NCBI RefSeq assembly: GCF_023100945.1 | Contig: NZ_CP064689.1 | Span: 806,001-870,000 of the forward strand | Length of the DNA stretch: 64,000 bases | DNA from: Bradyrhizobium sp. 200 | GTDB lineage: Bacteria; Pseudomonadota; Alphaproteobacteria; Rhizobiales; Xanthobacteraceae | Direction of reading: 5' to 3' | Part shown: positions 1 through 64,000 of the stretch, in pieces | Layout of the letters: each line of letters begins with the position of its first letter | How positions within the stretch are numbered: position 1 is the first letter of the stretch | Program-made: the position numbers and the translations under genes | The notes under the pieces: model-generated | Database searches by the model: none | What the model saw: only the letters and a program-made list of their open reading frames with translations | What the model was told of the DNA's origin: nothing

Positions 1-842
1 GCATCGGTACCTCGCGTATCGGTACCGCCGGCTTTGCGATCGGCATTGCCATCGTCGCACTGGTCCTGCTGGCCGCGGTCGTCGGCAATGCATTGGTGCC
101 GCAGGACCCGTTCACGCAGGATCTCGGCAACCGCCTCAAGCCGCCGTTCTGGATGGAGGGTAGTCAGGCGGGGCACCTGCTCGGCACCGATCAGCTCGGG
201 CGCGACTATCTCGCGCGGCTGGTCTATGGCGCGCGGATTTCGCTGCTGATCGGCGTCATGACGGTCATCACGTCGGGATTGATCGGCATCACGCTCGGCG
301 TGCTCGGCGGATTCTTCGGCGGCCGCGTCGACGATGTCGTGCTGTTCGCCATCACGACGCGGTTGTCGATCCCCGTCGTGCTGGTCGCGCTCGCGGTGGT
401 CGGGCTGATGGGATCGGGCCTCGGGCTCGTCGTGGCGACCCTTGGGCTGTTGTTGTGGGACCGTTTTGCGGTGGTGGCGCGCGCGACCACCATGCAGGTC
501 CGCAACCATGACTATGTCAGCGCGGCCTGGTGCGCCGGCGCCTCGATGCCGCATATCCTGATCAAGGAGATCCTGCCGAACATCGCGAGCCATCTCGCCG
601 TGGTGGCAACGCTGGAGATGGCGCTGGCGATCCTGCTCGAAGCCGCTTTGTCGTTCCTCGGCCTCGGCGTGCCGCCGCCGCTGCCGTCCTGGGGGCTGAT
701 GATCGCCGAGGGCAAGGACTACATGTTCTTTTCGCCCTGGGTCATCATGATCCCCGGCGTCGCGCTGGCTGTTCTGGTGCTCGGCATCAATCTGGTCGGC
801 GACGGACTGCGCAATCTGCTCGGTGCGGAGCGGCTGCGATGA
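1..842 (+). CDS. Dipeptide/oligopeptide ABC transporter permease (DppC/OppC type), 5'-truncated by window edge
   Basis: Inner-membrane permease subunit of a peptide-type ABC importer. The reading frame is open from the first complete codon at base 3, so the true start lies upstream of the window; only a first hydrophobic segment (about residues 8-25 of what is visible) and the usual 'PQDP' periplasmic motif precede the core. Several membrane segments follow. The conserved EAA loop, which contacts the ATPases, is visible as 'EILPNIASHLAVV...LSFLGLG' in the last third. The stop overlaps the start of the next gene (ATGA), which indicates translational coupling with the two ATPase genes. The family assignment is firm; the substrate (peptide, nickel, opine or other) cannot be read from the sequence. 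Confidence 0.93.
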   Translation, partial: IGTSRIGTAGFAIGIAIVALVLLAAVVGNALVPQDPFTQDLGNRLKPPFWMEGSQAGHLLGTDQLGRDYLARLVYGARISLLIGVMTVITSGLIGITLGVLGGFFGGRVDDVVLFAITTRLSIPVVLVALAVVGLMGSGLGLVVATLGLLLWDRFAVVARATTMQVRNHDYVSAAWCAGASMPHILIKEILPNIASHLAVVATLEMALAILLEAALSFLGLGVPPPLPSWGLMIAEGKDYMFFSPWVIMIPGVALAVLVLGINLVGDGLRNLLGAERLR

Positions 843-1819
843 GCGCGCTGTTGGAAGTCGAGGAGCTTCAGGTGACGTTCGGCGGCCGCACCGCGGCGGT
901 GCGCGGCGCCTCGTTCCGGGTCGAGAAGGGCGAGACCCATTGCCTGGTCGGCGAATCCGGCTGCGGCAAGTCGGTGACCGCGCTTGCGGTGATGAGCCTG
1001 CTCGCGCGCGGCGGCCACCGTTCGGCGAAACATATGAGCTTTGCCGGCACCGACCTCACCTCGCTGTCGGACCGCGAGATGGCGCGCCTGCGCGGCAATC
1101 GCATGGCGATGATCTTCCAGGAGCCGATGACCAGCCTCAACCCGGCTTTCACGATCGGCTCGCAGATGGCGGAGGTGCTGACGCGCCACAAGGGCGGCTC
1201 GCGCGCCGCGGCGCTCGACCGCGCCGCCGAACTGATGGGCCGCGTCGGTATCACCGCACCTGGCATGCGTCTCGGCCAGTTTCCGCACCAGCTCTCGGGT
1301 GGCTTGCGTCAGCGCGTAATGATCGCGATGGCGCTGATGTGCGATCCTGAACTGTTGATCGCCGACGAGCCGACCACGGCGCTCGATGTTACCGTGCAGG
1401 CGCAGATCCTGCGGCTGCTCGCCAACCTCAAGCGCGAGTTCGGGCTCTCGATCCTGCTGATCACCCACGACCTCGGCATCGTCGCGCGCGTCGCCGACCA
1501 TGTGTCGGTCATGTATGCCGGCGAGGTGGTGGAGCGCTCGCCGACCGCGGAATTGTTCCGCGCCCCGCAGCACCCCTACACGCGCGGTCTCCTCTCCTGC
1601 GTGCCGGTGCCGGGCCGCGTGCAACGTGACAAGCCGCTCGGCTCGATTCCCGGCGTGGTGCCGGCGATCGGGGCGGGCTTTGCCGGCTGCGCCTTTCGCT
1701 CGCGCTGCGCTCACGCCGACGAGACATGCGCGCGCGCGATTCCGCGGCGGCAGGCGGGCGATGCGCACGACTATCTTTGCCGGCTCGAGCCGGACCGGGC
1801 GGAGCTGCAACCCGCATGA
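839..1819 (+). CDS. Peptide ABC transporter ATP-binding protein (OppD/DppD type)
   Basis: Cytoplasmic ATPase subunit, 326 residues, that would pair with the next gene as a heterodimer powering the importer. Walker A GESGCGKS is at residues 38-45, the signature LSGGLRQR (usually LSGGMRQR) at 152-159, and Walker [13 protein letters not shown] around 172. The C-terminal oligopeptide/dipeptide extension has 'PYTRGLL' and the Cys-containing 'GCAFRSRC' segment typical of this subfamily. The ATG at 839 overlaps the permease stop. An in-frame extension further upstream exists but overlaps the permease and carries no family sequence, so it was not used. The 3' end overlaps the next gene by four bases. 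Confidence 0.95.
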
Positions 1820-2766
1820 CCGCCGCGATCGAGGTCGAGAACCTGCGATGTGAATTCCGCGTCCACACCGGCTTGATGTCGGCGGAAAAGCGCGTGGTCG
1901 CGGTCGACGACGTCACATTCAGCGTGCCGGCCGGCAGCGTGCTCGGCGTCGTCGGCGAGTCCGGCTGCGGCAAATCCACGCTCGCGCGCCTGATCCTCGG
2001 ATTGCTCAAGCCGACGGCAGGGACCGTGCTGGTCGATGGCAAGCGCCTGTTCGACCTCGACCGCAAGGCGCGCGCCCGGCTGATCCAGCCGGTGTTCCAG
2101 GATCCGTTCGCCTCGCTCAATCCACGCCGGCGCATCAAGGACATCGTCGCGTTGCCGCTGGCCGCGCAAGGCACATTCTCGCGCGCCGAGATCGAGCGCC
2201 GGGTCGCAGGCATTCTCGAGCGCGTTGGCCTCTCGGCCGCGATGGGCGAGCGCATGCCGGCGCAACTCTCCGGCGGGCAGCGTCAGCGCGCGGCGATTGC
2301 ACGCGCGCTGGTGCTCGAGCCCAGGATCGTGATCTGCGACGAGCCGACCAGCGCGCTCGACGTCTCGGTGCAGGCGCAAATTCTCAATCTGCTGGCCGAT
2401 CTGCGCCGTGACCTCGGGCTGACCTATCTCTTCATCAGCCACAATCTCGCCGTTGTTGAGCACGTGGCGAGCGAGGTCGCGGTGATGTATCTCGGCCGGA
2501 TCGTCGAGCGCAATGAAACCGACGAGCTGTTTCGCGAGCCGCGCCACCCCTATACGCAGGCACTGCTGGAGAGCGTGCTGACACCGGAGCCGGGTCGCGG
2601 CGTGCCCGATATCGGCCTCGGCGACGTCATGCCGGATCCGGCCAATATTCCGCCGGGCTGCCGGTTCAACCCGCGCTGCCGTATCGCGGTAGACCGATGC
2701 CGCCATGAGGCACCAACGCGCATGGTCCGGCCGCCGCAGGGGATGGTAGAGTGTCATCTGGCATAG
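1816..2766 (+). CDS. Peptide ABC transporter ATP-binding protein (OppF/DppF type)
   Basis: Second ATPase subunit, 316 residues. Walker [10 protein letters not shown] is at about residues 48-56; the signature LSGGQRQR and Walker B IVICDEPTSALD follow at normal spacing. The C-terminal peptide-transporter extension ends with 'CRFNPRCRIAVDRC', a Cys motif common in OppF/DppF proteins. The start ATG overlaps the preceding stop (ATGA), so the permease and both ATPases are translationally coupled. An in-frame start at 1726 would lie inside the previous gene and was rejected. Confidence 0.95.
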   Translation: MTAAIEVENLRCEFRVHTGLMSAEKRVVAVDDVTFSVPAGSVLGVVGESGCGKSTLARLILGLLKPTAGTVLVDGKRLFDLDRKARARLIQPVFQDPFASLNPRRRIKDIVALPLAAQGTFSRAEIERRVAGILERVGLSAAMGERMPAQLSGGQRQRAAIARALVLEPRIVICDEPTSALDVSVQAQILNLLADLRRDLGLTYLFISHNLAVVEHVASEVAVMYLGRIVERNETDELFREPRHPYTQALLESVLTPEPGRGVPDIGLGDVMPDPANIPPGCRFNPRCRIAVDRCRHEAPTRMVRPPQGMVECHLA

Positions 2767-2812
2767 AGCGTGCTTCACGCTACTTCACAAAACACGGATA
2801 ATGGAGGGCGAT

Positions 2813-4342
2813 ATGCGTATGCAAAACAAGCTCGGTGCTGCCATTCTGGCGGCGGTTCTGCTCGGCGCCGGTGCGGTGCCCGCGACGGCGCAGAAATCCG
2901 CCGACACGCTGCGGATCGTGATGCGCGACGCGCTTCCCAACATCGATCCCTTTTTCAACAATCTGCGCACCGGCGTGGTGATGCACCATCAGGGCTGGGA
3001 CGCGCTGGTCTACCGCAACCCTGACACGTTCAAGCTCGAGCCGCTGCTGGCAACCGAGTGGAAGCTGCCGGATCCGACCACCATCGAATTCACGCTGCGT
3101 CCGGGCGTCAAATTCCACGACGGCAGCCCGTTCACGGCCGATGACGTCGTCTACACCATCAACCTCGTGGCCGATCCGGCGAGCCGCGTCTCGACGCCGT
3201 CGAACTACAACTGGATCGACAAGGCCGAGAAGACCGGTGATCTTTCGGTGCGCGTCACGCTGAAGCGGCCGAACCCCGCGGCGCTGGAATATTTCGCGCT
3301 GGTGCTGCCGATCTATCCCAAGGCCTATCGCGAGAAAGTCGGCGCCGAAGGCTACGCCAAGGCGCCGGTCGGCGCAGGTCCCTACAAGATCACCAAGGTC
3401 GAACCCGGGGTCTCCATCGACTTCGAGCGGTTCGACGATTACTGGGCCGGCAGCCCGAAGGGCAAACCTGCGATCAAGAAGATGAGCGTGCGCTTCGTGC
3501 CTGACGCCGCAACCGAGATGACGGAATTGCTCGCCGGCCGCGCCGACTGGATCTGGAACATGAACCCGGACCAGCTCGAACCCGTGAACCGGATGCCGCA
3601 TCTGCAGTCGGTGCGCAAGGAATCGATGCGGATCGGCTTTCTTTCGCTCGACGCCGGCGGCCGCACCGGCGCCGACAATCCCCTGACCAAGCTCAAGGTG
3701 CGTCAGGCGATCTGGCACGCGATCGACCGCAAGGCGATCGCCGACAAGCTCGTCACCGGCGGCAGCCGCGTGCCGGGGGCGCCCTGCTTCCCGTCGCAGT
3801 TCGGCTGCGATGCCGAAGCAGCAGTGGCCTACGACTACGATCCGGCGAAGGCGAAGAAGCTTCTCGCAGAGGCCGGCTATCCCGAAGGCTTCGATGTCGA
3901 GCTGGCAAGCTACGTGCTGCCGCAATGGGGCTCATCGGTCCAGAACTACCTGCATGCGGTCGGCATCCGCGCCAAGCTCAACCAGCTCCAGACGGCAGCC
4001 CTGATCCAGCGCGCCAAGGCCGGCGAATTGCGGATGTATCTCGGAAGCTGGGGCAGCTATTCGATCAACGACGTCTCGGCGATCCTGCCCAACTACTTCG
4101 ACGGCGGCGCCGATGACTACGCGCGCGATCCGGACGTGCAGAAATGGCTGATCGCGGGCGGGTCATCCATCAACCCGGAGGTGCGCAAGGAGGCCTATTC
4201 GGCGGCGATCAAGAAGATCACCGAGCAGGCCTACTGGGCGCCGCTGCATACCTACGTGACGACCTACGGTTACTCCAAGCAGCTAGATTTCACGCCGTAC
4301 CCGGATGAGCTGCCGCGCTTTTATCTGGCGAAGTGGAAATAG
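2813..4342 (+). CDS. Peptide-type ABC transporter substrate-binding protein (SBP family 5)
   Basis: Periplasmic receptor of the importer encoded just upstream, 509 residues from the chosen start. The N-terminus is a Sec signal peptide (short basic n-region, then Ala/Leu/Val-rich core, ending ATAQ). The body has family-5 landmarks: 'FTLRPGVKFHDGSPFTADDV' and 'RQAIWHAIDRKAI'. I chose the ATG at 2813 because GGAGGG sits 4-5 bases before it; the in-frame ATG at 2801 would contain that ribosome site inside the coding region. It lies 46 bases after the second ATPase gene, so it is probably in the same operon. The ligand is unknown. Confidence 0.92.
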   Translation: MRMQNKLGAAILAAVLLGAGAVPATAQKSADTLRIVMRDALPNIDPFFNNLRTGVVMHHQGWDALVYRNPDTFKLEPLLATEWKLPDPTTIEFTLRPGVKFHDGSPFTADDVVYTINLVADPASRVSTPSNYNWIDKAEKTGDLSVRVTLKRPNPAALEYFALVLPIYPKAYREKVGAEGYAKAPVGAGPYKITKVEPGVSIDFERFDDYWAGSPKGKPAIKKMSVRFVPDAATEMTELLAGRADWIWNMNPDQLEPVNRMPHLQSVRKESMRIGFLSLDAGGRTGADNPLTKLKVRQAIWHAIDRKAIADKLVTGGSRVPGAPCFPSQFGCDAEAAVAYDYDPAKAKKLLAEAGYPEGFDVELASYVLPQWGSSVQNYLHAVGIRAKLNQLQTAALIQRAKAGELRMYLGSWGSYSINDVSAILPNYFDGGADDYARDPDVQKWLIAGGSSINPEVRKEAYSAAIKKITEQAYWAPLHTYVTTYGYSKQLDFTPYPDELPRFYLAKWK

Positions 4343-4385
4343 GGCGAGACGCGACGAAACGGGCTGCGCCGCATGGGCGCCCCCG

Positions 4386-4466
4386 CTGTCATTGCGAGCG
4401 AAGCGAAGCAATCCATGCCTCGGCGTCGGGAAAGATGGATTGCTTCGCTGCGCTCGCAATGACGGT
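4386..4466. repeat. Palindromic intergenic repeat (REP-like), copy 1
   Basis: Two 28-base arms (4388-4415 and 4436-4463) are nearly perfect reverse complements separated by a 20-base spacer, so the element can fold into a long hairpin. The outer ends read gtcattgcgag and ctcgcaatgac. Four further copies of the same family are in this window. It lies between convergent genes (the binding protein and the GST gene) and may act as a bidirectional terminator or mRNA-stabilising structure. Confidence 0.9.
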
Positions 4467-4525
4467 TGAGACACCGCCCCTCGCCCCCGCGCCACCCAGG
4501 ACGACGCTACCAGGCGCCCGCGGCT

Positions 4526-5230
4526 TCAGCCGCCGAACCGCTCGATAACATCCGCGAGCGGAATATGACCGGCACAAGCGCCTGTTCCCGGATCAATGTC
4601 TCCGTTCTCCAGTGCCGTTGCGTAGATGACGGCGGGGTCGGCTTCGATGCGCCGGCGCAGGGCGGCGAGTTTTGGCCAGCGTGAGGGATCGGCGACCTGA
4701 TGGAAGTCGAGCCATCGCGCGACGCCGACGAGAAGGCCGTCGGCCAGCGTCGGGCGCTCACCCATGAGAAAGGGCTGACCTCCGATCATGGCCTCAAGCT
4801 TATCATGCCGCTCGATCACCCGCGCGGCGCCGAACTCGCGCAGCGATGCCTCCATCTGAGGGTTCGGTTTTGTCATCTCCATCGCGACCCATAGCGGCGA
4901 GAAGGCGCCAGTGAAGCCCGTATTCACAAAGCCCATCAGTTGGTGCATTCGGTCTGCTTCCGGCGAAAGCGGTGCAAAACTGATGCGCCGCTCGCTGTCT
5001 CTTGCCTCGAGCCATCTGGCGATCGCCATCGTCTCGGTCAGCACCCGCCCTGCATCCGTGATCAGGGCCGGGGTTTCATGCCGGGCGTTGATGCGGGCAT
5101 AGGAAGGGTCGCGCATCTCGCCGAGCATATCGACGCGGCAAAGCCGATAGGGCTTGCCAAGCCATTCGAGGGCGGCGACAAGCCCCATCGAGCTTCCGGC
5201 CGGGAAGCCATAAATGAGAATCGGTTCCAC
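4526..5230 (-). CDS. Glutathione S-transferase family protein
   Basis: Cytosolic GST-fold protein, 234 residues. The N-terminal thioredoxin-like domain begins 'ILIYGFPAGSSMG' (glutathione-site Ser/Tyr region) and contains the cis-Pro motif 'HETPALITD' followed by 'LTETMAIARWLE', which binds the gamma-glutamyl end of glutathione. The C-terminal helical domain carries 'FLMGERPTLADGLLVG', the usual N-capping-box region. The start codon is GTG at 5230 with a GGAG about ten bases upstream. It is divergently transcribed from an HxlR regulator 109 bases away, which suggests that regulator controls it. Substrate unknown. Confidence 0.9.
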   Translation of the reverse strand: MEPILIYGFPAGSSMGLVAALEWLGKPYRLCRVDMLGEMRDPSYARINARHETPALITDAGRVLTETMAIARWLEARDSERRISFAPLSPEADRMHQLMGFVNTGFTGAFSPLWVAMEMTKPNPQMEASLREFGAARVIERHDKLEAMIGGQPFLMGERPTLADGLLVGVARWLDFHQVADPSRWPKLAALRRRIEADPAVIYATALENGDIDPGTGACAGHIPLADVIERFGG

Positions 5231-5339
5231 TGGTTTGTTCTCCGTGATTTCTGCTGATCACGCTGCGCAGCGTGGCTGGAATCTACGGATCGCCCGGCCC
5301 AAGTAAATTACGCACCTTTTCGTAACCACGAGTAGTCAG

Positions 5340-5693
5340 ATGAAAGCTCTCGTCTCCCGCTGTCCCATCGAAGAAGTGATGCAGGTCGTGAGCGGCCGCT
5401 GGCCCGGGCTGCTGATCTACTATCTGAAGCAGGGCACGAAACGCTTCAGCGACCTGCGCCGGGACAACCCCGCCATCTCGCACAAGATGCTCACTTTGGA
5501 GCTTCGCAAGCTGGAGGACGCCGGCATCGTCGCGCGCACTGAATTCGGGGGATATCCGTTGCGGGTGGAATATGATCTGACGCCGGCTGGTCTCATGCTC
5601 GTGCCGCTGCTTGATGCGCTGGGTAGCTGGTGGGAAGCGACTGAAGCTGGCCGCGGTCAGGCCGGCACGTTGCCGGTCCAGATGACGGAATAA
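5340..5693 (+). CDS. HxlR family winged-helix transcriptional regulator
   Basis: Small DNA-binding regulator of 117 residues, the normal length for the family. Typical features are an N-terminal Cys (residue 8, 'SRCPIEEVM') that in some family members senses oxidants or electrophiles, then 'VVSGRWPGLLIYYL', 'RFSDLRRDNPAISHKMLTLELRKLEDAGIV' containing the recognition helix, and the wing 'VEYDLTPAG'. It is divergent from the glutathione S-transferase gene; the 109-base gap probably contains both promoters and the operator. An electrophile-sensing role controlling the GST is an inference from this layout. Confidence 0.9.
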   Translation: MKALVSRCPIEEVMQVVSGRWPGLLIYYLKQGTKRFSDLRRDNPAISHKMLTLELRKLEDAGIVARTEFGGYPLRVEYDLTPAGLMLVPLLDALGSWWEATEAGRGQAGTLPVQMTE

Positions 5694-5708
5694 TCCCGAC
5701 GGCGTATG

Positions 5709-7412
5709 TCAGCCTTCCGGCAAGCCCGCCGCCGCCATCAACTGCATGATCCGTTCGGCTGCCTCGATATAGACCGGGCTGGAATTTTTCTTGGGCGTCG
5801 GTACGTTGAGCACGGTCGAGCCGGGCCGCAATTCACGGCCCTTTTCCATCGCCGATCTGGCTTCCTCAGTCTTCCCCAATTGCTGATAGGCCGCCGCCAG
5901 CAGCATATGCGTGCGTCCGCTGGCTGCCGTGATCGCGATCGATTTCTGCAGCCACGGCACGGCGTCTTCGGCGCGGCCCATCAGCATGTTGGCCCAGCCC
6001 GCGCCGATCATCCATGTCCAGCGCGAGACCTGTGGGGTATCGAACCGGTCAGCCTGCTTGAACGTCGCTAACGCGTCCTCGAAGCGTCCGGTCTGGATCT
6101 GCGCAAGGCCGACATGATACAGCGCGATCCCGTTCCACGGATCGAGGCTCAGGGCTTTCGCGCACGCGACGAGACTCGCGCGAAACTGGTTGGTTGCATT
6201 GAGGAAGCGGCAATAGGCCTCGTGCGCCGGAATGTAATTCGGCCTTGTCCGCAACGTCTGCTGCAGCATCGCCTCGGCCTTGCTCTCCGCCGTCTCGCGC
6301 TCGGGTGAGGTCAGCCAGACCATCTGCACGCCGCGCATGAGCAGCGCGGCCAGCGCCACCTGTATGTCGACATTGTCAGGCTCTTCGGCCAGCGCCTTCT
6401 CCAGCATGGCCTGCGCCGCCTGAAAACGTTCCGGCGAGGTCTGGTTAATATGGGCGGTCGCCTGTTCGATCACGACCTTGTTCTTCGCAGCCGATCGCGT
6501 GTCGCCATTCAGCAGTTCGTTGATGCGCAGCGCCAGCGCGTGACCGACGCCCGCGGCGAGCCGGGACTGCTGCATCTGCAGGTCCGTGTCCGCCGGGTTG
6601 ACCTGATATGACGCGGTCCACGTCACCTCGCCGGTTGCCGTATTGGTCATGCGCGTTCGTATCGTCCAGGCCTGCTCGCTCTTCTGCAGTTCGCCCTTCA
6701 CCACGAAGTCGGCCTTTGGTGCACCCGTTTCCGGAGCCAGCACGCGGATGTTTTCGATCTTTGCCAGCCCGTCGGTGAGGCGGCCGCTCACATCGGCCGC
6801 CATCTGGGCGACGATGGGATCGTTGCTCGCATCGGCAATAGGCATCACGGCGATGCTTGTCGGCCCGCGCGCAAAGATCAGGCCGGGGCGCAACATCCAC
6901 ACCGCGACCGCCGTGCACAGGATGGCGAGCCCCGCGATAGAAGCGAAGGCGATGCGGTGTCGACTGAAGTCGGCGAAGCGTTTCGTGGATTCACTGTTCG
7001 TTGCGAGCGCAGCCGTCGTGTCTGGTGCGGCCACCTCGGGCCGGCTGACGGGCGCAATTTCCGGCGCGGCCGGGGCGGCGACCTCGGTCACGCCGGCCTC
7101 GGTCACTTGGGCTCCCGTCACTTCGGCCTGGAACAGGTAGCCGCGGCCGGAGATCACCCGGACCACCTGGCGCTTGTCGTCGCCGAGCGCGGTGCGGATT
7201 TCGCGGATGCACTGGAACAGGCTGTCCTCGCCGACATGGACGTTCGGCCAGGCGGCTTCCATCAACTGCTGCTTGCTCAGGACGCGGCCGGAATTCCCGG
7301 CGAGCAGCCGCAGTATCTCCAGGGTCTTGGGCCGGAGCTTGACCGCCTCGCCATCGGGCCGGCGCAGTTCGGCGCGCTCGGAATCGAGCTCAAAACCAGA
7401 AAAGCGCAGCAC
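5709..7412 (-). CDS. Membrane-anchored winged-helix (CadC/OmpR-type) regulator with TPR-like sensory domain
   Basis: About 567 residues. An N-terminal OmpR/PhoB-type winged helix covers residues 1-95 ('LRPKTLEILRLLAGNSGRVL', 'VGEDSLFQCIREIRTALGD', 'VISGRGYLF'), followed by a Pro/Ala-rich linker, one membrane segment near residues 155-175 ('IAGLAILCTAVAVWML'), then a domain resembling the TolB-like/adenylate-cyclase-associated region and C-terminal TPR repeats. This is the CadC-like one-component architecture: a DNA-binding domain in the cytoplasm and a sensor outside. I prefer the GTG at 7412 because a strong GGGAGGGG lies six bases upstream; an ATG at 7442 in the same frame lacks one. It is divergent from the autotransporter gene and is the obvious candidate regulator. 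Confidence 0.88.
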   Translation of the reverse strand: MLRFSGFELDSERAELRRPDGEAVKLRPKTLEILRLLAGNSGRVLSKQQLMEAAWPNVHVGEDSLFQCIREIRTALGDDKRQVVRVISGRGYLFQAEVTGAQVTEAGVTEVAAPAAPEIAPVSRPEVAAPDTTAALATNSESTKRFADFSRHRIAFASIAGLAILCTAVAVWMLRPGLIFARGPTSIAVMPIADASNDPIVAQMAADVSGRLTDGLAKIENIRVLAPETGAPKADFVVKGELQKSEQAWTIRTRMTNTATGEVTWTASYQVNPADTDLQMQQSRLAAGVGHALALRINELLNGDTRSAAKNKVVIEQATAHINQTSPERFQAAQAMLEKALAEEPDNVDIQVALAALLMRGVQMVWLTSPERETAESKAEAMLQQTLRTRPNYIPAHEAYCRFLNATNQFRASLVACAKALSLDPWNGIALYHVGLAQIQTGRFEDALATFKQADRFDTPQVSRWTWMIGAGWANMLMGRAEDAVPWLQKSIAITAASGRTHMLLAAAYQQLGKTEEARSAMEKGRELRPGSTVLNVPTPKKNSSPVYIEAAERIMQLMAAAGLPEG

Positions 7413-7645
7413 CCGTCCCCTCCCACCGGCAACTGTCCCCATTTAGTGCCGGATCGACCGAAAAAATGTGCCCAAACGCACAGGGACGCCGAATATCAGA
7501 AAAATTTCAGAATGTCTCAACAGCCGTTTCAGGACGTTCCCGGCGCGAAATGAGAGGAAAGGGGGAGTTGATGTGGGGGAGTCGTGCCGAACGGGGACTG
7601 CGATGCCGGACAGGCGCGCGGACCTCTACGGGCTGGGGGCAGAAC

Positions 7646-10600
7646 ATGTTCGGTATACGTTATTACTATGGTGCTGCGCGCAGTGTGGGCGGCAAGCGGT
7701 TGCGCGCCGCGCTATTGGCCTCGACGGCTCTGGTGCTGGCAACGATGCTCCCGGCCACTGCGCAGGCGCAGGACGCGACATGGCTGGCCAATCCGGGCTC
7801 GGGTGACTTCTTCGTCGGGAGCAACTGGAGCGGGGGCAACGTGCCGGGAGGCACAGCCACGTTCGGCACCTCGGCCACGACCGCGCTGACGCTAGGCTCC
7901 GCGGGCTTCCTCGACGGCTGGACATTCAGTGCTGGCGCCTCGGATTACACGTTCACTGTCGGGGCAGCGCAGGCCTTTGCGGGAGTTGGCATCGTCATCA
8001 ACGGCGGCAGCGCCACCATCATCAATAACGACGCTGTGCAATTCAGTTTCAACAGCACGGCTGGCAGCGCCATCATCGTCAACAACAACACCCTGCAATT
8101 CAGCCACGACAGCACGGCCGGCAATGCCACCATCACCAATAATAATAATATGGAGTTCTTGAATGCCAGCACGGCGGGCAACGCTGGAATCACCAATGTT
8201 GGCACCCTGAATTTCTTTAATAGCAGCACGGCGGGCAGCGCCACGATTGCCAACACCACCGGTGCGCTGAATTTCGACTACACCAGCACGGCCGGTAACG
8301 CCACGATTGTCAACACCACCGGTACGCTGGATTTCTACGCCGACAGCAGCGCCGGCAATGCGACCATCACCAATCAGTTCATCGCGCGTTTCAACGGCAA
8401 CAGCACGGCTGGCAATGCGGCGATCACCAACAATGGCTTTCTGGGTTTCTTTGGCACCAGCACTGCGGGCAGCGCCGCCATCGTCAACAATAATAGTCTG
8501 GCTTTCTACGAATTCAGCACTGCGGGCAGCGCCACAATCACCAACAACGGTGGTCTGCAATTCTTCGGCAGCACCAATGCGGGCAGCGCCACCATCACCA
8601 ACAGCGGCTCCTTGGTCTTCTTCAACTCCAGCAATGCGGGCAATGCCACCCTTATCAACAATGCCGGAGGAGTGGTCGATTTCTCCTCTACTGCCGGCCT
8701 GAACAACGACGAAAAGCTGAGCGCTGGCTCGATCGCCGGGGCCGGCAGCTATGTCCTCGGCACCAACGAGTTGACGGTCGGCTCGAACAATCTTTCGACC
8801 GAGGTGAGCGGCGTCATCTCCGGCACCGGCTCGCTGGTCAAGACCGGCACGGGCACGCTGACCCTCTCCGGCACCAACACCTATAGCGGCGGCACCACCA
8901 TCAATGGCGGCACCTTGCAGCTTGGCGCTGTCGGTGCGGTCGGCTCCATTCTGGGGACAGTCACCGTCGACAGCGGGGGCGCATTCGGTGTCGTCAACGC
9001 CGACACCAGCGGCATCACCAGCATCATGAACAGCGGGAGCACATTTTTTCTCAGCAGCAACAGCGCCGGCAGCGCTGCCATCACCAACAACGGGAGCCTG
9101 TCGTTCAACAACTCCAGCACGGCGGGCGATGCCGCCATCACCAACAGCGGCATCCTCCAGACCGCCGACACCGGTTCGCTGGGCAACGCCACGATCACCA
9201 ATAACGCTTACCTTTACCTCCAAAACAATAGCACGGCCGGCAGCGCGACGATCACCAATAGCCAAATGATATTTTTCTATTACAGCTCGACGGCTGGAAC
9301 CGCCACGATCACCAACAATAGCAGCCTGAATTTCGGGAGTGATTCCAGCGCCGGCAGCGCGCACATCACCAACAACAGCGGCGGCGGTCTGTCTTTCTAC
9401 AACGCCAGCACGGCGGGCAGCGCTACCATCACCAACAGCGGTGGCCTGGAATTCTACCACACCAGCACGGCTGGCAATGCCGCCATCACCAACAACAGCG
9501 GCGGCGGTCTGTCTTTCTACAACGCCAGCACGGCGGGCAGCGCCACCATCACCAACAACTACGGCATTGGCTTCTACGACACCAGCACGGCCGGCAATGC
9601 CGCCATCACCAACAACAGCGGCGGCACCCTGGGCTTCAACAACGCCAGCTCGGCCGGCAGCGCCACCATCACCAACAGCGGCAACCTGGCATTCGGCAGC
9701 ACCAGCACGGCGGGCAACGCCAACATCACCAATAACAATAACCTGATCTTCTACGGCACGGCGGGCAGCGCCACCATCACCAACAATACCGGCGGCAGTA
9801 CCTTTTTTAGGAACAGCAGCGATGGCGGCAGCGCGCGGTTTATCAACAATGCCGGCAGCACGTTCGATATCTCCGGTCTGACGGCGTCGGGAACGGCCGC
9901 TGGCTCGATCGAGGGGGCTGGCAGCTATCGCCTCGGCGGGAAGACGCTCACCGTCGGCGGCAACAATCTGTCCACCACCGTCAGCGGTGTCATCGCAGAT
10001 GGCGGCACCAGCGGCGGCACCGGCGGCTCGCTGGTCAAGACCGGCGCGGGTACGCTAACCCTGACAGGGAGCAACACCTATACTGGCGGCACGACGATCT
10101 CGGGTGGCACGCTGGCGGTGAACGGCTCGATCCTGTCGTCGTCAGGGGTGACCGTGAATGCCGGCGGCACGCTCGGCGGCACCGGCACCGTCGGCAACAC
10201 CACGATCATGAGCGGCGGCAATCTGGCGGCCGGCAATTCGATCGGCACGCTCTCGATCAACGGCAATCTCACGTTCAATGCCGGCGGCATCTACACCGTC
10301 GAAGTCTCGCCCAGCGCCGCCGACCGCACCAATGTCACGGGCAGCGCGACCCTTACCGGCGCCACCGTGCAGGCGGTCGCGCTGATGCCCGCCAGCTTCA
10401 GGGCCCAGACCTACACCATCCTCAACGCCAGCGGCGGATTTGGCGGCACAGAGTTCGCCGGCCTCGACGTCACCAACAGCTTCCGTCCGGGCGCGCGCAA
10501 TCCGCACCTGACCTATGACGCCAACAACGTCTATCTCGTGCTCGATCCCGGCGAGATCATTTTGCCGTCGGGCACGAACGCCAACCAGGCGAGCGTCGCC

Positions 10601-11761
10601 GGCGGCATCAATCGCGCGGTGCTCGGCGGCGCGACGCCGCCGGCGGCCTTTGATATGCTGCTCAATCTCGACGGTACGCCGCTGAAGAATGCGCTGACGC
10701 AAATCTCCGGCGAAACGGCGACCGGCGCGCAGCAGAGCACGTTCAACGCCATGGCCATGTTCATGGGACAGATGACCGATCCGTTCATCGACGGGCGCGG
10801 CGACATGGTTGCTTCTCTTCAGGGCGTATCCTCGTACGCCGCCGATGGCGCAGCACGGCGCGCTGCCGTGGCGCGCGATGCCTTTGCCGCGATCCCGCCG
10901 GCTGTGCCGACAAGCTTCGAGCAGCGCTGGAACGTCTGGGCCGCAGGTTTCGGCGGATCGCAGACATCATCCGGTAACACCGCACTTGGATCGAACGGCG
11001 CGACGAGCCGTCTGTTTGGGACCGCCGCCGGGGCCGATTACTGGTTCTCGGCACATACGCTCGCCGGCTTTGCGCTGGCCGGCGGCGGGACCAATTTTTC
11101 CGTCGTCAATGGCGGTACGGGACGATCCGACCTGTTTCAGGCCGGAGCGTTCGTGCGCCACCACAATGGTCCCGCTTATCTCTCCGCCGCGCTGGCCTAC
11201 GGCTGGCAGGACGTCACCACTGACCGTACTGTGACGATCGCGGGCATCGACCGGCTGCAGGCGCGCTTCCAGGCCAACACCTTCGCGGGCCGTGTCGAAG
11301 GCGGCTACCGGTTCGCAACGCCGTGGATGGGCATCACGCCTTACGCCGCAGGCCAGGTCACGTCGTTCCAGCTTCCAGCCTATGCGGAAAGCGTGCTGTC
11401 CGGCGCCAACACCTTTGCCTTGAGTTACGGCGCGAAAACCGTCACCGCCTCGCGCAGCGAGTTGGGATTGCGCACCGACAGATCATGGGCCGCGGGCGAC
11501 GCCATCCTGACGCTGCGCGGGCGCGCGGCGTGGGCGCATGATTTCAACCCAGATCGTGCGGCCGCCGCGACGTTCCAGACCCTGCCGGGCGCGAGTTTTG
11601 TGATCAACGGCGCAGCGCAGGCGAAAGACGCAGCGCTGGCCACCGCCTCCGCCGAAATGAAATGGCGCAACGGTCTCTCGGTCGGCGCCACCTTCGAAGG
11701 CGAATTCTCGAACATCACCCGCAGCTACGCCGGCAAGGGAATCGTGCGCTATGTGTGGTGA
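7646..11761 (+). CDS. Type V (autotransporter) outer-membrane protein with a highly repetitive beta-helix passenger
   Basis: 1371 residues. An extended signal peptide (residues 1-42, basic 'KRLRAALLASTALVLATMLP') is followed by a long Asn/Thr/Ser/Gly-rich passenger made of about two dozen near-identical rungs of 19-22 residues with the core 'STAGSATITNN'. Two copies of the passenger-associated motif 'LVKTGTGTLTLSGTNTY' occur near residues 397 and 800. The C-terminal about 280 residues (from 'RWNVWAAGFGGSQ') are an autotransporter beta-barrel, ending in aromatic Trp (RYVW) as expected for BAM-dependent insertion. I chose the ATG at 7646 because the signal peptide begins there; the frame is open further upstream. 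No protease or lipase motif is visible in the passenger, so an adhesin-like role is likelier than an enzymatic one. Confidence 0.92.
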   Translation: MFGIRYYYGAARSVGGKRLRAALLASTALVLATMLPATAQAQDATWLANPGSGDFFVGSNWSGGNVPGGTATFGTSATTALTLGSAGFLDGWTFSAGASDYTFTVGAAQAFAGVGIVINGGSATIINNDAVQFSFNSTAGSAIIVNNNTLQFSHDSTAGNATITNNNNMEFLNASTAGNAGITNVGTLNFFNSSTAGSATIANTTGALNFDYTSTAGNATIVNTTGTLDFYADSSAGNATITNQFIARFNGNSTAGNAAITNNGFLGFFGTSTAGSAAIVNNNSLAFYEFSTAGSATITNNGGLQFFGSTNAGSATITNSGSLVFFNSSNAGNATLINNAGGVVDFSSTAGLNNDEKLSAGSIAGAGSYVLGTNELTVGSNNLSTEVSGVISGTGSLVKTGTGTLTLSGTNTYSGGTTINGGTLQLGAVGAVGSILGTVTVDSGGAFGVVNADTSGITSIMNSGSTFFLSSNSAGSAAITNNGSLSFNNSSTAGDAAITNSGILQTADTGSLGNATITNNAYLYLQNNSTAGSATITNSQMIFFYYSSTAGTATITNNSSLNFGSDSSAGSAHITNNSGGGLSFYNASTAGSATITNSGGLEFYHTSTAGNAAITNNSGGGLSFYNASTAGSATITNNYGIGFYDTSTAGNAAITNNSGGTLGFNNASSAGSATITNSGNLAFGSTSTAGNANITNNNNLIFYGTAGSATITNNTGGSTFFRNSSDGGSARFINNAGSTFDISGLTASGTAAGSIEGAGSYRLGGKTLTVGGNNLSTTVSGVIADGGTSGGTGGSLVKTGAGTLTLTGSNTYTGGTTISGGTLAVNGSILSSSGVTVNAGGTLGGTGTVGNTTIMSGGNLAAGNSIGTLSINGNLTFNAGGIYTVEVSPSAADRTNVTGSATLTGATVQAVALMPASFRAQTYTILNASGGFGGTEFAGLDVTNSFRPGARNPHLTYDANNVYLVLDPGEIILPSGTNANQASVAGGINRAVLGGATPPAAFDMLLNLDGTPLKNALTQISGETATGAQQSTFNAMAMFMGQMTDPFIDGRGDMVASLQGVSSYAADGAARRAAVARDAFAAIPPAVPTSFEQRWNVWAAGFGGSQTSSGNTALGSNGATSRLFGTAAGADYWFSAHTLAGFALAGGGTNFSVVNGGTGRSDLFQAGAFVRHHNGPAYLSAALAYGWQDVTTDRTVTIAGIDRLQARFQANTFAGRVEGGYRFATPWMGITPYAAGQVTSFQLPAYAESVLSGANTFALSYGAKTVTASRSELGLRTDRSWAAGDAILTLRGRAAWAHDFNPDRAAAATFQTLPGASFVINGAAQAKDAALATASAEMKWRNGLSVGATFEGEFSNITRSYAGKGIVRYVW
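8015..9800 (+). repeat. Intragenic tandem repeats encoding the STAGSATITNN rungs
   Basis: Degenerate repeats of roughly 57-69 bases in two blocks (about 8015-8690 and 9010-9800), separated by a passenger-associated motif. A 120-base higher-order unit is visible in the second block: bases 9364-9423 and 9484-9543 are identical over 60 bases, and a third diverged copy follows at 9604. Such arrays are prone to in-frame expansion and contraction. Confidence 0.9.
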
Positions 11762-11786
11762 ATTTCACAATCGGACCGGTATCTGC

Positions 11787-12038
11787 ATGCTAAAATCAAT
11801 TCGCCCCGCCCACGACCAGGCCTTCGAAGAAGCCGATCAGCCCGCAGAGCAAGGACCGAACTGTATGGACGATGTCCTGAACCTCGCCCAGGTCAAGGCC
11901 GAGCTGTCCTATCTCAATCGTCTGGAGGAAAGACGCGAGACCAATGTGGCGAACTTGAAGCGCCTGAAGGAAGCTCGTGACGCTCTGCTTGGCAAGGGAA
12001 GTGAAGTCGCGGGGGGCTCAATCTCACGAAGTTCCTAG
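11787..12038 (+). CDS. Small hypothetical protein
   Basis: 83 residues from the ATG at 11787, or 57 from the ATG at 11865, which has AAGGA upstream and is the better start by ribosome site. No recognised domain. The C-terminal half ('VKAELSYLNRLEERRETNVANLKRLKEARDALLG') is charged and heptad-like, so it probably forms a helix or coiled coil. It begins 26 bases after the autotransporter stop and may be cotranscribed with it. Codon use is GC-rich at third positions like its neighbours, which supports a real gene, but I know no family for it. Confidence 0.45.
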   Translation: MLKSIRPAHDQAFEEADQPAEQGPNCMDDVLNLAQVKAELSYLNRLEERRETNVANLKRLKEARDALLGKGSEVAGGSISRSS

Positions 12039-12171
12039 AGCAGGATCAGAATAGGTCGGGTCGTGACGACGGATCATCTCGTGCCTCGGACGCAAGCGGC
12101 GTGAGTGCTGCGAGCCGGGGCCCATTCTACTTTGCATGGGGTTGTTTTCGCGATTTTGTTTCTGGGCCCTG

Positions 12172-12240
12172 CGGAGCCTGTCATCGGGCGGCGCTTCGCG
12201 CCGACCCTTGGCTCGCAATGACGGTTGAGATTATCAACCG
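12172..12240. repeat. Partial palindromic repeat next to amidase fragment
   Basis: A short GC-rich hairpin (gggcggcgc/gcgccgaccc, 12186-12207) runs into the right-hand end of the REP-like element (gctcgcaatgacggttgag, 12211-12229). The left arm of the REP element is missing. The sequence from 12211 onward matches 17524 onward, including the flanking gattatca, so repeat end and amidase fragment were apparently copied or retained together. Confidence 0.65.
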
Positions 12241-12375
12241 CGCGTCACGTGCACACCGGGCCTCTCGCCCGCATTCCACTTGCCGCCGATCGCGCGCTCG
12301 ATCTGCGCCGCCAGTTGCAATAGCAGCCCGTCATTGGCCTGCGGTCCCTTCGAAAACAGCTCGGGACCTTGAAAC
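12234..12375 (-). pseudogene. Remnant of an amidase gene (C-terminal end only)
   Basis: On the minus strand this translates to 'QANDGLLLQLAAQIERAIG' followed by 'GKWNAGERPGVHVTRG', nearly identical to the last about 34 residues of the intact amidase at 17557-19032. Upstream, 'ELFSKGP' continues in frame for a few codons in the style of other amidase C-termini, then similarity ends at about 12375. At DNA level the match to the intact gene is roughly 85 percent by eye, so this is either an old duplication or the leftover of a second, paralogous amidase gene. It lacks every catalytic part and cannot be an enzyme. Confidence 0.75.
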
Positions 12376-12465
12376 ATGATCGGGGAAGAGGCGGAACCTT
12401 TTTTCACCGGTCCGCGAGACCGGTTCATCGTGACATCAGTGGCGGCCGCCGAGCGGCAGCGTCTT

Positions 12466-12744
12466 TCAGGACCGGAAATCTATGCTGCGCACGATGATGC
12501 CGGGCGGATTCCCTTCGAACTCGCGAGCCAGGAATTTGCGGGACGCGCACGCCTCGATCCGATCCCGCAACCGCGCGAACTGTTCCTCGCGCTGGCCTGC
12601 CGGCGTCCGCGGCACGTGCTCCAGATCGTCCATCGCCGAAGCGCTGACGGCGCAGGGCACTTCCTTGCCGCCGTCCATCATGGAGAACAGCAGGACCATC
12701 CGGTCGTCGTCATAGCCTCGGATGTTGCCGCGCGCGAACGTCAT
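12466..12744 (-). CDS. DUF1488 family protein
   Basis: 92 residues. It opens 'MTFARGNIRGYDDDRMVLLFSMMDGGKEVPCAVSASAMDDL', which matches the pattern of DUF1488 proteins (an aromatic/Asp-rich start, then a 'V.F...DGG..V.C.VS..AL' strand-rich core). Function unknown for the family. The ATG at 12744 has a good ribosome site (GGGAGGAG eight bases upstream). It is the last of a run of small minus-strand genes spanning 12466-13598 and may be cotranscribed with them. Confidence 0.78.
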   Translation of the reverse strand: MTFARGNIRGYDDDRMVLLFSMMDGGKEVPCAVSASAMDDLEHVPRTPAGQREEQFARLRDRIEACASRKFLAREFEGNPPGIIVRSIDFRS

Positions 12745-12771
12745 CAGGCTCTCCTCCCGAACGGAGCGGAC

Positions 12772-12951
12772 TTAACTCTTCTTTTTCGCCACCGGCGGAT
12801 TGATTTCAGCGATCCTGCGCAAGCAGTCCGCTTCGGAAGAATGCGGGCCCGAGACGAAGGTTCCGCTGACCTTGGTCGAGTACCAGCCGGACTCCACACC
12901 GAGGCGAAGCGATTCTTCTGTCATGACGTGACGGGGCGAGAGATTTTGCAT
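12772..12951 (-). CDS. Small hypothetical protein
   Basis: 59 residues from the ATG at 12951; a shorter ATG start at 12924 gives 50 residues. The core 'ESLRLGVESGWYSTKVSGTFVSGPHSSEADCLRRIAEINPP' looks like a compact conserved fold, but I cannot name a family. The frame stays open upstream to a TTG at 13074 that overlaps the next gene; that longer version is less likely because the extra residues are low-quality, basic and Pro-rich. It lies 27 bases before the DUF1488 gene on the same strand. Confidence 0.55.
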   Translation of the reverse strand: MQNLSPRHVMTEESLRLGVESGWYSTKVSGTFVSGPHSSEADCLRRIAEINPPVAKKKS

Positions 12952-13036
12952 CAGGTGCTTTCGGTTGGGCCGTTCGATTTTGGTCGGAACGAGCTGGGTG
13001 AAGTGCTTCGGTTGTTGAGCCGGAACATCGGCTTGT

Positions 13037-13336
13037 TCAGGTCTCTTCCCCGGAGAGTCGGGTGAGGTCCGCAAGCACCGCGGTCACGAGGTCGCGGTGA
13101 TGGGTATCGGTCGGCGGCAGGCCGGCCGAATACAGGTTGAGCACGTAGCGCGCCTTGGCCACTGCCTCGGGCCACGAGGTGGCCGGCACAGCAAGGAGCT
13201 GGAGTTCGACAACGCCTTGCTTGTCACGCAACAGTTTCGCGTTGGCCTCGACTTCGGCAAGCACACGACGGATATCGGTTGCCTTCTGCGCCGCCATGCC
13301 GCGATGTTTGTCCAGCTCGATCGGGGTCTCAGTCAC
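13037..13336 (-). CDS. Hypothetical protein, 99 residues
   Basis: GTG start at 13336, overlapping the end of the upstream gene by eight bases, which suggests translational coupling. The predicted protein is mostly helical: a charged N-terminal helix ('KATDIRRVLAEVEANAKLLRDKQGVVELQLL') followed by 'WPEAVAKARYVLNLYSA' and a C-terminal helix 'HHRDLVTAVLADLTRL'. No signal peptide or membrane segment. I do not recognise a named family. Its partner is the 89-residue protein encoded immediately upstream. Confidence 0.65.
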   Translation of the reverse strand: MTETPIELDKHRGMAAQKATDIRRVLAEVEANAKLLRDKQGVVELQLLAVPATSWPEAVAKARYVLNLYSAGLPPTDTHHRDLVTAVLADLTRLSGEET

Positions 13337-13598
13337 GCGGCGCGCTCGCGTCGATGCGTTGCGCGTCGGACAGATCGATCGAACTGATCGAGATCATTTC
13401 CATCGCGGAACGTTGCGGCGGCGCACCGGGCACCATGATCATGGTGGCGACCCGCCGAAAGCACGGAAACGAAAGGCCCTCGATCATCTCCTCGTCGGTG
13501 ACGATTTCGTAAGCTCCCGGTGCGAGCTGCCGGTCGATACCCTTGATGTGGAAGGGATGCCTGAAATGAACCGTTTCCCGTCGCGTGCGCGTGGTCAT
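13329..13598 (-). CDS. Conserved hypothetical protein, 89 residues
   Basis: ATG start at 13598. The sequence 'RRETVHFRHPFHIKGIDRQL' followed by 'PGAYEIVTDEEMIEGL' and 'SFPCFRRVATMIMVPG' is a beta-rich pattern I associate with small conserved proteins of Bradyrhizobium and relatives; no function is known to me. It is the first gene of the overlapping small-gene set 12466-13598. Codon use matches the surrounding chromosome. Confidence 0.72.
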   Translation of the reverse strand: MTTRTRRETVHFRHPFHIKGIDRQLAPGAYEIVTDEEMIEGLSFPCFRRVATMIMVPGAPPQRSAMEMISISSIDLSDAQRIDASAPRD

Positions 13599-13791
13599 GC
13601 CGGCAGCCCGGCGAATCTGCGCACGAAGTCATGAGGTTTTGCGGACATCGTCGCAGCGTGCGCGCTTTGGCGGCAATTAGCCATCGTTTTCTCTGCGGCC
13701 GGCCTCATTTGTCCGAATAACCCGGCCGAAGCCTTGTATCGGGTGGTTTCGTAGCCATTTCGAGCAGTCAGCAGGCTGAAAGGCATTTCGA

Positions 13792-14598
13792 ATGAAGATT
13801 CGCGTCGGATTCGAAATGCTCTACGATTTCCCGCAGCCGACGCCGATGATCATGGTGCTGGGCATACACTTCACCCGTGCGTCCGACGTCGTCGTGCCGG
13901 ATTTCCTCACCACGAGCCCTGCGGTCGAGATCACGCCCTATCGCGACATGTTCGGCAATTGGTGCAGCCGCATGGTTGCACCTGCCGGCCGCGTGCGTCT
14001 GGCGGCCGATGGCGTCGTTCGCGACAGCGGTCTGCCCGATCCGGTGTTTACTTCAGCGATTCAGCACGCGGTCGAGGATCTGCCCGCGGATACCCTGGTC
14101 TATCTGCTCGGCAGCCGCTATTGCGAGACCGACCGGCTTTCGGAAATCGCCTGGCGATTGTTCGAGAAAACAGCGCCAGGCTGGACGCGGGTCCAGGCGA
14201 TCTGCGATTTCGTGCACCGTCACATCGCGTTCGGATATGAGCACGCTCGCGCCAGCAAGACGGCGTGGGAGGCTTACGAGGAAGGCAAGGGCGTCTGCCG
14301 CGATTACGCCCATCTCGCCGTCGCGTTCTGCCGCTGCATGAACATTCCCGCGCGCTATTGCACGGGGTATCTCAGCGACATCGGCACGCCGAAGCCCTGG
14401 GCCGTGGGGGATTTTGCCGGCTGGTTCGAGGCCTATCTCGGCGGGCATTGGCGCACCTTCGATCCCCGCAACAACGTGCCGAGGATCGGCCGCGTTCTGA
14501 TCGCGCAGGGGCGCGATGCTTCCGATGTCCCGATCACCCAGACGTTCGGGCCAAACACGTTGGTCAGCTTCAAAGTCTGGACCGACGAGATCGTGTGA
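13792..14598 (+). CDS. Transglutaminase-like superfamily protein
   Basis: 268 residues, probably cytoplasmic (no signal peptide). The N-terminal half is the beta-rich region usual in bacterial transglutaminase-like proteins. The papain-like core has the catalytic Cys169 in 'GVCRDYAH' and Asp224 in 'FDPRNN'. The position where most members have His ('DFHAW') reads 'DFAGW' (Ala209), so the canonical Cys-His-Asp triad looks incomplete. Other members of this proteobacterial subgroup also vary here, so it may be a subfamily trait rather than damage. It could be a protease or a pseudoenzyme. Divergent from the small-gene set 12466-13598. Confidence 0.85.
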   Translation: MKIRVGFEMLYDFPQPTPMIMVLGIHFTRASDVVVPDFLTTSPAVEITPYRDMFGNWCSRMVAPAGRVRLAADGVVRDSGLPDPVFTSAIQHAVEDLPADTLVYLLGSRYCETDRLSEIAWRLFEKTAPGWTRVQAICDFVHRHIAFGYEHARASKTAWEAYEEGKGVCRDYAHLAVAFCRCMNIPARYCTGYLSDIGTPKPWAVGDFAGWFEAYLGGHWRTFDPRNNVPRIGRVLIAQGRDASDVPITQTFGPNTLVSFKVWTDEIV

Positions 14599-14662
14599 CG
14601 AGGGATTTTCTCGCGCCGAACCGCTCGTCTCCACCCCGATGACACCGCCATAGCGGGGCTTG

Positions 14663-14890
14663 CTAACTCAGCAAGGTACGGATCTTCATGGCGGAATCAT
14701 AGATCTCGATCTGAAGATATGGGTAGGCGGACTTCAGCTTCCGGCCGGCGGCTTCGGCAGCGTCGGCGGTGTCAAACTCCGACTTGAAATGGCCGTCGAC
14801 AATCGTTGCGAACCCTTCGGTAGGCGGCCTGTCGGCGCGTGTGGCTTTCTTCGGTTCTGGCTCGTCAATGGAGAGAAGAGGTTTTTTCAT
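14663..14890 (-). CDS. Small hypothetical protein, 75 residues
   Basis: Starts at an ATG at 14890 preceded by a clear GGAAGGAA ribosome site at good spacing, which is the main argument that it is real. The N-terminus is Lys/Pro-rich ('KKPLLSIDEPEPKKATRADRPP'), followed by a compact segment 'GFATIVDGHFKSEFDTADAAEAAGRKLKSAYP' that looks like an alpha/beta fold. No family recognised. It is alone between two plus-strand genes. Confidence 0.65.
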   Translation of the reverse strand: MKKPLLSIDEPEPKKATRADRPPTEGFATIVDGHFKSEFDTADAAEAAGRKLKSAYPYLQIEIYDSAMKIRTLLS

Positions 14891-15234
14891 CGTTATTCCT
14901 TCCGCGAATCGCCGCGACTATTTCTCCGGATGCGGATCTGTGGCTGGCCTGAACTGACGGTTGATATGTTGGAAGATGGAAAGTTGTTGTTTCCGATCAT
15001 GCCCGACAGGCTGGACCTCGCCAGAATCGGCCCAGATGCCCATCACCTTGCTTTGGCAGCCAGGGATGGGTGGTGATGGGTGCAGCAGACGCTCTTTGTG
15101 CCGGGATGTCGAGGGATGTTTTTGCTCGCTATGTCAGGAACGTAAGCCTAGAATCGGCTTTCACCGCGTTTCCCATGACGTCGGCGGCTGATTGTGTCCA
15201 GTTCCGACGTCACCATCGAACCAGGGAGATCGAC
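14891..15234. other. Intergenic region of 344 bases
   Basis: Contains the promoter side of the minus-strand gene at 14663-14890 and the leader of the Lys-rich peptide gene at 15235. A short open stretch around 14967-15076 (reading 'MLEDGKLLFPIMPDRLD...') has no ribosome site and no family I know; I do not call it. Nothing else recognisable. Confidence 0.5.
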
Positions 15235-15369
15235 ATGGCCAAGGGCGAGCAAAGAAGCAATCGGGAAGCCAAGAAACCCAAGAAAGAGAAGATCAAGGTG
15301 ATTGCCGCGGCGCCAAGCCAGAAGGGCGCAGGCTGGCAGCCGTCCTTGGGTTCCGGCAAAAAGAAATAA
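15235..15369 (+). CDS. Small Lys-rich protein, 44 residues
   Basis: ATG at 15235 with AGGGAGA seven bases upstream. The product 'MAKGEQRSNREAKKPKKEK' continues with 'IKVIAAAPSQKGAGWQPSLG' and ends GKKK. It is very basic and probably unstructured. Short peptides beginning MAKGQ.RSN.E.KKPK are common in alphaproteobacteria and are usually left as hypothetical. A nucleic-acid-binding role is only a guess from the charge. Confidence 0.75.
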   Translation: MAKGEQRSNREAKKPKKEKIKVIAAAPSQKGAGWQPSLGSGKKK

Positions 15370-15380
15370 TGACGGGTGCC

Positions 15381-15445
15381 TATAGCGTTTTCGAGCGAAG
15401 TGGGTACCGGTTCGCGTGAAGAAAACGCGTCAAAACAAGAATCTG
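15381..15445. repeat. Dispersed rhizobial intergenic repeat with gcgttttc/gaaaacgc hairpin
   Basis: Inverted arms gcgttttc (15385-15392) and gaaaacgc (15421-15428) flank 'gagcgaagtgggtaccgg'. I recognise this as a very common dispersed element in Bradyrhizobium and related genomes. Only one copy is in this window, so the repeat status rests on memory rather than on the sequence shown. It lies directly after the Lys-rich peptide gene and could serve as a terminator. Confidence 0.6.
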
Positions 15446-15474
15446 GGCCGGGCCTTATCGACTCGCGGTTGCCC

Positions 15475-16887
15475 CTATCGTCTCAGGTCGTTGATGCCCA
15501 ATTCCGTCCACATCCAGTCGAAGCGGTAACTCGCCATCGCGCTGTCGGATTCGCCGGCCCTGGCCGTCCGGTTTTCCATCATCTTGAGCCAGTCGGCGAC
15601 CTTCGCGCGCCCGCTTGCGGTCTTGACCGCGGCGCGCGGCGATTTGTTTCCGAGCGCCGGGACGGGTTGATCGAGCGTGTCGCGATAGTGCCGGTCCATG
15701 GTTTCGTGGATGATGGCGCTTCGCCCCTGCTCTGAGAGATCGATCTGCTGCGGCGCATCCGCATCGCGTGACGCCAAGATTTGCTCGACGGTTTCCGTCA
15801 CGATCGAAGGCCGCCCGACGCGCTCTCCGAGTATCGTGGACAACAGTTCACTCCCCCGTTCCGAACGCTCCAGTGAATTGACCGATAGCACCAGGGCTCT
15901 GCCGTCCAGTTTCACGCTGCCGAGCACGAGCGCGCCGTCATCGCGCGTCGTTTCGATCGTCAGGGATTTTGATGGTCGGGCTCGACCGGTCGATGCAGCG
16001 GCGCGTTTCTCCCGACGGATCCAGTTCCATTGCGTCGCGGTTGCAGGCCGGAGATCGGCGCATGAATCCAGCGCGGCGCGGACGTCGTCGTCCGCCGTGC
16101 CGTCGGCGAGCGGATAGCTAACCGTGCATTGAAGGAGCTCATCGCCGTCGGCGTTGCGCAAATCAGGCATTTCCGGCTGTTCGGCCCGGTCGATCGCGTC
16201 AAGGAGCCAGCAGGTCGTGAACGTCGAGCTTGCCGCACGCAGCCTTTCGGTTTCCGAAAGATTGGTGATGACGGCTACGTCGAAATCTTCTCCGATCGTT
16301 TTGGTAAGCTCCCGCTTTTCCTTCCGAGTGAGTTTGCCAAGGCTGCGAAGGCCTTCGATAAGGTCTTCCGACGTCTCGTATTCGTATGACAACACGGCGC
16401 CGCTGATCTGCGTCTGTTGCCCGACCTGAACGATGCGCCCGGCGAAGCGGTCCCATTGCTTGAGGGTGCGGGTTGCCGACCGCTCGCTGATCAGGATCGG
16501 CTCGCCGCCGCGGACGAGATCGCGCGCGCGGAACGATTTATCGAGCACGACATCGCTCACTTCGTAGAGACTCACCACCGAATTTCGCAATGCGGAGATA
16601 TAGGCGCGAACGGATGCGGTTTCCTTCCATCCGCGGCGCTTCAGATAGTCGTCGACGATGTTGCTGCCGTCGACGAACTCCCGCGTCAGCAGGTCCTCGA
16701 AGGCGCAGACCCAGACCGTGCTCATGAACAGGTCCTCGCCGAGGGTCGAGACGATCTCGTCGGCCTCGAGGCCGGTCTCGTCGCAGGTCGGAAGCACGTG
16801 ATCTTCGAGGACCGCTTCAAACCGGTCGCGCCATGGCTCGCGCGTTGCCCATTTCATCAGCCCGTCGAGTAAATGCCTGCGCGCCAT
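15475..16887 (-). CDS. Hypothetical protein with C-terminal MbcA/ParS-like motif
   Basis: 470 residues, soluble, acidic, no signal peptide. The N-terminal about 130 residues are helical. The middle contains 'EPILISERSATRTLKQWDRFAGRIVQV'-like sequence often found in uncharacterised proteins. Near the C-terminus, 'QPVPALGNKSPRAAVKTASG' followed by 'RAKVADWLK' matches the short 'P..AL.GK.P.EA...GR..V..LL' motif seen at the end of MbcA/ParS toxin-binding (DUF2384) and SEC-C-linked proteins. I cannot assign a function. ATG at 16887. Large for an antitoxin; no toxin gene is next to it. Confidence 0.75.
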   Translation of the reverse strand: MARRHLLDGLMKWATREPWRDRFEAVLEDHVLPTCDETGLEADEIVSTLGEDLFMSTVWVCAFEDLLTREFVDGSNIVDDYLKRRGWKETASVRAYISALRNSVVSLYEVSDVVLDKSFRARDLVRGGEPILISERSATRTLKQWDRFAGRIVQVGQQTQISGAVLSYEYETSEDLIEGLRSLGKLTRKEKRELTKTIGEDFDVAVITNLSETERLRAASSTFTTCWLLDAIDRAEQPEMPDLRNADGDELLQCTVSYPLADGTADDDVRAALDSCADLRPATATQWNWIRREKRAAASTGRARPSKSLTIETTRDDGALVLGSVKLDGRALVLSVNSLERSERGSELLSTILGERVGRPSIVTETVEQILASRDADAPQQIDLSEQGRSAIIHETMDRHYRDTLDQPVPALGNKSPRAAVKTASGRAKVADWLKMMENRTARAGESDSAMASYRFDWMWTELGINDLRR

Positions 16888-16990
16888 GATCCTGCTCCGC
16901 CGTGGTAACCATCGATAGCGGTCCGTGGCGTTAATCTATCGCTCCGGTGATGGCGTGCAATCACTCGCAGCGAAATCAACAGGGGTCTGG

Positions 16991-17485
16991 TCAACGCCGG
17001 TCCGGTTCCGATGCCGGGCCGGCTCCGGGCTCGATCGTTATGCCGTTAACCTCGCACCATTCCCTCAGAGCCGCTTCGGTCGCCTTGTTCTCGAAATCGT
17101 ACCATCGATCGAGCGCCCTTGTTCGTTGCAGCAAATCCCTGAACCGCGCATAGGCGCCCCTCTTCTCGAATATCCGCCGGATTTCATTGAATTCGTCCGG
17201 AAGAAATTGCCTGGCAAACTCGAACACCAGCGGCGTGCCGAGATCGAGTTCCTTCTTGTGAGGGATCGAGAGATATTTTTCCTCGTCGTCGGCATCGTCC
17301 GGCCACGCCTCGATGTCTTCGTCGACGTCAGTGTGCCAGAGAAACTTGCCGGTTTTCCGGCAGAGGACGGCCTCATGCTCGCCCGGCTGCCCGAGACTGA
17401 CGAATTCGAATGTGTTTAGCAGGTCATTCCAGTCAACAGTCAGAGGCCGCCCAACCCCGCCGTCATTGCGAGCGCAGCGAAGCAA
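16991..17485 (-). CDS. UPF0158 family protein
   Basis: The body 'WNDLLNTFEFVS', 'EAVLCRKTGKFLWHTD', 'KYLSIPHKKELDLG', 'RRIFEKRGAYARFRDLL' and 'RWYDFENKATEAALREWCE' matches the UPF0158 family closely and is complete at the C-terminus. The start is a problem: the family sequence begins at about 17437, but there is no ATG, GTG or TTG there. The only nearby options are a CTG at 17443, or TTG codons at 17485 and 17533 that lie within the palindromic repeat and add repeat-encoded residues. I use 17485 provisionally. The repeat may have replaced the original start. Function unknown. Confidence 0.72.
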   Translation of the reverse strand: MLRCARNDGGVGRPLTVDWNDLLNTFEFVSLGQPGEHEAVLCRKTGKFLWHTDVDEDIEAWPDDADDEEKYLSIPHKKELDLGTPLVFEFARQFLPDEFNEIRRIFEKRGAYARFRDLLQRTRALDRWYDFENKATEAALREWCEVNGITIEPGAGPASEPDRR

Positions 17486-17540
17486 TCCACCTCTCCACTT
17501 GCCGCGCCATGGATTGCTTCGCTGCGCTCGCAATGACGGT
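17460..17540. repeat. Palindromic intergenic repeat (REP-like), copy 2
   Basis: Arms 17462-17489 and 17510-17537 are reverse complements (one arm has the 'gcgcagcg' variant). The element lies between the 3' end of the amidase gene and the 5' end of the UPF0158 gene, both on the minus strand, and overlaps the only in-frame start codons of the latter. The right end with its flank gacggttgagattatca is shared with the amidase remnant at 12211. Confidence 0.9.
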
Positions 17541-17556
17541 TGAGATTATCAGCCGT

Positions 17557-19032
17557 TCACTCACTCGTCACATGCACGCCGGGCTTCTTCCCGGCATTCC
17601 ACTTGCCACCGATCGCACGTTCGATCTGCGCCGCCAGTTGCAACAGCAATCCATCATTGGCCTGCTTGGCAATCGCCTGGATGCCGAGCGGCAGGCTGTG
17701 CTCATGGGTGGCGAGCGGCAGCGAGATCGCGGGAATGCCGCAGAGGTTGGCGATCGGCGTGAACGCAAAATTGCGCCAGAGATTGCCGAACCAGTCGAGC
17801 ACGTCGGGATTGTCGCTGATTGTCAGGTACTCCGTGGTGCCGACCTTCGGCGTCGGCAGCGCCGTGATCGGCGTCAGGATGACGTCCCAATCCTCGAAGA
17901 ACGCGCCGAAGCCGCGCGAGGTCGTGTTGAACACCGCCTGCATGCGCGCCCGGTCGGCATAGCTCGTGTGCCGGCCATGCTCCCAGATCCGGATGTTGAT
18001 CGGCTCGAACAGATCGGCGGGCGGCTGCTCCAGCCCGCGCGCGGCGAACATGTTGCCGATGACGACGGCAAAATTGCTGATGTAGCAGATGGTCTGCGCC
18101 GCAAACGCTTCGCGATAGTCCAGCTCCGGCAAGGCATAGTCGACATGGTGGCCGAGGCCTTCGAGGAAACGCCCGGCCTTTTCCAGCTCTGCCGCGATAT
18201 GCGGCGTCGCCTGGTAATCGCCCCATTGGGTCGACAGCGCGATTTTCAGCCGCGCCGGATCGTGCGTGATCATCCTCGTGTAGGGCTCCGGCGGACTCCA
18301 GAACGGCATGAACTCGCCCGGCGCCGGCCCCCGGCAGGCATCGACGAAGGCCGCGGTGTCGCGCACGGTGCGCGACTGGCAGCCCTGAATGGAGACCAGC
18401 CCGCTCAGGTCGGACAACAGCGGCGACAGCGAGAACACGCCGCGCGAGACCTTCAACCCGATATTGCCGTTGACGCCAGCGGGAATCCGGATCGAGCCGC
18501 CGCCGTCGGTCGCATGCGCGATCGGGACTGCGCCTGCCGCGACCATCGCGGCGCTGCCGGCCGACGATCCGCAGGTGGTGTAGTCGGTATTCCAGGGATT
18601 GCGCGTGACATAGACGGCGGGATTGTCCGCCGAGCTGCAGACCCCGAATTCCGGCGTGGTGGTGCGCCCGATCAGATTGAGCCCGGCCCCGCGCATCTTC
18701 CTGGTCATGAACGTGTCGGCGGCAGCGCGATTGCCGCGCATGTAGAGCGAGCCCATTTCCTGCAGGCGCCCCTTCATTGTCGGACCCAGATCCTTCACCA
18801 GGAACGGAAGTCCGGCAAAGGGTCCGTCGAGCGCGGTGCCATCCGTGGCGGGATCGGCGATCGCGTCGTCGAATAGTTCGACGACGGCCGAGAGTGCAGG
18901 GTCGACCTTGGCGATGCCGGCGGCCGCCTGCGCCGCCAGCTCCGCGGCCGTCAGTTCACCCTTTGCGACGCGCGCGGCCAGCGCAACGCCGTCGTGGTCA
19001 GCCCATTCGTCCCAGCTCATTGGCAAATTCAT
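17557..19032 (-). CDS. Amidase signature family enzyme
   Basis: 491 residues, a typical length. It hydrolyses a carboxamide by a Ser-cisSer-Lys triad. Visible parts are Lys in 'FLVKDLG', the cis-Ser in 'CGSSAGSAAMVAAG' and the nucleophile Ser in 'DGGGSIRIPAGVNG'. The C-terminal region 'TPIANLCGIPAISLPL' and 'LPLGIQAIAKQANDGLLL' is also standard. No signal peptide, so probably cytoplasmic. ATG at 19032 preceded by GAGAGGA. The gene could be an acylamidase, an amide hydrolase for xenobiotics or a GatA-like paralog; lack of GatB/GatC neighbours argues against a tRNA role. A VOC-family gene lies 60 bases upstream on the same strand. Confidence 0.92.
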   Translation of the reverse strand: MNLPMSWDEWADHDGVALAARVAKGELTAAELAAQAAAGIAKVDPALSAVVELFDDAIADPATDGTALDGPFAGLPFLVKDLGPTMKGRLQEMGSLYMRGNRAAADTFMTRKMRGAGLNLIGRTTTPEFGVCSSADNPAVYVTRNPWNTDYTTCGSSAGSAAMVAAGAVPIAHATDGGGSIRIPAGVNGNIGLKVSRGVFSLSPLLSDLSGLVSIQGCQSRTVRDTAAFVDACRGPAPGEFMPFWSPPEPYTRMITHDPARLKIALSTQWGDYQATPHIAAELEKAGRFLEGLGHHVDYALPELDYREAFAAQTICYISNFAVVIGNMFAARGLEQPPADLFEPINIRIWEHGRHTSYADRARMQAVFNTTSRGFGAFFEDWDVILTPITALPTPKVGTTEYLTISDNPDVLDWFGNLWRNFAFTPIANLCGIPAISLPLATHEHSLPLGIQAIAKQANDGLLLQLAAQIERAIGGKWNAGKKPGVHVTSE

Positions 19033-19091
19033 TTAAGTCCATCCTCTCGACGCAGCTTTGGCCCCCGCTGCGCTCATTCGCTGTCGCGCTG

Positions 19092-20057
19092 TCAAACCTT
19101 GATTAGCCGCACCTTGGTCCCCCAGGGATCGGCGGTCTCGATGCCGTTCGCGATCGCCACCGCCTGCGCGCCGGCCTGCCGCAGGCGCTGCTCCTGCGAC
19201 TGCAATATTTCGGGGGCCGCGATCTCCAGCGAAAACCAGGCGAGTCCCGTCGCCGCATCATCCCGCGGACCGGCGCCTGCGCTCTGCCAGACATTGATCG
19301 CGAGGTGATGGTGATAACGCCCGGACGACAGGAACGCCGCGCCGCTGCGCTTGCGGGTGGGGTCGAAACCGAGGGTGGCGCTATAGAAGCGGTCCGCCTG
19401 TTCGAGATCGCCGACACGCAGATGCATGTGGCCGATGCGCAAGTCGTCGGGGGCCTTGGCATAGTTGGTCGTGCGCGTATCGGTCAGCGCCAGCAGGCCG
19501 TCGATGTCGAGCCGGTCGGTTGCCATAGCGACCGAGCCGCCATCCCATTTCCAGGTCTCGGGCGCGCGGTCGGCGTAGACCTCGATGCCGTTGCCTTCGG
19601 GGTCGTCGAGATAGACGGACTCGCTGACGAGGTGATCGGCGAAACCGGACAGCGGAATCTTGTTTTTCGCCGCGTGCACCAGCCAGCGCGCGAGGTCCTT
19701 GCGCGTCGGCATCAGGAACGCGGTGTGATAGAGGCCAGCCGCGTTGCGCGCCTCGCGTGCCGCACCCCCGCGTCGTTCGAGATCGAGCAGCGGCACGCCG
19801 CCCGAGCCGAGGCGGGCGCTGGTCGCCGAGCGCGCCATGACCGTCAGGCCGATCGCGTCGCGATAATAGTTGGCAACGAGATCGAGGTCGCGCACACGCA
19901 AGGTCACCATGCCGATCCGCATCGGCGTCCGATTGGCAAAGGTCGGCCCGCCGCCGCCCGCCATCCCTTCGGCCCGCGCCGCGGCGATGGCTGCCGCAGA
20001 GAGCGAAGAAGCGCCGGCGAGGTGAAGCAGCGTGCGGCGGGTCAGGTCGATGGTCAT
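19092..20057 (-). CDS. Exported two-domain VOC (glyoxalase/catechol dioxygenase-like) protein
   Basis: 321 residues from the ATG at 20057, chosen because GGAGGAG lies at ideal spacing. The N-terminus 'DLTRRTLLHLAGASSLSAAA' has a Tat-style twin-arginine followed by a hydrophobic stretch, so it is probably exported or lipid-bound after folding. Two VOC modules follow: one from 'RIGMVTLRVRDLDLVANYYRDAIG' and the second from 'RIGHMHLRVGDLEQADRFYSATLG'. Candidate metal ligands include the His of 'IGHMHLRV', a His in 'YHHHLAINVW', and Glu in 'GNGIEVYAD'. It resembles CatE-type extradiol dioxygenases; the exact reaction is unknown. Confidence 0.85.
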   Translation of the reverse strand: MTIDLTRRTLLHLAGASSLSAAAIAAARAEGMAGGGGPTFANRTPMRIGMVTLRVRDLDLVANYYRDAIGLTVMARSATSARLGSGGVPLLDLERRGGAAREARNAAGLYHTAFLMPTRKDLARWLVHAAKNKIPLSGFADHLVSESVYLDDPEGNGIEVYADRAPETWKWDGGSVAMATDRLDIDGLLALTDTRTTNYAKAPDDLRIGHMHLRVGDLEQADRFYSATLGFDPTRKRSGAAFLSSGRYHHHLAINVWQSAGAGPRDDAATGLAWFSLEIAAPEILQSQEQRLRQAGAQAVAIANGIETADPWGTKVRLIKV

Positions 20058-20239
20058 GAAAGCTCCTCCAGCGATCGCTACAGCGAAGCAAATCTCGCGC
20101 CGGATTCCAAGCCGCAGTAATGCCGCTCCCGCTATTCTTCGATGCGCAATTGCACATAGGAGAATGACAGCGCCAAAATGCGACAAAACAGCCCGACGGG
20201 CAAATCACTTCTGATTTTCCGAAATCGTGTCAAGCCCCG

Positions 20240-20700
20240 GAATCAAAAATATTCCGCTTCACACGCCGGGCAAATCAGCCGCATAACTCCGCCCGTCTCA
20301 CCCATTGAGGGGCGCTCGCGATCGTCACGGACGTGCGGTGAGATGCGGTGGACGCGAGAGGCGCGCGAGACGTACGCGCCTCGAGCGTACGGCGAAGTCG
20401 TGTGGTTCGGGCGCCGCGGTGCTGGCGTTAAGTTGGCGGGAAGTGTCCCGCCGATGACGGAGGCAAGAAAGCCGTTCTCCGGGAAGAGCACGAAGTAAGC
20501 CGTAAAGCCATTGCGCAGGGAAGGCCGGGATGCTCCCGCTGTACCTGTATGCTCGTGTGCATTTTTGTTTGCGCAAATCGCACGCGAGACCGCGGGTGCA
20601 GCAAGCACCCGGTCTTCCCTGCGCCCTCTGATTCGAAGAGGGCAAACGAAGATGCAAACCTCGGGCGCAAATACGTCGCGAGAACGCGAAACAGTATCCA
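20240..20700. repeat. Long dispersed non-coding repeat typical of Bradyrhizobium (putative)
   Basis: Translations of this segment give strings such as 'GAGKTGCLLHPRSRVRFAQ' and 'HTTSPYARGAYVSRASRVHR', which I recognise from many short 'hypothetical proteins' annotated across Bradyrhizobium genomes. That points to a dispersed DNA repeat misread as genes. It contains hairpins at 20371-20391 (cgtacgc/gcgtacg) and 20623-20643 (gccctct/agagggc). There is only one copy here, so the claim depends on outside knowledge. Confidence 0.5.
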
Positions 20701-20701
20701 C

Positions 20702-20781
20702 CCGTCATTGCGAGCGCAGCGAAGCAATCCATCTATCTCCGCATTGAGGTATGGATTGCTTCGCTTCGCTCGCAATGACGG
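20702..20781. repeat. Palindromic intergenic repeat (REP-like), copy 3
   Basis: Arms 20704-20731 and 20752-20779 form a long hairpin with a 20-base spacer. Same family as the copies at 4386 and 17460. It abuts the right end of the long dispersed repeat. Confidence 0.9.
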
Positions 20782-20958
20782 GGTGAGAGCGGGGTCACAT
20801 CCCTCGAAACGGTGCTTTCGGCGCCCCGGCAACTGCCACCCACTCCAGCCTTTCAATTTTGCGATAGAAGCCATGTCCACATTCAAATTCCTTGTCCCTC
20901 CGCCGCGGCCTATTCTGCGCACCAATCAACCCCGGAATCGCAGAGGAAACTGAGCCCG

Positions 20959-21525
20959 ATGGCGGAAGCAGCAAAATCACGTAGCGAGGCGCCGGCGGCG
21001 CTGCCGACGTGGCCGGACGAGATCTACCGCGCGCTCAAGGACGCCGGCATTCGCCAGGTTGCCATGGTGCCGGACGCCGGCCACAGCCGCCTGATCCGTT
21101 CCTTCGAGGCCGACCCCGAAACCCGCGTCGTGACGCTGACGACGGAAGAGGAGGGCGTGGCGATGCTGGCGGGCGCATGGCTCGGCGGCGAGCGCGGCGT
21201 TCTGCTGTTGCAGTCGAGCGGCGTCGGCAATTGCATCAACATGCTGTCGCTGCCCGTCATCTGCCACATGCCGCTGTTGATGATCGTCACCATGCGCGGC
21301 GACTGGGGCGAGTTCAACCCGTGGCAGATCCCGATGGGGCAGGGGACGCGGCCCTCGCTGGAGGCCATGGGCGTGATCGTGAACAAGGTGGACGAGCCCG
21401 ATCTCGTCGCCTCGGCCGTGCAGGGCGCGGCCCATCTCGCCTTCAACACCTGGAAGCCGGTGGCGGTCCTGATCGGCCAGCGTGTGCTCGGCGCCAAGAA
21501 TTTCAAGGAGCTTGCCCGCAAATGA
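20959..21525 (+). CDS. Thiamine-diphosphate enzyme, PYR-domain subunit (sulfopyruvate/phosphonopyruvate decarboxylase alpha-like)
   Basis: 188 residues forming one subunit of a split ThDP decarboxylase. 'VAMVPDAGHSRLIRSFEAD' and 'TTEEEGVAMLAGAWLGGERGVLLLQSSGVGNCINML' are the PYR-domain hallmarks, including the Glu that activates the cofactor ('TEEEGVAML'). It resembles ComD of sulfopyruvate decarboxylase and the N-terminal half of phosphonopyruvate decarboxylase. The next gene encodes the PP-domain subunit and overlaps by four bases. No phosphoenolpyruvate mutase or sulfolactate gene is nearby, so the 2-oxoacid substrate is open. ATG at 20959 follows AGAGGAAAC. Confidence 0.88.
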   Translation: MAEAAKSRSEAPAALPTWPDEIYRALKDAGIRQVAMVPDAGHSRLIRSFEADPETRVVTLTTEEEGVAMLAGAWLGGERGVLLLQSSGVGNCINMLSLPVICHMPLLMIVTMRGDWGEFNPWQIPMGQGTRPSLEAMGVIVNKVDEPDLVASAVQGAAHLAFNTWKPVAVLIGQRVLGAKNFKELARK

Positions 21526-22124
21526 CCGCCAATCCGAACGCGCTTTTGCATCGCCGTGACGTCGTCAACGAATTGCTGCGTGACCGCGCGGATCTCCTCG
21601 TCATCGCCGGCCTCGGCGCGCCGAACTGGGACGTCTCCGCCGCCGGCGATCATCCCAACAATTTCCCGCTCTGGGGCGCCATGGGCGGCGCCTCCATGAT
21701 CGGGCTCGGGCTGGCGCTGGCGCAGCCGAAGCGCAAAGTGCTTGTCGTCACCGGCGACGGCGAGATGCTGATGAATGTCGGCTCGCTTGCGACGATTGCG
21801 GTGGAAGCGCCGAAGAACCTGACGATCGCCGTGCTCGACAATGAGCGCTTCGGCGAGACCGGCATGCAGAAAACCCCGACCGCCTCCGGCGTCGACCTCG
21901 CCGCCATCGCGACCGCCTGCGGTATCCGCACCTCGCGCATCGTCCGCACGATGGCCGAGGTCACCGAGCTGCGCGACCTCGCGCATGAGGGCAGGGGAAC
22001 GGCCTTCGCGCAGATCAAGATCAATCCCGAGGCGCTGGTATTCGTGATGCCGCCGGCCGACGGCGTCATCCTGACGACGCGCTTCCGGCAATCGGTGCTG
22101 GGAGACGAGGCGCTTTATAATTGA
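21522..22124 (+). CDS. Thiamine-diphosphate enzyme, PP-domain subunit (sulfopyruvate/phosphonopyruvate decarboxylase beta-like)
   Basis: 200 residues. The ThDP-binding motif begins with 'VTGDGEMLMNVGSLATI' and ends at 'LTIAVLDNERFGETG', the usual GDG...N spacing that coordinates Mg2+ and the diphosphate. 'FPLWGAMGGASMIGLGLALAQP' is the standard entry to the PP domain. The start overlaps the alpha gene stop (ATGA), consistent with a 1:1 complex. Together the two subunits would decarboxylate a 2-oxoacid to an aldehyde; a LysR regulator is encoded convergently downstream. Confidence 0.9.
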   Translation: MTANPNALLHRRDVVNELLRDRADLLVIAGLGAPNWDVSAAGDHPNNFPLWGAMGGASMIGLGLALAQPKRKVLVVTGDGEMLMNVGSLATIAVEAPKNLTIAVLDNERFGETGMQKTPTASGVDLAAIATACGIRTSRIVRTMAEVTELRDLAHEGRGTAFAQIKINPEALVFVMPPADGVILTTRFRQSVLGDEALYN

Positions 22125-22146
22125 GGGGTGGCGCCAGCACCGAGCT

Positions 22147-22268
22147 CGTCATGCCCGGCCTTGAGCCGGGCATCCACGTCTACGTTGGACCTTGCAAAGA
22201 CGTGGATGGCCGGGCGTAGGCTAGCGGAAGCGACGCCGTCCTTCGGACGGCTATGCCCGGCCATGACG
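22147..22268. repeat. Palindromic repeat of the 'cgtcatgcccggcc' type, copy 1
   Basis: Outer ends cgtcatgcccggcc and ggccatgacg are imperfect reverse complements, and an inner hairpin forms from 'gcatccacgtct' and 'agacgtggatgg'. This is a different repeat family from the gtcattgcgag elements. It lies between two convergent genes and may terminate both. A related element is at 61875-61971. Confidence 0.78.
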
Positions 22269-22289
22269 AAGAGAAAATGCACGGGCGTG

Positions 22290-23213
22290 TTACGCCGTCA
22301 TGTTGATCTTCCAAAATCCTTCCCGGGAGAGCTGCTGAATCTCCGACACGATCAGCGTCGCGATCGTCGTCGTTGCGATCGACGGCGGATGGGCGATCGG
22401 CGAGGCGAGAATGAGTTCGCGCGATACCGATGGGCTGACGGCGGCCATCTCAAGGCGCTTCGCCGCCACCTCGGTGCGGATCGCGGACGGCGGCAACAGC
22501 GTGTAGCCGAGCCCTTCCTCCATCAGGCTGATCTGCGCGCGATAGGAATCGACCTCGATCATGGCGTCGAGCTTCAGTTTCTCGCGCGCCAGCGCCTTCT
22601 CCAGCAGCGCCCGCAAGCCGTGCGAGATGCTCGGCAGGATCAGCTTCTGCTTCACCAGCCATTTGAGATCGACCTGCTTCCGCTTGTTCAGGCCCGAACC
22701 CGGCGGTCCAACGGCCACGATATCCTCGCGGCCGATGGACTGGACCTGAAGATGCAGGTCGACCGCCGGGCCGTAGATGATCGCGAGATCCATCTCGCCG
22801 CGGTGCAGCCACTCGACCAGATGCCCGCCATAGCTCTCCACGATGCGCAGCGAGACGTCGGGGAATTCGCTGATGACGCGTCGGGCGAACCGTCCGGACA
22901 GCACCGCGCTCACCGTCGGCACCAGCCCGAGAATGACGCGGCCCGACGGATTGCCGTTGGCCGATTTGAGGTCGTCGCTGACCTGCTCGATCTGGCGGAT
23001 CAGCCCGGTGGTGCGGTCGAGCAGCATCCGGCCGGCGCTGGTCAGGAGCATGCCGCGGCCGTTGCGCACGAACAGCTCGACGCGAAGCTCGTGCTCGAGC
23101 AGCTTGATGTGGCGGCTCAGCGCCGGCTGGGCGGCGCGCAGCCGGTCCGCCGCCTTGCTCAGGCTGCCCAGCTCGGCCACGGCGCGGAAGGTCCGCAATT
23201 GTTTGAGGTCCAT
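22290..23213 (-). CDS. LysR family transcriptional regulator
   Basis: 307 residues, normal for the family. The N-terminal helix-turn-helix is 'LRTFRAVAELGSLSKAADRL' followed by 'RAAQPALSRHIKLLEHEL'. The C-terminal effector-binding domain begins at about residue 90 ('GRVILGLVPTVSAVLSG'). ATG at 23213. LysR proteins often control a divergent neighbour; here that is the rhodanese gene starting at 23395. It is convergent with the decarboxylase pair, so control of those genes is also possible but less typical. Confidence 0.93.
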   Translation of the reverse strand: MDLKQLRTFRAVAELGSLSKAADRLRAAQPALSRHIKLLEHELRVELFVRNGRGMLLTSAGRMLLDRTTGLIRQIEQVSDDLKSANGNPSGRVILGLVPTVSAVLSGRFARRVISEFPDVSLRIVESYGGHLVEWLHRGEMDLAIIYGPAVDLHLQVQSIGREDIVAVGPPGSGLNKRKQVDLKWLVKQKLILPSISHGLRALLEKALAREKLKLDAMIEVDSYRAQISLMEEGLGYTLLPPSAIRTEVAAKRLEMAAVSPSVSRELILASPIAHPPSIATTTIATLIVSEIQQLSREGFWKINMTA

Positions 23214-23394
23214 CGGATGCCTGGGTGCTTATCTGGCTGATATCATACGCTGTTTCCGGCACGTCAGTGCAATCAGTTCAACGTTCGATGACATCTGAGT
23301 TAATGGCCTTGCAGAGTTATCGGCCTGTCTGGCGTGACGCGCCTCTCGCGATGTTGTTAAAGGAGCAACGATCCCTATCCGGAATTCACGATTC

Positions 23395-24627
23395 ATGACC
23401 ATACGATCCGTCACCCCCTCGCAAATCCGCACCGCGTTGCTGTTGCGGGACGAAATCGCGCTGCTCGATGTCAGGCACGAGGCCGCCTTCGCCACCGGCC
23501 ATCCCCTGTTTGCCGCCAACATGGCGGCCGGCCGGATCGAACTCGAAGCGGAGGCGCGGCTGCCGCGCAAGGATGTGCCGATCGTGATCTATGATGGCGG
23601 CGAAGGCCTCGTCGTCGCTGCGGCGGATCGCCTGAAAGCCCTGGGCTATACCGATGTCCGCCAGCTCGATGGCGGGCTGCGGGGCTGGAAACAGGCTGGC
23701 TTCGAGCTGTTCCAGGACGTCAATTCCTATGCCAAGGCGTTCGGCGAGCTGGTGGAGCATCGCCGCCAGACGCCTTCGCTGGCCGCCGAGGAAGTCAGCG
23801 CCCTGATCGCGGGCGGGGCCAACATTCAAATCCTCGATGTCCGCCGCTTCGACGAATACGCGACCATGAATATCCCGGGCTCGATCAGCGTGCCCGGCGC
23901 GGAACTGGTGCTGCGCGCGGGCCGCGCTGCGCCTGATCCCGAAACCACCATCATCGTCAATTGCGCCGGCCGCACCCGCTCGATCATCGGCACCCAGTCC
24001 CTGATCAATGCCGGCGTCACCAACAAGGTGCGGGCGCTGCGCAACGGAACGATCGGCTGGACTTTGGCCAAGCAGTATCTCGAACACGGCGCCGGCAGGC
24101 GCGGCGAGATCGGCGCCATCGCGAGCGGTGAGGCCAATGCGCGCGACGTCGCCTATCGCGCCGGCGTCCGCCACATCGGCCATGCAGAAATGGCGGCACT
24201 GCAGGCGCAAGTCGATCGCACGCTGTACCGCTTCGACGTCCGCTCGGAGGAGGAATACACCGCCGGCCATCTCGCAGGCTTTTGCCATTACGCCGGTGGG
24301 CAACTGGTGCAGGAGATCGACATGGCCGCCCCGGTGCGCGGCGCGCGCATCGTGCTGACGGATGACAGAAGCGTCCGCGCCGACATGACCGCGTCCTGGC
24401 TCGCGCAGATGGGGTGGGAAACCTGTGTGCTCGAAGGCGGCTACGACCGCGCGCTGGAGATCGGGCCGCCACTTGCGATCCCAAAGCCCGATCCGTCACA
24501 CCGTTATCGCCGTCCCTATGAGGGCACCGATATCAAGGAAAGCGCGATGCAGGCTTATCTCGACTGGGAATACGGTCTCGTCGAACAGCTCCGCCGCGAC
24601 GCCACGCATGGATTCTTCGTCATATGA
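23395..24627 (+). CDS. Multi-domain rhodanese-like protein (one active-site Cys of three)
   Basis: 410 residues with three rhodanese folds in series. Domain 1 (about 5-105) has Asp67 at the active loop ('IYDGGEG'); domain 2 (about 125-235) keeps Cys190 in 'VNCAGRTRS', so it is the only one able to carry a persulfide; domain 3 (about 265-385) has Asp323 ('LTDDRSVRA'). 'LLDVRHEAAFATGH', 'LDVRRFDEYATMNIPGS' and 'FDVRSEEEYTAGHLAG' are the conserved entry motifs. The likely role is sulfurtransfer or persulfide handling in the cytoplasm. Divergent from the LysR gene. Confidence 0.9.
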   Translation: MTIRSVTPSQIRTALLLRDEIALLDVRHEAAFATGHPLFAANMAAGRIELEAEARLPRKDVPIVIYDGGEGLVVAAADRLKALGYTDVRQLDGGLRGWKQAGFELFQDVNSYAKAFGELVEHRRQTPSLAAEEVSALIAGGANIQILDVRRFDEYATMNIPGSISVPGAELVLRAGRAAPDPETTIIVNCAGRTRSIIGTQSLINAGVTNKVRALRNGTIGWTLAKQYLEHGAGRRGEIGAIASGEANARDVAYRAGVRHIGHAEMAALQAQVDRTLYRFDVRSEEEYTAGHLAGFCHYAGGQLVQEIDMAAPVRGARIVLTDDRSVRADMTASWLAQMGWETCVLEGGYDRALEIGPPLAIPKPDPSHRYRRPYEGTDIKESAMQAYLDWEYGLVEQLRRDATHGFFVI

Positions 24628-24697
24628 TTCTGGTCGACGAATTCAGCCGATGGATTGAGCGGACCTGTCTCGCCGTAGCTCGAAGAGCGAAGGCGGA

Positions 24698-25450
24698 TCA
24701 CTCGTCCGCGCCCATCATGCTCTCAAGCTTCTCTGCCGTGTAATTCTCGCCAATCGACAGCGCGCAAATCCGCGAGATCTGCACGTAGGAAAGTCCGGTC
24801 TCCTCCGCCCATGCGTTGAACTGCGCCTGCACCTTGGCGAGGTCGCGCTTGGAGGTGACGGTCTCGGCGATGTCGAGCCCGGCGTCGCGCAGGCACAGCA
24901 CCACGTCCCTCGACGTGACGAAGCCGTCCCAGCCGAGGAAGCGCAGCATCATCTGTCCGGTGTTGCCGCCGAGCCGGCTGCCGCGCTTGGCCAGCAATTC
25001 CAGCAATCCGGTCTCGTCGGACGAGGGCCAGTTCGCAAGGAACTTGCCGAAACTGCCGTGCTCCCTGGCGACGTCCCGCACGAAGCTTGCATTGGCGCGC
25101 ACCGACATGATCTTGGCGCCGTTGCGGACGATGCGCGTGTCCTTCATCAGATCGTCCCAGAACTCGTCCGGCTTCAGTGACAGCGGACCCGGCTTGAAGC
25201 CGGCAAACGCCTTCTCGAAGCCCGGCCACTTATTCTCGATCACGCTCCAGGCAAACCCCGCGCAAAACACCCGCCTGGTCATTTCCGCCAGAATCCGGTC
25301 GTCGCCGAGCCTGGCGAGCGCCTTCGGGTCGGGCTTGGCCGGCAGCAGCCTGGCGAGCGCCTTGGGGCCGCCCTTGCGCTTCTCGGCGCGGGCCCGAATG
25401 GTCTTGAACGCGGTCACGGTGTCCGGCTCCCTGAAATGCCCTGAAACCAT
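24698..25450 (-). CDS. DNA-3-methyladenine glycosylase I (Tag)-like protein
   Basis: About 250 residues. 'RRVFCAGFAWSVIENKWPGFEKAFAGF' and 'TRIVRNGAKIMSVRANASFV' correspond to the Tag-family signature (an aromatic/Glu substrate pocket and 'I.RN..KI.....NA'). The C-terminal 'GGNTGQMMLRFLGWDGFVTSRDV' fits the helix-hairpin-helix DNA-repair fold. Several zinc ligands of classical Tag are not obvious, so it is probably a diverged branch. The ATG at 25450 is used because the conserved sequence starts shortly after; the frame extends upstream to 25528. Confidence 0.78.
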   Translation of the reverse strand: MVSGHFREPDTVTAFKTIRARAEKRKGGPKALARLLPAKPDPKALARLGDDRILAEMTRRVFCAGFAWSVIENKWPGFEKAFAGFKPGPLSLKPDEFWDDLMKDTRIVRNGAKIMSVRANASFVRDVAREHGSFGKFLANWPSSDETGLLELLAKRGSRLGGNTGQMMLRFLGWDGFVTSRDVVLCLRDAGLDIAETVTSKRDLAKVQAQFNAWAEETGLSYVQISRICALSIGENYTAEKLESMMGADE

Positions 25451-25643
25451 AGTGTAGAAGTGATCGGCTGACCTGCAAAGAAACGATGGCGCAGCGGCTG
25501 GTTTTCGCTTAAAGCATCCCCACCTCATTGAAACCCGTCAGGCCGTGCCGCTGCGCGTCGTTAGTTGCGCAGTTTCGAGCCATTTCGGTTCGGGGCGATA
25601 TTCAACATTTCCGGCTGTAGAGCCAACCAGGGTCTGACATCTC

Positions 25644-27515
25644 GTGACATTCTTGACCGCAAGCCCGCCGCTCGCCCGAGCCTTGGCGGAACGCAACTTC
25701 GATCGATTGACGCAAGTCCAGACGGCGGTGCTGGCGGATGAAGCCGCTGGCCGCGACTTGCTGGTTTCGGCGCAGACCGGTTCGGGCAAAACGGTCGCCT
25801 ATGGTTTGGCGGTTGCGAACAACTTGCTTGATGGCGCCGAGCGGTTCGAACGGGCCGCCGCTCCGCTGGCCTTGATCGTCGCGCCGACCCGGGAGCTGGC
25901 ACTTCAAGTGCATCGCGAACTCGCCTGGCTCTATCAGCATGCCGACGCACGCGTGGTTTCCTGCGTCGGTGGCATGGACCCGCGCCGTGAGCAGCGTGAA
26001 CTGGCCGCAGGCGCCCATATCGTGGTCGGCACGCCGGGCCGGCTCTGCGATCATTTGCGGCGCGGCCGTCTCGACGTTTCCGAATTGAAGGCGATCGTGC
26101 TCGACGAGGCCGACGAGATGCTCGATCTCGGTTTTCGCGAGGACATGGAATTCATCCTTGAGGCGACGCCGGAGGACCGGCGCACGCTGTTGTTTTCGGC
26201 GACCCTGCCGCGCGGCATCGTCGCGCTGGCGAAGGAGTATCAGCAATCTGCCTTTCGCGTCGAAGTCGCCGGCGAGGAAGGCGGCCATGCCGACATCGAG
26301 TACCGCGTCATCCGGATCGCGGCCGGCGATGTCGAGCATGCCGTGGTCAACATCCTGCGATTTTTCGAATCGCCGGGCACGCTGGTGTTCTGCAACACGC
26401 GCGATGCCGTCCGGCATCTGCAGGCGACGCTGCTGGAGCGCGGCTTCTCCGTGGTCGCGCTGTCGGGCGAACTGACCCAGAACGAGCGGACGCTGGCGCT
26501 GCAGGCCCTGCGCGACGGCCGCGCCCGTGTCTGTGTGGCGACCGACGTCGCGGCGCGCGGCATCGACCTGCCGAACCTAGACCTCGTCATACACGCCGAT
26601 ATTCCGAACGATCCGGAAGTCATGCAGCATCGCTCCGGCCGTACCGGGCGCGCCGGCCGCAAGGGTGTCAGCGTCTTGCTGGTGCCGCCGGCACGCAAGC
26701 GCCGGGCCGAGGTGTTGCTCAATCTGGCCGGCATCGATGCCGCCTGGGGTTTGGCGCCGCAGCCGGATGAAATTCGCAAGCTCGATCAGGAGCGCATGCT
26801 GCGCGACGATCTGTTCGCGGCCGAGACGACGCCTGAAGATCTGGCGCTCGCGCAGGCGCTGCTCGCCGAACGGTCGGCGGAGGATATCGCCGCTGCGCTG
26901 GCGCGGCTCTATCGCGCGCGGCTTCCGTCGCCGGAGGACATCGTCGATCCCGGCGAAGATCGCATCAAATCGCGCGCGGAACGCGCGCGGGAGAGGACCG
27001 ATCGCGAAGCCGGGCGCGGATCGAAGCCTGCGAAATCATCGCCGCGCCATCGCATGGCGGAGGACAGTGTCTGGTTCAGCGCGGCGATCGGACGCCGGAA
27101 GAATGCCGAAGCGCGCTGGCTGCTGCCGATGCTGTGCCGGCGCGGCAGTATCAAGAAGGAAGACATCGGCGCCATCCGCATTCTCGATACCACCACCGAG
27201 TTCGAGATTTCCGCGCGCGTCGCCGAACGTTTCGCAGCGCGAATCCGCCGTCCCGACAAGGAAGACAGCATCCGCATCGAGGCGCTCGCAGGCGCCCCAT
27301 CGCGCGAAGAAGTCCGCGAAAAGGAATGGACGCCAAAGCCGCACGGCAAAACCGCAAAGACCTCCGACAAGCCGGCGTTTGACAAGAAGGCGCATTACGA
27401 TACCAAAAGGCGGGATCGAGGCGAGCCGGTTCATGCCGGAAAGCCTCGGCACGAGAACGGGGCGCCTGCGAAGGCCGCATTCGGAAAGAAGAAAAAGAAG
27501 AAGTTTCGTGGCTGA
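25644..27515 (+). CDS. DEAD-box ATP-dependent RNA helicase with DbpA-type RNA-binding domain
   Basis: 623 residues. Motifs in order: Q motif 'LTQVQTAVL', I 'AQTGSGKT', Ia 'APTRELALQ', II 'DEAD', III 'SAT', then IV-VI with 'TDVAARGIDLPNLDLVIH' and 'HRSGRTGRAGRKG'. Residues about 470-550 ('EDSVWFSAAIGRRKNAEARWLLPMLCRRG') match the DbpA RNA-binding domain, which in E. coli DbpA targets 23S rRNA. A Lys/Arg-rich tail ends the protein. It probably works in ribosome assembly or cold adaptation. The start is GTG at 25644; no ATG fits the domain start. Confidence 0.92.
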   Translation: MTFLTASPPLARALAERNFDRLTQVQTAVLADEAAGRDLLVSAQTGSGKTVAYGLAVANNLLDGAERFERAAAPLALIVAPTRELALQVHRELAWLYQHADARVVSCVGGMDPRREQRELAAGAHIVVGTPGRLCDHLRRGRLDVSELKAIVLDEADEMLDLGFREDMEFILEATPEDRRTLLFSATLPRGIVALAKEYQQSAFRVEVAGEEGGHADIEYRVIRIAAGDVEHAVVNILRFFESPGTLVFCNTRDAVRHLQATLLERGFSVVALSGELTQNERTLALQALRDGRARVCVATDVAARGIDLPNLDLVIHADIPNDPEVMQHRSGRTGRAGRKGVSVLLVPPARKRRAEVLLNLAGIDAAWGLAPQPDEIRKLDQERMLRDDLFAAETTPEDLALAQALLAERSAEDIAAALARLYRARLPSPEDIVDPGEDRIKSRAERARERTDREAGRGSKPAKSSPRHRMAEDSVWFSAAIGRRKNAEARWLLPMLCRRGSIKKEDIGAIRILDTTTEFEISARVAERFAARIRRPDKEDSIRIEALAGAPSREEVREKEWTPKPHGKTAKTSDKPAFDKKAHYDTKRRDRGEPVHAGKPRHENGAPAKAAFGKKKKKKFRG

Positions 27516-27574
27516 GCGGTGCGACGATCGCTGAAAGCGCCGGCGCTCACCTGCCACGCAGATGAGGAGCTATC

Positions 27575-27862
27575 ATGAGCGTCTACGTCATCGCCCAACT
27601 AAAGTTCACCCGCCGCGAACTCTACGACCGCTACCAGTCGCGCTTCATGGGCGTATTCAAGAAGTTCAGGGGCAAGCTACTGGTGGCCGACGCGCATCCG
27701 GTCGTGCTGGAAGGCGAATGGCCGCGCGACAAGGTCGTGATCATGGAATTCCCGGATGACGCCGCAGCGAAGGAATTCCAGAATTCGCCGGAGTATCAGG
27801 AGATATCGGTGGATCGGAAAGCGGGCGCCGACACCATCGTGCTTGTCGTAAGAGGGCTGTGA
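27575..27862 (+). CDS. DUF1330 domain-containing protein
   Basis: 95 residues with a ferredoxin-like fold. 'MSVYVIAQLKFTRRELYDRY', 'FRGKLLVADAHPVVLEGEWP' and 'KVVIMEFPDDAAAKEFQNSPEYQ' are the DUF1330 landmarks; biochemical function is unknown. A GAGGAG ribosome site precedes the ATG. The lyase gene starts two bases after this stop, so the two are cotranscribed; it may be a small accessory protein for the same pathway. Confidence 0.9.
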   Translation: MSVYVIAQLKFTRRELYDRYQSRFMGVFKKFRGKLLVADAHPVVLEGEWPRDKVVIMEFPDDAAAKEFQNSPEYQEISVDRKAGADTIVLVVRGL

Positions 27863-27863
27863 C

Positions 27864-29225
27864 ATGGCATCCTTCCCGACCTCGACCACCGTCCTCGATT
27901 CCATCCTGTTCCGCGATGCGTTCGGAACGCCGGCCATGCGCGAGGTGTTTTCCGACCTCAGCCTGATCTCGCGCTATGCAGAGGTCGAGATCGCGCTGGC
28001 CAAGGCCGAGGCGCGGTGCGGCGTGATCCCCGCGCAGGCGGCCGAGGAGATCGCGACGCGGACCAATGTTGCCGCGCTCGACTTCGACCTGCTGCGCAGC
28101 GAGACCGATATCGTCGGCTATCCGATCCTGCCGCTGGTGCACCAGATGGCGAAGCAGTGCGGCGACGCCGGCCGCTACGTGCATTGGGGTGCGACCACGC
28201 AGGACATCATGGACACCGCCGTCGTCCTGCAGGTCCGCGCCGGACTTGAGATCATCGAGAGCGATATTGCGGCCTTGCGCGGAATCCTCGCCGGTCTCGC
28301 CAAGCGTTACCGCGATACGCCGATGGCCGGCCGCACCCATCTGCAGCAGGCGCTGCCGGTGACGTTCGGCTACAAATGCGCGATCTGGCTTGCGATGTTC
28401 GATCGCCATGCCGAGCGGCTGGCGCAGTTGAAGCCCCGCGTGCTGGTCGGCCAGTTCGCGGGCGCGGCCGGTACGCTGGCTTCGCTCGGCGACAAGGGGT
28501 TTGAGGTCCAGCAGGCGCTGTGCGAAGAGCTTGGGCTCGGCGTGCCCGTCTCCACCTGGCACGTCGCGCGCGACGGGTTCGCCGAGGTGATGAATTTCCT
28601 CGCGCTGGTCACCGGCTCGCTCGGCAAGGTCGCGCTCGACATCATGATGATGGCCTCGACCGAGTTCGGCGAGGTCTACGAGCCCTTCGTGAAGGGCCGC
28701 GGCGCGTCCTCGACCATGCCGCAGAAGCGCAATCCGATTTCTTCGGAACTGATGCTGGCCGCGGCCAAGGGCGTGCGCCAGCACGCCGGCCTGATGCTGG
28801 ACGCGATGGCGCAGGATTTCGAGCGCGCCACCGGACCCTGGCACGCCGAATGGATGGCGATCCCGGAAAGTTTCGTGCTGACCGCTGGCAGCCTGCACCA
28901 GGCAAAATTCGCGCTCGGCGGCCTCATCGTCGACGAGAAGAAGATGGCGGAGAATCTCGACATCAGCCGCGGCCTGATCGTGGCCGAAGCCGTGATGATG
29001 GGGCTCGCGCCCGATCTCGGCCGGCAGGAGGCGCATGACGTGGTCTACGATGCCTGCCGCGTCGCCAATGACAGGGGTATGACGCTGGCGGATGCGCTGT
29101 CGGCGGATTCTCGCGTCTCCGCGCGTATCGACCGCGCGACCATCGAACGCTTGACATCGCCGAAAAACTATCTCGGACTTGCGCCCGAGATGGTGGACCG
29201 CGTGCTCGCGGCCTCGAAGCGCTGA
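27864..29225 (+). CDS. Fumarase/aspartase superfamily lyase (PcaB/adenylosuccinate lyase-like)
   Basis: 453 residues. Superfamily signatures are 'HWGATTQDIMDTA' (first conserved region), 'GRTHLQQALPVTFG' (general-acid His) and 'GRGASSTMPQKRNPISSE' (the flexible signature loop with the catalytic Ser). The pattern and length fit 3-carboxy-cis,cis-muconate cycloisomerase-like enzymes more than PurB, which is usually a stand-alone housekeeping gene. No other protocatechuate-pathway gene is adjacent. In an operon with a DUF1330 protein. Soluble, would act as a homotetramer. Confidence 0.88.
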   Translation: MASFPTSTTVLDSILFRDAFGTPAMREVFSDLSLISRYAEVEIALAKAEARCGVIPAQAAEEIATRTNVAALDFDLLRSETDIVGYPILPLVHQMAKQCGDAGRYVHWGATTQDIMDTAVVLQVRAGLEIIESDIAALRGILAGLAKRYRDTPMAGRTHLQQALPVTFGYKCAIWLAMFDRHAERLAQLKPRVLVGQFAGAAGTLASLGDKGFEVQQALCEELGLGVPVSTWHVARDGFAEVMNFLALVTGSLGKVALDIMMMASTEFGEVYEPFVKGRGASSTMPQKRNPISSELMLAAAKGVRQHAGLMLDAMAQDFERATGPWHAEWMAIPESFVLTAGSLHQAKFALGGLIVDEKKMAENLDISRGLIVAEAVMMGLAPDLGRQEAHDVVYDACRVANDRGMTLADALSADSRVSARIDRATIERLTSPKNYLGLAPEMVDRVLAASKR

Positions 29226-29251
29226 GTTGATCCGCGGCTGAGTTGATCCGA
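29221..29251 (+). repeat. Short direct repeat at the end of the lyase gene
   Basis: The 14-base string gctgagttgatccg occurs twice, at 29221-29234 and 29238-29251, the first copy containing the lyase stop codon. A weak hairpin (gagccgc/gcggctc, 29250-29277) follows. It looks like a local slippage duplication, possibly within a terminator. Confidence 0.5.
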
Positions 29252-29451
29252 GCCGCCCGCGGCAGAAGCCGCGGCTCAAGCATGGATGACCTGAGCGCGC
29301 TTCGCCTCAAGTGCGTGTCAAGGGTTCATCAAGTTCCTCACGTCCATTTGTTCCGCGCGACGAAGCGCTTGTGAAATATCTCACAAGCGTTTTTCGCACC
29401 TGCTGGCATTTTGCGCGCGCGACGCACACAATATCACGCGGGGCATCAGCG

Positions 29452-29718
29452 ATGCGCACTCACTCCAGGCCGCGGACGACGCACAAGGGATTCTTTGCGC
29501 GCCTGCTCGAGGCGCTTCACCGCTCGCGGCGTCGCGACGCGATACGGGTGTTGCGCCGTTACCGTCATTTGATTGCCGGGCAGGCGCAGGTTCGTCCCGC
29601 AAGGCATGTGCCGGAATCCCGACCAACCGAAAAGAACAGCCGAAATGCCCACGGAAATAGCACGTCCGTCTGCGTCGATGGCAAAGCGCGTCGGGACGCC
29701 GGGACCCGGCTCGCGTGA
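29452..29718 (+). CDS. Small hypothetical protein, 88 residues
   Basis: The ATG at 29452 opens a frame with 'FFARLLEALHRSRRRDAIRVLRRYRHLI', a basic amphipathic helix resembling short DUF-type proteins in Bradyrhizobium that start with '...LHRSRRR.A.RV...YRHL'. The last 40 residues are low-complexity and overlap the next open frame. I see no strong ribosome site. Real but uncertain. Confidence 0.4.
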   Translation: MRTHSRPRTTHKGFFARLLEALHRSRRRDAIRVLRRYRHLIAGQAQVRPARHVPESRPTEKNSRNAHGNSTSVCVDGKARRDAGTRLA

Positions 29719-29956
29719 CGTCAAGCCGCTCAACCTCACCGCGCTCGCCATCATGCAGGTGCTGGCGCTGACGCTGCTGCTCGGGCATCAAAGACTGTCT
29801 TCCAAGCTCGTCATCGACCTCGCCATCAGCCTGCCGGCGCTGTTTGCGGGTTCCGCGCTCGGCATTGTTGCATTCCGGAACATCAATGAGATCGGCTTTC
29901 GCCGGACTATTCTTGTGCTATTGCTGGTGTCAGGCGCTTCGCTCGCCTTGGCTTGA
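29645..29956 (+). pseudogene. C-terminal fragment resembling a TauE/SafE (TSUP) family permease
   Basis: From about 29725 the frame reads 'LNLTALAIMQVLALTLLLGH' and 'LPALFAGSALGIVAFRNINE', ending in 'FRRTILVLLLVSGASLAL', the pattern of the last two or three membrane segments of TSUP exporters. A whole TSUP protein has about 250 residues and seven or eight segments; only the end is present, and the upstream sequence in this frame is unrelated. An ATG at 29645 could still express a two-to-three-segment membrane peptide. The likeliest reading is a decayed permease gene. Confidence 0.6.
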
Positions 29957-30021
29957 TTGTGTGATCACGGCCGAAGGCTGCGAAGCCTTAAAAAATGCAA
30001 GAGCATTGGCCGAAGGAAATC

Positions 30022-31278
30022 ATGACTGCACATCAGCGCAACGTTTCCGTCTCGATCGATCCCGTCAAACTCGACCGCCTCGCCGAAGTCGCGGTCAAGG
30101 TCGGCTTGCGGCTGCAGCCGGGACAGGACCTGCTGCTGACCGCGCCCTCGGTCGCGCTGCCGCTGGTGCGACGGATTGCCGAATATGCCTACAGGGCTGG
30201 CGCTGGAATCGTGACCCCGTTCCTGTCCGATGAGGAGATCACGCTGTCGCGCTATCGCTACGGCCACAACGAGAGTTTCGATCGCGCCGCCGGCTGGCTC
30301 TACGAGGGCATGGCGAAGGCGTTCAGCGCCAACACCGCGCGGCTGGCCATCGTCGGCGACAATCCGATGCTGCTGTCGGGCGAGGACCCGACAAAGGTCG
30401 CGCGCGCCAGCAAGGCCAATTCGATGGCCTATCAGCCGGCGCTGGAAAAGATCGTCAATTTCGAAACCAACTGGAACATCATCGCCTATCCGAGCCCGGC
30501 CTGGGCGAAGCAGGTCTTCCCCGACGTCCCGGAGGATGTCGCGGTGGCGAAGCTGGCGGATGCGATCTTTGCGGCGTCCCGCGTCGATCAGGATGGCGCC
30601 GTCGCCGCGTGGGAAAAGCACAACGCCGTGCTGCGCGAGCGCACCGACTGGCTGAACGGCCAGCGCTTCCACGCGCTGAAATATTCCGGGCCGGGCACGG
30701 ATCTTACGATCGGTCTCGCCGACGGCCATGAATGGGAAGGCGGCGCCTCGACCGCCAGGAACGGCATCACCTGCAACGCTAACATCCCGACCGAGGAAGT
30801 CTTCACGACGCCGCATTGCCGGCGCGTCAGCGGCCACGTCGTTTCCTCCAAGCCGCTGTCCTATCAGGGCACGCTGATCGACAACATCGCGGTGCGGTTC
30901 GAGGAAGGCCGCATCGTCGAGGCCAAAGCCTCGCGCGGCGAGGAGGTGCTGAAGAAGGTGCTCGACACCGATGAGGGCGCGGCCCGTCTCGGCGAAGTGG
31001 CGCTGGTGCCGCATTCCTCACCGATTTCGAAAAGCGGGCTGCTGTTCTTCAACACGCTGTTCGACGAGAACGCCGCTTCCCATATCGCGCTCGGCCAATG
31101 CTATTCGAAATGCTTCGTCGGCGGCGACAGGCTGACTCCGGCGCAGATCGCAGCGCAAGGCGGCAACAAGAGCCTCATTCACATCGACTGGATGATCGGC
31201 TCAAGCGAGACCGATATTGACGGCATTCACGCCGACGGAAGCCGCGTGCCGGTGTTTCGCAAGGGCGAGTGGGCGTGA
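30022..31278 (+). CDS. M29 family aminopeptidase (aminopeptidase T/PepS-like)
   Basis: 418 residues, cytoplasmic. The metallo-aminopeptidase M29 pattern is complete: 'NIPTEEVFTTPH' (Glu ligands), 'LGEVALVPHSSPI', 'FFNTLFDENAASHIALGQCY' (His and Tyr) and 'IHIDWMIGS' (His/Asp ligands). These enzymes remove N-terminal residues with a two-metal centre. The ATG at 30022 has GAAGGAAA at the right distance; an ATG at 29995 in frame does not. It stands alone on this strand. Confidence 0.9.
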   Translation: MTAHQRNVSVSIDPVKLDRLAEVAVKVGLRLQPGQDLLLTAPSVALPLVRRIAEYAYRAGAGIVTPFLSDEEITLSRYRYGHNESFDRAAGWLYEGMAKAFSANTARLAIVGDNPMLLSGEDPTKVARASKANSMAYQPALEKIVNFETNWNIIAYPSPAWAKQVFPDVPEDVAVAKLADAIFAASRVDQDGAVAAWEKHNAVLRERTDWLNGQRFHALKYSGPGTDLTIGLADGHEWEGGASTARNGITCNANIPTEEVFTTPHCRRVSGHVVSSKPLSYQGTLIDNIAVRFEEGRIVEAKASRGEEVLKKVLDTDEGAARLGEVALVPHSSPISKSGLLFFNTLFDENAASHIALGQCYSKCFVGGDRLTPAQIAAQGGNKSLIHIDWMIGSSETDIDGIHADGSRVPVFRKGEWA

Positions 31279-31554
31279 GACGATTGCAGGCCCGCAGCGC
31301 CGGATAGGCGTTGCTCGCGCGAAAGTGCGCGCGGCACTCCGCCGCGGCGGAAAACAACAGGATTACCGGTTGCGTGAGGAATGTTTAACACGCCATGGCG
31401 CTCCCAGACCGCGGCTCTACCTTCATGGAGAGTGTGGCATCGCAGTGATACGGGGCTACACCCGGACCGGGACCTATGCCTGTCGATACGGTTCCGGCGT
31501 CCCAGGAACGATGAGCTCTCGATTTCGTTAAGCTTCTTTCATGTGGAGGAAGCG

Positions 31555-31866
31555 ATGAAGAAACTCACCCTCGCCGTCGCTCTGCTCGCCCTGTTGGGTA
31601 CCACCGCCATGGCACAACAAACGGGCCAGAGCCAGCCGACCGGAAGGACCGGCGTCAGTGGCAGCAACGCAACCATCAACAGCGGCGGCATGACAAGCAT
31701 CAACAGCGGCAGTATGACAAGTTCCGGAATGCGTGACAGCACCACGGGCATGAATGCCGGCAGCGGGCCCAAGCGCGGCAGTCCCAACGGCTCGCCTGCG
31801 ACCGCGCCGAAGGCGACAACCGGCCCGGATGGCCAGCCATCGAACGATGAGACGCTGCCCAAGTAA
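31555..31866 (+). CDS. Small secreted Ser/Gly/Thr-rich protein
   Basis: 103 residues. Sec signal peptide of about 20 residues (KKLTLAVALLALLGTTAMAQ), followed by a low-complexity mature part rich in Ser, Gly, Thr, Asn and Pro ('SGGMTSINSGSMTSSGM'). No domain. A strong GGAGG ribosome site precedes the ATG at 31555, and a perfect hairpin follows the stop, so it is a well-bounded single-gene unit. Periplasmic or cell-surface; function unknown. Confidence 0.75.
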   Translation: MKKLTLAVALLALLGTTAMAQQTGQSQPTGRTGVSGSNATINSGGMTSINSGSMTSSGMRDSTTGMNAGSGPKRGSPNGSPATAPKATTGPDGQPSNDETLPK

Positions 31867-31883
31867 TCGGGTACGGCAAAGGG

Positions 31884-31911
31884 AAAGCCGGTGGTTCAGA
31901 CCACCGGCTTT
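31884..31911 (+). terminator. Hairpin after the small secreted protein gene
   Basis: A perfect 12-bp stem (aaagccggtggt/accaccggcttt) with a tcag loop, 18 bases after the stop codon. The T-run is short (ttt within the stem), so it is an intrinsic-terminator-like structure rather than a textbook one. Confidence 0.7.
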
Positions 31912-32121
31912 GGCGATATGAAGGATGGCGCCGCCGTCAGGGATGGCTTCATCCACCGGTTGAATTACAAGGCAACCGATGCGGCCGAGGCGAGAGTCAC
32001 CGTATTTCTGCTGGTAAACCGGGATTCGAAATCGGGGTGAGGCGCGTATTTGAACGTCAGTACGATCGATACCGACATCGCCAAGCACTAGCGTTGGGCT
32101 TACCGGTGTTGCGATGCGCTG

Positions 32122-33213
32122 CTACGGGACGCTGCGGTGACGCGGCGGTCCGTCGGGGTCAGATCTCTCAAGTTTCAGCTTGTAAAATTTTGTCGCCGTC
32201 CCGGAGAACAGTGCCGTCTTCTCCGCTTCGCTATATTGCGCGGCCAGTCGCTTGAAGGCGTTGAAGATCACCTGATAGCTGCACTGGCCTTTGTCCGGCG
32301 GGAAATTGCTTTCGAACATGCATCGATCGGGCCCAAACGCCTCGATGCAGGTTTCGATATAGGGACGCCACGCGGCGGCGACCTCCTCTGAAGACGGCGG
32401 CTTCGGGCGCAGATGAAAGTCATAGCCGAGCAGGCACATCGCAAGCCCGCCGAGCTTGACGACGACGTTTTCACATTTGGCGATTTCCTGGATCGAGGCT
32501 TTCCACACCGGGAAGATCTCTTCGCGCCGGCCAGCGTAGCTGCCGATGCCGACCGGGCCGCCGCAATGATCGAGCACGATTTTGGTATCGGGAAAGGCGC
32601 GCGCAAGGTCGGCGAGTTCGCCGATCTGCGGATGAAACAGCCAGGCGTCGAAGCTCAATCCCAATGGCGCGAGGCAGGCAAAACCCTTGTGGAAGGTGCT
32701 GTCGAGCAGCAATCCTTTCGGCCGCGTCGCATACATGCCGGCGACATTGGGGTCCGCATCCCACGCCGACGAATGCCGGATGCCGCGGAAGCGGCCGTTG
32801 CCGGCAACGATCTCCGCCTCCAGCACGGCCTTCGCGCCGTCGCCCAGCATGAGATTGACATGGCTGACGATGCCAGCGCAGATCGCAGCCGTGCCGTAGC
32901 CGCCGCTCGCGGCCATCGCCGCCACGCCGTTGGCGAACTCGACCTCGCCAACCGGCCGGAACGCCTCAGGCCCGCGCGCGCGGTACATCGAGCGGCAATC
33001 GACATAGACGGTGGCGACGATGTTGTGGCCGGAGGCGATGTCGGCCGCCATCTCCTCGATCATGTAGTGCAGGCCGCCGCGATCCCAGAGATGGTGATGC
33101 GGATCGACGATCGGCCGGGCGGGATCGATGATCTCCTCGGTGTGCAGCGCGAGCCAGTCCTCGCGCGGATCGGCGTAGAGCCCGCTCTTCGAGGCGGGTG
33201 CAGTGCTGGCCAT
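32122..33213 (-). CDS. Amidohydrolase (COG3618-type, amidohydrolase 2 family)
   Basis: 363 residues from the ATG at 33213, which follows GAGGAACGA; the frame continues upstream into the palindromic repeat, so that extension is rejected. 'IVDPHHHLWD' is the first metal-binding motif; 'IRHSSAW' and 'KIVLDHCGGPVGIGSY' supply further His residues; 'DRCMFESNFPPDKG' is the terminal Asp-type motif (SNFP is usual in this branch). Such TIM-barrel hydrolases act on lactones or decarboxylate aromatic acids. The substrate is unknown. Confidence 0.88.
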   Translation of the reverse strand: MASTAPASKSGLYADPREDWLALHTEEIIDPARPIVDPHHHLWDRGGLHYMIEEMAADIASGHNIVATVYVDCRSMYRARGPEAFRPVGEVEFANGVAAMAASGGYGTAAICAGIVSHVNLMLGDGAKAVLEAEIVAGNGRFRGIRHSSAWDADPNVAGMYATRPKGLLLDSTFHKGFACLAPLGLSFDAWLFHPQIGELADLARAFPDTKIVLDHCGGPVGIGSYAGRREEIFPVWKASIQEIAKCENVVVKLGGLAMCLLGYDFHLRPKPPSSEEVAAAWRPYIETCIEAFGPDRCMFESNFPPDKGQCSYQVIFNAFKRLAAQYSEAEKTALFSGTATKFYKLKLERSDPDGPPRHRSVP

Positions 33214-33253
33214 GAGTTTCGTTCCTCTGTTTTTTATTATTCGGGTTGTTTTC

Positions 33254-33339
33254 CCGTCATTGCGAGGAGCGAAGCGACGAAGCAATCCATTTCTCGGCTT
33301 GTGGAACTATGGATTGCTTCGCTCCGCTCGCAATGACGG
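33254..33339. repeat. Palindromic intergenic repeat (REP-like), copy 4
   Basis: Left arm 33256-33289 (the longer 'gcgaggagcgaagcgacgaag' variant) and right arm 33310-33337. Located between two minus-strand genes, about 40 bases upstream of the amidohydrolase start and just after the MBL-fold gene. Confidence 0.9.
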
Positions 33340-33362
33340 CGGTGGCGACGCGTGCCTTCGGC

Positions 33363-34190
33363 TTACACCCCTTCCAGAATGATCACCGTCGGCGTGCCCG
33401 GCAGCGTATCCCGTGAAATCTTCAGCGTCCGCTCGGTCCGCTGGTCGATGACGAATTGCTGGCCGATCAGCCGCATGAACTCGTCGAGCGGGGTGGCGAA
33501 GCGGTGCATCGGCAGCACGATGGAGGAGCGCAGGCGCTTGGTGATCTCGGAGACGCCGTCGAGCGACATCGTATAGGTGCCGTCGATCGGCACCATCAGG
33601 ATGTCGAGCCGGCCGATCGCCGCGAAGTGCGTCTCGTCGAGCTTGTGGTGCAGGTGTCCGAGATGGCCGATGCAGAGGCCGGCGACCTCGAAGATGAAAA
33701 TCGAGTTGCCGTCCTTGATCATCGCGCCGGAGCCCTCGCCATAGTAGCGGCGGATATCGGTGGGGACGTTGCGGATATAGACGTCGCCGACGCGCGTTGA
33801 GACATGCGCCGCCTGTCCGTTCTCGCCCCAGCCGTGCAGAACGTGCGGAATTTTTGGATCGGGAAACAAGGTATAGTGCGTCGAGTGCGCACGATTCATG
33901 GTGACGACGTCGGGCAGCCTGCCGGTCCGGTAGGCGCCGTTGAAGTCGGTCCCGATCCGCACGCCGCCCGGCGTGTCGATATAATAGGTGGAATGTCCGA
34001 CATAGGTGATCGCGACCTCTTCCGCCTTGGCGGCCATGCGGCGAAGGCTGACCGGCACGGCGCGCGGCGGGGCGTTCGCCATCGCAAGGCACTCGCTGCG
34101 CAACGGCTGCTGCTGGGCGGTTGCCGGGACGATCAGCGAACCGAGGAAGGCGAGGGCTGTGGCAAGGGATACGTTAAGCGATCGCAACAT
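33363..34190 (-). CDS. Exported MBL-fold metallohydrolase (UlaG/L-ascorbate-lactonase-like)
   Basis: About 275 residues. The N-terminus from the ATG at 34190 is a signal peptide (LRSLNVSLATALAFLGSLIVPATAQ). 'ITYVGHSTYYIDTPGGVRIGTDFNG' is the beta-lactamase-fold opening of the UlaG branch; the familiar 'THxHxDH' is replaced by 'MNRAHSTHYTLFPDP', and 'FEVAGLCIGHLGHLHHKLD' plus 'MPIDGTYTM'-like sequence supply later ligand regions. The His pattern is typical of the exported subgroup, not of classical lactamases. Alternative starts at 34202 and 34211 add a few residues. Catalytic role undetermined. Confidence 0.82.
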   Translation of the reverse strand: MLRSLNVSLATALAFLGSLIVPATAQQQPLRSECLAMANAPPRAVPVSLRRMAAKAEEVAITYVGHSTYYIDTPGGVRIGTDFNGAYRTGRLPDVVTMNRAHSTHYTLFPDPKIPHVLHGWGENGQAAHVSTRVGDVYIRNVPTDIRRYYGEGSGAMIKDGNSIFIFEVAGLCIGHLGHLHHKLDETHFAAIGRLDILMVPIDGTYTMSLDGVSEITKRLRSSIVLPMHRFATPLDEFMRLIGQQFVIDQRTERTLKISRDTLPGTPTVIILEGV

Positions 34191-34342
34191 GGCATGACCC
34201 ATCCGCGGCAAAGGCCGCGGCCGGCACTGTATCGCCGAATTTTGGAAACGTCATGGTGGCATTCGCGCACGGCAGCGCGGCGGATTTGCTTCATCGGGGG
34301 CGGTCGATACCGTATTGTAAAGCGCAACCAGGGAGTTTTGCC

Positions 34343-35278
34343 GTGACTGAAAAGACCGCCCCGCACGCCCCGTCATCGAAACGGCTGGAGCCGTTGCGCC
34401 AGGTCGATGCCGGCGTTCTCAGCATCGCCTATTACGAGGCAGGTCCGTCCGATGGACCGGCCGTGATGCTGATGCACGGCTTCCCCTATGACATTCATTC
34501 CTATGTCGACGTCGCGCCGCAACTGGCTGCCCAGGGATGCCGTGTCATCGTCCCCTATTTGCGCGGCTACGGTCCGACCCGGTTTCGCGACGCGAGCACG
34601 CCGCGCTCGGGCGAGCAGGCGGCGGTCGGCGCCGACATGATGGCGCTGATGGACGCGCTTGGCATCAAGCGCGCGGTGTTCGCGGGCTACGACTGGGGCG
34701 GCCGCGCGGCCTGCGTCGGCGCGGCGCTGTGGCCGGAGCGCTGCATCGGGCTCGTCTGCGTCAATTCCTACCTGATCCAGGATATCGCCAACGCCATGGC
34801 GCCGCAGCGTCCCGAACGCGAGGCGGCGCTGTGGTACCAGTATTACTTCCAGCTCGAGCGCGGCCGCGCGGGACTGGCCGCCAACCGGCGCGAGATCGCC
34901 AGGATATTGTGGGCGCAATGGTCGCCGAACTGGCCGTTTGACGATGCCTGTTTCGAGCGCGCCGCGATCGCCCACGACAATCCCGATTACGTCGATGTGG
35001 TGATCCATAGCTATCGCCACCGCTTCGGCCTTGCCGAGGGCGATCCGCAATATGCTGACATCCAGCGCAGGCTGGCGACGCTGCCGCCGATCACCGTACC
35101 AACGATTACATTGGACGGCGCAGGCGATGGCGTTGCGCCGGCAACCGATGGCACCGCCAGCGCGTCAAAGTTCACCGGCCGCCGCGTCCATCGCGTGGTG
35201 CCGCGCGCCGGACACAATCTGCCGCAGGAAGCGTCCGAAGCGTTTGCCGCGGCGGTGACGGAGTTGATCAAAGCGTAG
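34343..35278 (+). CDS. Alpha/beta hydrolase, epoxide-hydrolase/dehalogenase type
   Basis: 311 residues from a GTG at 34343 with AGGGAG upstream. 'MLMHGFPYDIHS' forms the oxyanion-hole HGFP loop. The nucleophile elbow is 'AGYDWGGRAAC', so the nucleophile is Asp, as in epoxide hydrolases and haloalkane dehalogenases, rather than Ser. 'VPRAGHNLPQE' supplies the catalytic His. 'LDGAGDGVAP' may supply the acid. Cytoplasmic. It is divergent from the MBL-fold gene. Confidence 0.88.
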   Translation: MTEKTAPHAPSSKRLEPLRQVDAGVLSIAYYEAGPSDGPAVMLMHGFPYDIHSYVDVAPQLAAQGCRVIVPYLRGYGPTRFRDASTPRSGEQAAVGADMMALMDALGIKRAVFAGYDWGGRAACVGAALWPERCIGLVCVNSYLIQDIANAMAPQRPEREAALWYQYYFQLERGRAGLAANRREIARILWAQWSPNWPFDDACFERAAIAHDNPDYVDVVIHSYRHRFGLAEGDPQYADIQRRLATLPPITVPTITLDGAGDGVAPATDGTASASKFTGRRVHRVVPRAGHNLPQEASEAFAAAVTELIKA

Positions 35279-35371
35279 GTCGACTTTGCCGCATGGTCAG
35301 CGGCTGCGGAAACAACCATTCTCCCTGCACAAGTTCTCCAAGAAGAACAGAATTTTACGGGGCGGAATTCC

Positions 35372-36313
35372 ATGGCAAAGCGTCACGTCATCCTTGCGGT
35401 CTGGCTTGCATCCTTTGTCTTCATCACATCGGCCACGGCCGAGGAGTTCCCCAGCCGTCCAATCATCTGGGTCGTGCCATTCGCGCCGGGCGGCATCACC
35501 GACACGACGTCGCGCATCGTTGCCGAGGAAATGTCGAAGACGCTCGGTCAGTCGGTCCTGATCGATAATCGCGGCGGCGGTGGCGGCACGGTCGGCACCG
35601 AACAGGTGGCGCGCTCCAAGCCCGATGGCTACACGATGATCTACGGCACGCAGGGCACGATGGCGGCCAACGTCACGTTGCGCAAAAACCTGTCCTACGA
35701 TCCGCTGACGAGTTTTCTGCCGGTGCATCTGGTCGGCGAAAGCCCGAACCTGTTCGTGGCCTATCATGAGGCGCCCTATAATTCGGTGCCCGAATTCATC
35801 GCCTACGCCAGGCAGAATCCGGGCAAGGTGACGTTATCTTCCTCCGGCGTCGGCACCGCGACGCATCTGGTCGCCGAATTGTTCAAGACGGTTGCCGGCA
35901 TCGAGATGCAGCACGTGCCTTACCGGGGCAGCGCGCCGGCACTGAACGACATGATTGCTGGCCGCGTCGATGTCATGTTCGATTATCCGGTCTCGGTCGG
36001 TCCGCATGTCCAGGCCGGCAAGCTGAAGGTGCTGGCCACGACGGCGCCCGAACGGCTGCGCGCATTTCCAAACGTGCCGACCATGGCCGAACTCGGCATG
36101 AAGGACATGACGACTCAGAGCTGGTCCTCGATCATGGTGCCCGCAGGCACGCCCGCGCCGGTCGTCGACCGGCTGGCGGCGCACGCGCATGCGGCGCTGA
36201 CATCGGAACGCGTGCGCACGCATTTCGAAAAAGTCGGCACCCGCCCGATGACGCTGCAGAAGGCCGAGATGATCCCGTTTATCGAAAGGAGATCGTGCGC
36301 TGGCGCGATGTGA
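35372..36313 (+). CDS. Bug-family (TctC-type) periplasmic binding protein with frameshifted C-terminus
   Basis: 313 residues as read. Signal peptide up to 'ATAEEFPSRPI', then Bug landmarks 'VPFAPGGITDTTSRIVAEEM', 'VDNRGGGGGTVG'-like sequence, 'ADGYT'-like turn, 'HVPYRGSAPALNDMIAGRVDVMFD' and 'APERLRAFPNVPTMAELG'. After 'KAEMIPFIE' the frame runs to a premature stop. One extra A in the aaa run at 36285-36287 would restore 'KEIVRWRDVIERAGLEKQ' ending with TAA at 36340-36342, the normal Bug ending. The protein is otherwise intact. Solitary: no TctA/TctB membrane genes here. Confidence 0.85.
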   Translation: MAKRHVILAVWLASFVFITSATAEEFPSRPIIWVVPFAPGGITDTTSRIVAEEMSKTLGQSVLIDNRGGGGGTVGTEQVARSKPDGYTMIYGTQGTMAANVTLRKNLSYDPLTSFLPVHLVGESPNLFVAYHEAPYNSVPEFIAYARQNPGKVTLSSSGVGTATHLVAELFKTVAGIEMQHVPYRGSAPALNDMIAGRVDVMFDYPVSVGPHVQAGKLKVLATTAPERLRAFPNVPTMAELGMKDMTTQSWSSIMVPAGTPAPVVDRLAAHAHAALTSERVRTHFEKVGTRPMTLQKAEMIPFIERRSCAGAM

Positions 36314-36364
36314 TCGAGCGGGCGGGGCTGGAGAAGCAGTAAAGCCGCCCCGGAGCCTATCGCG

Positions 36365-37477
36365 TCAGGCCGTCGCCAGCCGGTCGAGCAGGGCCAGCAT
36401 GACCGGCGCGTCGGGCATCGGCAGCACCGCATCGATTCGCTCGATCAGGCGCGATTGCAGCAGCGGATTGCGTGCCTTTCCGACTGTCCCGAGCGGGCCG
36501 CGAAATCCATGCTCTTCCCAGGCGAGTTCGAGCAGGCTCTCGTTCACAAGGGCGTCGATCAGTTCGTCGGCGGCGCGGTCGATGCTGATGAGGGGATGGG
36601 CCGAGAACGCCGTCGGCCGCGGATAGAGGATCACCGGCTTGGAGGGCGCGCTGGCCTCGACCCGCTTCCAGCGGTCGGCGTCCTGCAGCACCCATTCGAT
36701 TAGCTGGTTTTCGTAGCCGACGATCAACGGCTGCGCGCCGGCGCCGCCGGCCACGTAATCGTCGAACAGTTTGCCTGACGACGGCGGCTTGTAACCCATC
36801 CGGCGGAACACGGTGGCAACGTCGCCGTCGATGCGCCCGAGCGAATCGAGCGCGATGACGTCGCCGCTGAGCAGGCTGGCCGTGAGCCCTGCAAACATGA
36901 AGCCCGAATTGGACTTGTTGGGATCGGTGGAGACGATGCGCGCGCGGCCGAACAGGCCGCTTACGCCCATGGCCTCCCAGGTTTCGCCGGCGATAACGGC
37001 CTTGAGCACCCTCAGCAGATCGACCGTATAGCGTGGACCGCCCGCGGGCTCGGCAAAGCCGCCTTTCACCAGACCGTCGGCGATGCGGTCCCACGAATAG
37101 AGCACGATCGGCGAGTTGAAGATCACCTGGTCGCGCGAAATTTTAACGCCCGAGTTACGTGCGACTTCCACAAGCACAGACGACGAGGGCCACAGAAACT
37201 GCGGCTTCTGGTCCAGCAGCGTGCGTTCGCGCACCATTTCGACCGATCCGGCGCGCCTTGCATCGAGAATCAGTCCGAACCGGCGCTCAAGCAGGCTCCG
37301 GACGCGGGCATTGGCGAGGAGCCCTTCCTTTTCGCCGCCGGCAAAGCCGAACAACCGCTTCGGCTCGCCGAACCGGCCCGCTATTTCGGGATGCTGACGC
37401 AGATAGACATAGCCGCCGGTGCCGGCGGCGCTTGCCGCGAGCATTCCAATTCCGAAGGCCCGGCGCGAAATGGCCAT
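36365..37477 (-). CDS. Exported extracellular binding-protein-like protein, last gene of TelA/VWA operon
   Basis: 370 residues. N-terminal 'SRRAFGIGMLAASAAGTGGY' is a Tat-like or uncleaved signal. The mature part has the two-lobe binding-protein style ('GSVEMVRERTLLDQKPQFLWPSSSV', 'VIFNSPIVLYSWDRIADGL', 'DPNKSNSGFMFAGLTASLL', 'QPLIVGYENQLIEWVL'), similar in motif order to the first half of the VWA fusion protein two genes upstream. It overlaps the XpaC-like gene by one base. Probably a periplasmic or membrane-tethered sensor or receptor; ligand unknown. Confidence 0.8.
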   Translation of the reverse strand: MAISRRAFGIGMLAASAAGTGGYVYLRQHPEIAGRFGEPKRLFGFAGGEKEGLLANARVRSLLERRFGLILDARRAGSVEMVRERTLLDQKPQFLWPSSSVLVEVARNSGVKISRDQVIFNSPIVLYSWDRIADGLVKGGFAEPAGGPRYTVDLLRVLKAVIAGETWEAMGVSGLFGRARIVSTDPNKSNSGFMFAGLTASLLSGDVIALDSLGRIDGDVATVFRRMGYKPPSSGKLFDDYVAGGAGAQPLIVGYENQLIEWVLQDADRWKRVEASAPSKPVILYPRPTAFSAHPLISIDRAADELIDALVNESLLELAWEEHGFRGPLGTVGKARNPLLQSRLIERIDAVLPMPDAPVMLALLDRLATA

Positions 37478-38136
37478 CAGGCTCTCCTCTTGCCTGGGTC
37501 GGGGGAAACGGGAAGTTGCGGCGGTGGGCCGAGATCCTCGTCAAGTGAACTCTTCAGCAGCTTGAGCTCGATGTCGAGATTGCCGAGATCGGCTTCCTGC
37601 AGGTTGGCCGCATAATGCGTGAAGGCGGTATCGAGCCGGTCGATCAGATCGCTTGTCGCGGCGATACGCGCGGCATCGCGCGTGCTGCCCTTTTCCAGCA
37701 GGGCATAGGCCTCCGCAAGATCGGCCGCACGCGGCAAATAATAGGTCAGAAAACGCCGCACCCGGTCGACGCGGAGCGGATCCTCTTCGACGCCCGCGAA
37801 GATCTCGCGGGAAATGCGCGCCAGATGACGCACGCGTTCGGCGACCTTGGGCGTGCCGATCGAACTCACGGCGACTTCAAGCCGAACCGCAAGCGGCTCG
37901 GCATCGGTCAGGAGGCTGCGCGCGAACTCGATCTTGCCGCGCGCCACGCCGCTGGCGTCCAGCCCCTCGAACAGCTTGCGCGGCGATAGCAGAACCACGA
38001 GTCCTCCGCCCGCCGCCGCACTGACGAGGCCGGCGATCCAGAACGGCATGCCGACGCCGATGGCAAGCACCGGCAACAGGATGGCGGCAGCGGCGCCACC
38101 CGCAATCCAGTTCATCCCTGACCATGCCGATGGCAT
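37477..38136 (-). CDS. XpaC-like protein (5-bromo-4-chloroindolyl phosphate hydrolysis family)
   Basis: 219 residues. Two N-terminal membrane segments ('WIAGGAAAAILLPVLAIGVG' and 'FWIAGLVSAAAGGGLVVLL') are followed by a cytoplasmic helical domain ('VAERVRHLARISREIFAGVEED', 'RVDRVRRFLTYYLPRAADLAEAYALLEKG', 'LDTAFTHYAANLQEADLGNLDIELKLLKSSL'). This layout and the last motif fit XpaC, whose gene in Bacillus is next to the TelA homolog yaaN. Finding both here strengthens both calls. The family's biochemical role is unclear; a membrane-stress scaffold is an inference. Confidence 0.82.
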   Translation of the reverse strand: MPSAWSGMNWIAGGAAAAILLPVLAIGVGMPFWIAGLVSAAAGGGLVVLLSPRKLFEGLDASGVARGKIEFARSLLTDAEPLAVRLEVAVSSIGTPKVAERVRHLARISREIFAGVEEDPLRVDRVRRFLTYYLPRAADLAEAYALLEKGSTRDAARIAATSDLIDRLDTAFTHYAANLQEADLGNLDIELKLLKSSLDEDLGPPPQLPVSPDPGKRRA

Positions 38137-39711
38137 TCAGTTGTACCCTCGCACCGCGCGAAAAGCCTGGGTGAGACTCTTGGTGCCGTCGAACACCCTT
38201 CCGCCCGTCAGGGTGGCGAGGCTGTCGAGCTGGCTGCGGTCGGCGTCGTCACCGAAGGTGACGCCGAACACCGGCACGCGCCGTCCGTCGGCGCGCCACG
38301 CGGCCTCGAACGTCGTCATGGCGCCCTGGCTCTTGCCGTCGGTCATGATGACGATGGCCGGCAGGTGCTGGCCGGCATCGAGAACAGGCTTCATCTCGGC
38401 AAGCGCGCGTGCCCCGCAGGTGTAGAAGTCAGTGCCGTCGCGCGCGCGCAATTCGAGGGTTTTGGTGAGAATAGCGGTTTGATCATTATCGTCCCCGCTA
38501 CCCGCCGCTGTCCACAGCACGCGATCGCTGAATGGCAGCACGATGATTCGGTCTTGCTTCGACCACTGCACCAGCACCTCGCGGGTGCGAACCGGCGTCA
38601 GCAGAAATCGCATGGCTTCGAGCAGTTGCTCTTCGCCGTGCCCCTTCATGCTCCCGGACACGTCAATACACAAAGCGGTCAGCGAAGGTCGCCGCAGTGC
38701 TTCCTGGTAGAGCGACAGCGCCTTTTGAATGACGGCGGGTTCCGGTGGCCGAACCACCGTAAGCGCGCGGCTCGGGTCGAGATTGGTGGCCGGATCGGCC
38801 TTGATCGGCGCCGCGCGGCCAAGCTCGACGCGCCGCCCGGTCGCCGCGATCCGCGCCTGGGTGTCGCCCTTGAGCAGAAAGGCCTGCAGGTCGGCGAAAA
38901 AGCTCTCGACCTCCTTGCCGCGCCCGCGATCGACAAAGCCGAGCGGGGAGTCACCGACCGATACGCCGTCCTCGGGATAGATTGCGTAGAGCGGCTCCTT
39001 TTTGTCGGCGATCAGCTTGTCGTTGGTCTCCTTGATGACGGCCTCGTAATTCCACATCGCTTCGTAACGCGCGCCGGTCCGCTCGCCTTCGCGGTAGAGA
39101 TCGGCGAGCCATCCGCTCGATCCCGAGGAACGCTCGACGCCGCGCAACAGGCCGCGCACGGTGGCGAGCACCTCTGGCTTGTCGAGATCGCCTGATTCGA
39201 TGAGATCGGGCTTGCCGATCCCGGCCGCCAGCATGGCGAGATAGGCCGAGGCGCCGGAATTCGACTGCGTCGCGGAGGTCATAAGGAATTTCAGCCGGCC
39301 GCCCTCGACAGCGGCGAGGATATCCTTCGTCGTCACCTTGGCGCCGACCCAGCCCAGCGCCTGCGCCTTGGACCGCTTGACGCCGAGGATAACCGGCATT
39401 TGCGCAATCGACTTGACCGATTTGACGCGCCGGGCGGTGTCGAACATGTCGATCCAGATCGACGCCGCGGGCCACACCGCGTCGGCGCCGGGGTCGTTGC
39501 CGGCCTTGAGCGCCAGCGCGATATCCAGCGAGCCCTGATATTTCACGCTGCAGTCAGCGCGGCGCGACCGGCAGAACTCCCGCACCATCGGCTCGAGGAC
39601 GTCGTTCTCCGAACCGGACAGGATGGTGAATTGCGGGCCGGGCGCAGAGCAGGCGCCAAGCGCCAACGCGAGCAGCAGGCCGGCAGCAACCCGAAGCGCA
39701 GCTTTGTTCAT
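38137..39711 (-). CDS. Lipoprotein fusing a solute-binding domain to a von Willebrand factor A domain
   Basis: 524 residues. Lipobox 'LALGACSAP' gives a lipid-anchored Cys near residue 21. Residues about 25-310 are an extracellular binding-protein fold (SBP 11-like: 'SGSENDVLEPMVREF', 'KYQGSLDIALALKAG', 'AVWPAASIWIDMF', 'SATQSNSGASAYLAMLA'). Residues about 345-520 are a VWA domain with an intact MIDAS: Asp350-x-Ser352-x-Ser354 in 'CIDVSGSMKG', a Thr in 'ARDGTDFYT' and 'IVIMTDGKSQG'. It starts within the TelA stop (four-base overlap) and abuts the XpaC-like gene. Likely a metal-dependent periplasmic sensor or assembly factor. Confidence 0.88.
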   Translation of the reverse strand: MNKAALRVAAGLLLALALGACSAPGPQFTILSGSENDVLEPMVREFCRSRRADCSVKYQGSLDIALALKAGNDPGADAVWPAASIWIDMFDTARRVKSVKSIAQMPVILGVKRSKAQALGWVGAKVTTKDILAAVEGGRLKFLMTSATQSNSGASAYLAMLAAGIGKPDLIESGDLDKPEVLATVRGLLRGVERSSGSSGWLADLYREGERTGARYEAMWNYEAVIKETNDKLIADKKEPLYAIYPEDGVSVGDSPLGFVDRGRGKEVESFFADLQAFLLKGDTQARIAATGRRVELGRAAPIKADPATNLDPSRALTVVRPPEPAVIQKALSLYQEALRRPSLTALCIDVSGSMKGHGEEQLLEAMRFLLTPVRTREVLVQWSKQDRIIVLPFSDRVLWTAAGSGDDNDQTAILTKTLELRARDGTDFYTCGARALAEMKPVLDAGQHLPAIVIMTDGKSQGAMTTFEAAWRADGRRVPVFGVTFGDDADRSQLDSLATLTGGRVFDGTKSLTQAFRAVRGYN

Positions 39712-40766
39712 GCGGGCGACTTGGACAACGCTGACTTCAGTTGGTCGGTCAATTGCGCCATCCGCTGTTCGATCTCGGCGCGCTTCCTGCGGCCCTCTTG
39801 CTGGACGTTGAGGACGCCCGCAATGGTATCGACCAGGTCGGTGTTGGTCTTCTCCAGCGTCGCGATGTCGACGATGCCGCGCTGCGATTGCTTCTCGATA
39901 TCGATCGCCTGGGTCTTCATCATCTCCGAGGCCTGTTTCATCATCTCGTTGGTGGCGTCGGTGACGGTCTTCTGCAGGTCGAGCGCGGATTTCTGCCGGC
40001 TGAGACCGAGCAGCAAGATCATCTTCTGCTTCCAGACCGGGATGGTGAGCTCGGTCGTCGCCTGCAGGTTCTCGATCAGGGTTTCGTCGCCGGACTGGAC
40101 GATGCGGATCTGCGGCAGTTGCTGAATGCCGATCTGGCGTGCCTGCTGTAGATAGAAGATGCGCTTTTCGAGCCGATCAAGCGCCTGGGCGGCGTCCTGA
40201 TAGGTTTGCGCCGCCAGCATCGCGTCGCTGCCCTGGCCCGCCGCCTTTGCGGCCTGCTCAAGTTCGACCAGTTTGTGGCGGCGAAAATCCTCGGCAAACT
40301 CCTTGCCGGCCGCGATATGCGAATCGAGGTCGCCGAGCGAGGCCTTGGTCTGCTCGTGCAATTCATCCAGCACGGCGATGTCACGCCGCAGCGTTTCCTT
40401 GTTGCGATCGAGTTCGATACAGACGCGGTCGACCTGCGAGGACACGTCGTCGAATTGTTCGGAGAATCGTCGCAAGCGCGATTCCATCGAAGAGAACAGG
40501 CGGGAGAAGAAGCCGCTGTCCTTCAGCGAGGCGGGATCGAGACCGCGCGCCTTGGCCAGGATGTCGGACAGCAGTTTGCCTGTGGTCCCGAGCTCCCGGT
40601 TCTGGGTCTGGGCGAGGATCCGGTCGGCGAACTCGACCACCGAACGCTGCGCACGATCGCCGAAGGTGACGATGCGCGACCGATCGGAGATGTCGATTTC
40701 GGATTTGATGCGCGTAACTGCGGAGGCGTCCACCATGACCGCCGGGACATTGATGGTTTCGCTCAT
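39708..40766 (-). CDS. TelA-like toxic anion resistance protein
   Basis: 352 residues, cytoplasmic, almost entirely alpha-helical. 'LSDILAKARGLDPASLKDSGFFSRLFSSMESRLRRF' and 'LDRLEKRIFYLQQARQIGIQQLPQIRIVQSGDETLIENLQ' are diagnostic of the TelA family, associated with tellurite and antimicrobial resistance. Long coiled coils include 'LEQAAKAAGQGSDAMLAAQTYQDAA'. The ATG at 40766 has AGGAGAAGGA upstream. It is the first gene of the four-gene operon. TelA partners XpaC in several bacteria. The mechanism is unknown. Confidence 0.92.
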   Translation of the reverse strand: MSETINVPAVMVDASAVTRIKSEIDISDRSRIVTFGDRAQRSVVEFADRILAQTQNRELGTTGKLLSDILAKARGLDPASLKDSGFFSRLFSSMESRLRRFSEQFDDVSSQVDRVCIELDRNKETLRRDIAVLDELHEQTKASLGDLDSHIAAGKEFAEDFRRHKLVELEQAAKAAGQGSDAMLAAQTYQDAAQALDRLEKRIFYLQQARQIGIQQLPQIRIVQSGDETLIENLQATTELTIPVWKQKMILLLGLSRQKSALDLQKTVTDATNEMMKQASEMMKTQAIDIEKQSQRGIVDIATLEKTNTDLVDTIAGVLNVQQEGRRKRAEIEQRMAQLTDQLKSALSKSPA

Positions 40767-40988
40767 CGCGCTTCCTTCTCCTCAAGGGTTGATCCCCGCA
40801 GGCAACATGGTGCCGCAGCAGAGGTCTGGCAAGATAGCGTTCACACGCGAACAGATCGATGACGTCTCGCGCGCTCTGCTATTCAGGTCGCGACGAATCT
40901 ATCCCGGGTTCAACAGGATAGTGAATAAGCTGGTAACGTAAATGACGCGACGTGAAGGCCTCGCTGTCATTGAACCGTCATCTGACTG

Positions 40989-42508
40989 TCATGTTCGTCG
41001 CGGGCTGATCTTCCATGTCGCCGCCAGGATCGCCGCGGTCATTGCGCCGCTGATGATTGCGGCGATCGGGATCGTCACGGCGAGAGCCGCGGTCGCGGCC
41101 CAGCCGATCGAGCAGAACGCTTCCGCGAATGTTGCCAGCCGCGACGAGGTCTGGCGGCGGCGGAACTGGCTGCGCTTGGCCTGCACGCGGAACCAGAGCT
41201 GGATCGCAGCCGCCGAGACGGTTGCGACGATGACGCCAAGCGCGGTCACGATCGCCTGCGTCAAGGAAGCAAAGGCCAATGCTGCGATCAGCGGCGCGAA
41301 GATGGCGCCAATGGCGATCAGTACCACCTCGATCTTGGCGCGGATCACGCGCGATGGTGGCAGCGGCGCAGTCGCGACCAAGTCGGCGGCGTCTTCTCCT
41401 GATATCGTCAGCCAGGCGAGGCCGCCGGCAAGCTGGCCCGCCGCCATCACGATCACGGGCGTGATCAGGACGATCGCCGCCGAGCTTTCGGAAAAACTTC
41501 GCCACAGCATCAAGGCCGGCGGCACCAGATAGAGCAGTTGCATCAGGGTTTGCGACAACAGCCACGGATCGCGGCGCAACAGCAGGAATTCCTTGGTGCG
41601 CAGCGCCCGTTGCCGCGAACCGCCGCGAAATGCGGTCGCGCGCGGTCCGCGACGGACGGACCGGGCGGTTGCGGCGACTTGGACCACGGTATCGGCAAAT
41701 CTCGGCGAGAACACCGCCATCACGACGCCGAGCAGCAGGAGCCCGCCGGCCATGAGCCACGACAGCACCATGCCATCGCCGATCGCCGCCCGCGCCGGCC
41801 ACCACAGCGGGCTGTCGAGGTCAGGCGCATAGGCTGAAGCGGCATCGGAAGTCAGCACCGCAAAGCGGGACAACGTGCCGTAGGAAAGGATGGCGGCGAC
41901 CTGGAGCGCGATGACGAAGCCGGCACCGATGATGGCGGCCACGATCTGCGCGACGAGGCGGGTGCGGCTCGGGCCGATCAACCTGAACAGCGCGACGGTG
42001 ATCGCGATCGCAACGGCCGCGGCCGAAAGACCGATGGCGATGACGACGCCGAACGTGGAAAGCCAGCGGATGCCGCCGCCGATCACGAGAACGTCGACAA
42101 AGGGCGTCGACAGCAACAGCGCCATCCCGATCACGGACAGCCCGATCGCGGCGATCCGCACCGAGAACACGTTGGCGAGGTTCGCCGGCGACGACATAAT
42201 GAGATCGAGATCGGCGCGGGCGTAGAACACCCGCGTCACGGATTCGATGGCTTGCGACAGCATCAATGCCCAGGCGAGGAAGATGGTCGCCGTGATGACG
42301 ATCAGTTCCGGCTTGTCGAGCGGGGCTTGCAGATCGGCGAAGCGGCCGATCACGGCGTAGGCCGGCAGGTGCATGACGGCGACGAACACGATCAGGGCGA
42401 TGATGGCGCGCTTTCGCTTGCCGCGTCTGCCGGCAATCATCGCCAGCCATTCGCGCCAGGCCAGCCGGATCTCGTGGCGGGCAAACCAGGTGAGCGCCGC
42501 GGCTGAAC

Positions 42509-42512
<4 letters not shown>
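40989..42512 (-). CDS. ABC-2-type exporter permease
   Basis: 507 residues with about 12 predicted membrane segments and no ATP-binding motif. N-terminal 'WFARHEIRLAWREWLAMIAGR' is followed by hydrophobic stretches ('IIALIVFVAVMHLPAYAVIG', 'TATIFLAWALMLSQAIESV'), a central cytoplasmic region 'SRQRALRTKEFLLLRRDPWLLSQ', as in several ABC-2 permeases, then more segments. Its start overlaps the ATPase stop by four bases, so the two make one exporter. Substrate unknown; lies 222 bases after the TelA operon start on the same strand and may or may not belong with it. Confidence 0.85.
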
Positions 42513-43261
<749 letters not shown>

Positions 43262-43547
43262 GACTTCAGGGCGATCCAGTTGTTTGCTGCGGACCATGGA
43301 CCGAAGAACTTTCGGCGCGGTGAATCTTGCACGCCAAATCGCAGCGAACCCCGCAACTTTCCGGGGCTGCGGCATTTCTCCGCAATTGTTAACGGCGCGG
43401 CACGCAGCGCTTTGTTGACAGGGGTCAGCGCTTTGGGCTCAATGCAGCGGGACATGTGCGGCTGCAGGCATCGTGGATGCCAGGCAGCGTGTAGACACAA
43501 GATGCGGAAAAGGCGATCGACAGAATCGCCCGGCATCGGGGAGGGAA

Positions 43548-44426
43548 ATGATGCTGGACTTCGTTCAGCAGCTCGTGAGTGGCATCGCGCTCGGCTGCGT
43601 CTATGGCCTGATCGCGCTCGGTTTCGTGCTCGTTTACAAGGCAACCGAGGTCGTCAATTTCGCCCAGGGCGATTTGATGATGCTGGGCGGATTCTTCGCC
43701 TTCACATTCATCGGCATGCTCGGCCTCAATTACTGGCTTGGATTCGCGGGCGCGGTCGCGGCGATGGCGCTGTTCGGCATGCTGGCCGAACGTGTCGTGG
43801 TGCGTCCGATTCTCGGCTATCCCCAGTTCTCCATCATCATGGCGACGATCGGGCTCGGATACTTCCTGCGCTCCGTGGTCGGCATGATCTGGGGCACCGA
43901 CGATTTCAAGATCGAGACGCCGTTCAGCGACGGCGTGTTGCGGATCGGCAGCCTCGTGCTGGCATACGACAAGCTCTCCGTGATCGCCGCAACCATCATC
44001 CTTTGCGCGCTGCTGTATCTGTTCTTCAACCGCACCACGCTCGGCACCGCGATGCGCGCCAGCTCCGAGAACATGCTGGCTGCCTACTACATGGGCATTC
44101 CGGTCAAGCGCGTGGTGTCGATCGTGTGGGCGATCAGCGCGGCGGTCGCGACCGCCGCCGGCGTGCTGCTGGCGCCGATCACCTTCATTCACTCCAATGT
44201 CGGTCTGGTGCTGGGCCTGAAGGCGTTTCCCGCCGCCGTGCTCGGCGGCTTCGGTTCTATTCCCGGCGCCGTGGTGGGCGGCGTGCTGATCGGCGTGATC
44301 GAGAGCATGGCGGGCTTCTACCTGCCGCAGGGCTGGAAGGATGTCGCGCCTTACATCGTTCTTCTGGTGGTGCTGTTGCTCAAGCCCGAAGGCCTGTTCG
44401 GTATTCATACGCGGAAGAAGGTCTAA
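43548..44426 (+). CDS. Branched-chain-type ABC transporter permease (LivH-like)
   Basis: 292 residues, multi-spanning. 'QLVSGIALGCVYGLIALGFVLVYKATEVVNFAQGDLMMLGG' is the LivH opening; 'PAAVLGGFGSIPGAVVGGVLIG' near the C-terminus is the ATPase-contact region. I use the ATG at 43548, directly preceded by GAGGGAA; an in-frame upstream start has no family sequence. It is the first gene of an operon running to 50393. Its stop overlaps the LivM-like start by one base (TAATG). Confidence 0.93.
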   Translation: MMLDFVQQLVSGIALGCVYGLIALGFVLVYKATEVVNFAQGDLMMLGGFFAFTFIGMLGLNYWLGFAGAVAAMALFGMLAERVVVRPILGYPQFSIIMATIGLGYFLRSVVGMIWGTDDFKIETPFSDGVLRIGSLVLAYDKLSVIAATIILCALLYLFFNRTTLGTAMRASSENMLAAYYMGIPVKRVVSIVWAISAAVATAAGVLLAPITFIHSNVGLVLGLKAFPAAVLGGFGSIPGAVVGGVLIGVIESMAGFYLPQGWKDVAPYIVLLVVLLLKPEGLFGIHTRKKV

Positions 44427-45577
44427 TGCGGTTCCTCTTCAAGACGGATTACGAAGACGACATCAGGCTGTTTCCGCACAGCGGCTACGTCGTCTCCTAC
44501 GGTATCCTGCTGGCGCTTCTCATGATCGCGCCGTTCGTGCTGTCGAGCTATCTGGTCAGCCAGTTGGTGTTCGTCTGCATCTACGCCACCGTGGGCGTGG
44601 GTTTGATGATCCTCACCGGCTTCACCGGACAGGCCTCGCTCGGCCACGCCGCCTTCCTGGCGATCGGCGCCTACACGGCGGCCTATCTGCAGCAATACAA
44701 CGTCCCTTTTCCCGTCTACTTCCTGGCCGGCGGCCTGTTGACCGGCGTGGTCGGTGCGCTGGTCGGCTTCCCGGCGCTGCGGCTGACGGGCATCTATCTC
44801 GTCATCGCGACGATTTCCTTTGCCTTCATCGTCGAGGAGGTGCTGGCGCGCTGGGAAAGCGTGACCCACGGCAATGAGGGCATGCGCGTCAAGACGCTGA
44901 GCCTGTTCGGTCAGGCGGTGCCGCAAAACGGCCCGACCTTCTACTTCCTTTGTCTCGGCGTGTTGATCCTGACCATCGTCGGCACCCTCAACCTGCTGCG
45001 CTCGCCGACGGGACGCGCCTTCGTCGCGATCCGCGACAGCGAAACGGCCGCGCGCAGCATGGGCGTCAACGTTTCGCTCTACAAGGTGAAGTCGTTTGCG
45101 ATCAGCGCCGCGATCACCGGGTTGGCCGGCGTGCTGTTCGCGCACAAGCTCTCCTTCATCAGCCCGGAAATGTTCACGCTGCAGCTCTCGATCGAGTTCA
45201 TCATCGTGATCCTGATCGGCGGCACCTTCAGCCTGCACGGCGCGGTGCTGGGCGCGATCTTCCTGGTCATGATCGATCCGTTCCTGACCTATCTGAAGGA
45301 CGACTTGCCCGGCATCATCGCGGGAACCTTCGCAACGTTCGGCGCGGATAGCGTGACCGCGGGGAAGATTTACAGCAACGTCGCCGCCGTTGCATCCGCC
45401 AACGGCCTCAAGGGCGCGATCTACGGCGTGATCATCGTGCTGTTCGTGCTGTTTGAGCCGCTCGGTCTCTACGGCCGCTGGCTGAAGATAAAGCTCTTCT
45501 TCCAGCTATTCCCGCTCTACAAGCGCGCCACCTTCAAGCGCCAGAAGATCTACGTGAAATCGGAGCGGAATCGATGA
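44426..45577 (+). CDS. Branched-chain-type ABC transporter permease (LivM-like)
   Basis: 383 residues. 'CIYATVGVGLMILTGFTGQASLGHAAFLAIGAYTAAYL' and 'VAIRDSETAARSMGVNVSLYKVKSFAISAAITGLAGVLF' are LivM hallmarks. A C-terminal basic cytoplasmic tail ('LFFQLFPLYKRATFKRQKIY') is longer than usual. The ATG at 44426 shares a base with the LivH stop, and its own stop overlaps the LivG start (ATGA). The frame remains open well upstream within the LivH gene but only in the wrong phase for coding. Confidence 0.93.
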   Translation: MRFLFKTDYEDDIRLFPHSGYVVSYGILLALLMIAPFVLSSYLVSQLVFVCIYATVGVGLMILTGFTGQASLGHAAFLAIGAYTAAYLQQYNVPFPVYFLAGGLLTGVVGALVGFPALRLTGIYLVIATISFAFIVEEVLARWESVTHGNEGMRVKTLSLFGQAVPQNGPTFYFLCLGVLILTIVGTLNLLRSPTGRAFVAIRDSETAARSMGVNVSLYKVKSFAISAAITGLAGVLFAHKLSFISPEMFTLQLSIEFIIVILIGGTFSLHGAVLGAIFLVMIDPFLTYLKDDLPGIIAGTFATFGADSVTAGKIYSNVAAVASANGLKGAIYGVIIVLFVLFEPLGLYGRWLKIKLFFQLFPLYKRATFKRQKIYVKSERNR

Positions 45578-46332
45578 GCTATTTCCGTGCCGAGAACCTG
45601 TCCCTGCATTTCGGTGGCCTCAAGGCGGTCGATTCCGTCAGCTTCGCCGTGGAGAAGGGCGAGATTCTCTCGATCATCGGCCCCAATGGCGCAGGCAAAA
45701 GTTCGATCTTCAACCTGATCTCGCGCATCTATCCGCCGACCTCAGGCAAGATCTTTTTCGAAGACCAGGACATCACCGAGCAGCCGGCCTACGACATCGC
45801 AGGCCTCGGCATTGCCCGCACCTTCCAGAACATCGAGCTGTTCGAGAATGCGACCATGCTGAGCAATCTCCTGGTCGGCCGTCACCGGCATTCCGCCACG
45901 CAGCTCTGGCAGGAATTGCTGTTCCTGCCGAGCGTGCGCGCCGGCGAGAAGGTGCATCGCCGCCGTGTCGAGCAGGTCATCGAATTCCTCGACCTCGAAG
46001 CCTATCGCGACAAGCTGATCTCGGGACTGCCTTACGGCGTCCGCAAGGTGATTGAGCTAGCGCGTGCGCTGTGCTCGGAGCCGAAACTGATCCTGCTGGA
46101 CGAGCCGTCGTCGGGGCTGAACGTCGAGGAGACCGACGACATGTCGTTCTGGATCCGCGACATGAAGACCGAGCTTGGCATCACCGTGCTGATGGTCGAG
46201 CACGACATGACGCTGGTCAATCGCGTCTCCGACCGCGTGATTGCGCTCAATTACGGCCGCGTGCTCGCGATGGGCTCGCCGTCCGAGGTGCAGCGTCATC
46301 CCGACGTCGTTGCCGCCTATCTCGGCGCATGA
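45574..46332 (+). CDS. Branched-chain-type ABC transporter ATP-binding protein (LivG-like)
   Basis: 252 residues. Walker A 'GPNGAGKSSIFNLIS', LivG-type 'GIARTFQNIELFENATMLSNLLVGRH', signature 'LPYGVRKVIELARAL' (the G of LSGGQ-like motif is in the degenerate 'LPYG' form), Walker B 'LILLDEPSSGLN', 'VEHDMTLVNRVSDRVIAL'. Pairs with the LivF-like protein. Four-base overlap with LivM-like gene. The atypical LSGGQ form is seen in other members of this subgroup. Confidence 0.92.
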   Translation: MSYFRAENLSLHFGGLKAVDSVSFAVEKGEILSIIGPNGAGKSSIFNLISRIYPPTSGKIFFEDQDITEQPAYDIAGLGIARTFQNIELFENATMLSNLLVGRHRHSATQLWQELLFLPSVRAGEKVHRRRVEQVIEFLDLEAYRDKLISGLPYGVRKVIELARALCSEPKLILLDEPSSGLNVEETDDMSFWIRDMKTELGITVLMVEHDMTLVNRVSDRVIALNYGRVLAMGSPSEVQRHPDVVAAYLGA

Positions 46333-46342
46333 GGACGATGCC

Positions 46343-47122
46343 ATGAGCGCTTCCGACATCATCCTCAAGCTCAGCAATATCGAGAGCTATTACGGGCCGA
46401 TCATGGCCATCAGGGGCATCAGCCTGGAGGTGCCGCGCGGCCGGATCGTCACGCTGCTCGGCGCCAACGGCGCCGGCAAGACCACGGTGCTCAAGACCAT
46501 CTCCGGCATTCTCGATCCGCAGAAGGGTTCGATCGAGTTTCTCGGCAAGCCGATCCAGCGCATGGAAGCCGACAAGATCGTGCGGCTGGGCTTAAGCCAC
46601 GTGCCGGAAGGGCGAGAAGTATTCCCGTTCCTGTCGGTGCGGGAAAACCTGATGATGGGGGCCTATCCGCGCAAGGACCGCGACGGCGTCGTCGAGGATC
46701 TCGACCGCGTCTACGGCTATTTCCCGCGGCTGAAGGAGCGAATCAACCAGCCGGCCGGGCAGCTTTCCGGCGGCGAGCAGCAGATGCTGGCGATCGGGCG
46801 GGCGCTGATGAACCGGCCGACTCTGTTACTTCTGGATGAGCCCTCGCTCGGGCTGTCGCCGATCCTGGTGAGGGAGATCTTTACCATTATCAAGCGCGTC
46901 AACGAGGAGCAGGGCATGTCGATCCTGCTGGTCGAGCAGAACGCCAAGGTCGCGCTGGAGACCGCCCATTACGGCTATGTGCTGGAAATCGGCCGGGTCG
47001 TGATGAACGACACCTGCGAGCGGCTGATGAATTCAAAGGACATCCAGGAATTCTATCTTGGCGCCAAGGAAGAGGGCGCCCGCGGCGAACGGCGCTGGAA
47101 AAAGAAGAAGACATGGCGTTAG
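46343..47122 (+). CDS. Branched-chain-type ABC transporter ATP-binding protein (LivF-like)
   Basis: 259 residues. Walker A 'GANGAGKTTVLKTISG', 'HVPEGREVFPFLSVRENL' (LivF-type Q-loop region), signature 'LSGGEQQMLAIGRAL', Walker B 'LLLLDEPSLGLSP', 'LVEQNAKVAL'. A basic C-terminal tail ends 'RRWKKKKTWR'. ATG at 46343, ten bases after the LivG stop; an in-frame ATG upstream overlaps LivG and was not used. Together with the upstream three genes it forms a complete importer. Confidence 0.93.
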   Translation: MSASDIILKLSNIESYYGPIMAIRGISLEVPRGRIVTLLGANGAGKTTVLKTISGILDPQKGSIEFLGKPIQRMEADKIVRLGLSHVPEGREVFPFLSVRENLMMGAYPRKDRDGVVEDLDRVYGYFPRLKERINQPAGQLSGGEQQMLAIGRALMNRPTLLLLDEPSLGLSPILVREIFTIIKRVNEEQGMSILLVEQNAKVALETAHYGYVLEIGRVVMNDTCERLMNSKDIQEFYLGAKEEGARGERRWKKKKTWR

Positions 47123-47259
47123 AAGGTCTGGCGTTAACCGTCGCAGTCAAAAGCATGGCGTTCAGAACGAGTTAGAGCTAGATTCAGGCCCTGCTTCAAG
47201 AAGCAAGACCGGTTGCCAAGACCGGCACCTGAGGCAGGCGACAGAGGGAGGAAGAGAGC

Positions 47260-49098
47260 ATGGCCAGACCGGCAGTGCTGACGGTCGCCGACACGATCGC
47301 GAGGAGTTTTCTGAAGTCCGTGGAAACCCGCGGCGACCGGCCGGCGATCCGCGAAAAGAAGTTCGGCATCTGGCAGCCGACGAGTTGGCGCGAGTGGCTG
47401 CAAATCTCCAAGGACATCGCTTTCGGCCTGCATGCGTCAGGCTTCCGGCCCGGCGACGTCGCCTCGATCATCGCCAACGCGGTGCCGGAATGGGTCTATG
47501 CCGACATGGGCATCCTGTGCGCCGGGGGCGTCTCCTCCGGAATCTATCCGACCGATTCGTCAGTGCAGGTCGAATATCTCATCAACGATTCCTCGACCAA
47601 GGTGATCTTCGCGGAGGACGAGGAACAGCTCGACAAGATCCTGTCGTGCCGTTCGCGGTGTCCGACGCTGCAGAAGATCGTGGTGTTCGACATGGAAGGC
47701 CTCAGCGGCTTTACCGACCCCATGGTGCTGTCGCTGGCCGAGTTCACGGCGCTCGGGCGTAACCACGAACAGGGCAACGAGGCGCTGTGGGACGAAATGA
47801 TCGGAAGCCGCCGTGCGGAAGATCTCGCCATCCTCGTCTACACCTCAGGCACCACGGGCCCGCCCAAGGGCGCCATGCATTCCAACCGCAGCGTGACGCA
47901 CCAGATGCGCCACGCCAACGATCTGTTTCCGTCGACCGATTCCGAGGAGCGGCTGGTGTTCCTGCCGCTCTGCCACGTCGCCGAGCGGATCGGCGGCTAT
48001 TACGTCTCGCTGGCGCTGGGATCGGTGATGAATTTCGCCGAAAGCCCCGAGACCGTGCCGGACAATCTGCGCGAGGTGCAGCCGACCGCCTTCCTCGCGG
48101 TGCCCAGGATCTGGGAAAAATTCTATTCCGGAATCACGATCGCGCTGAAGGACGCGACCAACTTCCAGAAGTGGATGTACCGCAACGCGCTCGCGATCGG
48201 CAATCGCGTGACCGAGTACAGACTGCAGGGCGATACGCCGCCGCTGCCGCTGCGGCTTGCCAACCGCGTCGCCTATTGGCTGGTGTTCCGCAACATTCGC
48301 CGCATGCTCGGGCTCGACCGCTGCCGGCTGGCTTTCACCGGCGCAGCCCCGATCGCACCCGATCTGATCCGCTGGTATCTCGCGCTCGGCCTCGACATGC
48401 GCGAGGTCTACGGCCAGACCGAGAATTGCGGGGTTGCGACCATCATGCCGCCCGACCGCATCAAGCTCGGTTCGGTCGGCAAGGCCGCGCCCTGGGGCGA
48501 GGTCGCGATTTCGCCGCAAGGCGAGATCCTGATCCGCGGCGATTTCCTGTTCATGGGTTATCTGAACCAGCCGGAAAAGACCGCGGAGACTATCGACGCC
48601 AAGGGATGGCTGCACACCGGCGATGTCGGCTCGATCGACAATGAAGGCTTCGTTCGGATCACCGACCGGATGAAGGACATCATCATCACGTCGGGCGGCA
48701 AGAACATCACGCCGTCGGAAATCGAGAACCAGTTGAAGTTCTCGCCCTATGTGTCAGATGCGGTGGTGATCGGCGACAAGCGGCCGTTCCTGACGTGTCT
48801 GCTCATGATCGACCAGGAGAATGTCGAAAAATACGCCCAGGACCACGACATTCCCTTCACCAACTACGCCAGCCTGTGTCGCGCGCCCGAGATCCAGGAT
48901 CTGATCCAGCGCGAGATCGAGGCGGTCAACGTCAACTTTGCGCGCGTCGAAACCATCAAGAAGTTCTACCTGATCGAACGTCAGCTCACGCCGGAGGACG
49001 AGGAACTGACGCCGACCATGAAGCTGAAGCGCAGTTTCGTGAACAAGCGCTATGCGGCCGAAATCAACGCCATGTATGGCGAACGGGCGGTGGCGTAG
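47260..49098 (+). CDS. AMP-binding long-chain/organic-acid acyl-CoA synthetase
   Basis: 612 residues. AMP-forming motifs: 'VYTSGTTGPPKGAMHSNRS' (P-loop), 'REVYGQTENCG' (A5), 'GWLHTGDVGSIDNEGF' and 'DRMKDIIITSGGKNITPSEIEN' (A8 hinge and C-terminal domain). It resembles FadD-type enzymes of 600+ residues, which activate fatty or aryl-alkanoic acids. A strong GAGGGAGGAA ribosome site precedes the ATG. It lies inside the transporter operon between the ATPases and the binding protein, which points to activation of the imported substrate as CoA thioester. Confidence 0.92.
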   Translation: MARPAVLTVADTIARSFLKSVETRGDRPAIREKKFGIWQPTSWREWLQISKDIAFGLHASGFRPGDVASIIANAVPEWVYADMGILCAGGVSSGIYPTDSSVQVEYLINDSSTKVIFAEDEEQLDKILSCRSRCPTLQKIVVFDMEGLSGFTDPMVLSLAEFTALGRNHEQGNEALWDEMIGSRRAEDLAILVYTSGTTGPPKGAMHSNRSVTHQMRHANDLFPSTDSEERLVFLPLCHVAERIGGYYVSLALGSVMNFAESPETVPDNLREVQPTAFLAVPRIWEKFYSGITIALKDATNFQKWMYRNALAIGNRVTEYRLQGDTPPLPLRLANRVAYWLVFRNIRRMLGLDRCRLAFTGAAPIAPDLIRWYLALGLDMREVYGQTENCGVATIMPPDRIKLGSVGKAAPWGEVAISPQGEILIRGDFLFMGYLNQPEKTAETIDAKGWLHTGDVGSIDNEGFVRITDRMKDIIITSGGKNITPSEIENQLKFSPYVSDAVVIGDKRPFLTCLLMIDQENVEKYAQDHDIPFTNYASLCRAPEIQDLIQREIEAVNVNFARVETIKKFYLIERQLTPEDEELTPTMKLKRSFVNKRYAAEINAMYGERAVA

Positions 49099-49193
49099 GC
49101 GGTGCGGACACCGGGAGCTGAATTTTGAAAACGGCGAAGGATTGAGAAGGCCCCACCCTTCGCTCAACACGGGCCAACAAGGAGGATATTGCA

Positions 49194-50393
49194 ATGTCGA
49201 AATCGTTTAGGGCGTTGGGCCTTGCGGTGAGCGCCCTTGCGCTGACCCAACTGCCGGCCGCAGCCCAGACCAAGGTTACCGATCAAGGCATCTCGGCGAG
49301 CGAGATCGTCATCGGGACCCATCAGGATCTGTCCGGCCCGATCAAGGTCTGGGGCGTTCCGGTTTCCAACGGCATGAAGATGGCAGCCGAGGAAATCAAT
49401 GCCGCCGGCGGCATCCACGGCCGCAAGATCAAGCTGATCCTGGAGGACAGCGGCTACGATCCGAAGCGCGCCGTGCTGGCGTCGCAGAAGATGGTCGAGC
49501 GCGACAAGGTGTTCGCCATGGTCGGTCCGATGGGCTCGCCCACCGTGCTCGCCGCGCAGGACATCCTGTTCGACGCCGGCGTCATGCAGCTCTTCCCGCT
49601 GACGGCCGCCGAATTCACCTTCAAGTTCGATCCGGCGAAGCCGCAGGAGAGACTGAAGTTCAACAACCTGCTGCCCTACGTCGAGAGCACGCGCGCGGCG
49701 GTCAAATACATGATCGAGGGCAAGAATTTCAAGAAGCCCTGCATCATGCATCAGGACGATGAGTACGGAAAGAACGTGCTTGACGGCTTCACGCAGCAGG
49801 TCACCGCCATGAAGCTGACGCCGGCTTCGGTGACGAGCTACAAGCGCGGCGCGTCCGACTTCAGCGCGCAGATCGCCAAGATGAAGGCCGACGGTTGCGA
49901 CATGGTCGTGCTCGGCACGGTCATTCGCGAAACCATCGGCGCGATGGGCGAGGCCAAGAAGCTCGGCTGGGACGTCACCTTCCTCGGCGCAACGCCGACC
50001 AACGTGCTGGAGGTGCCGGCGCTCGGCAAGGACGCGGTCGAAGGCCTCTATGCGGCTTCCGGCTTCGAAATCCCGTACGAGGACACGGCAAAGGGCAAGG
50101 TCAAGGACTGGCTCGCCAACTACAAGAAGATGTTCGGCTCGGACGCCAACACGCAGGCGATCATCGGCTACAACGCCATGATGACCTTCGCGTTCTACGC
50201 CGAGAAGGCAGGCAAGGACCTGACCGGCCAGAAGATGATGAACTCGCTTGAGTCAGGCGAGAAGTTCCTCGACATCTTCAACTCGCCGCCGACCAAGTTC
50301 TCCAAGACCGACCATCTCGCCAACACGATCACCCAGGTCCAGCAGATCAAGAACGGCCGCTGGGTGCTGGTCAAGGAAGGCCTGATGTTCTGA
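49194..50393 (+). CDS. Branched-chain-type ABC transporter substrate-binding protein
   Basis: 399 residues. Signal peptide ('SKSFRALGLAVSALALTQLPAAAQ'), then the Leu/Ile/Val-binding fold: 'VIGTHQDLSGPIKVWGVPVSNGMKMAAEEINAAGGIHG', 'VFAMVGPMGSPTVLAAQ', 'CDMVVLGTVIRETIGAMGEAKKLGW'. AAGGAGGA precedes the ATG. It is the last gene of the 43548-50393 operon. In this class ligands are often aromatic or aliphatic acids rather than amino acids, and the cotranscribed acyl-CoA synthetase fits that; the exact ligand is unknown. A strong hairpin terminator follows. Confidence 0.92.
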   Translation: MSKSFRALGLAVSALALTQLPAAAQTKVTDQGISASEIVIGTHQDLSGPIKVWGVPVSNGMKMAAEEINAAGGIHGRKIKLILEDSGYDPKRAVLASQKMVERDKVFAMVGPMGSPTVLAAQDILFDAGVMQLFPLTAAEFTFKFDPAKPQERLKFNNLLPYVESTRAAVKYMIEGKNFKKPCIMHQDDEYGKNVLDGFTQQVTAMKLTPASVTSYKRGASDFSAQIAKMKADGCDMVVLGTVIRETIGAMGEAKKLGWDVTFLGATPTNVLEVPALGKDAVEGLYAASGFEIPYEDTAKGKVKDWLANYKKMFGSDANTQAIIGYNAMMTFAFYAEKAGKDLTGQKMMNSLESGEKFLDIFNSPPTKFSKTDHLANTITQVQQIKNGRWVLVKEGLMF

Positions 50394-50421
50394 GGGTCCC
50401 AACGGAAGACTTAACGACAAG

Positions 50422-50456
50422 GGGCTGCGCGAGACGATCGCGCAGCCCTTATCTTT
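50422..50456 (+). terminator. Rho-independent terminator of the LivHMGF/acyl-CoA synthetase operon
   Basis: Perfect 11-bp stem gggctgcgcga/tcgcgcagccc (50422-50432, 50438-50448) with a five-base loop, followed by ttatctttt. It starts 29 bases after the binding-protein stop. Confidence 0.88.
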
Positions 50457-50491
50457 TGCAACTGTTATCCCGTGGCTTCCGACATCCATCT

Positions 50492-50580
50492 TCGTCATTG
50501 CGAGGAGCGAAGCGACGAAGCAATCCATTCTTTCTTCGTGTGGCGCGATGGATTGCTTCGCTTCGCTCGCAATGACGGTT
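50492..50580. repeat. Palindromic intergenic repeat (REP-like), copy 5
   Basis: Left arm 50494-50527 (longer 'gaggagcgaagcgacgaag' variant, as in copy 4) and right arm 50549-50576. It sits between two near-identical terminator hairpins in the gap between convergent genes. Confidence 0.9.
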
Positions 50581-50616
50581 GTTACTTCCGCCTCAGCGGA
50601 GCCCCGCCGAGCAACA

Positions 50617-50647
50617 AAGGGCTGCGCGATCGTATCGCGCAGCCCTT
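50617..50647. terminator. Second hairpin, same sequence as the terminator at 50422
   Basis: A 14-bp perfect stem aagggctgcgcgat/atcgcgcagccctt with a cgt loop. The core gggctgcgcga...tcgcgcagccc matches the terminator 195 bases upstream. It lies 56 bases beyond the 3' end of the minus-strand dehydrogenase gene, so it probably terminates that gene; the T-runs on either side are short. Confidence 0.7.
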
Positions 50648-50702
50648 CTACTTCGCCATGTGCTCCCGGGTTCGCGTTTGCGCGCGCTCCGGGATGACTT
50701 CG

Positions 50703-52883
50703 TCACTTCGGCCGGATCGCGTCCGCCGTGCCCTGGATGAAGGCCTGCAGCTTCGGGATGTCCTCTTCCTTCAGCTTGCCGGTGAAGTCGGGCATGCCGC
50801 GGTCGCGGAACGGGCCCTTGAACACGATGTCCTTCAGGTTGGTGATGGTTTCGGGCGCGACATAACCGAGATTCCTGATGTTGCCGCCGTTGTCTACGCC
50901 GGGCACGCTGTGGCAGGCGGCGCAGGCGGCGACGTAGATGGCGGTGCCTTCAGGGATATCCTTTGGGTCGTATTTCACGCCCTTCAACAGGCCTTCGGTC
51001 TGGTATTTCACAAAGGCCGGCAGCGGCGCCTTGCCGTCGACCGCAAAGGTGTAGACCGTGCCCGGGCTCTGCAACTCGGTGGCGCGAATCCACTGGCCGA
51101 TGACCCCGCCCCAACCGACCGCGATCGAAACATATTGCTTGCCGTCGAGCATGTAGGTCGAGGCCGCCGCGACCACGCCGGTGCCGGTCGGGCTTTCCCA
51201 GAGCTTTTCACCCGTCGTGGCGTTGTAGGCGACGAAGCGTCCGTCGGCGGTGCCCTGGAATACGAGGTTGCCCGCGGTGGTGAGCGTGCCGCCGTTCCAC
51301 GGCGCCACGTGCTCGACGCGCCAGGCTTCCTTCTGCTTGACCGGATCCCAGGCCAGCAGGCGTCCGAAGGCCGGGTTCTTGGGGGGCGTGGCGTTCAGCA
51401 AGAAGCCGATATTCCAGCCCGTCGCGCTGGCGAATTTGCCGGGCTCGACCGCATTGTGCTTGAAGGCCTTTTCCGGCGTGAGGTTGGTGGGGATGCCTTG
51501 TGCCGGAATATAGACAAGACCGGTCTGCGGATTGAACGACATCGGATGCCAGTTGTGGGCGCCGGCCGGGCCGGGAATGCTGTCATAGGCTTCGTCGCTG
51601 CGCGCCTCCTTTATCTCGATAGGCCGGCCGTTGGCGTCGTAGCCGGTCGCCCAGTTCACGTCGACGAAGTTCTTCGCTGAGATGAACTTGCCGTTGGTGC
51701 GGTCGATGACGAAGAAGAAGCCGTTCTTCGGCGCGTGCAGGATCACCTTGCGCGGCGCGCCATCGAGCGTGATGTCCGCCAGGATCATCGGCTGGGTGGC
51801 GGTGTAGTCCCAATGGTCGCCGGGCGTTTCCTGATAGTGCCAGGCATATTTTCCGGTATCGGCATTCAGCGCGACGATCGAGGAGAGATAGAGATTGTCG
51901 CCGCCGGCGGGACTGCGGATCTTCTGGTTCCACGGCGCGCCGTTGCCGGTACCGATATAGACGAGGTTCAAATCGGGATCGAAGGTGATGGTATCCCAGA
52001 CCGTGCCGCCGCCACCATTGATCCAGTATTTGCCGGCGGGATCCCAGGTCTTGGCCGCGGCCGCCATCGATTCATCCTCGAACGGCTTTGACGGATCGCC
52101 GGGCACGGTGAACCAGCGCCAGGCCTGGTTGCCGGTCTCGGCGTCATAGGCGGTGACATAGCCGCGCGCGCCGAATTCGGCGCCGCCATTGCCGATCACC
52201 ACCTTGCCGTTGAACACGCGCGGCGCACCGGTGATGGTGTAGGAGTGATCCTTGCTGGCCACGGTATCTTTTTCCCAGACCACCTTGCCGGTGGCGGCGT
52301 CGAGCGCGAACAGCCGGCCGTCATAGGCGCCGAAATAAACCTTGCCCTTCCAGAGCGCGACGCCGCGGTTGACCACGTCGCAGCAGCCCTTGTAGCCCTT
52401 CTCGCGGTCGACCTTGGGATCGAACGTCCATAGCCGCTTGCCGGTGCGGGCGTCGATGGCGTGCACCACGCTCCATGACGCGGTCTGATACATGATGCCG
52501 TCGACCACGACCGGCGTCGCCTCGACGCCGCGGGAAGATTCGAGCGGATAGCTCCACACCAGTCCGAGTTTCTTGACGTTGTCGGCGTTGATCTGGTTGA
52601 GCTTGGAAAAGCGCGTCTCGGCGTAATCGAGGCCGATCGTCGGCCAGTCGTTCGAGGTCGCGGTATTGGCCTTGATCGATGCGCCGTCGACCGCCGAGGT
52701 GACGGCCTTGATGTGCTCGGGCGATCCCTTGGCAGGACTCTGCGCGAGTGCACCGCTGCAGGAAAGTGTCAGCCCCAGGGCGATGGCGATCGCGGCCTGC
52801 GCAAGGCGCGCCGATCGATGGGACATAACGGCAATTTCAGGAAACAAACGGCAAGCGGAATCAACGCGTGGCTCACGTGTCAT
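50703..52883 (-). CDS. PQQ-dependent quinohemoprotein alcohol dehydrogenase (type II, with C-terminal cytochrome c)
   Basis: 726 residues, periplasmic. The long signal region ends 'CSGALAQ'. An eight-bladed propeller follows with 'GCCDVVNRGVAL' (the vicinal disulfide that covers PQQ) and repeated W-motifs ('VYFGAYDGRLFALDA'). The catalytic Asp359 lies in 'DHWDYTATQP'; two residues later is Thr361, not Asp, which indicates a Ca2+ rather than a lanthanide enzyme. The C-terminal heme c site is Cys654-Ala-Ala-Cys657-His658 with Met axial ligand probably in 'DRGMPDFTG'. It oxidises alcohols and passes electrons to the respiratory chain. ATG at 52883 has GGGAGGGG upstream. No PQQ synthesis genes nearby. 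Confidence 0.93.
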   Translation of the reverse strand: MTREPRVDSACRLFPEIAVMSHRSARLAQAAIAIALGLTLSCSGALAQSPAKGSPEHIKAVTSAVDGASIKANTATSNDWPTIGLDYAETRFSKLNQINADNVKKLGLVWSYPLESSRGVEATPVVVDGIMYQTASWSVVHAIDARTGKRLWTFDPKVDREKGYKGCCDVVNRGVALWKGKVYFGAYDGRLFALDAATGKVVWEKDTVASKDHSYTITGAPRVFNGKVVIGNGGAEFGARGYVTAYDAETGNQAWRWFTVPGDPSKPFEDESMAAAAKTWDPAGKYWINGGGGTVWDTITFDPDLNLVYIGTGNGAPWNQKIRSPAGGDNLYLSSIVALNADTGKYAWHYQETPGDHWDYTATQPMILADITLDGAPRKVILHAPKNGFFFVIDRTNGKFISAKNFVDVNWATGYDANGRPIEIKEARSDEAYDSIPGPAGAHNWHPMSFNPQTGLVYIPAQGIPTNLTPEKAFKHNAVEPGKFASATGWNIGFLLNATPPKNPAFGRLLAWDPVKQKEAWRVEHVAPWNGGTLTTAGNLVFQGTADGRFVAYNATTGEKLWESPTGTGVVAAASTYMLDGKQYVSIAVGWGGVIGQWIRATELQSPGTVYTFAVDGKAPLPAFVKYQTEGLLKGVKYDPKDIPEGTAIYVAACAACHSVPGVDNGGNIRNLGYVAPETITNLKDIVFKGPFRDRGMPDFTGKLKEEDIPKLQAFIQGTADAIRPK

Positions 52884-53140
52884 CTTATCCCCTCCCAGTG
52901 ATCTCTAGCGGATCTGGTGGAATGCTATGCCGGTGAGAAGGATCGCGTCAATCAAAGCGGGGCGCGAAATGAAAAAGAGAAAATTTGTCTCGGCATGTTT
53001 TCGTCGAGCGAATGCAAGCTGGTATACTGGCTGCAGCGCACCATTGGCCGTGACTGCAAAGAAGAACTAGAGGGAAGATCAGGCAAGGAAAGCGGATTGT
53101 TGTCAGCCGTCGCCGCGCAACAATTGCGCGCCGTCATTCG

Positions 53141-53941
53141 TCAGTCGGCGCGTTCGGATGACCGGTCCGCGGAGGCAGCCAGAGAACTCACCACGAACGG
53201 CGCCACAGAATTGCTGCCTGAGGCGTTGGCGAGCAGCGGCGCATCGGCGTATCGCATCACACCGTGCTGGCCGATTACGAATGTCGGCTGGAAATTTCTG
53301 ACGTCGGCATCCTCGACCATCGCCGTGCGGCGGTTGTCGAGCGTCAGCCAGCGCCCGTCCAGCCGCGCGGCGGTCACCGCATGGTACTCGCCATGGATGG
53401 TATCGCGCAGCACTACGATCCTGAGATCGTCCGGCGCGAGGCCGGCGCGGCGCAAGGCGACGAATTTCGCAATCGCATAATCCTCGCAATCGCCGCCGCC
53501 ACGCGCGAGCGTTGCGAGCGGCGACGTCCAGACGTCGATCTGGCCGTGTTGGGCGAGGTCGCTCATCGGCCGGATGGCGAGATTGATGGCGCGGTTGATT
53601 TCGCCGAGCCGGGCGCGGCCTTCGCGCGAGCGGGCGGCGCCAACGATGTCGAGGAATTTCAGCGCGGCCGGCGACACGCAGCCGTCACGGTCGCCTTCGC
53701 AGAGCGCAAGCTGCACCATTTCGTCGTCGAGCCGGCGCTGCACGCCGATCCATTTGTCACGCAGTCCGCCGCTGGAGAGGGAAGATGCGGCAAGCCCGAA
53801 CGGCTCCGGCGATTGGAGGGGCAGCTCCACCGGCGCGGATCGCTCCGGCGTCTCCGCGCGCAGGTCGGCTGGCCCGAACCAGGCCAGGCCGCACGCGACG
53901 ATGCCCGCACGCCATGCGCGCGCATAGAGTGATAATCCCAT
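53141..53941 (-). CDS. Periplasmic BTLCP-family cysteine protease (LapG-like)
   Basis: 266 residues, with a signal peptide ('AGIVACGLAWFGPADLRAE'). The bacterial transglutaminase-like Cys protease triad is intact: Cys in 'GGGDCEDYAIAKFVALRRAG', His in 'IHGEYHAVTAAR' and Asp in 'WLTLDNRR'. 'DLAQHGQIDVWTSPLATLARGGGDCEDYA' is the diagnostic family segment. In Pseudomonas, LapG cuts the N-terminus of the giant adhesin LapA. Here a large FecR/VCBS/RTX surface protein is encoded divergently, with the adhesin gene starting 685 bases away, which makes the same pairing plausible. No LapD-like receptor gene is in the window. Confidence 0.88.
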   Translation of the reverse strand: MGLSLYARAWRAGIVACGLAWFGPADLRAETPERSAPVELPLQSPEPFGLAASSLSSGGLRDKWIGVQRRLDDEMVQLALCEGDRDGCVSPAALKFLDIVGAARSREGRARLGEINRAINLAIRPMSDLAQHGQIDVWTSPLATLARGGGDCEDYAIAKFVALRRAGLAPDDLRIVVLRDTIHGEYHAVTAARLDGRWLTLDNRRTAMVEDADVRNFQPTFVIGQHGVMRYADAPLLANASGSNSVAPFVVSSLAASADRSSERAD

Positions 53942-54626
53942 CTGACGCCCCTTGTCCGGGCATCGGCTGGCTTCTTCTGCCTGCGCGTGACCGGATCATT
54001 TCGGAATGGGCAGGATGGGCAAGGGTTCTTTTGATCTGTCTAAAACGATAGGGGGCGAGCCGGGAGTTTGCGGAACAGCCTGAACGTGGCCTTGCCAGTT
54101 ACAGCTAATTTTATCGATCCACTCAGGTCGGGGGCTCCTCAAAGGCGCTCGGTTATCCGGGAAAGGGCTGCGGGAATACGGCGCAACGTTTACGGTTGCG
54201 AAAGGGTCACAGGTCTTCGAATTAACCTTAACCGGGGGAAGCGCCTGGTGCGCGATTGCAACCTGTTCCAGACGGCTTGAAGGAGTGGCGGCTTCTACTG
54301 GACCTTGGGAAGTGGTCGGCTTTGGGCGGCTGTCGCTTCTCTCAGGAAACGACACGCGGTGCGCTGCGGCAAAGGTAAAGTATTATGACTGCTTATCTTT
54401 TTGCCTTGGAGTGCGGCGCCCATTTTTCGATCAATCCGAAATAAATCCGGCCTTTTCCTCGCCATACTTCCGCCCGACACTTTTTCCGAACCTTTTCGGT
54501 CCTGTTGCAGACTTACCCCATATTGAGGGTGTTTCGCGGCCGCGTGCTTTTATGTTCCCTACCTGCGTGGTATGAAAACCGCGCAGGGAAATTTAATACT
54601 TGTTAACCATTTAGATTGGTGTCCCA
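53942..54626. other. 685-base divergent intergenic region upstream of the surface-protein gene
   Basis: No gene is convincing here. The segment 54360-54620 is less GC-rich than the surroundings and contains T-runs and 'ttaaccttaacc' and 'cttgttaaccattt' tracts near 54220 and 54600. This length and composition suggest a long 5' leader or several regulator sites for the surface-protein gene. I cannot assign promoter elements with confidence. Confidence 0.5.
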
Positions 54627-57600
54627 TTGAACTACGCCGGCAAATTCGGATCGGGCGAACTCGACCCTTTTTCCGGCGCGGATATTGGCCTCGGGCCTCT
54701 GCTGTCACCGCACGGCCATCTTTCGTCTCCCGGCAAGTTCCATGTCGACAAGGTTTCGACACATGCGCCGTCGGACGCCGTAATTGTTTCTGACGCCCAT
54801 CTGCTGTTCCACGGCGACTTCAAGCGGTCCGGCGTCGACCTGGTCCTCACCAGTGGCGACCGCGAGGTCGTGCTGTCCGACTACTTCAAGGGCGAGAAAC
54901 GCGCCGCGCTGGCTTCGCCCGACGGCGCCCACCTCACCGGCGACATCGTCAACGCGCTGACCGGGCACACCCAGTTCGCGCAGGCCGGCGGCAGTGCCAG
55001 CGTCGCTCCCGCCCTCATCGGCCACGTCACCAAACTGGCAGGCAATGCGACCGCAATCCGCAACGGCGTGTCGATCATCTTGAACCAGGGTGACACCGTC
55101 CATAAGGGCGACGTCGTCCAGTCCGGCTCCGATTCGACGCTCGGCATCACCTTCATCGACGGTACCGTGTTCGGCCTCGCGTCGAACGCCAAGATGGTGC
55201 TGAATGAAATGGTCTACGACCCCAACGGGTCGGACAACAAGTCGCTGCTCAGCCTGGTGCAAGGCACGATCTCGTTCGTCGCCGGCGCCACCGCCAAGAA
55301 AGGCGACATGAAGGTCGACACCCCGGTCGCGACCATGGGCATCCGCGGCACCGCGGTGCTGGTCGAGATCGATTTCGAGGTGCCGTCGCAGGGCGGTGCG
55401 CCGCCGGCGAAATTCCAGGTGCTGGTCGAGCCCGACGGCACCACCGGCTCCTACATCCTGTTCGACAAGACCACGCTGACGCCGATCGCAACCGTCAACC
55501 GGGCCGGCACGCAGACGATCATCAATAGTCAGGGCGCGGTGAGCTTCCAGTCGTCGGTGCAACTGTCGCCCGACACGCAGAAGCTCATCAACGATGTGTT
55601 TTCGCAGAAGTTCAGCCAGAACAACCCGAACACCAAGCTCACGTCCAACTTTACCGACTCGATCGTTCCGGAAACGTCGTTCCTCAAGCTGGCCAGCAAC
55701 GACTTCGTCCCGGTTACGCTTCAGTTCTTCAACATTCCGGACAGGCCCGCCGCTGGCCCCAGCACGGGTCCCACCCCCTACCTTGATCACATTCCCGGGC
55801 CGCCGGCGGCTGCCGCGTTCGGCGGTTCATTTGCCGAGCGCGTCGACATTACCGCCAGCGCCGCGGTGGACAGCGTGTCCGGCATAGTCAGCTATGCCGA
55901 CATCAATCCCAGCGACGTTCCTAGCGTCAGCACCGCGTTTTCCTCCTTCATCTATGCGAACGCGCAGAAGGTCGACGTCACCGCGACGCTGACGGTGGAG
56001 CAACTGGCCGCGATCAAGGCGGTCGAAGTGCCGCTGGTCGTGGTGCAGGACCCCAACGGCAAGAACACCGGCCAGGCCACCTGGACCTACAACATCGCCG
56101 ACGGCGCCTTCGACTTCCTGGCCGCCGGCGAGACGGTGGCGCTGACCTACATGGCGCGAGTCGACAACAACTACGCGCCGAGCAATGAGACGACGTTCGT
56201 GCCGTTTACGATCGTCATCACCGGCACCAACGACAAGCCGACGATCTCCGCGACCGGCGGCGAGATCACGGAGCGGATTGGCACCGGCAATTCGGAGGTC
56301 GACACCGTCACCGGCACGGTTACCTTCACCGATCCCGATTTGACCGACCGTCCTGTCGTCACCGCGGGTATCTCGACCACCGATCCGTTCCGCTATTACG
56401 ACGCGGAAGACAACGACGTCACAGACTCGCTGACGCCGCAGCAACTGGCGGCGATCCAGGCCGTGCAGGTGCCGTTGACCGTGGTGCAGGCGGCGGGCAA
56501 CTCGCATAACGGCTCGGCGACCTGGACCTACAGCATTGCCGACGGCGAATTCGACTTCATCGCCGAGGGCGAGACGCTGAACCTCAACTACGTCGCGCAG
56601 GTCGATGACGGTCACGGTGGCGTCATCTCGACGCAGATCACCGTATCGATCCGCGGCGGGGATGTCGTGGTCGTCGGGACCAACGACGTTCCGACCGTCG
56701 ACGTAACGAGTGCTGCCTTCGCTGAACTGTCAAACGACACCCAGCCAAATCCGACCGGGTCGAACACATCAGATACGGCGTCCGGCACCATCACCTTCAC
56801 CGACGTCGACCTGACGGATCGCCCGGTGGCGAGCACGGCCTTCACTTCGTTCACTTTCGAGACCGCCGTGAATACCGTCACGAACGCGCTCACGGAGGCG
56901 CAACTTGCCGCTATCGCCGCGGTGCAGGTGCCGCTGACGGTGACGCAGGCCGCCGGCAACACCAACAACGGCTCGGCAAGCTGGAGCTACAGCGTTCCCG
57001 ACAGCGCGTTCGATTTCCTGGCCGAAGGCGAAGTCTTGAACCTGACCTATACGGCGACCGTCGATGACGGCCATGGCGGCGTCGTCACCAAGCCCTTCAC
57101 AATCACGGTGACCGGCAGCAACGATGAGGTCGAGATTACCAGCGGCGCGCAGACGGCTGCCATTACCGAGATAGTCGGCGCCCATGGTTCGGACGAGGCC
57201 AATGCGGCGAGCGGCTCGATCAAGTTCGCCGACGTCGATCTGACCGACACGCACGAGTTCACGGTCACCGGGGTGACGGCAGCCGGCGTGATGACGGGAC
57301 TTGCCGACCACGACACCCAGTTCGGCTGGCTGACGCTGGGCGACCTGACTGATTCCACCGATGGGATCCTCGGCTCGCAGGTCTGGTCGTTCTCGGCGCC
57401 GGACAGCTATTTCGACTACCTCGCCGATGGCGAGACGGTCACGCTGACCTACACGGTGGAGGTCGACGACCACCATGGCGGCCTTGTCACGAAGCCGGTC
57501 ACTGTCACCATCACCGGCACCAATGACGTGCCGACACTCGCCGCGGAGGACGCGGGCAAGCTCACGGATACCGCGGCGGATGACAGTTTCGGCAGCCTCA

Positions 57601-59540
57601 CGGGAACGCTGGCTGGAACCGATGTCGATCACGGTGAGACCGACTCGCTGACCTACGCCGCGCTCGACGGATCCAGCGCTGTGAATACCGCGGTCGCCGG
57701 CCTCTACGGCTCGCTGACGGTGAACTCCGACGGCACCTACACCTACGTTCCCAACGCCGCCGCGATCAATGCGCTGCACGACGGCAGCTACACCGATACG
57801 TTTACGGTGCAAACCATCGATGTCCACGGCGCGATTGGCACCGCCATTCTGACGGTCGAGGTGACGGGCGCCAACGACACTCCGTCGATCGTGGGTGAGG
57901 TCAATCCACCCGCGCAGATCGTCGTGGTGGCCGCTCCGGCCTCGCCGCACGTGCTTGCCGCGGGCGTGAACGTGAACTCGCTCGGCCTGAGCACGGAGAC
58001 CTTCGATGGCCTGACGGCGGACTCGTCATCGAACGGCGGCGCCGGTCGAGGCAATTTTGACAGCGCCGCGCTGGGTGCCCATTTCTCCGCTTCCGGCAAT
58101 GCTGGAATCACTGTTGGTTCCTCGTCGCTCGGGGCGGCCCCATTTGTCGGACCGGCACCTGGACACCAGGACACGACCAAGTATTTGAGCATCCTTGGCA
58201 ACGCCACCGAGACAATCACCTTTACGTCGCAGAAGAACGCCTTCGGCCTCTATTGGGGGTCGGTCGATTCCTACAACAGCATCAAGTTTTACGACGGAAC
58301 GACGCTCGTTGCCTCCTATACCGGCGCCGATGTCAGCCCATTGCTTTCGAACGGCAACCAGGGCTCATTTGCCGCGAACGGGTACGTGGAATTCACCGGT
58401 CTGCATTCCTTCAACAAGGTCGAGCTCAGCAGTAGCTCGAACGCATTCGAGATCGACAACATTTCCGCTGGATATATTCCGCCGCCCACCCTTAAGCCAG
58501 TCGCGGGTACGCTCAGCGTCCATGATGCTGATATCGGCGACACATTGACGGCTTTCGTAACCGGCAATGCCACGGTCGAGTACAATGGGTCGACGACGTT
58601 GCCGGGCGGCATCGACATCTCGGCGCTGCTGAATGCCGGCAATGTGACGTTCGACAGCATGCTGAGCAACGGTGGAACGGTTGTCCTGCAGTGGACCTAT
58701 CATCCGATCAACGCCGATCTCGACTTCCTGCATGCGGGCGATGTGCTGAAGATCAATTTCGTCGCGGAGGTCAGTGACGGTCATGGCCATACCGGAAGCC
58801 AGCCGCTGACCGTCACGCTCGTCGGTGCCGATAGTGCGGCGAACGCATCGACCGCCAGCGCGACCGGGCCGGTGATCGGAACCGACGCTTTCACCGTCAC
58901 CGAACTCGACAACGGTGTTACCAAGATTTCCGGGCTCTATGTCAGCGATGCCGACACCACCGCGTCGACCGACACGTTCACGGCATCGGTGGCAACCGGA
59001 AACGTCGGAAGCAGTGTCACCCCGTCGACCGGCTCAGGTTCGGGAATAGCCGGGATCAATGCGGCGCTGAACAATGGCATCGTCTACGATCCCCACAGTC
59101 CTCAGCCGCAAACCGACTCGGTCACGCTGACCGTCGCCGACAGCTTCGGCCACACCGACAGGGTCCATTTCATCTTCAACCAGGGTGGGCCGGGACCGGA
59201 CGTTGCCTTGACCGGCACATCAGGCAAGGACGTCATTTTCGCGACCGGTCATACCGACACGCTGACCGGCGGCGTGAACGCCGATCAGTTCGTCTTCACG
59301 CCGGAAATCAACACCAGCGCCGACACGATTACGGATTTCAAGCCGGACGAGGATCATATCGATCTCCGGGCGTTTTCGTTCGTGGATAGCTCCAATATTG
59401 CAGGCTGGCTTGGCACCCATGCCGCGACATCGGGCGCCGACACGCTGCTCTCGCTCAACAGTGGCGACAGCATCACACTTAAGAACGTCGCCCTCGCCAG
59501 CCTGCACGCCAGCGACTTCATCGTATCGCCGCATCACTGA
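54627..59540 (+). CDS. Giant FecR-domain/VCBS-repeat surface protein with RTX-like C-terminus
   Basis: 1637 residues, starting at a TTG (54627). Region 1 (1-130) is a family leader ('VIVSDAHLLFHGDFKRSGVDLVL'). Region 2 (about 140-260) is FecR-like ('NGVSIILNQGDTVHKGDVV', 'VDTPVATMGIRGTAVLVEI'). Regions of about 130-150 residues ending in 'TGTNDKP', 'VGTNDVP', 'TGSNDEV', 'TGTNDVP' and 'TGANDTP' (near 531, 682, 828, 961 and 1079) are five VCBS repeats. Residues about 1110-1290 are a jelly-roll-like insert. The end (about 1530-1620, 'GTSGKDVIFATGHTDTLTGG', 'DTITDFKPDEDHIDL') is RTX/hemolysin-type calcium binding, suiting type I secretion. No secretion genes are adjacent. Confidence 0.9.
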   Translation: MNYAGKFGSGELDPFSGADIGLGPLLSPHGHLSSPGKFHVDKVSTHAPSDAVIVSDAHLLFHGDFKRSGVDLVLTSGDREVVLSDYFKGEKRAALASPDGAHLTGDIVNALTGHTQFAQAGGSASVAPALIGHVTKLAGNATAIRNGVSIILNQGDTVHKGDVVQSGSDSTLGITFIDGTVFGLASNAKMVLNEMVYDPNGSDNKSLLSLVQGTISFVAGATAKKGDMKVDTPVATMGIRGTAVLVEIDFEVPSQGGAPPAKFQVLVEPDGTTGSYILFDKTTLTPIATVNRAGTQTIINSQGAVSFQSSVQLSPDTQKLINDVFSQKFSQNNPNTKLTSNFTDSIVPETSFLKLASNDFVPVTLQFFNIPDRPAAGPSTGPTPYLDHIPGPPAAAAFGGSFAERVDITASAAVDSVSGIVSYADINPSDVPSVSTAFSSFIYANAQKVDVTATLTVEQLAAIKAVEVPLVVVQDPNGKNTGQATWTYNIADGAFDFLAAGETVALTYMARVDNNYAPSNETTFVPFTIVITGTNDKPTISATGGEITERIGTGNSEVDTVTGTVTFTDPDLTDRPVVTAGISTTDPFRYYDAEDNDVTDSLTPQQLAAIQAVQVPLTVVQAAGNSHNGSATWTYSIADGEFDFIAEGETLNLNYVAQVDDGHGGVISTQITVSIRGGDVVVVGTNDVPTVDVTSAAFAELSNDTQPNPTGSNTSDTASGTITFTDVDLTDRPVASTAFTSFTFETAVNTVTNALTEAQLAAIAAVQVPLTVTQAAGNTNNGSASWSYSVPDSAFDFLAEGEVLNLTYTATVDDGHGGVVTKPFTITVTGSNDEVEITSGAQTAAITEIVGAHGSDEANAASGSIKFADVDLTDTHEFTVTGVTAAGVMTGLADHDTQFGWLTLGDLTDSTDGILGSQVWSFSAPDSYFDYLADGETVTLTYTVEVDDHHGGLVTKPVTVTITGTNDVPTLAAEDAGKLTDTAADDSFGSLTGTLAGTDVDHGETDSLTYAALDGSSAVNTAVAGLYGSLTVNSDGTYTYVPNAAAINALHDGSYTDTFTVQTIDVHGAIGTAILTVEVTGANDTPSIVGEVNPPAQIVVVAAPASPHVLAAGVNVNSLGLSTETFDGLTADSSSNGGAGRGNFDSAALGAHFSASGNAGITVGSSSLGAAPFVGPAPGHQDTTKYLSILGNATETITFTSQKNAFGLYWGSVDSYNSIKFYDGTTLVASYTGADVSPLLSNGNQGSFAANGYVEFTGLHSFNKVELSSSSNAFEIDNISAGYIPPPTLKPVAGTLSVHDADIGDTLTAFVTGNATVEYNGSTTLPGGIDISALLNAGNVTFDSMLSNGGTVVLQWTYHPINADLDFLHAGDVLKINFVAEVSDGHGHTGSQPLTVTLVGADSAANASTASATGPVIGTDAFTVTELDNGVTKISGLYVSDADTTASTDTFTASVATGNVGSSVTPSTGSGSGIAGINAALNNGIVYDPHSPQPQTDSVTLTVADSFGHTDRVHFIFNQGGPGPDVALTGTSGKDVIFATGHTDTLTGGVNADQFVFTPEINTSADTITDFKPDEDHIDLRAFSFVDSSNIAGWLGTHAATSGADTLLSLNSGDSITLKNVALASLHASDFIVSPHH

Positions 59541-59630
59541 TATGGCGCTTGGCCAATCGCGCTAGCTCCGTGATCTCGATGCCATCTTCTGGCTTGTCTG
59601 GCGCCGCCAGTTAGGCGAACAATCGAAGCC

Positions 59631-61859
59631 ATGAAGCGATTTCGAGCCTTACGGAGGTGGTTCAAGCGGCGCATCGGCTATGCCCGGTTGCTGTGCCTTG
59701 CGCTGCTGATCGGGTTCGCCGCGCTTCGCATCGCCGACCCGGCGCCGGTTGAGGAAATTCGGGTCAGGACCTTTGACGCGTTTCAGCGCATCGACCCGCG
59801 CAAGAAGACGGCAAGGCCGGTTACCATCGTCGATATCGACGACAAGAGCCTTGAAAAGCTCGGGCAGTGGCCGTGGCCGCGCACCCGGATTGCCGACCTC
59901 GTCACCGAACTGACCCGGCTTGGTGCGGTCGTGATCGCCTTCGACGCGGTGTTCTCCGAGCCCGATCGTCTCAACCCTGCCTTTGCGGCCGATACCTTCC
60001 GTAATCTTGACCCGGAAACCCGCGCCAAGCTGCGGGCGCTGCCAAGCAACGACCAGATTCTCGCCGAAGCCATCAAGGCTTCGCGTGTCGTGCTCGGCGA
60101 GTCCGGCCTGCCGGAGGAAATCGCAGCCCTCGACAAGACGCTGCCGGTTACGGGACTGGCGATGCTGGGCGAGGAGCCGCAGCGCTTCATGTTCGATTTC
60201 CCCGGCCTTCTTCGCAACGTGCCGGTGCTGGAGCATGCCGCCGCCGGGCGCGGCCTGTTCACGATCAGGCCGGAACGCGACGGCATCGTGCGGCGGGTGC
60301 CGATGATCATGCAGGCGCAGGGCCAGACCATGCCCTCGCTGACCTTCGAGATGCTCCGCGTCGCCACCGGGTCCGGCACCATCCTGATCAAGGCCGAAAA
60401 GGCCGGCATCAAGAGCCTCGGCATCAAGGGCGTCCAGATTCCGACCGACCATAACGGCCAGCTCTGGGTTCACTATGCCCGCAACGATGCCTCGATCTAC
60501 GTCCCCGCGGTCAATGTGCTGGAGAAAAACGTCGCGCCCGACATGATCGCCGGCAAGCTGGTGCTGATCGGCACCTCGGCGGTCGGCCTCAACGATATCA
60601 AGACCACGCCGGTGTCGCGCGCCATGCCCGGCGTGGAGATTCATGCCCAGGTGCTCGAGAGCACCTTGACCGGCCAGGTGATCTCGCAGCCGATCTACGG
60701 CATCGTCGTCGAATTCGTGACTGCGCTGTTGTTCGGACTTCTGGTGATCGCGTTTGCACCGCTGTTCGGCCCGGTCACGCTGGTCGCCCTTGGCGCAGCG
60801 TTCGCAAGCCTGCTGGTTGGCATGTCAGCATATTTTTACATGCAGAACCGCCTGCTGATCGACTTCACCTATCCCCTGATGTCGACCACGTCGATCTATC
60901 TGACGCTGATCTTTGCGAGTTTCGTGCGCGAGCAGGCGCAGCGCCGGCAGATTCGCTCCGCCTTCGGCCAGTACTTGTCGCCGGCGCTGGTCGAGCAGCT
61001 CGCGCAGTCGCCGGAGAAGCTGGTGCTGGGCGGCGAGGAACGCGAGATGACCATCATGTTCTCCGACATGCGCGGCTTCACCTCGATCTCGGAAACCTAC
61101 AAGAACGACCCGCAAGGTCTTACCGCGCTGATGAACCGCTTCCTGACGCCGCTGACCAACGCCATTCTCAGCCGCAAGGGCACCATCGACAAATACATGG
61201 GCGACGCCATCATGGCATTCTGGAACGCGCCGCTCGACGACAAGGATCATGAGCTCAACGCCTGCGAGGCGGCGCTCGACATGCTGGAGCGCGTCGACGA
61301 ACTCAACCAGGCGCGCGAGCTGGAGGCAAAGGAAGAGGGTAGGCCGTTCATTCCGCTCAATGCCGGCATCGGGCTCAATACCGGCACCTGCGTGGTCGGT
61401 AACATGGGCTCCGACCAGCGCTTCGACTATTCGGTGTTCGGCGACAGCGTCAATCTGGCCTCGCGCCTCGAAGGACAGTCGAAGGAATACGGCTTCCCCA
61501 TCATCGTCGGCTCAAAAACCGCGCTGTCGGTCAAGGACAGGTTCGCGATTCTCGAACTCGACTTCATCATGGTGAAGGGCAAGAAGGAGCCGGAGGTGAT
61601 CTACGCCATCGCCGGCCGCCAGGACACCGCGCAGTCAGGCCGCTTCCAGCGCCTGCGCAACCTGACCATCGAGATGCTCTCCTGCTATCGCAACCGCGAC
61701 TGGGACGGCGCGCTCGCGGCCATCGCGCGCGGCCGCACAACCGACGAGGCAAATTCGCTGGAGCTGCTCTACAATCTCTACGAAGCCCGCATCCGCGGCT
61801 ACCTCGAAAATCCACCGCCGGAAGACTGGAACGGCGCCTTCGCACTGCTGACGAAGTGA
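59631..61859 (+). CDS. CHASE2-domain class III adenylate/guanylate cyclase
   Basis: 742 residues. One membrane segment near 18-36, a periplasmic CHASE2 sensor domain (about 40-345; 'TIVDIDDKSLEKLGQWPWPRT', 'LVLIGTSAVGLNDIKTTPVS'), three further membrane segments (about 350-430), then a cytoplasmic cyclase domain (about 465-660). Catalytic signs are 'MFSDMRGFTSI' (metal Asp), 'KYMGDAIMAFW' (second metal Asp) and 'FDYSVFGDSVNLASRLEG' (base-recognising Asp plus transition-state Asn/Arg), so it is probably active. It makes cAMP or cGMP in response to an envelope signal. It starts 90 bases after the adhesin stop, same strand. Confidence 0.93.
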   Translation: MKRFRALRRWFKRRIGYARLLCLALLIGFAALRIADPAPVEEIRVRTFDAFQRIDPRKKTARPVTIVDIDDKSLEKLGQWPWPRTRIADLVTELTRLGAVVIAFDAVFSEPDRLNPAFAADTFRNLDPETRAKLRALPSNDQILAEAIKASRVVLGESGLPEEIAALDKTLPVTGLAMLGEEPQRFMFDFPGLLRNVPVLEHAAAGRGLFTIRPERDGIVRRVPMIMQAQGQTMPSLTFEMLRVATGSGTILIKAEKAGIKSLGIKGVQIPTDHNGQLWVHYARNDASIYVPAVNVLEKNVAPDMIAGKLVLIGTSAVGLNDIKTTPVSRAMPGVEIHAQVLESTLTGQVISQPIYGIVVEFVTALLFGLLVIAFAPLFGPVTLVALGAAFASLLVGMSAYFYMQNRLLIDFTYPLMSTTSIYLTLIFASFVREQAQRRQIRSAFGQYLSPALVEQLAQSPEKLVLGGEEREMTIMFSDMRGFTSISETYKNDPQGLTALMNRFLTPLTNAILSRKGTIDKYMGDAIMAFWNAPLDDKDHELNACEAALDMLERVDELNQARELEAKEEGRPFIPLNAGIGLNTGTCVVGNMGSDQRFDYSVFGDSVNLASRLEGQSKEYGFPIIVGSKTALSVKDRFAILELDFIMVKGKKEPEVIYAIAGRQDTAQSGRFQRLRNLTIEMLSCYRNRDWDGALAAIARGRTTDEANSLELLYNLYEARIRGYLENPPPEDWNGAFALLTK

Positions 61860-61874
61860 TGCGGCAACGCAACG

Positions 61875-61971
61875 CGTCATGCGCGGGCTTGACCCGCGCG
61901 TCCATCAATCTTCAGAAAAGCCTTTCGAAGCGGATGGATTGCCGGGTTGCCGGGTCAAGCCCGGCAATGAC
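61875..61971. repeat. Palindromic repeat of the 'cgtcatg(c)ccgg' type, copy 2
   Basis: Left part 'cgtcatgcgcgggcttgac' and right part 'gtcaagcccggcaatgac' are imperfect reverse complements. It lies between convergent genes (cyclase and binding protein) and is probably the terminator region of both. Related to the element at 22147. Confidence 0.75.
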
Positions 61972-61980
61972 AGTAGGGGC

Positions 61981-63591
61981 CTACTCCAGCCCGATCGTCG
62001 TCAGATCCTGGAACCAGTGCTGCGCCTGCACGAACTTCTTGACCTTCGGCGACAGCGCGTGCGGATTGGTATCGTGCACCACCCAGACCAGCGTGGCGTC
62101 GTCGACGATCGCAGCATGCGCCTGCGCCAAGAGTTCGTCCTGTTTGGCGACATCGAACGTCTGCTTGGCCTCATCGATCAATGCATCGACCTTCGGGTTC
62201 TTGTAGCCGCCCCAGTTGACGCCGACCGGCGCGATCTGGCCGGAGTGGAAGAAGCGTACGATGGCGTAGAGCGGATCTGAGGTGACATAGGCGATGTTGT
62301 TGGAGGTGATGCCGGCGTTCATCTCGTCGGCCGCGCCCTTGCGCCAGGCGGTATATAGCGTCTCGAGCTCGACCACCTTGAAGTCAACATCGATGCCGAT
62401 TTCCTTAAAACTCTGCTGCAGGAATTCGTTCATCGGCAGCGACAGCATCTGTCCGGTGCCGCCCTGCGCGATGACGAAGGTGGTCTTCAGCGGCTTCTCC
62501 TTGGAATAGCCTGCCTCCTGCACCAGCTTCTTCGCCGCCGCGACATCGTATTTGAGTTCAAAGGACGGCTTGCCAAACCAGGGACTCGACGGGTCGACCT
62601 GGCCCTTGGCGGGTTTTGCCAATCCGTTCATCAGCCCGACCACGGCCTCGCGGTCGATCGCCAGATTGAGCGCCTTGCGCAGACGGATGTCGGTCCAGGG
62701 CGAGCCGGGCAGCACGCTTAAGTGATAATTCCAGACATGCGGCGTGACGTTGTCGACGATCTTCATGCCGGCCGATTTGAGTTGCGGCACCGCATCCGGC
62801 GCCGGCGTCTCGATCAGATCGACCTGGCCGGCCAGCAGCGCATTGGTGCGCGTCAGCGCTTCCGGCATCGGGATCAGCACGATCTTGTCGGCCTTCGGAA
62901 TCCGCTTCTTGTCCCAGTAGTCGGCGTTCTTGGTGAGTTCGGCGAGTTCGCGCGGCACAAGTTTGGTCAGCTTGAACGGCCCGGTGCCGGAGGGCTGGCT
63001 GGCGAACTTGTCCCAGTCCTTGCCGAGCTTTTCATATTGCGCGGGGCTCGAGACCAGGAACCAGAGCATCTGATACGGGAAGAACGAATCCACGGTTTTG
63101 GTGGTGATCTCGACCGTGCCGTCGTCGATCTTGGCGTAGCTCGCGACCGAGGGCAGGCGGGTTTTCACCTGCGCGCTCTGGCGCTTGTCGAACTGCGGTG
63201 CCTTGTCGTTGAGCACCTTGTCCAGATTCCAGATCACCGCGTCGGCATTGAATTCGCTGCCGTCGTGAAACTTGACGCCCTTGCGCAGGGTAAAGCGCCA
63301 TTTCTTCTTGTCGGTCTCGCCGACTTTCCATTCGGTGGCCAGGCCCGGCACCAGCTTGCCCGGCCGGTCGGACACGTCCATCTCCCAGGCAACCAGGGGA
63401 TCGTAGATCGTGTACGCCGAGAACTGGTAAGCGCCGGCGCCGCGGTCCGGCTGGCCAGTGGTCAGCGGAATATCCGCCATCGAAATGCCGTAGCGCACAA
63501 CGGTCTCCGCCTGCGCCGAAATTGTAGGCAAGCCAAGAGACAATCCGAGGGCTGCCGCGGCAGCAAGAAGCATCGAATTTCGGGTGCACAT
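61981..63591 (-). CDS. Peptide-type ABC transporter substrate-binding protein (SBP family 5)
   Basis: 536 residues. Signal peptide up to 'AQAETVVRYG', then 'FTLRKGVKFHDGSEFNADAVIWNLDKVL' (family-5 signature), 'GTGPFKLTKL', 'IRLRKALNLAIDREAVVGLM'. ATG at 63591 with GGAG eight bases upstream. Divergent from a second binding protein of the same kind at 63790; the N-termini 'RYGISMADIPLTTGQPDRG' and 'RIGMTAADIPRTLGQPDQG' are clearly related. No permease or ATPase is on this side; such genes may lie beyond the window. Confidence 0.92.
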   Translation of the reverse strand: MCTRNSMLLAAAAALGLSLGLPTISAQAETVVRYGISMADIPLTTGQPDRGAGAYQFSAYTIYDPLVAWEMDVSDRPGKLVPGLATEWKVGETDKKKWRFTLRKGVKFHDGSEFNADAVIWNLDKVLNDKAPQFDKRQSAQVKTRLPSVASYAKIDDGTVEITTKTVDSFFPYQMLWFLVSSPAQYEKLGKDWDKFASQPSGTGPFKLTKLVPRELAELTKNADYWDKKRIPKADKIVLIPMPEALTRTNALLAGQVDLIETPAPDAVPQLKSAGMKIVDNVTPHVWNYHLSVLPGSPWTDIRLRKALNLAIDREAVVGLMNGLAKPAKGQVDPSSPWFGKPSFELKYDVAAAKKLVQEAGYSKEKPLKTTFVIAQGGTGQMLSLPMNEFLQQSFKEIGIDVDFKVVELETLYTAWRKGAADEMNAGITSNNIAYVTSDPLYAIVRFFHSGQIAPVGVNWGGYKNPKVDALIDEAKQTFDVAKQDELLAQAHAAIVDDATLVWVVHDTNPHALSPKVKKFVQAQHWFQDLTTIGLE

Positions 63592-63789
63592 GAATTAAGC
63601 TCCATCGGACGGGGTTCGGAGCCGAAAAATGCAAGCTTGGTGCCAGATGGAGCATGGAAAGCGCGCTTGCATGCGCATTCACAGTGAGTTGTGCGGCTAA
63701 TGGCCCCTGACGAAGCGCCTGCCTTGGCACAGGCGTTGCATACCTTTGCATAAGAATTAGTCACCCAAGTCGAGAAGGAATTGCTGCAT

Positions 63790-64000
63790 ATGCGTAACGA
63801 CAAATCGAAGAAAACGGCCACCGCGTGGCTGCTGGCGACCGCGCTGGTGGTCGGACTGCCGCAGCTTGCGAGCGCCGAAACGGTGCTGCGGATCGGCATG
63901 ACCGCTGCCGATATTCCGCGCACGCTCGGCCAGCCCGATCAGGGCTTTGAGGGCAACCGCTTCACCGGGCTGACCATGTACGACGCGCTGACCATGTGGG
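63790..64000 (+). CDS. Peptide-type ABC transporter substrate-binding protein, 3'-truncated by window edge
   Basis: The ATG at 63790 has GAAGGAA upstream. The visible 70 codons give a signal peptide ('KKTATAWLLATALVVGLPQLASAE') and then 'VLRIGMTAADIPRTLGQPDQ', 'GFEGNRFTGLTMYDALTMW', which matches the start of family-5 binding proteins and the paralog encoded divergently 199 bases away. The frame is open to the window end. The rest of the transporter presumably follows. Confidence 0.88.
   Translation, partial: MRNDKSKKTATAWLLATALVVGLPQLASAETVLRIGMTAADIPRTLGQPDQGFEGNRFTGLTMYDALTMW

Follow-up and report, generated by a model that had tools for sequence, protein, structure and literature searches.

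TelA and XpaC are widespread stress proteins for which, to our knowledge, no mechanism has been established. In the accessible text of the published descriptions, xpaC-yaaN is a core sigma-W operon of Bacillus subtilis, in which XpaC- and TelA-family genes are neighbours under envelope-stress regulation, and XpaC-TelA pairs belong to Gram-positive envelope-stress regulons, among them lmo1966-lmo1967 of Listeria and llmg_1115-1116 of Lactococcus; the original prediction for the present locus had named the Bacillus pairing correctly. TelA and VWA domains have also been grouped with Ter systems (PMC7824862, in the available part of that source). The operon described here, from a soil bacterium, carries XpaC and TelA together, with the gene of a solute-binding and VWA protein (SBP-VWA) between them and that of a second binding protein (SBP2) behind, whereas xpaC-yaaN consists of two genes and lacks binding proteins and a VWA domain. 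Both forms exist in Alphaproteobacteria, where XpaC directly precedes TelA without SBP-VWA in genomes such as G022, G057, G131, G154, and G252.

Layout of the operon

The window, which is the whole stretch of 64,000 nucleotides that was analysed, contains the TelA, SBP-VWA, XpaC, and SBP2 genes on the minus strand at 36365..40766, with junctions of 4, 0, and 1 bases according to the ORF coordinates. The features are listed below in the direction of transcription.

40767..40988, minus strand: 222-base gap upstream of TelA, presumed to hold the promoter and leader (ORF list, sequence)
39708..40766, minus strand: TelA-family protein, 352 aa, first gene of the operon (ORF, Pfam, hydropathy)
38137..39711, minus strand: SBP-VWA, putative lipoprotein, 524 aa, SBP_bac_11 and VWA (ORF, Pfam)
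39649..39711, minus strand: signal peptide of SBP-VWA with lipobox-like LGAC and cysteine 21 (sequence, alignment)
38752..39648, minus strand: solute-binding domain of SBP-VWA with motifs GSE, GS, WP, SNSG, GSS, NYE, and YP (alignment)
38188..38673, minus strand: VWA domain of SBP-VWA, residues 347-508 (PF00092, PF13768)
38650..38664, minus strand: MIDAS motif DxSxS (D350, S352, S354), completed by T427 and D458 (alignment)
37477..38136, minus strand: XpaC-family protein of 219 aa with two hydrophobic segments near the N-terminus, followed by a helical-looking domain (PF10112, hydropathy)
36365..37477, minus strand: SBP2, second binding protein, 370 aa (ORF, structure model, fold search)

The TelA start is preceded by the Shine-Dalgarno-like sequence GAGGAGAAGGAA. 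A scan for sigma-70 type promoters gave no match in the gap at 40767..40988; its total was one site, which is intragenic, versus 0.5 expected. Beyond the gap lies an ABC-type gene pair on the same strand (window ORF list, Pfam).

Domains and conserved residues of the four proteins

The solute-binding domain of SBP-VWA matched the type II periplasmic binding protein profile SBP_bac_11 with an E-value of 8.9e-10. Among 34 chosen loci and the window, this profile was matched by 34 of the 35 members and VWA by all of them. The residues at 350, 352, 354, 427, and 458, which make up a complete MIDAS motif, are identical in 35 of 35 aligned rows and also in a separate 10-row alignment that includes three members from plasmid records. 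In the same 35-row alignment, the pocket residues G33, S34, E35, G60, S150, N151, S152, G153, G197, S198, S199, N221, Y222, E223, Y245, and P246 are invariant, S61 and W80 are kept in 33 rows each, P81 in 34, and the lipoprotein cysteine 21 in 30; a lipobox-like motif precedes the binding domain in 85 of 106 family ORFs. The binding-domain profile found only ferric-binding chains (E 4e-4) and 6lki (E 0.0079), and the sequence does not point to a particular ligand.

SBP2 of the window matched no Pfam family, and of 35 SBP2 members (34 chosen loci and the window) one matched a Pfam binding-protein family at the cut-off of E 0.1 (E 3.4e-4). Its confident structure model has the type II periplasmic-binding-protein fold, as judged by fold search. 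The nearest folds include several ferric-binding proteins, binding proteins of ABC importers, and 6lkg and 6lki, both of which we take to be HptA. The original prediction of two binding folds holds in that both are present; it treated them as separate, but the two domains are homologous and have pocket motifs in common. The N-terminal helix of SBP2 (residues 2-28) bears SRRAFG, presumably a Tat-like motif, and may be an anchor or a signal peptide; if a Tat signal is cleaved there, SBP2 would be free in the periplasm. A hydropathy scan gave no segment over threshold in the window's SBP2; of 101 SBP2 ORFs in the family, 61 have one such segment, 38 have none, and 2 have two.

XpaC matched PF10112 over positions 3-190 of 191 (E 8e-36); both this assignment and the VWA assignment of the original prediction (PF00092, PF13768) are supported. 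All 35 chosen module XpaC members (34 loci and the window) matched PF10112 at E 0.01 or better, and by sequence XpaC matches mainly designed helical proteins. In the window copy the hydrophobic segments span residues 11-29 and 32-50, and the helical-looking domain that follows is taken as presumably cytoplasmic; of 103 XpaC ORFs in the family, 52 have two segments, 50 have one, and 1 has none. Because segment counts differ among ORFs, the membrane attachment of SBP2 and the orientation of the XpaC domain are predicted only tentatively. In L002-L005, a group from the plasmid collection, the protein at the position of XpaC had no PF10112 match at E 1, and that of L005, the one compared, weakly matched XpaC by profile comparison (E 2.3e-4, probability 44%).

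TelA matched PF05816, a family named toxic anion resistance, along its whole length (positions 2-331 of 332, E 4.9e-95) and is the sole match to that family in the genome; all 29 chosen module TelA members (28 loci and the window) matched at E 0.001. The window copy lacks a hydrophobic segment by hydropathy. Its structure model is poor (mean pLDDT 68.7), and with this low-confidence query the fold search returned nothing at E 1e-3 or better, the best Foldseek matches being long-helix proteins at E 4.6e-3 or worse; by sequence, three PDB matches were found, all at E 0.05 or worse. The scaffold role proposed for TelA therefore draws on the literature.

Conservation, gene order, and distribution

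The four genes are a real functional unit, as the original prediction held: they occur together on one strand in 57 of the 80 best of at least 216 confirmed loci, a non-random sample, in several phyla. The set, for which a gene-neighbourhood search across Alphaproteobacteria had been proposed, is not confined to that class. Joint conservation in relatives and successful domain searches, the two points on which the prediction had been staked, were both found. The 57 loci are cyclic permutations of one gene order, with SBPVWA-XpaC-SBP2-TelA in 29 and TelA-SBPVWA-XpaC-SBP2 in 27 of the best 80, or 28 with L068, in which an SBP2 ORF call that starts too early had made XpaC appear last and was trimmed. 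With starts taken mechanically, median junctions are -4 bases for TelA-SBPVWA, 1 for SBPVWA-XpaC, and -1 for XpaC-SBP2, and SBP2 and TelA lie farther apart (median 31 bases over 29 pairs). The four search profiles were refined for three rounds on the same loci, which makes their E-values flattering; the Pfam counts over 34 chosen loci (28 for TelA) and the window are the independent check.

Three genes without TelA were present in 19 of the 80 loci, five of which (L057, L078, L081, L103, L104) end at a contig edge, and fewer than three in four, namely SBP-VWA alone in L073 and L075 (221 bases left on the contig) and SBP-VWA with XpaC followed by the contig end in L086 and L094. TelA was searched for in 13 genomes whose locus lacks it, comprising 12 of the 14 uncut three-gene loci and L024, with L091 (MAG of L085) and L096 omitted. 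It was found elsewhere in the genome in 11 of the 13 and was not found in two, both MAGs; the same search found it in both four-gene genomes included. For Deinococcus, the plasmid record alone was searched and had no TelA. Loci without TelA are dispersed over the tree, with 10 changes for 12 rows, a count as low or lower in 150 of 500 shuffles. It would be hardly credible, in our view, that the operon is fortuitous, a stress pair and binding proteins merely on a common promoter. The loci with three or fewer genes speak for such an origin, but it is strongly disfavoured because the single cyclic order is conserved over several phyla and TelA is present elsewhere in most of the searched genomes whose locus lacks it.

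The module is patchy: among 146 genomes sampled from the genus of the window, 13 carry it, counting the one the window comes from. The class sample of 289 genomes gave 10 matches, two of which (G043 and G052) are short and weak and were set aside. In the phylum of G446, the sample centre picked as a module carrier, 40 of 199 matched, and the SBP-VWA type occurred only in G446 and in G555, which ends at a contig edge. Neighbouring ORFs of at least 90 aa were clustered at E 1e-8, and of the 60 largest components those in at least four loci were listed. No fifth conserved partner and no recurring permease or ATPase beside the module emerged from this clustering, whose power is limited by short contigs, and components fixed in position and strand were so within Rhizobium or Mesorhizobium groups. 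The largest component spans 23 loci, with 13 of its 29 ORFs on the module's strand at a median distance of 3.5 kb. An EipB neighbourhood of the module reflects a single lineage, in a region that is rich in envelope genes anyway.

Proposed mechanism and comparison with known systems

The four genes would best be read as the XpaC-TelA device for membrane stress, fitted with a front end that senses a ligand, and we regard as plausible, if tentative, a system of four components that protects the envelope and reaches across the inner membrane. We infer the ligand, contact topology, signal direction, and phenotype of the four-gene system as follows. SBP-VWA and SBP2 would be twin receptors that close on one small ligand or on two similar ones, probably anions like the ligands of many of the nearest binding-protein folds. 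SBP2 would be exported and, unless its N-terminal helix is cleaved off, tethered to the membrane by that helix. In one receptor state the VWA metal site might grip a partner, for which SBP2 or another envelope protein would be the simplest choice, and the state would pass through the membrane helices to XpaC and its inner helical domain. TelA, long, helical, and without membrane segments, could then be recruited to or released from the XpaC site and act on the inner membrane as a scaffold, giving more tolerance of envelope damage or toxic anions, with neither a kinase nor a transporter between the receptor front end and TelA. Under this scheme a ligand would gate the XpaC-TelA stress device through the receptor pair at its front. 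The wider claim is possible yet on the doubtful side: an undescribed class of transmembrane receptor, distributed over several phyla, whose two homologous Venus-flytrap receptors act with a MIDAS metal domain to gate the cytoplasmic TelA scaffold directly via XpaC. A ligand outside the cell would then control protection of the inner membrane, and no kinase, second messenger, or transporter would be involved.

Two alternatives give the binding proteins a role in handling anions or metals. Periplasmic sequestration, with the binding proteins trapping a toxic anion or metal and TelA-XpaC separately stabilising the membrane without a transmembrane signal, would agree with two similar, highly conserved pockets, the lack of a permease conserved alongside, the family name of PF05816, and a possibly soluble SBP2. 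It appears rather unlikely, since it leaves unexplained why the VWA metal site is invariant across all 35 rows and why the binding genes have tight junctions with XpaC and TelA. That the module helps to metalate exported proteins or its own VWA domain, in the manner of TerC chaperones, seems quite improbable. MIDAS motifs usually serve in adhesion, the three TerC genes of the genome are found at 4.07, 4.67, and 8.27 Mb versus 0.84 Mb for the operon, and no TerC cluster was seen among the clustered module neighbours. On its side are the ferric-binding proteins among the nearest folds, an alphaproteobacterial XpaC-TelA pair without binding proteins that adjoins TerC and an SPFH gene (G022), and the metalation of exoenzymes by TerC proteins in B. 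subtilis (PMC10550928, in its accessible text).

Delivery to an importer encoded elsewhere, with TelA-XpaC regulating uptake, is decidedly improbable: it accords with the ABC-importer folds and the ABC-type pair 222 bases upstream on the same strand, but no permease or ATPase recurs with the module in the neighbour clustering, and the window's pair, which adjoins the module in L043, is present yet apart in L044 and had no match in L045 or L046. Nor do we give much weight to an anti-phage or plasmid-conflict system, which we judge very unlikely. In its favour, TelA belongs, according to a review, to structures beneath the membrane that block entry of phages or xenobiotics (PMC7824862, available part), the copy in Variovorax is only 2.4 kb away from Wadjet genes, and the distribution is patchy. 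Against this, none of the four proteins matched PADLOC at E 0.01 in a search that matched JetA and JetB of L004, none of 21 pattern stretches in viral contigs, found with two short patterns, was confirmed as a relative, and in 15 Rhizobium-group loci the module sits in a housekeeping region.

For the ligand-sensing reading, the four-gene form adds what the two-gene form lacks, namely exported receptors with invariant pockets, and the identity of the ligand would reveal what TelA-XpaC responds to. A gene named for toxic anion resistance also protects against a cell-wall-active compound, according to the accessible text of the source, and the ligand would turn this puzzle into a question of binding.

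No description of the four-gene form was found in the open-access literature searched; a 2012 comparative paper, reportedly on the Ter-dependent stress response, may mention parts of it. Ter systems have TerD and TerC companions, whereas the window operon has neither nearby, and TerD was absent from the genome in a search in which controls matched; the Ter VWA protein is described, in the accessible text, as sub-membrane, whereas the VWA domain here comes after a lipoprotein signal and the solute-binding domain. The IncP klaABC (kilA) tellurite operon is similar in that KlaB is a TelA and that it is an operon, of three genes, but KlaA matches TelA, KlaC matches TrbC/VirB2, and binding protein, VWA domain, and XpaC are missing there. 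An equation of SBP2 with KlaC and XpaC with KlaA was rejected, KlaA being TelA-like and KlaC TrbC-like. The actinobacterial loci of Streptomyces (L006) and Miltoncostaea (L007) have the same two-domain SBP-VWA architecture, named 'substrate-binding and VWA domain-containing protein' by RefSeq in L006; neither locus has a TelA match, the next protein has no PF10112 match, and that of L006, the one compared, did not match the XpaC profile. In HptASR of Staphylococcus aureus, as here proposed, the binding protein is an extracytoplasmic sensor and not part of an importer (PMC8774646, available part), but it signals to a histidine kinase, which the four-gene unit does not have. Set beside these systems, the four-gene unit looks like an undescribed one that would combine surface sensing with membrane protection.

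The operon and its surroundings in the window

The host genome is a single contig of 9.49 Mb, and family searches of it returned a single TelA gene and a single PF10112 gene, both within the operon. The four predicted ORFs were found at their expected positions, joined by a 4-base overlap, a 0 gap, and a 1-base overlap. Domain searches agreed with the TelA, VWA, and XpaC assignments of the original prediction: PF05816 in TelA, SBP_bac_11 plus VWA in the putative lipoprotein SBP-VWA, and PF10112, the XpaC family, in the third gene. No Pfam or NCBIfam family was matched by the fourth gene, SBP2, a second binding protein. The features in this region are as follows.

35372-36313, plus strand: TctC-family binding-protein gene, convergent with the operon, their ends 51 bases apart
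36365-40766, minus strand: operon of TelA, SBP-VWA, XpaC, and SBP2
40989-43375, minus strand: ABC ATPase and a 507-aa protein with no Pfam family (Pfam search), upstream of the operon

Among the relatives' loci compared with the window, the upstream ATPase pair was in place in L043, separate from the module in L044, and without a match in the fetched stretches of L045 and L046. With 9 kb fetched on either side, the module alone matched the window in L045, and in L046 the only other match was to a single 1.2 kb segment in another part of the window; the location of the module varies among species.

Conservation and distribution of the module

Named genome records were scanned, and the four family profiles were then applied to 80 loci, the best of at least 216 confirmed. 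The proposal that the genes form one functional unit was upheld, since all four lay on one strand in 57 of these 80 loci and the three gene orders were cyclic permutations of one order. TelA-SBPVWA-XpaC-SBP2 was found in Rhizobiales and kin; SBPVWA-XpaC-SBP2-TelA in Clostridia, Treponema, an Acidobacteriota MAG, a Desulfobulbaceae MAG, and others; and SBP2-TelA-SBPVWA-XpaC in plasmid-collection records of Sphaerotilus, Variovorax, and Nonomuraea, and, minus TelA, in a Deinococcus locus. With starts chosen mechanically, median junctions were -4 bases from TelA to SBP-VWA (28 pairs), 1 base from SBP-VWA to XpaC (77 pairs), -1 base from XpaC to SBP2 (75 pairs), and 31 bases from SBP2 to TelA (29 pairs). 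A Pfam check of the chosen members recovered XpaC in 35/35, TelA in 29/29, VWA in 35/35, and SBP_bac_11 in 34/35. SBP-VWA was split into two ORFs in a Mesorhizobium loti record (L071:8944-10544), as was SBP2 in a Flavonifractor record (L097:11083-12149); these are either broken genes or sequencing errors.

In a tree of 49 SBP-VWA proteins, with L028 at the base, the four plasmid-collection sequences split off (100/100), 13 alphaproteobacterial rows clustered together (96/85), and TelA-less loci were dispersed. The protein of Rhodobacteraceae MAG ZH-Jul18-90 sat among other phyla, away from Alphaproteobacteria, which may reflect either horizontal transfer or a misbinned contig.

The module is accessory in every sample taken. 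Within the window's genus, 13 of the 146 genomes sampled carried it, host included, with all four genes seen in 12 carriers (SBP2 often being clipped at the end of the fetched stretch) and the other clipped at a contig end; in the phylum of the Ruminococcus record it was present in 2 of 199 genomes sampled, one being the chosen centre. Full-length SBP-VWA was found in 8 of 289 alphaproteobacterial genomes (host included), with TelA in all eight and PF10112 over cut-off in seven, the eighth having a relative at the locus by the XpaC profile. Where the locus itself was TelA-less, TelA was found elsewhere in 11 of 13 assemblies (in G440 as a partial match only), and the assembly search found none in the other two, both MAGs. 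In G266 it adjoined, on another contig, a second short gene matching the XpaC profile (E 3.3e-20) with no Pfam match. At both L123:4186-5905 (G266) and L124:3842-5828 (G042), a second TelA gene lies on a different contig, next to a short XpaC-like gene that Pfam recognises barely, if at all.

In 15 Rhizobium-group loci (14 named Rhizobium and one Rhizobiales bacterium), TelA was preceded on its own strand by an EipB-like gene at a distance of 59 to 277 bases, and the gene groups that came next downstream, represented by ribosomal protein S2 and EF-Ts, were each present in 15 of these loci. EipB of Brucella is described, in part of PMC10787603, as a periplasmic envelope-integrity factor. On plasmid 2 of Variovorax sp. 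SRS16 (L004:12511-17464), Wadjet jetA and jetB (PADLOC E 6.1e-216 and 9.1e-90) followed the module after about 2.4 kb, and a flotillin-domain gene and an OB-fold gene lay on its other side.

Metal site, signals, and proposed function

VWA residues D350, S352, S354, T427, and D458 were identical in 35/35 aligned rows and make up, under the MIDAS definition, a complete metal site. Of 106 SBP-VWA family ORFs, 85 had a lipobox-like motif ahead of the binding domain. The membrane topology of XpaC and SBP2 is less clear: hydropathy gave two hydrophobic segments in the window XpaC and none above threshold in its SBP2, and family-wide one or two segments in 102/103 XpaC and 63/101 SBP2 ORFs, with RR among the first 12 residues of 48/101 SBP2 ORFs.

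The operon would most likely provide ligand-gated control of an XpaC-TelA device, and we infer every step from ligand to membrane protection. A ligand would meet the exported parts, which carry the conserved pockets and the metal site, and these parts would gate the inside XpaC-TelA pair, leading to membrane protection. This is the simplest scheme because the pockets and metal site outside are invariant in the 35-row alignment, the inside parts are members of a membrane-stress pair, and neighbour-gene clustering of the loci found no fifth conserved partner. Its chief weaknesses lie in the putative ligand, the ambiguous topology given by hydropathy, the poor model of the TelA structure, and the weak relation to XpaC of the XpaC-slot proteins in the plasmid-collection group. 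Instead of signalling, the binding proteins might sequester their ligand, which we consider unlikely; metal handling seems less probable still, an importer served by the binding proteins is a little more doubtful than that, and phage defence is the least credible of these readings. The module offers a clear experimental entry point.

Relation to the XpaC-TelA pair

As the original prediction stated, the XpaC-TelA pairing is known in Bacillus, homologues being placed in the sigma-W regulon of B. subtilis in part of PMC3498285. Lactococcus homologues appear in a table of the CesSR study (PMC3139573), and a Listeria lmo1967 mutant is more sensitive to nisin and tellurite, as cited in PMC12791056; in these papers, the homologues are either members of envelope-stress regulons or respond along with them. 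A passage of the review PMC7824862 assigns TelA to sub-membrane structures. No description of the four-gene set was found in the open-access literature searched, a scope not including the 2012 Ter paper. As to Ter partners, a genome search found no TerD in the host; the three TerC genes it does have are located megabases away from the operon.

PF10112 and TelA were over cut-off in 17 and 25, respectively, of the 289 alphaproteobacterial genomes. In G022 (L127:2924-9289), TerC, a long XpaC, TelA, a DUF2927 protein, an SPFH-GYF protein, and a zinc-ribbon protein stand in a row, which is an alphaproteobacterial membrane-stress cluster without binding proteins. At two actinobacterial loci, in Streptomyces (L006:4695-7335) and Miltoncostaea (L007:4668-7173), the protein encoded after SBP-VWA is 271 or 264 aa long, and there is neither TelA nor recognisable XpaC; these are perhaps a sister system with a different inside partner.

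The module combines known parts in an unusual way, and the combination has been retained across several phyla. Several genomes of the 289-genome sample that are free of SBP-VWA have XpaC immediately before TelA, the pair order of the Bacillus arrangement, and because such bare pairs occur in the same sample, the four-gene form is best regarded as an elaborated version of the XpaC-TelA pair.
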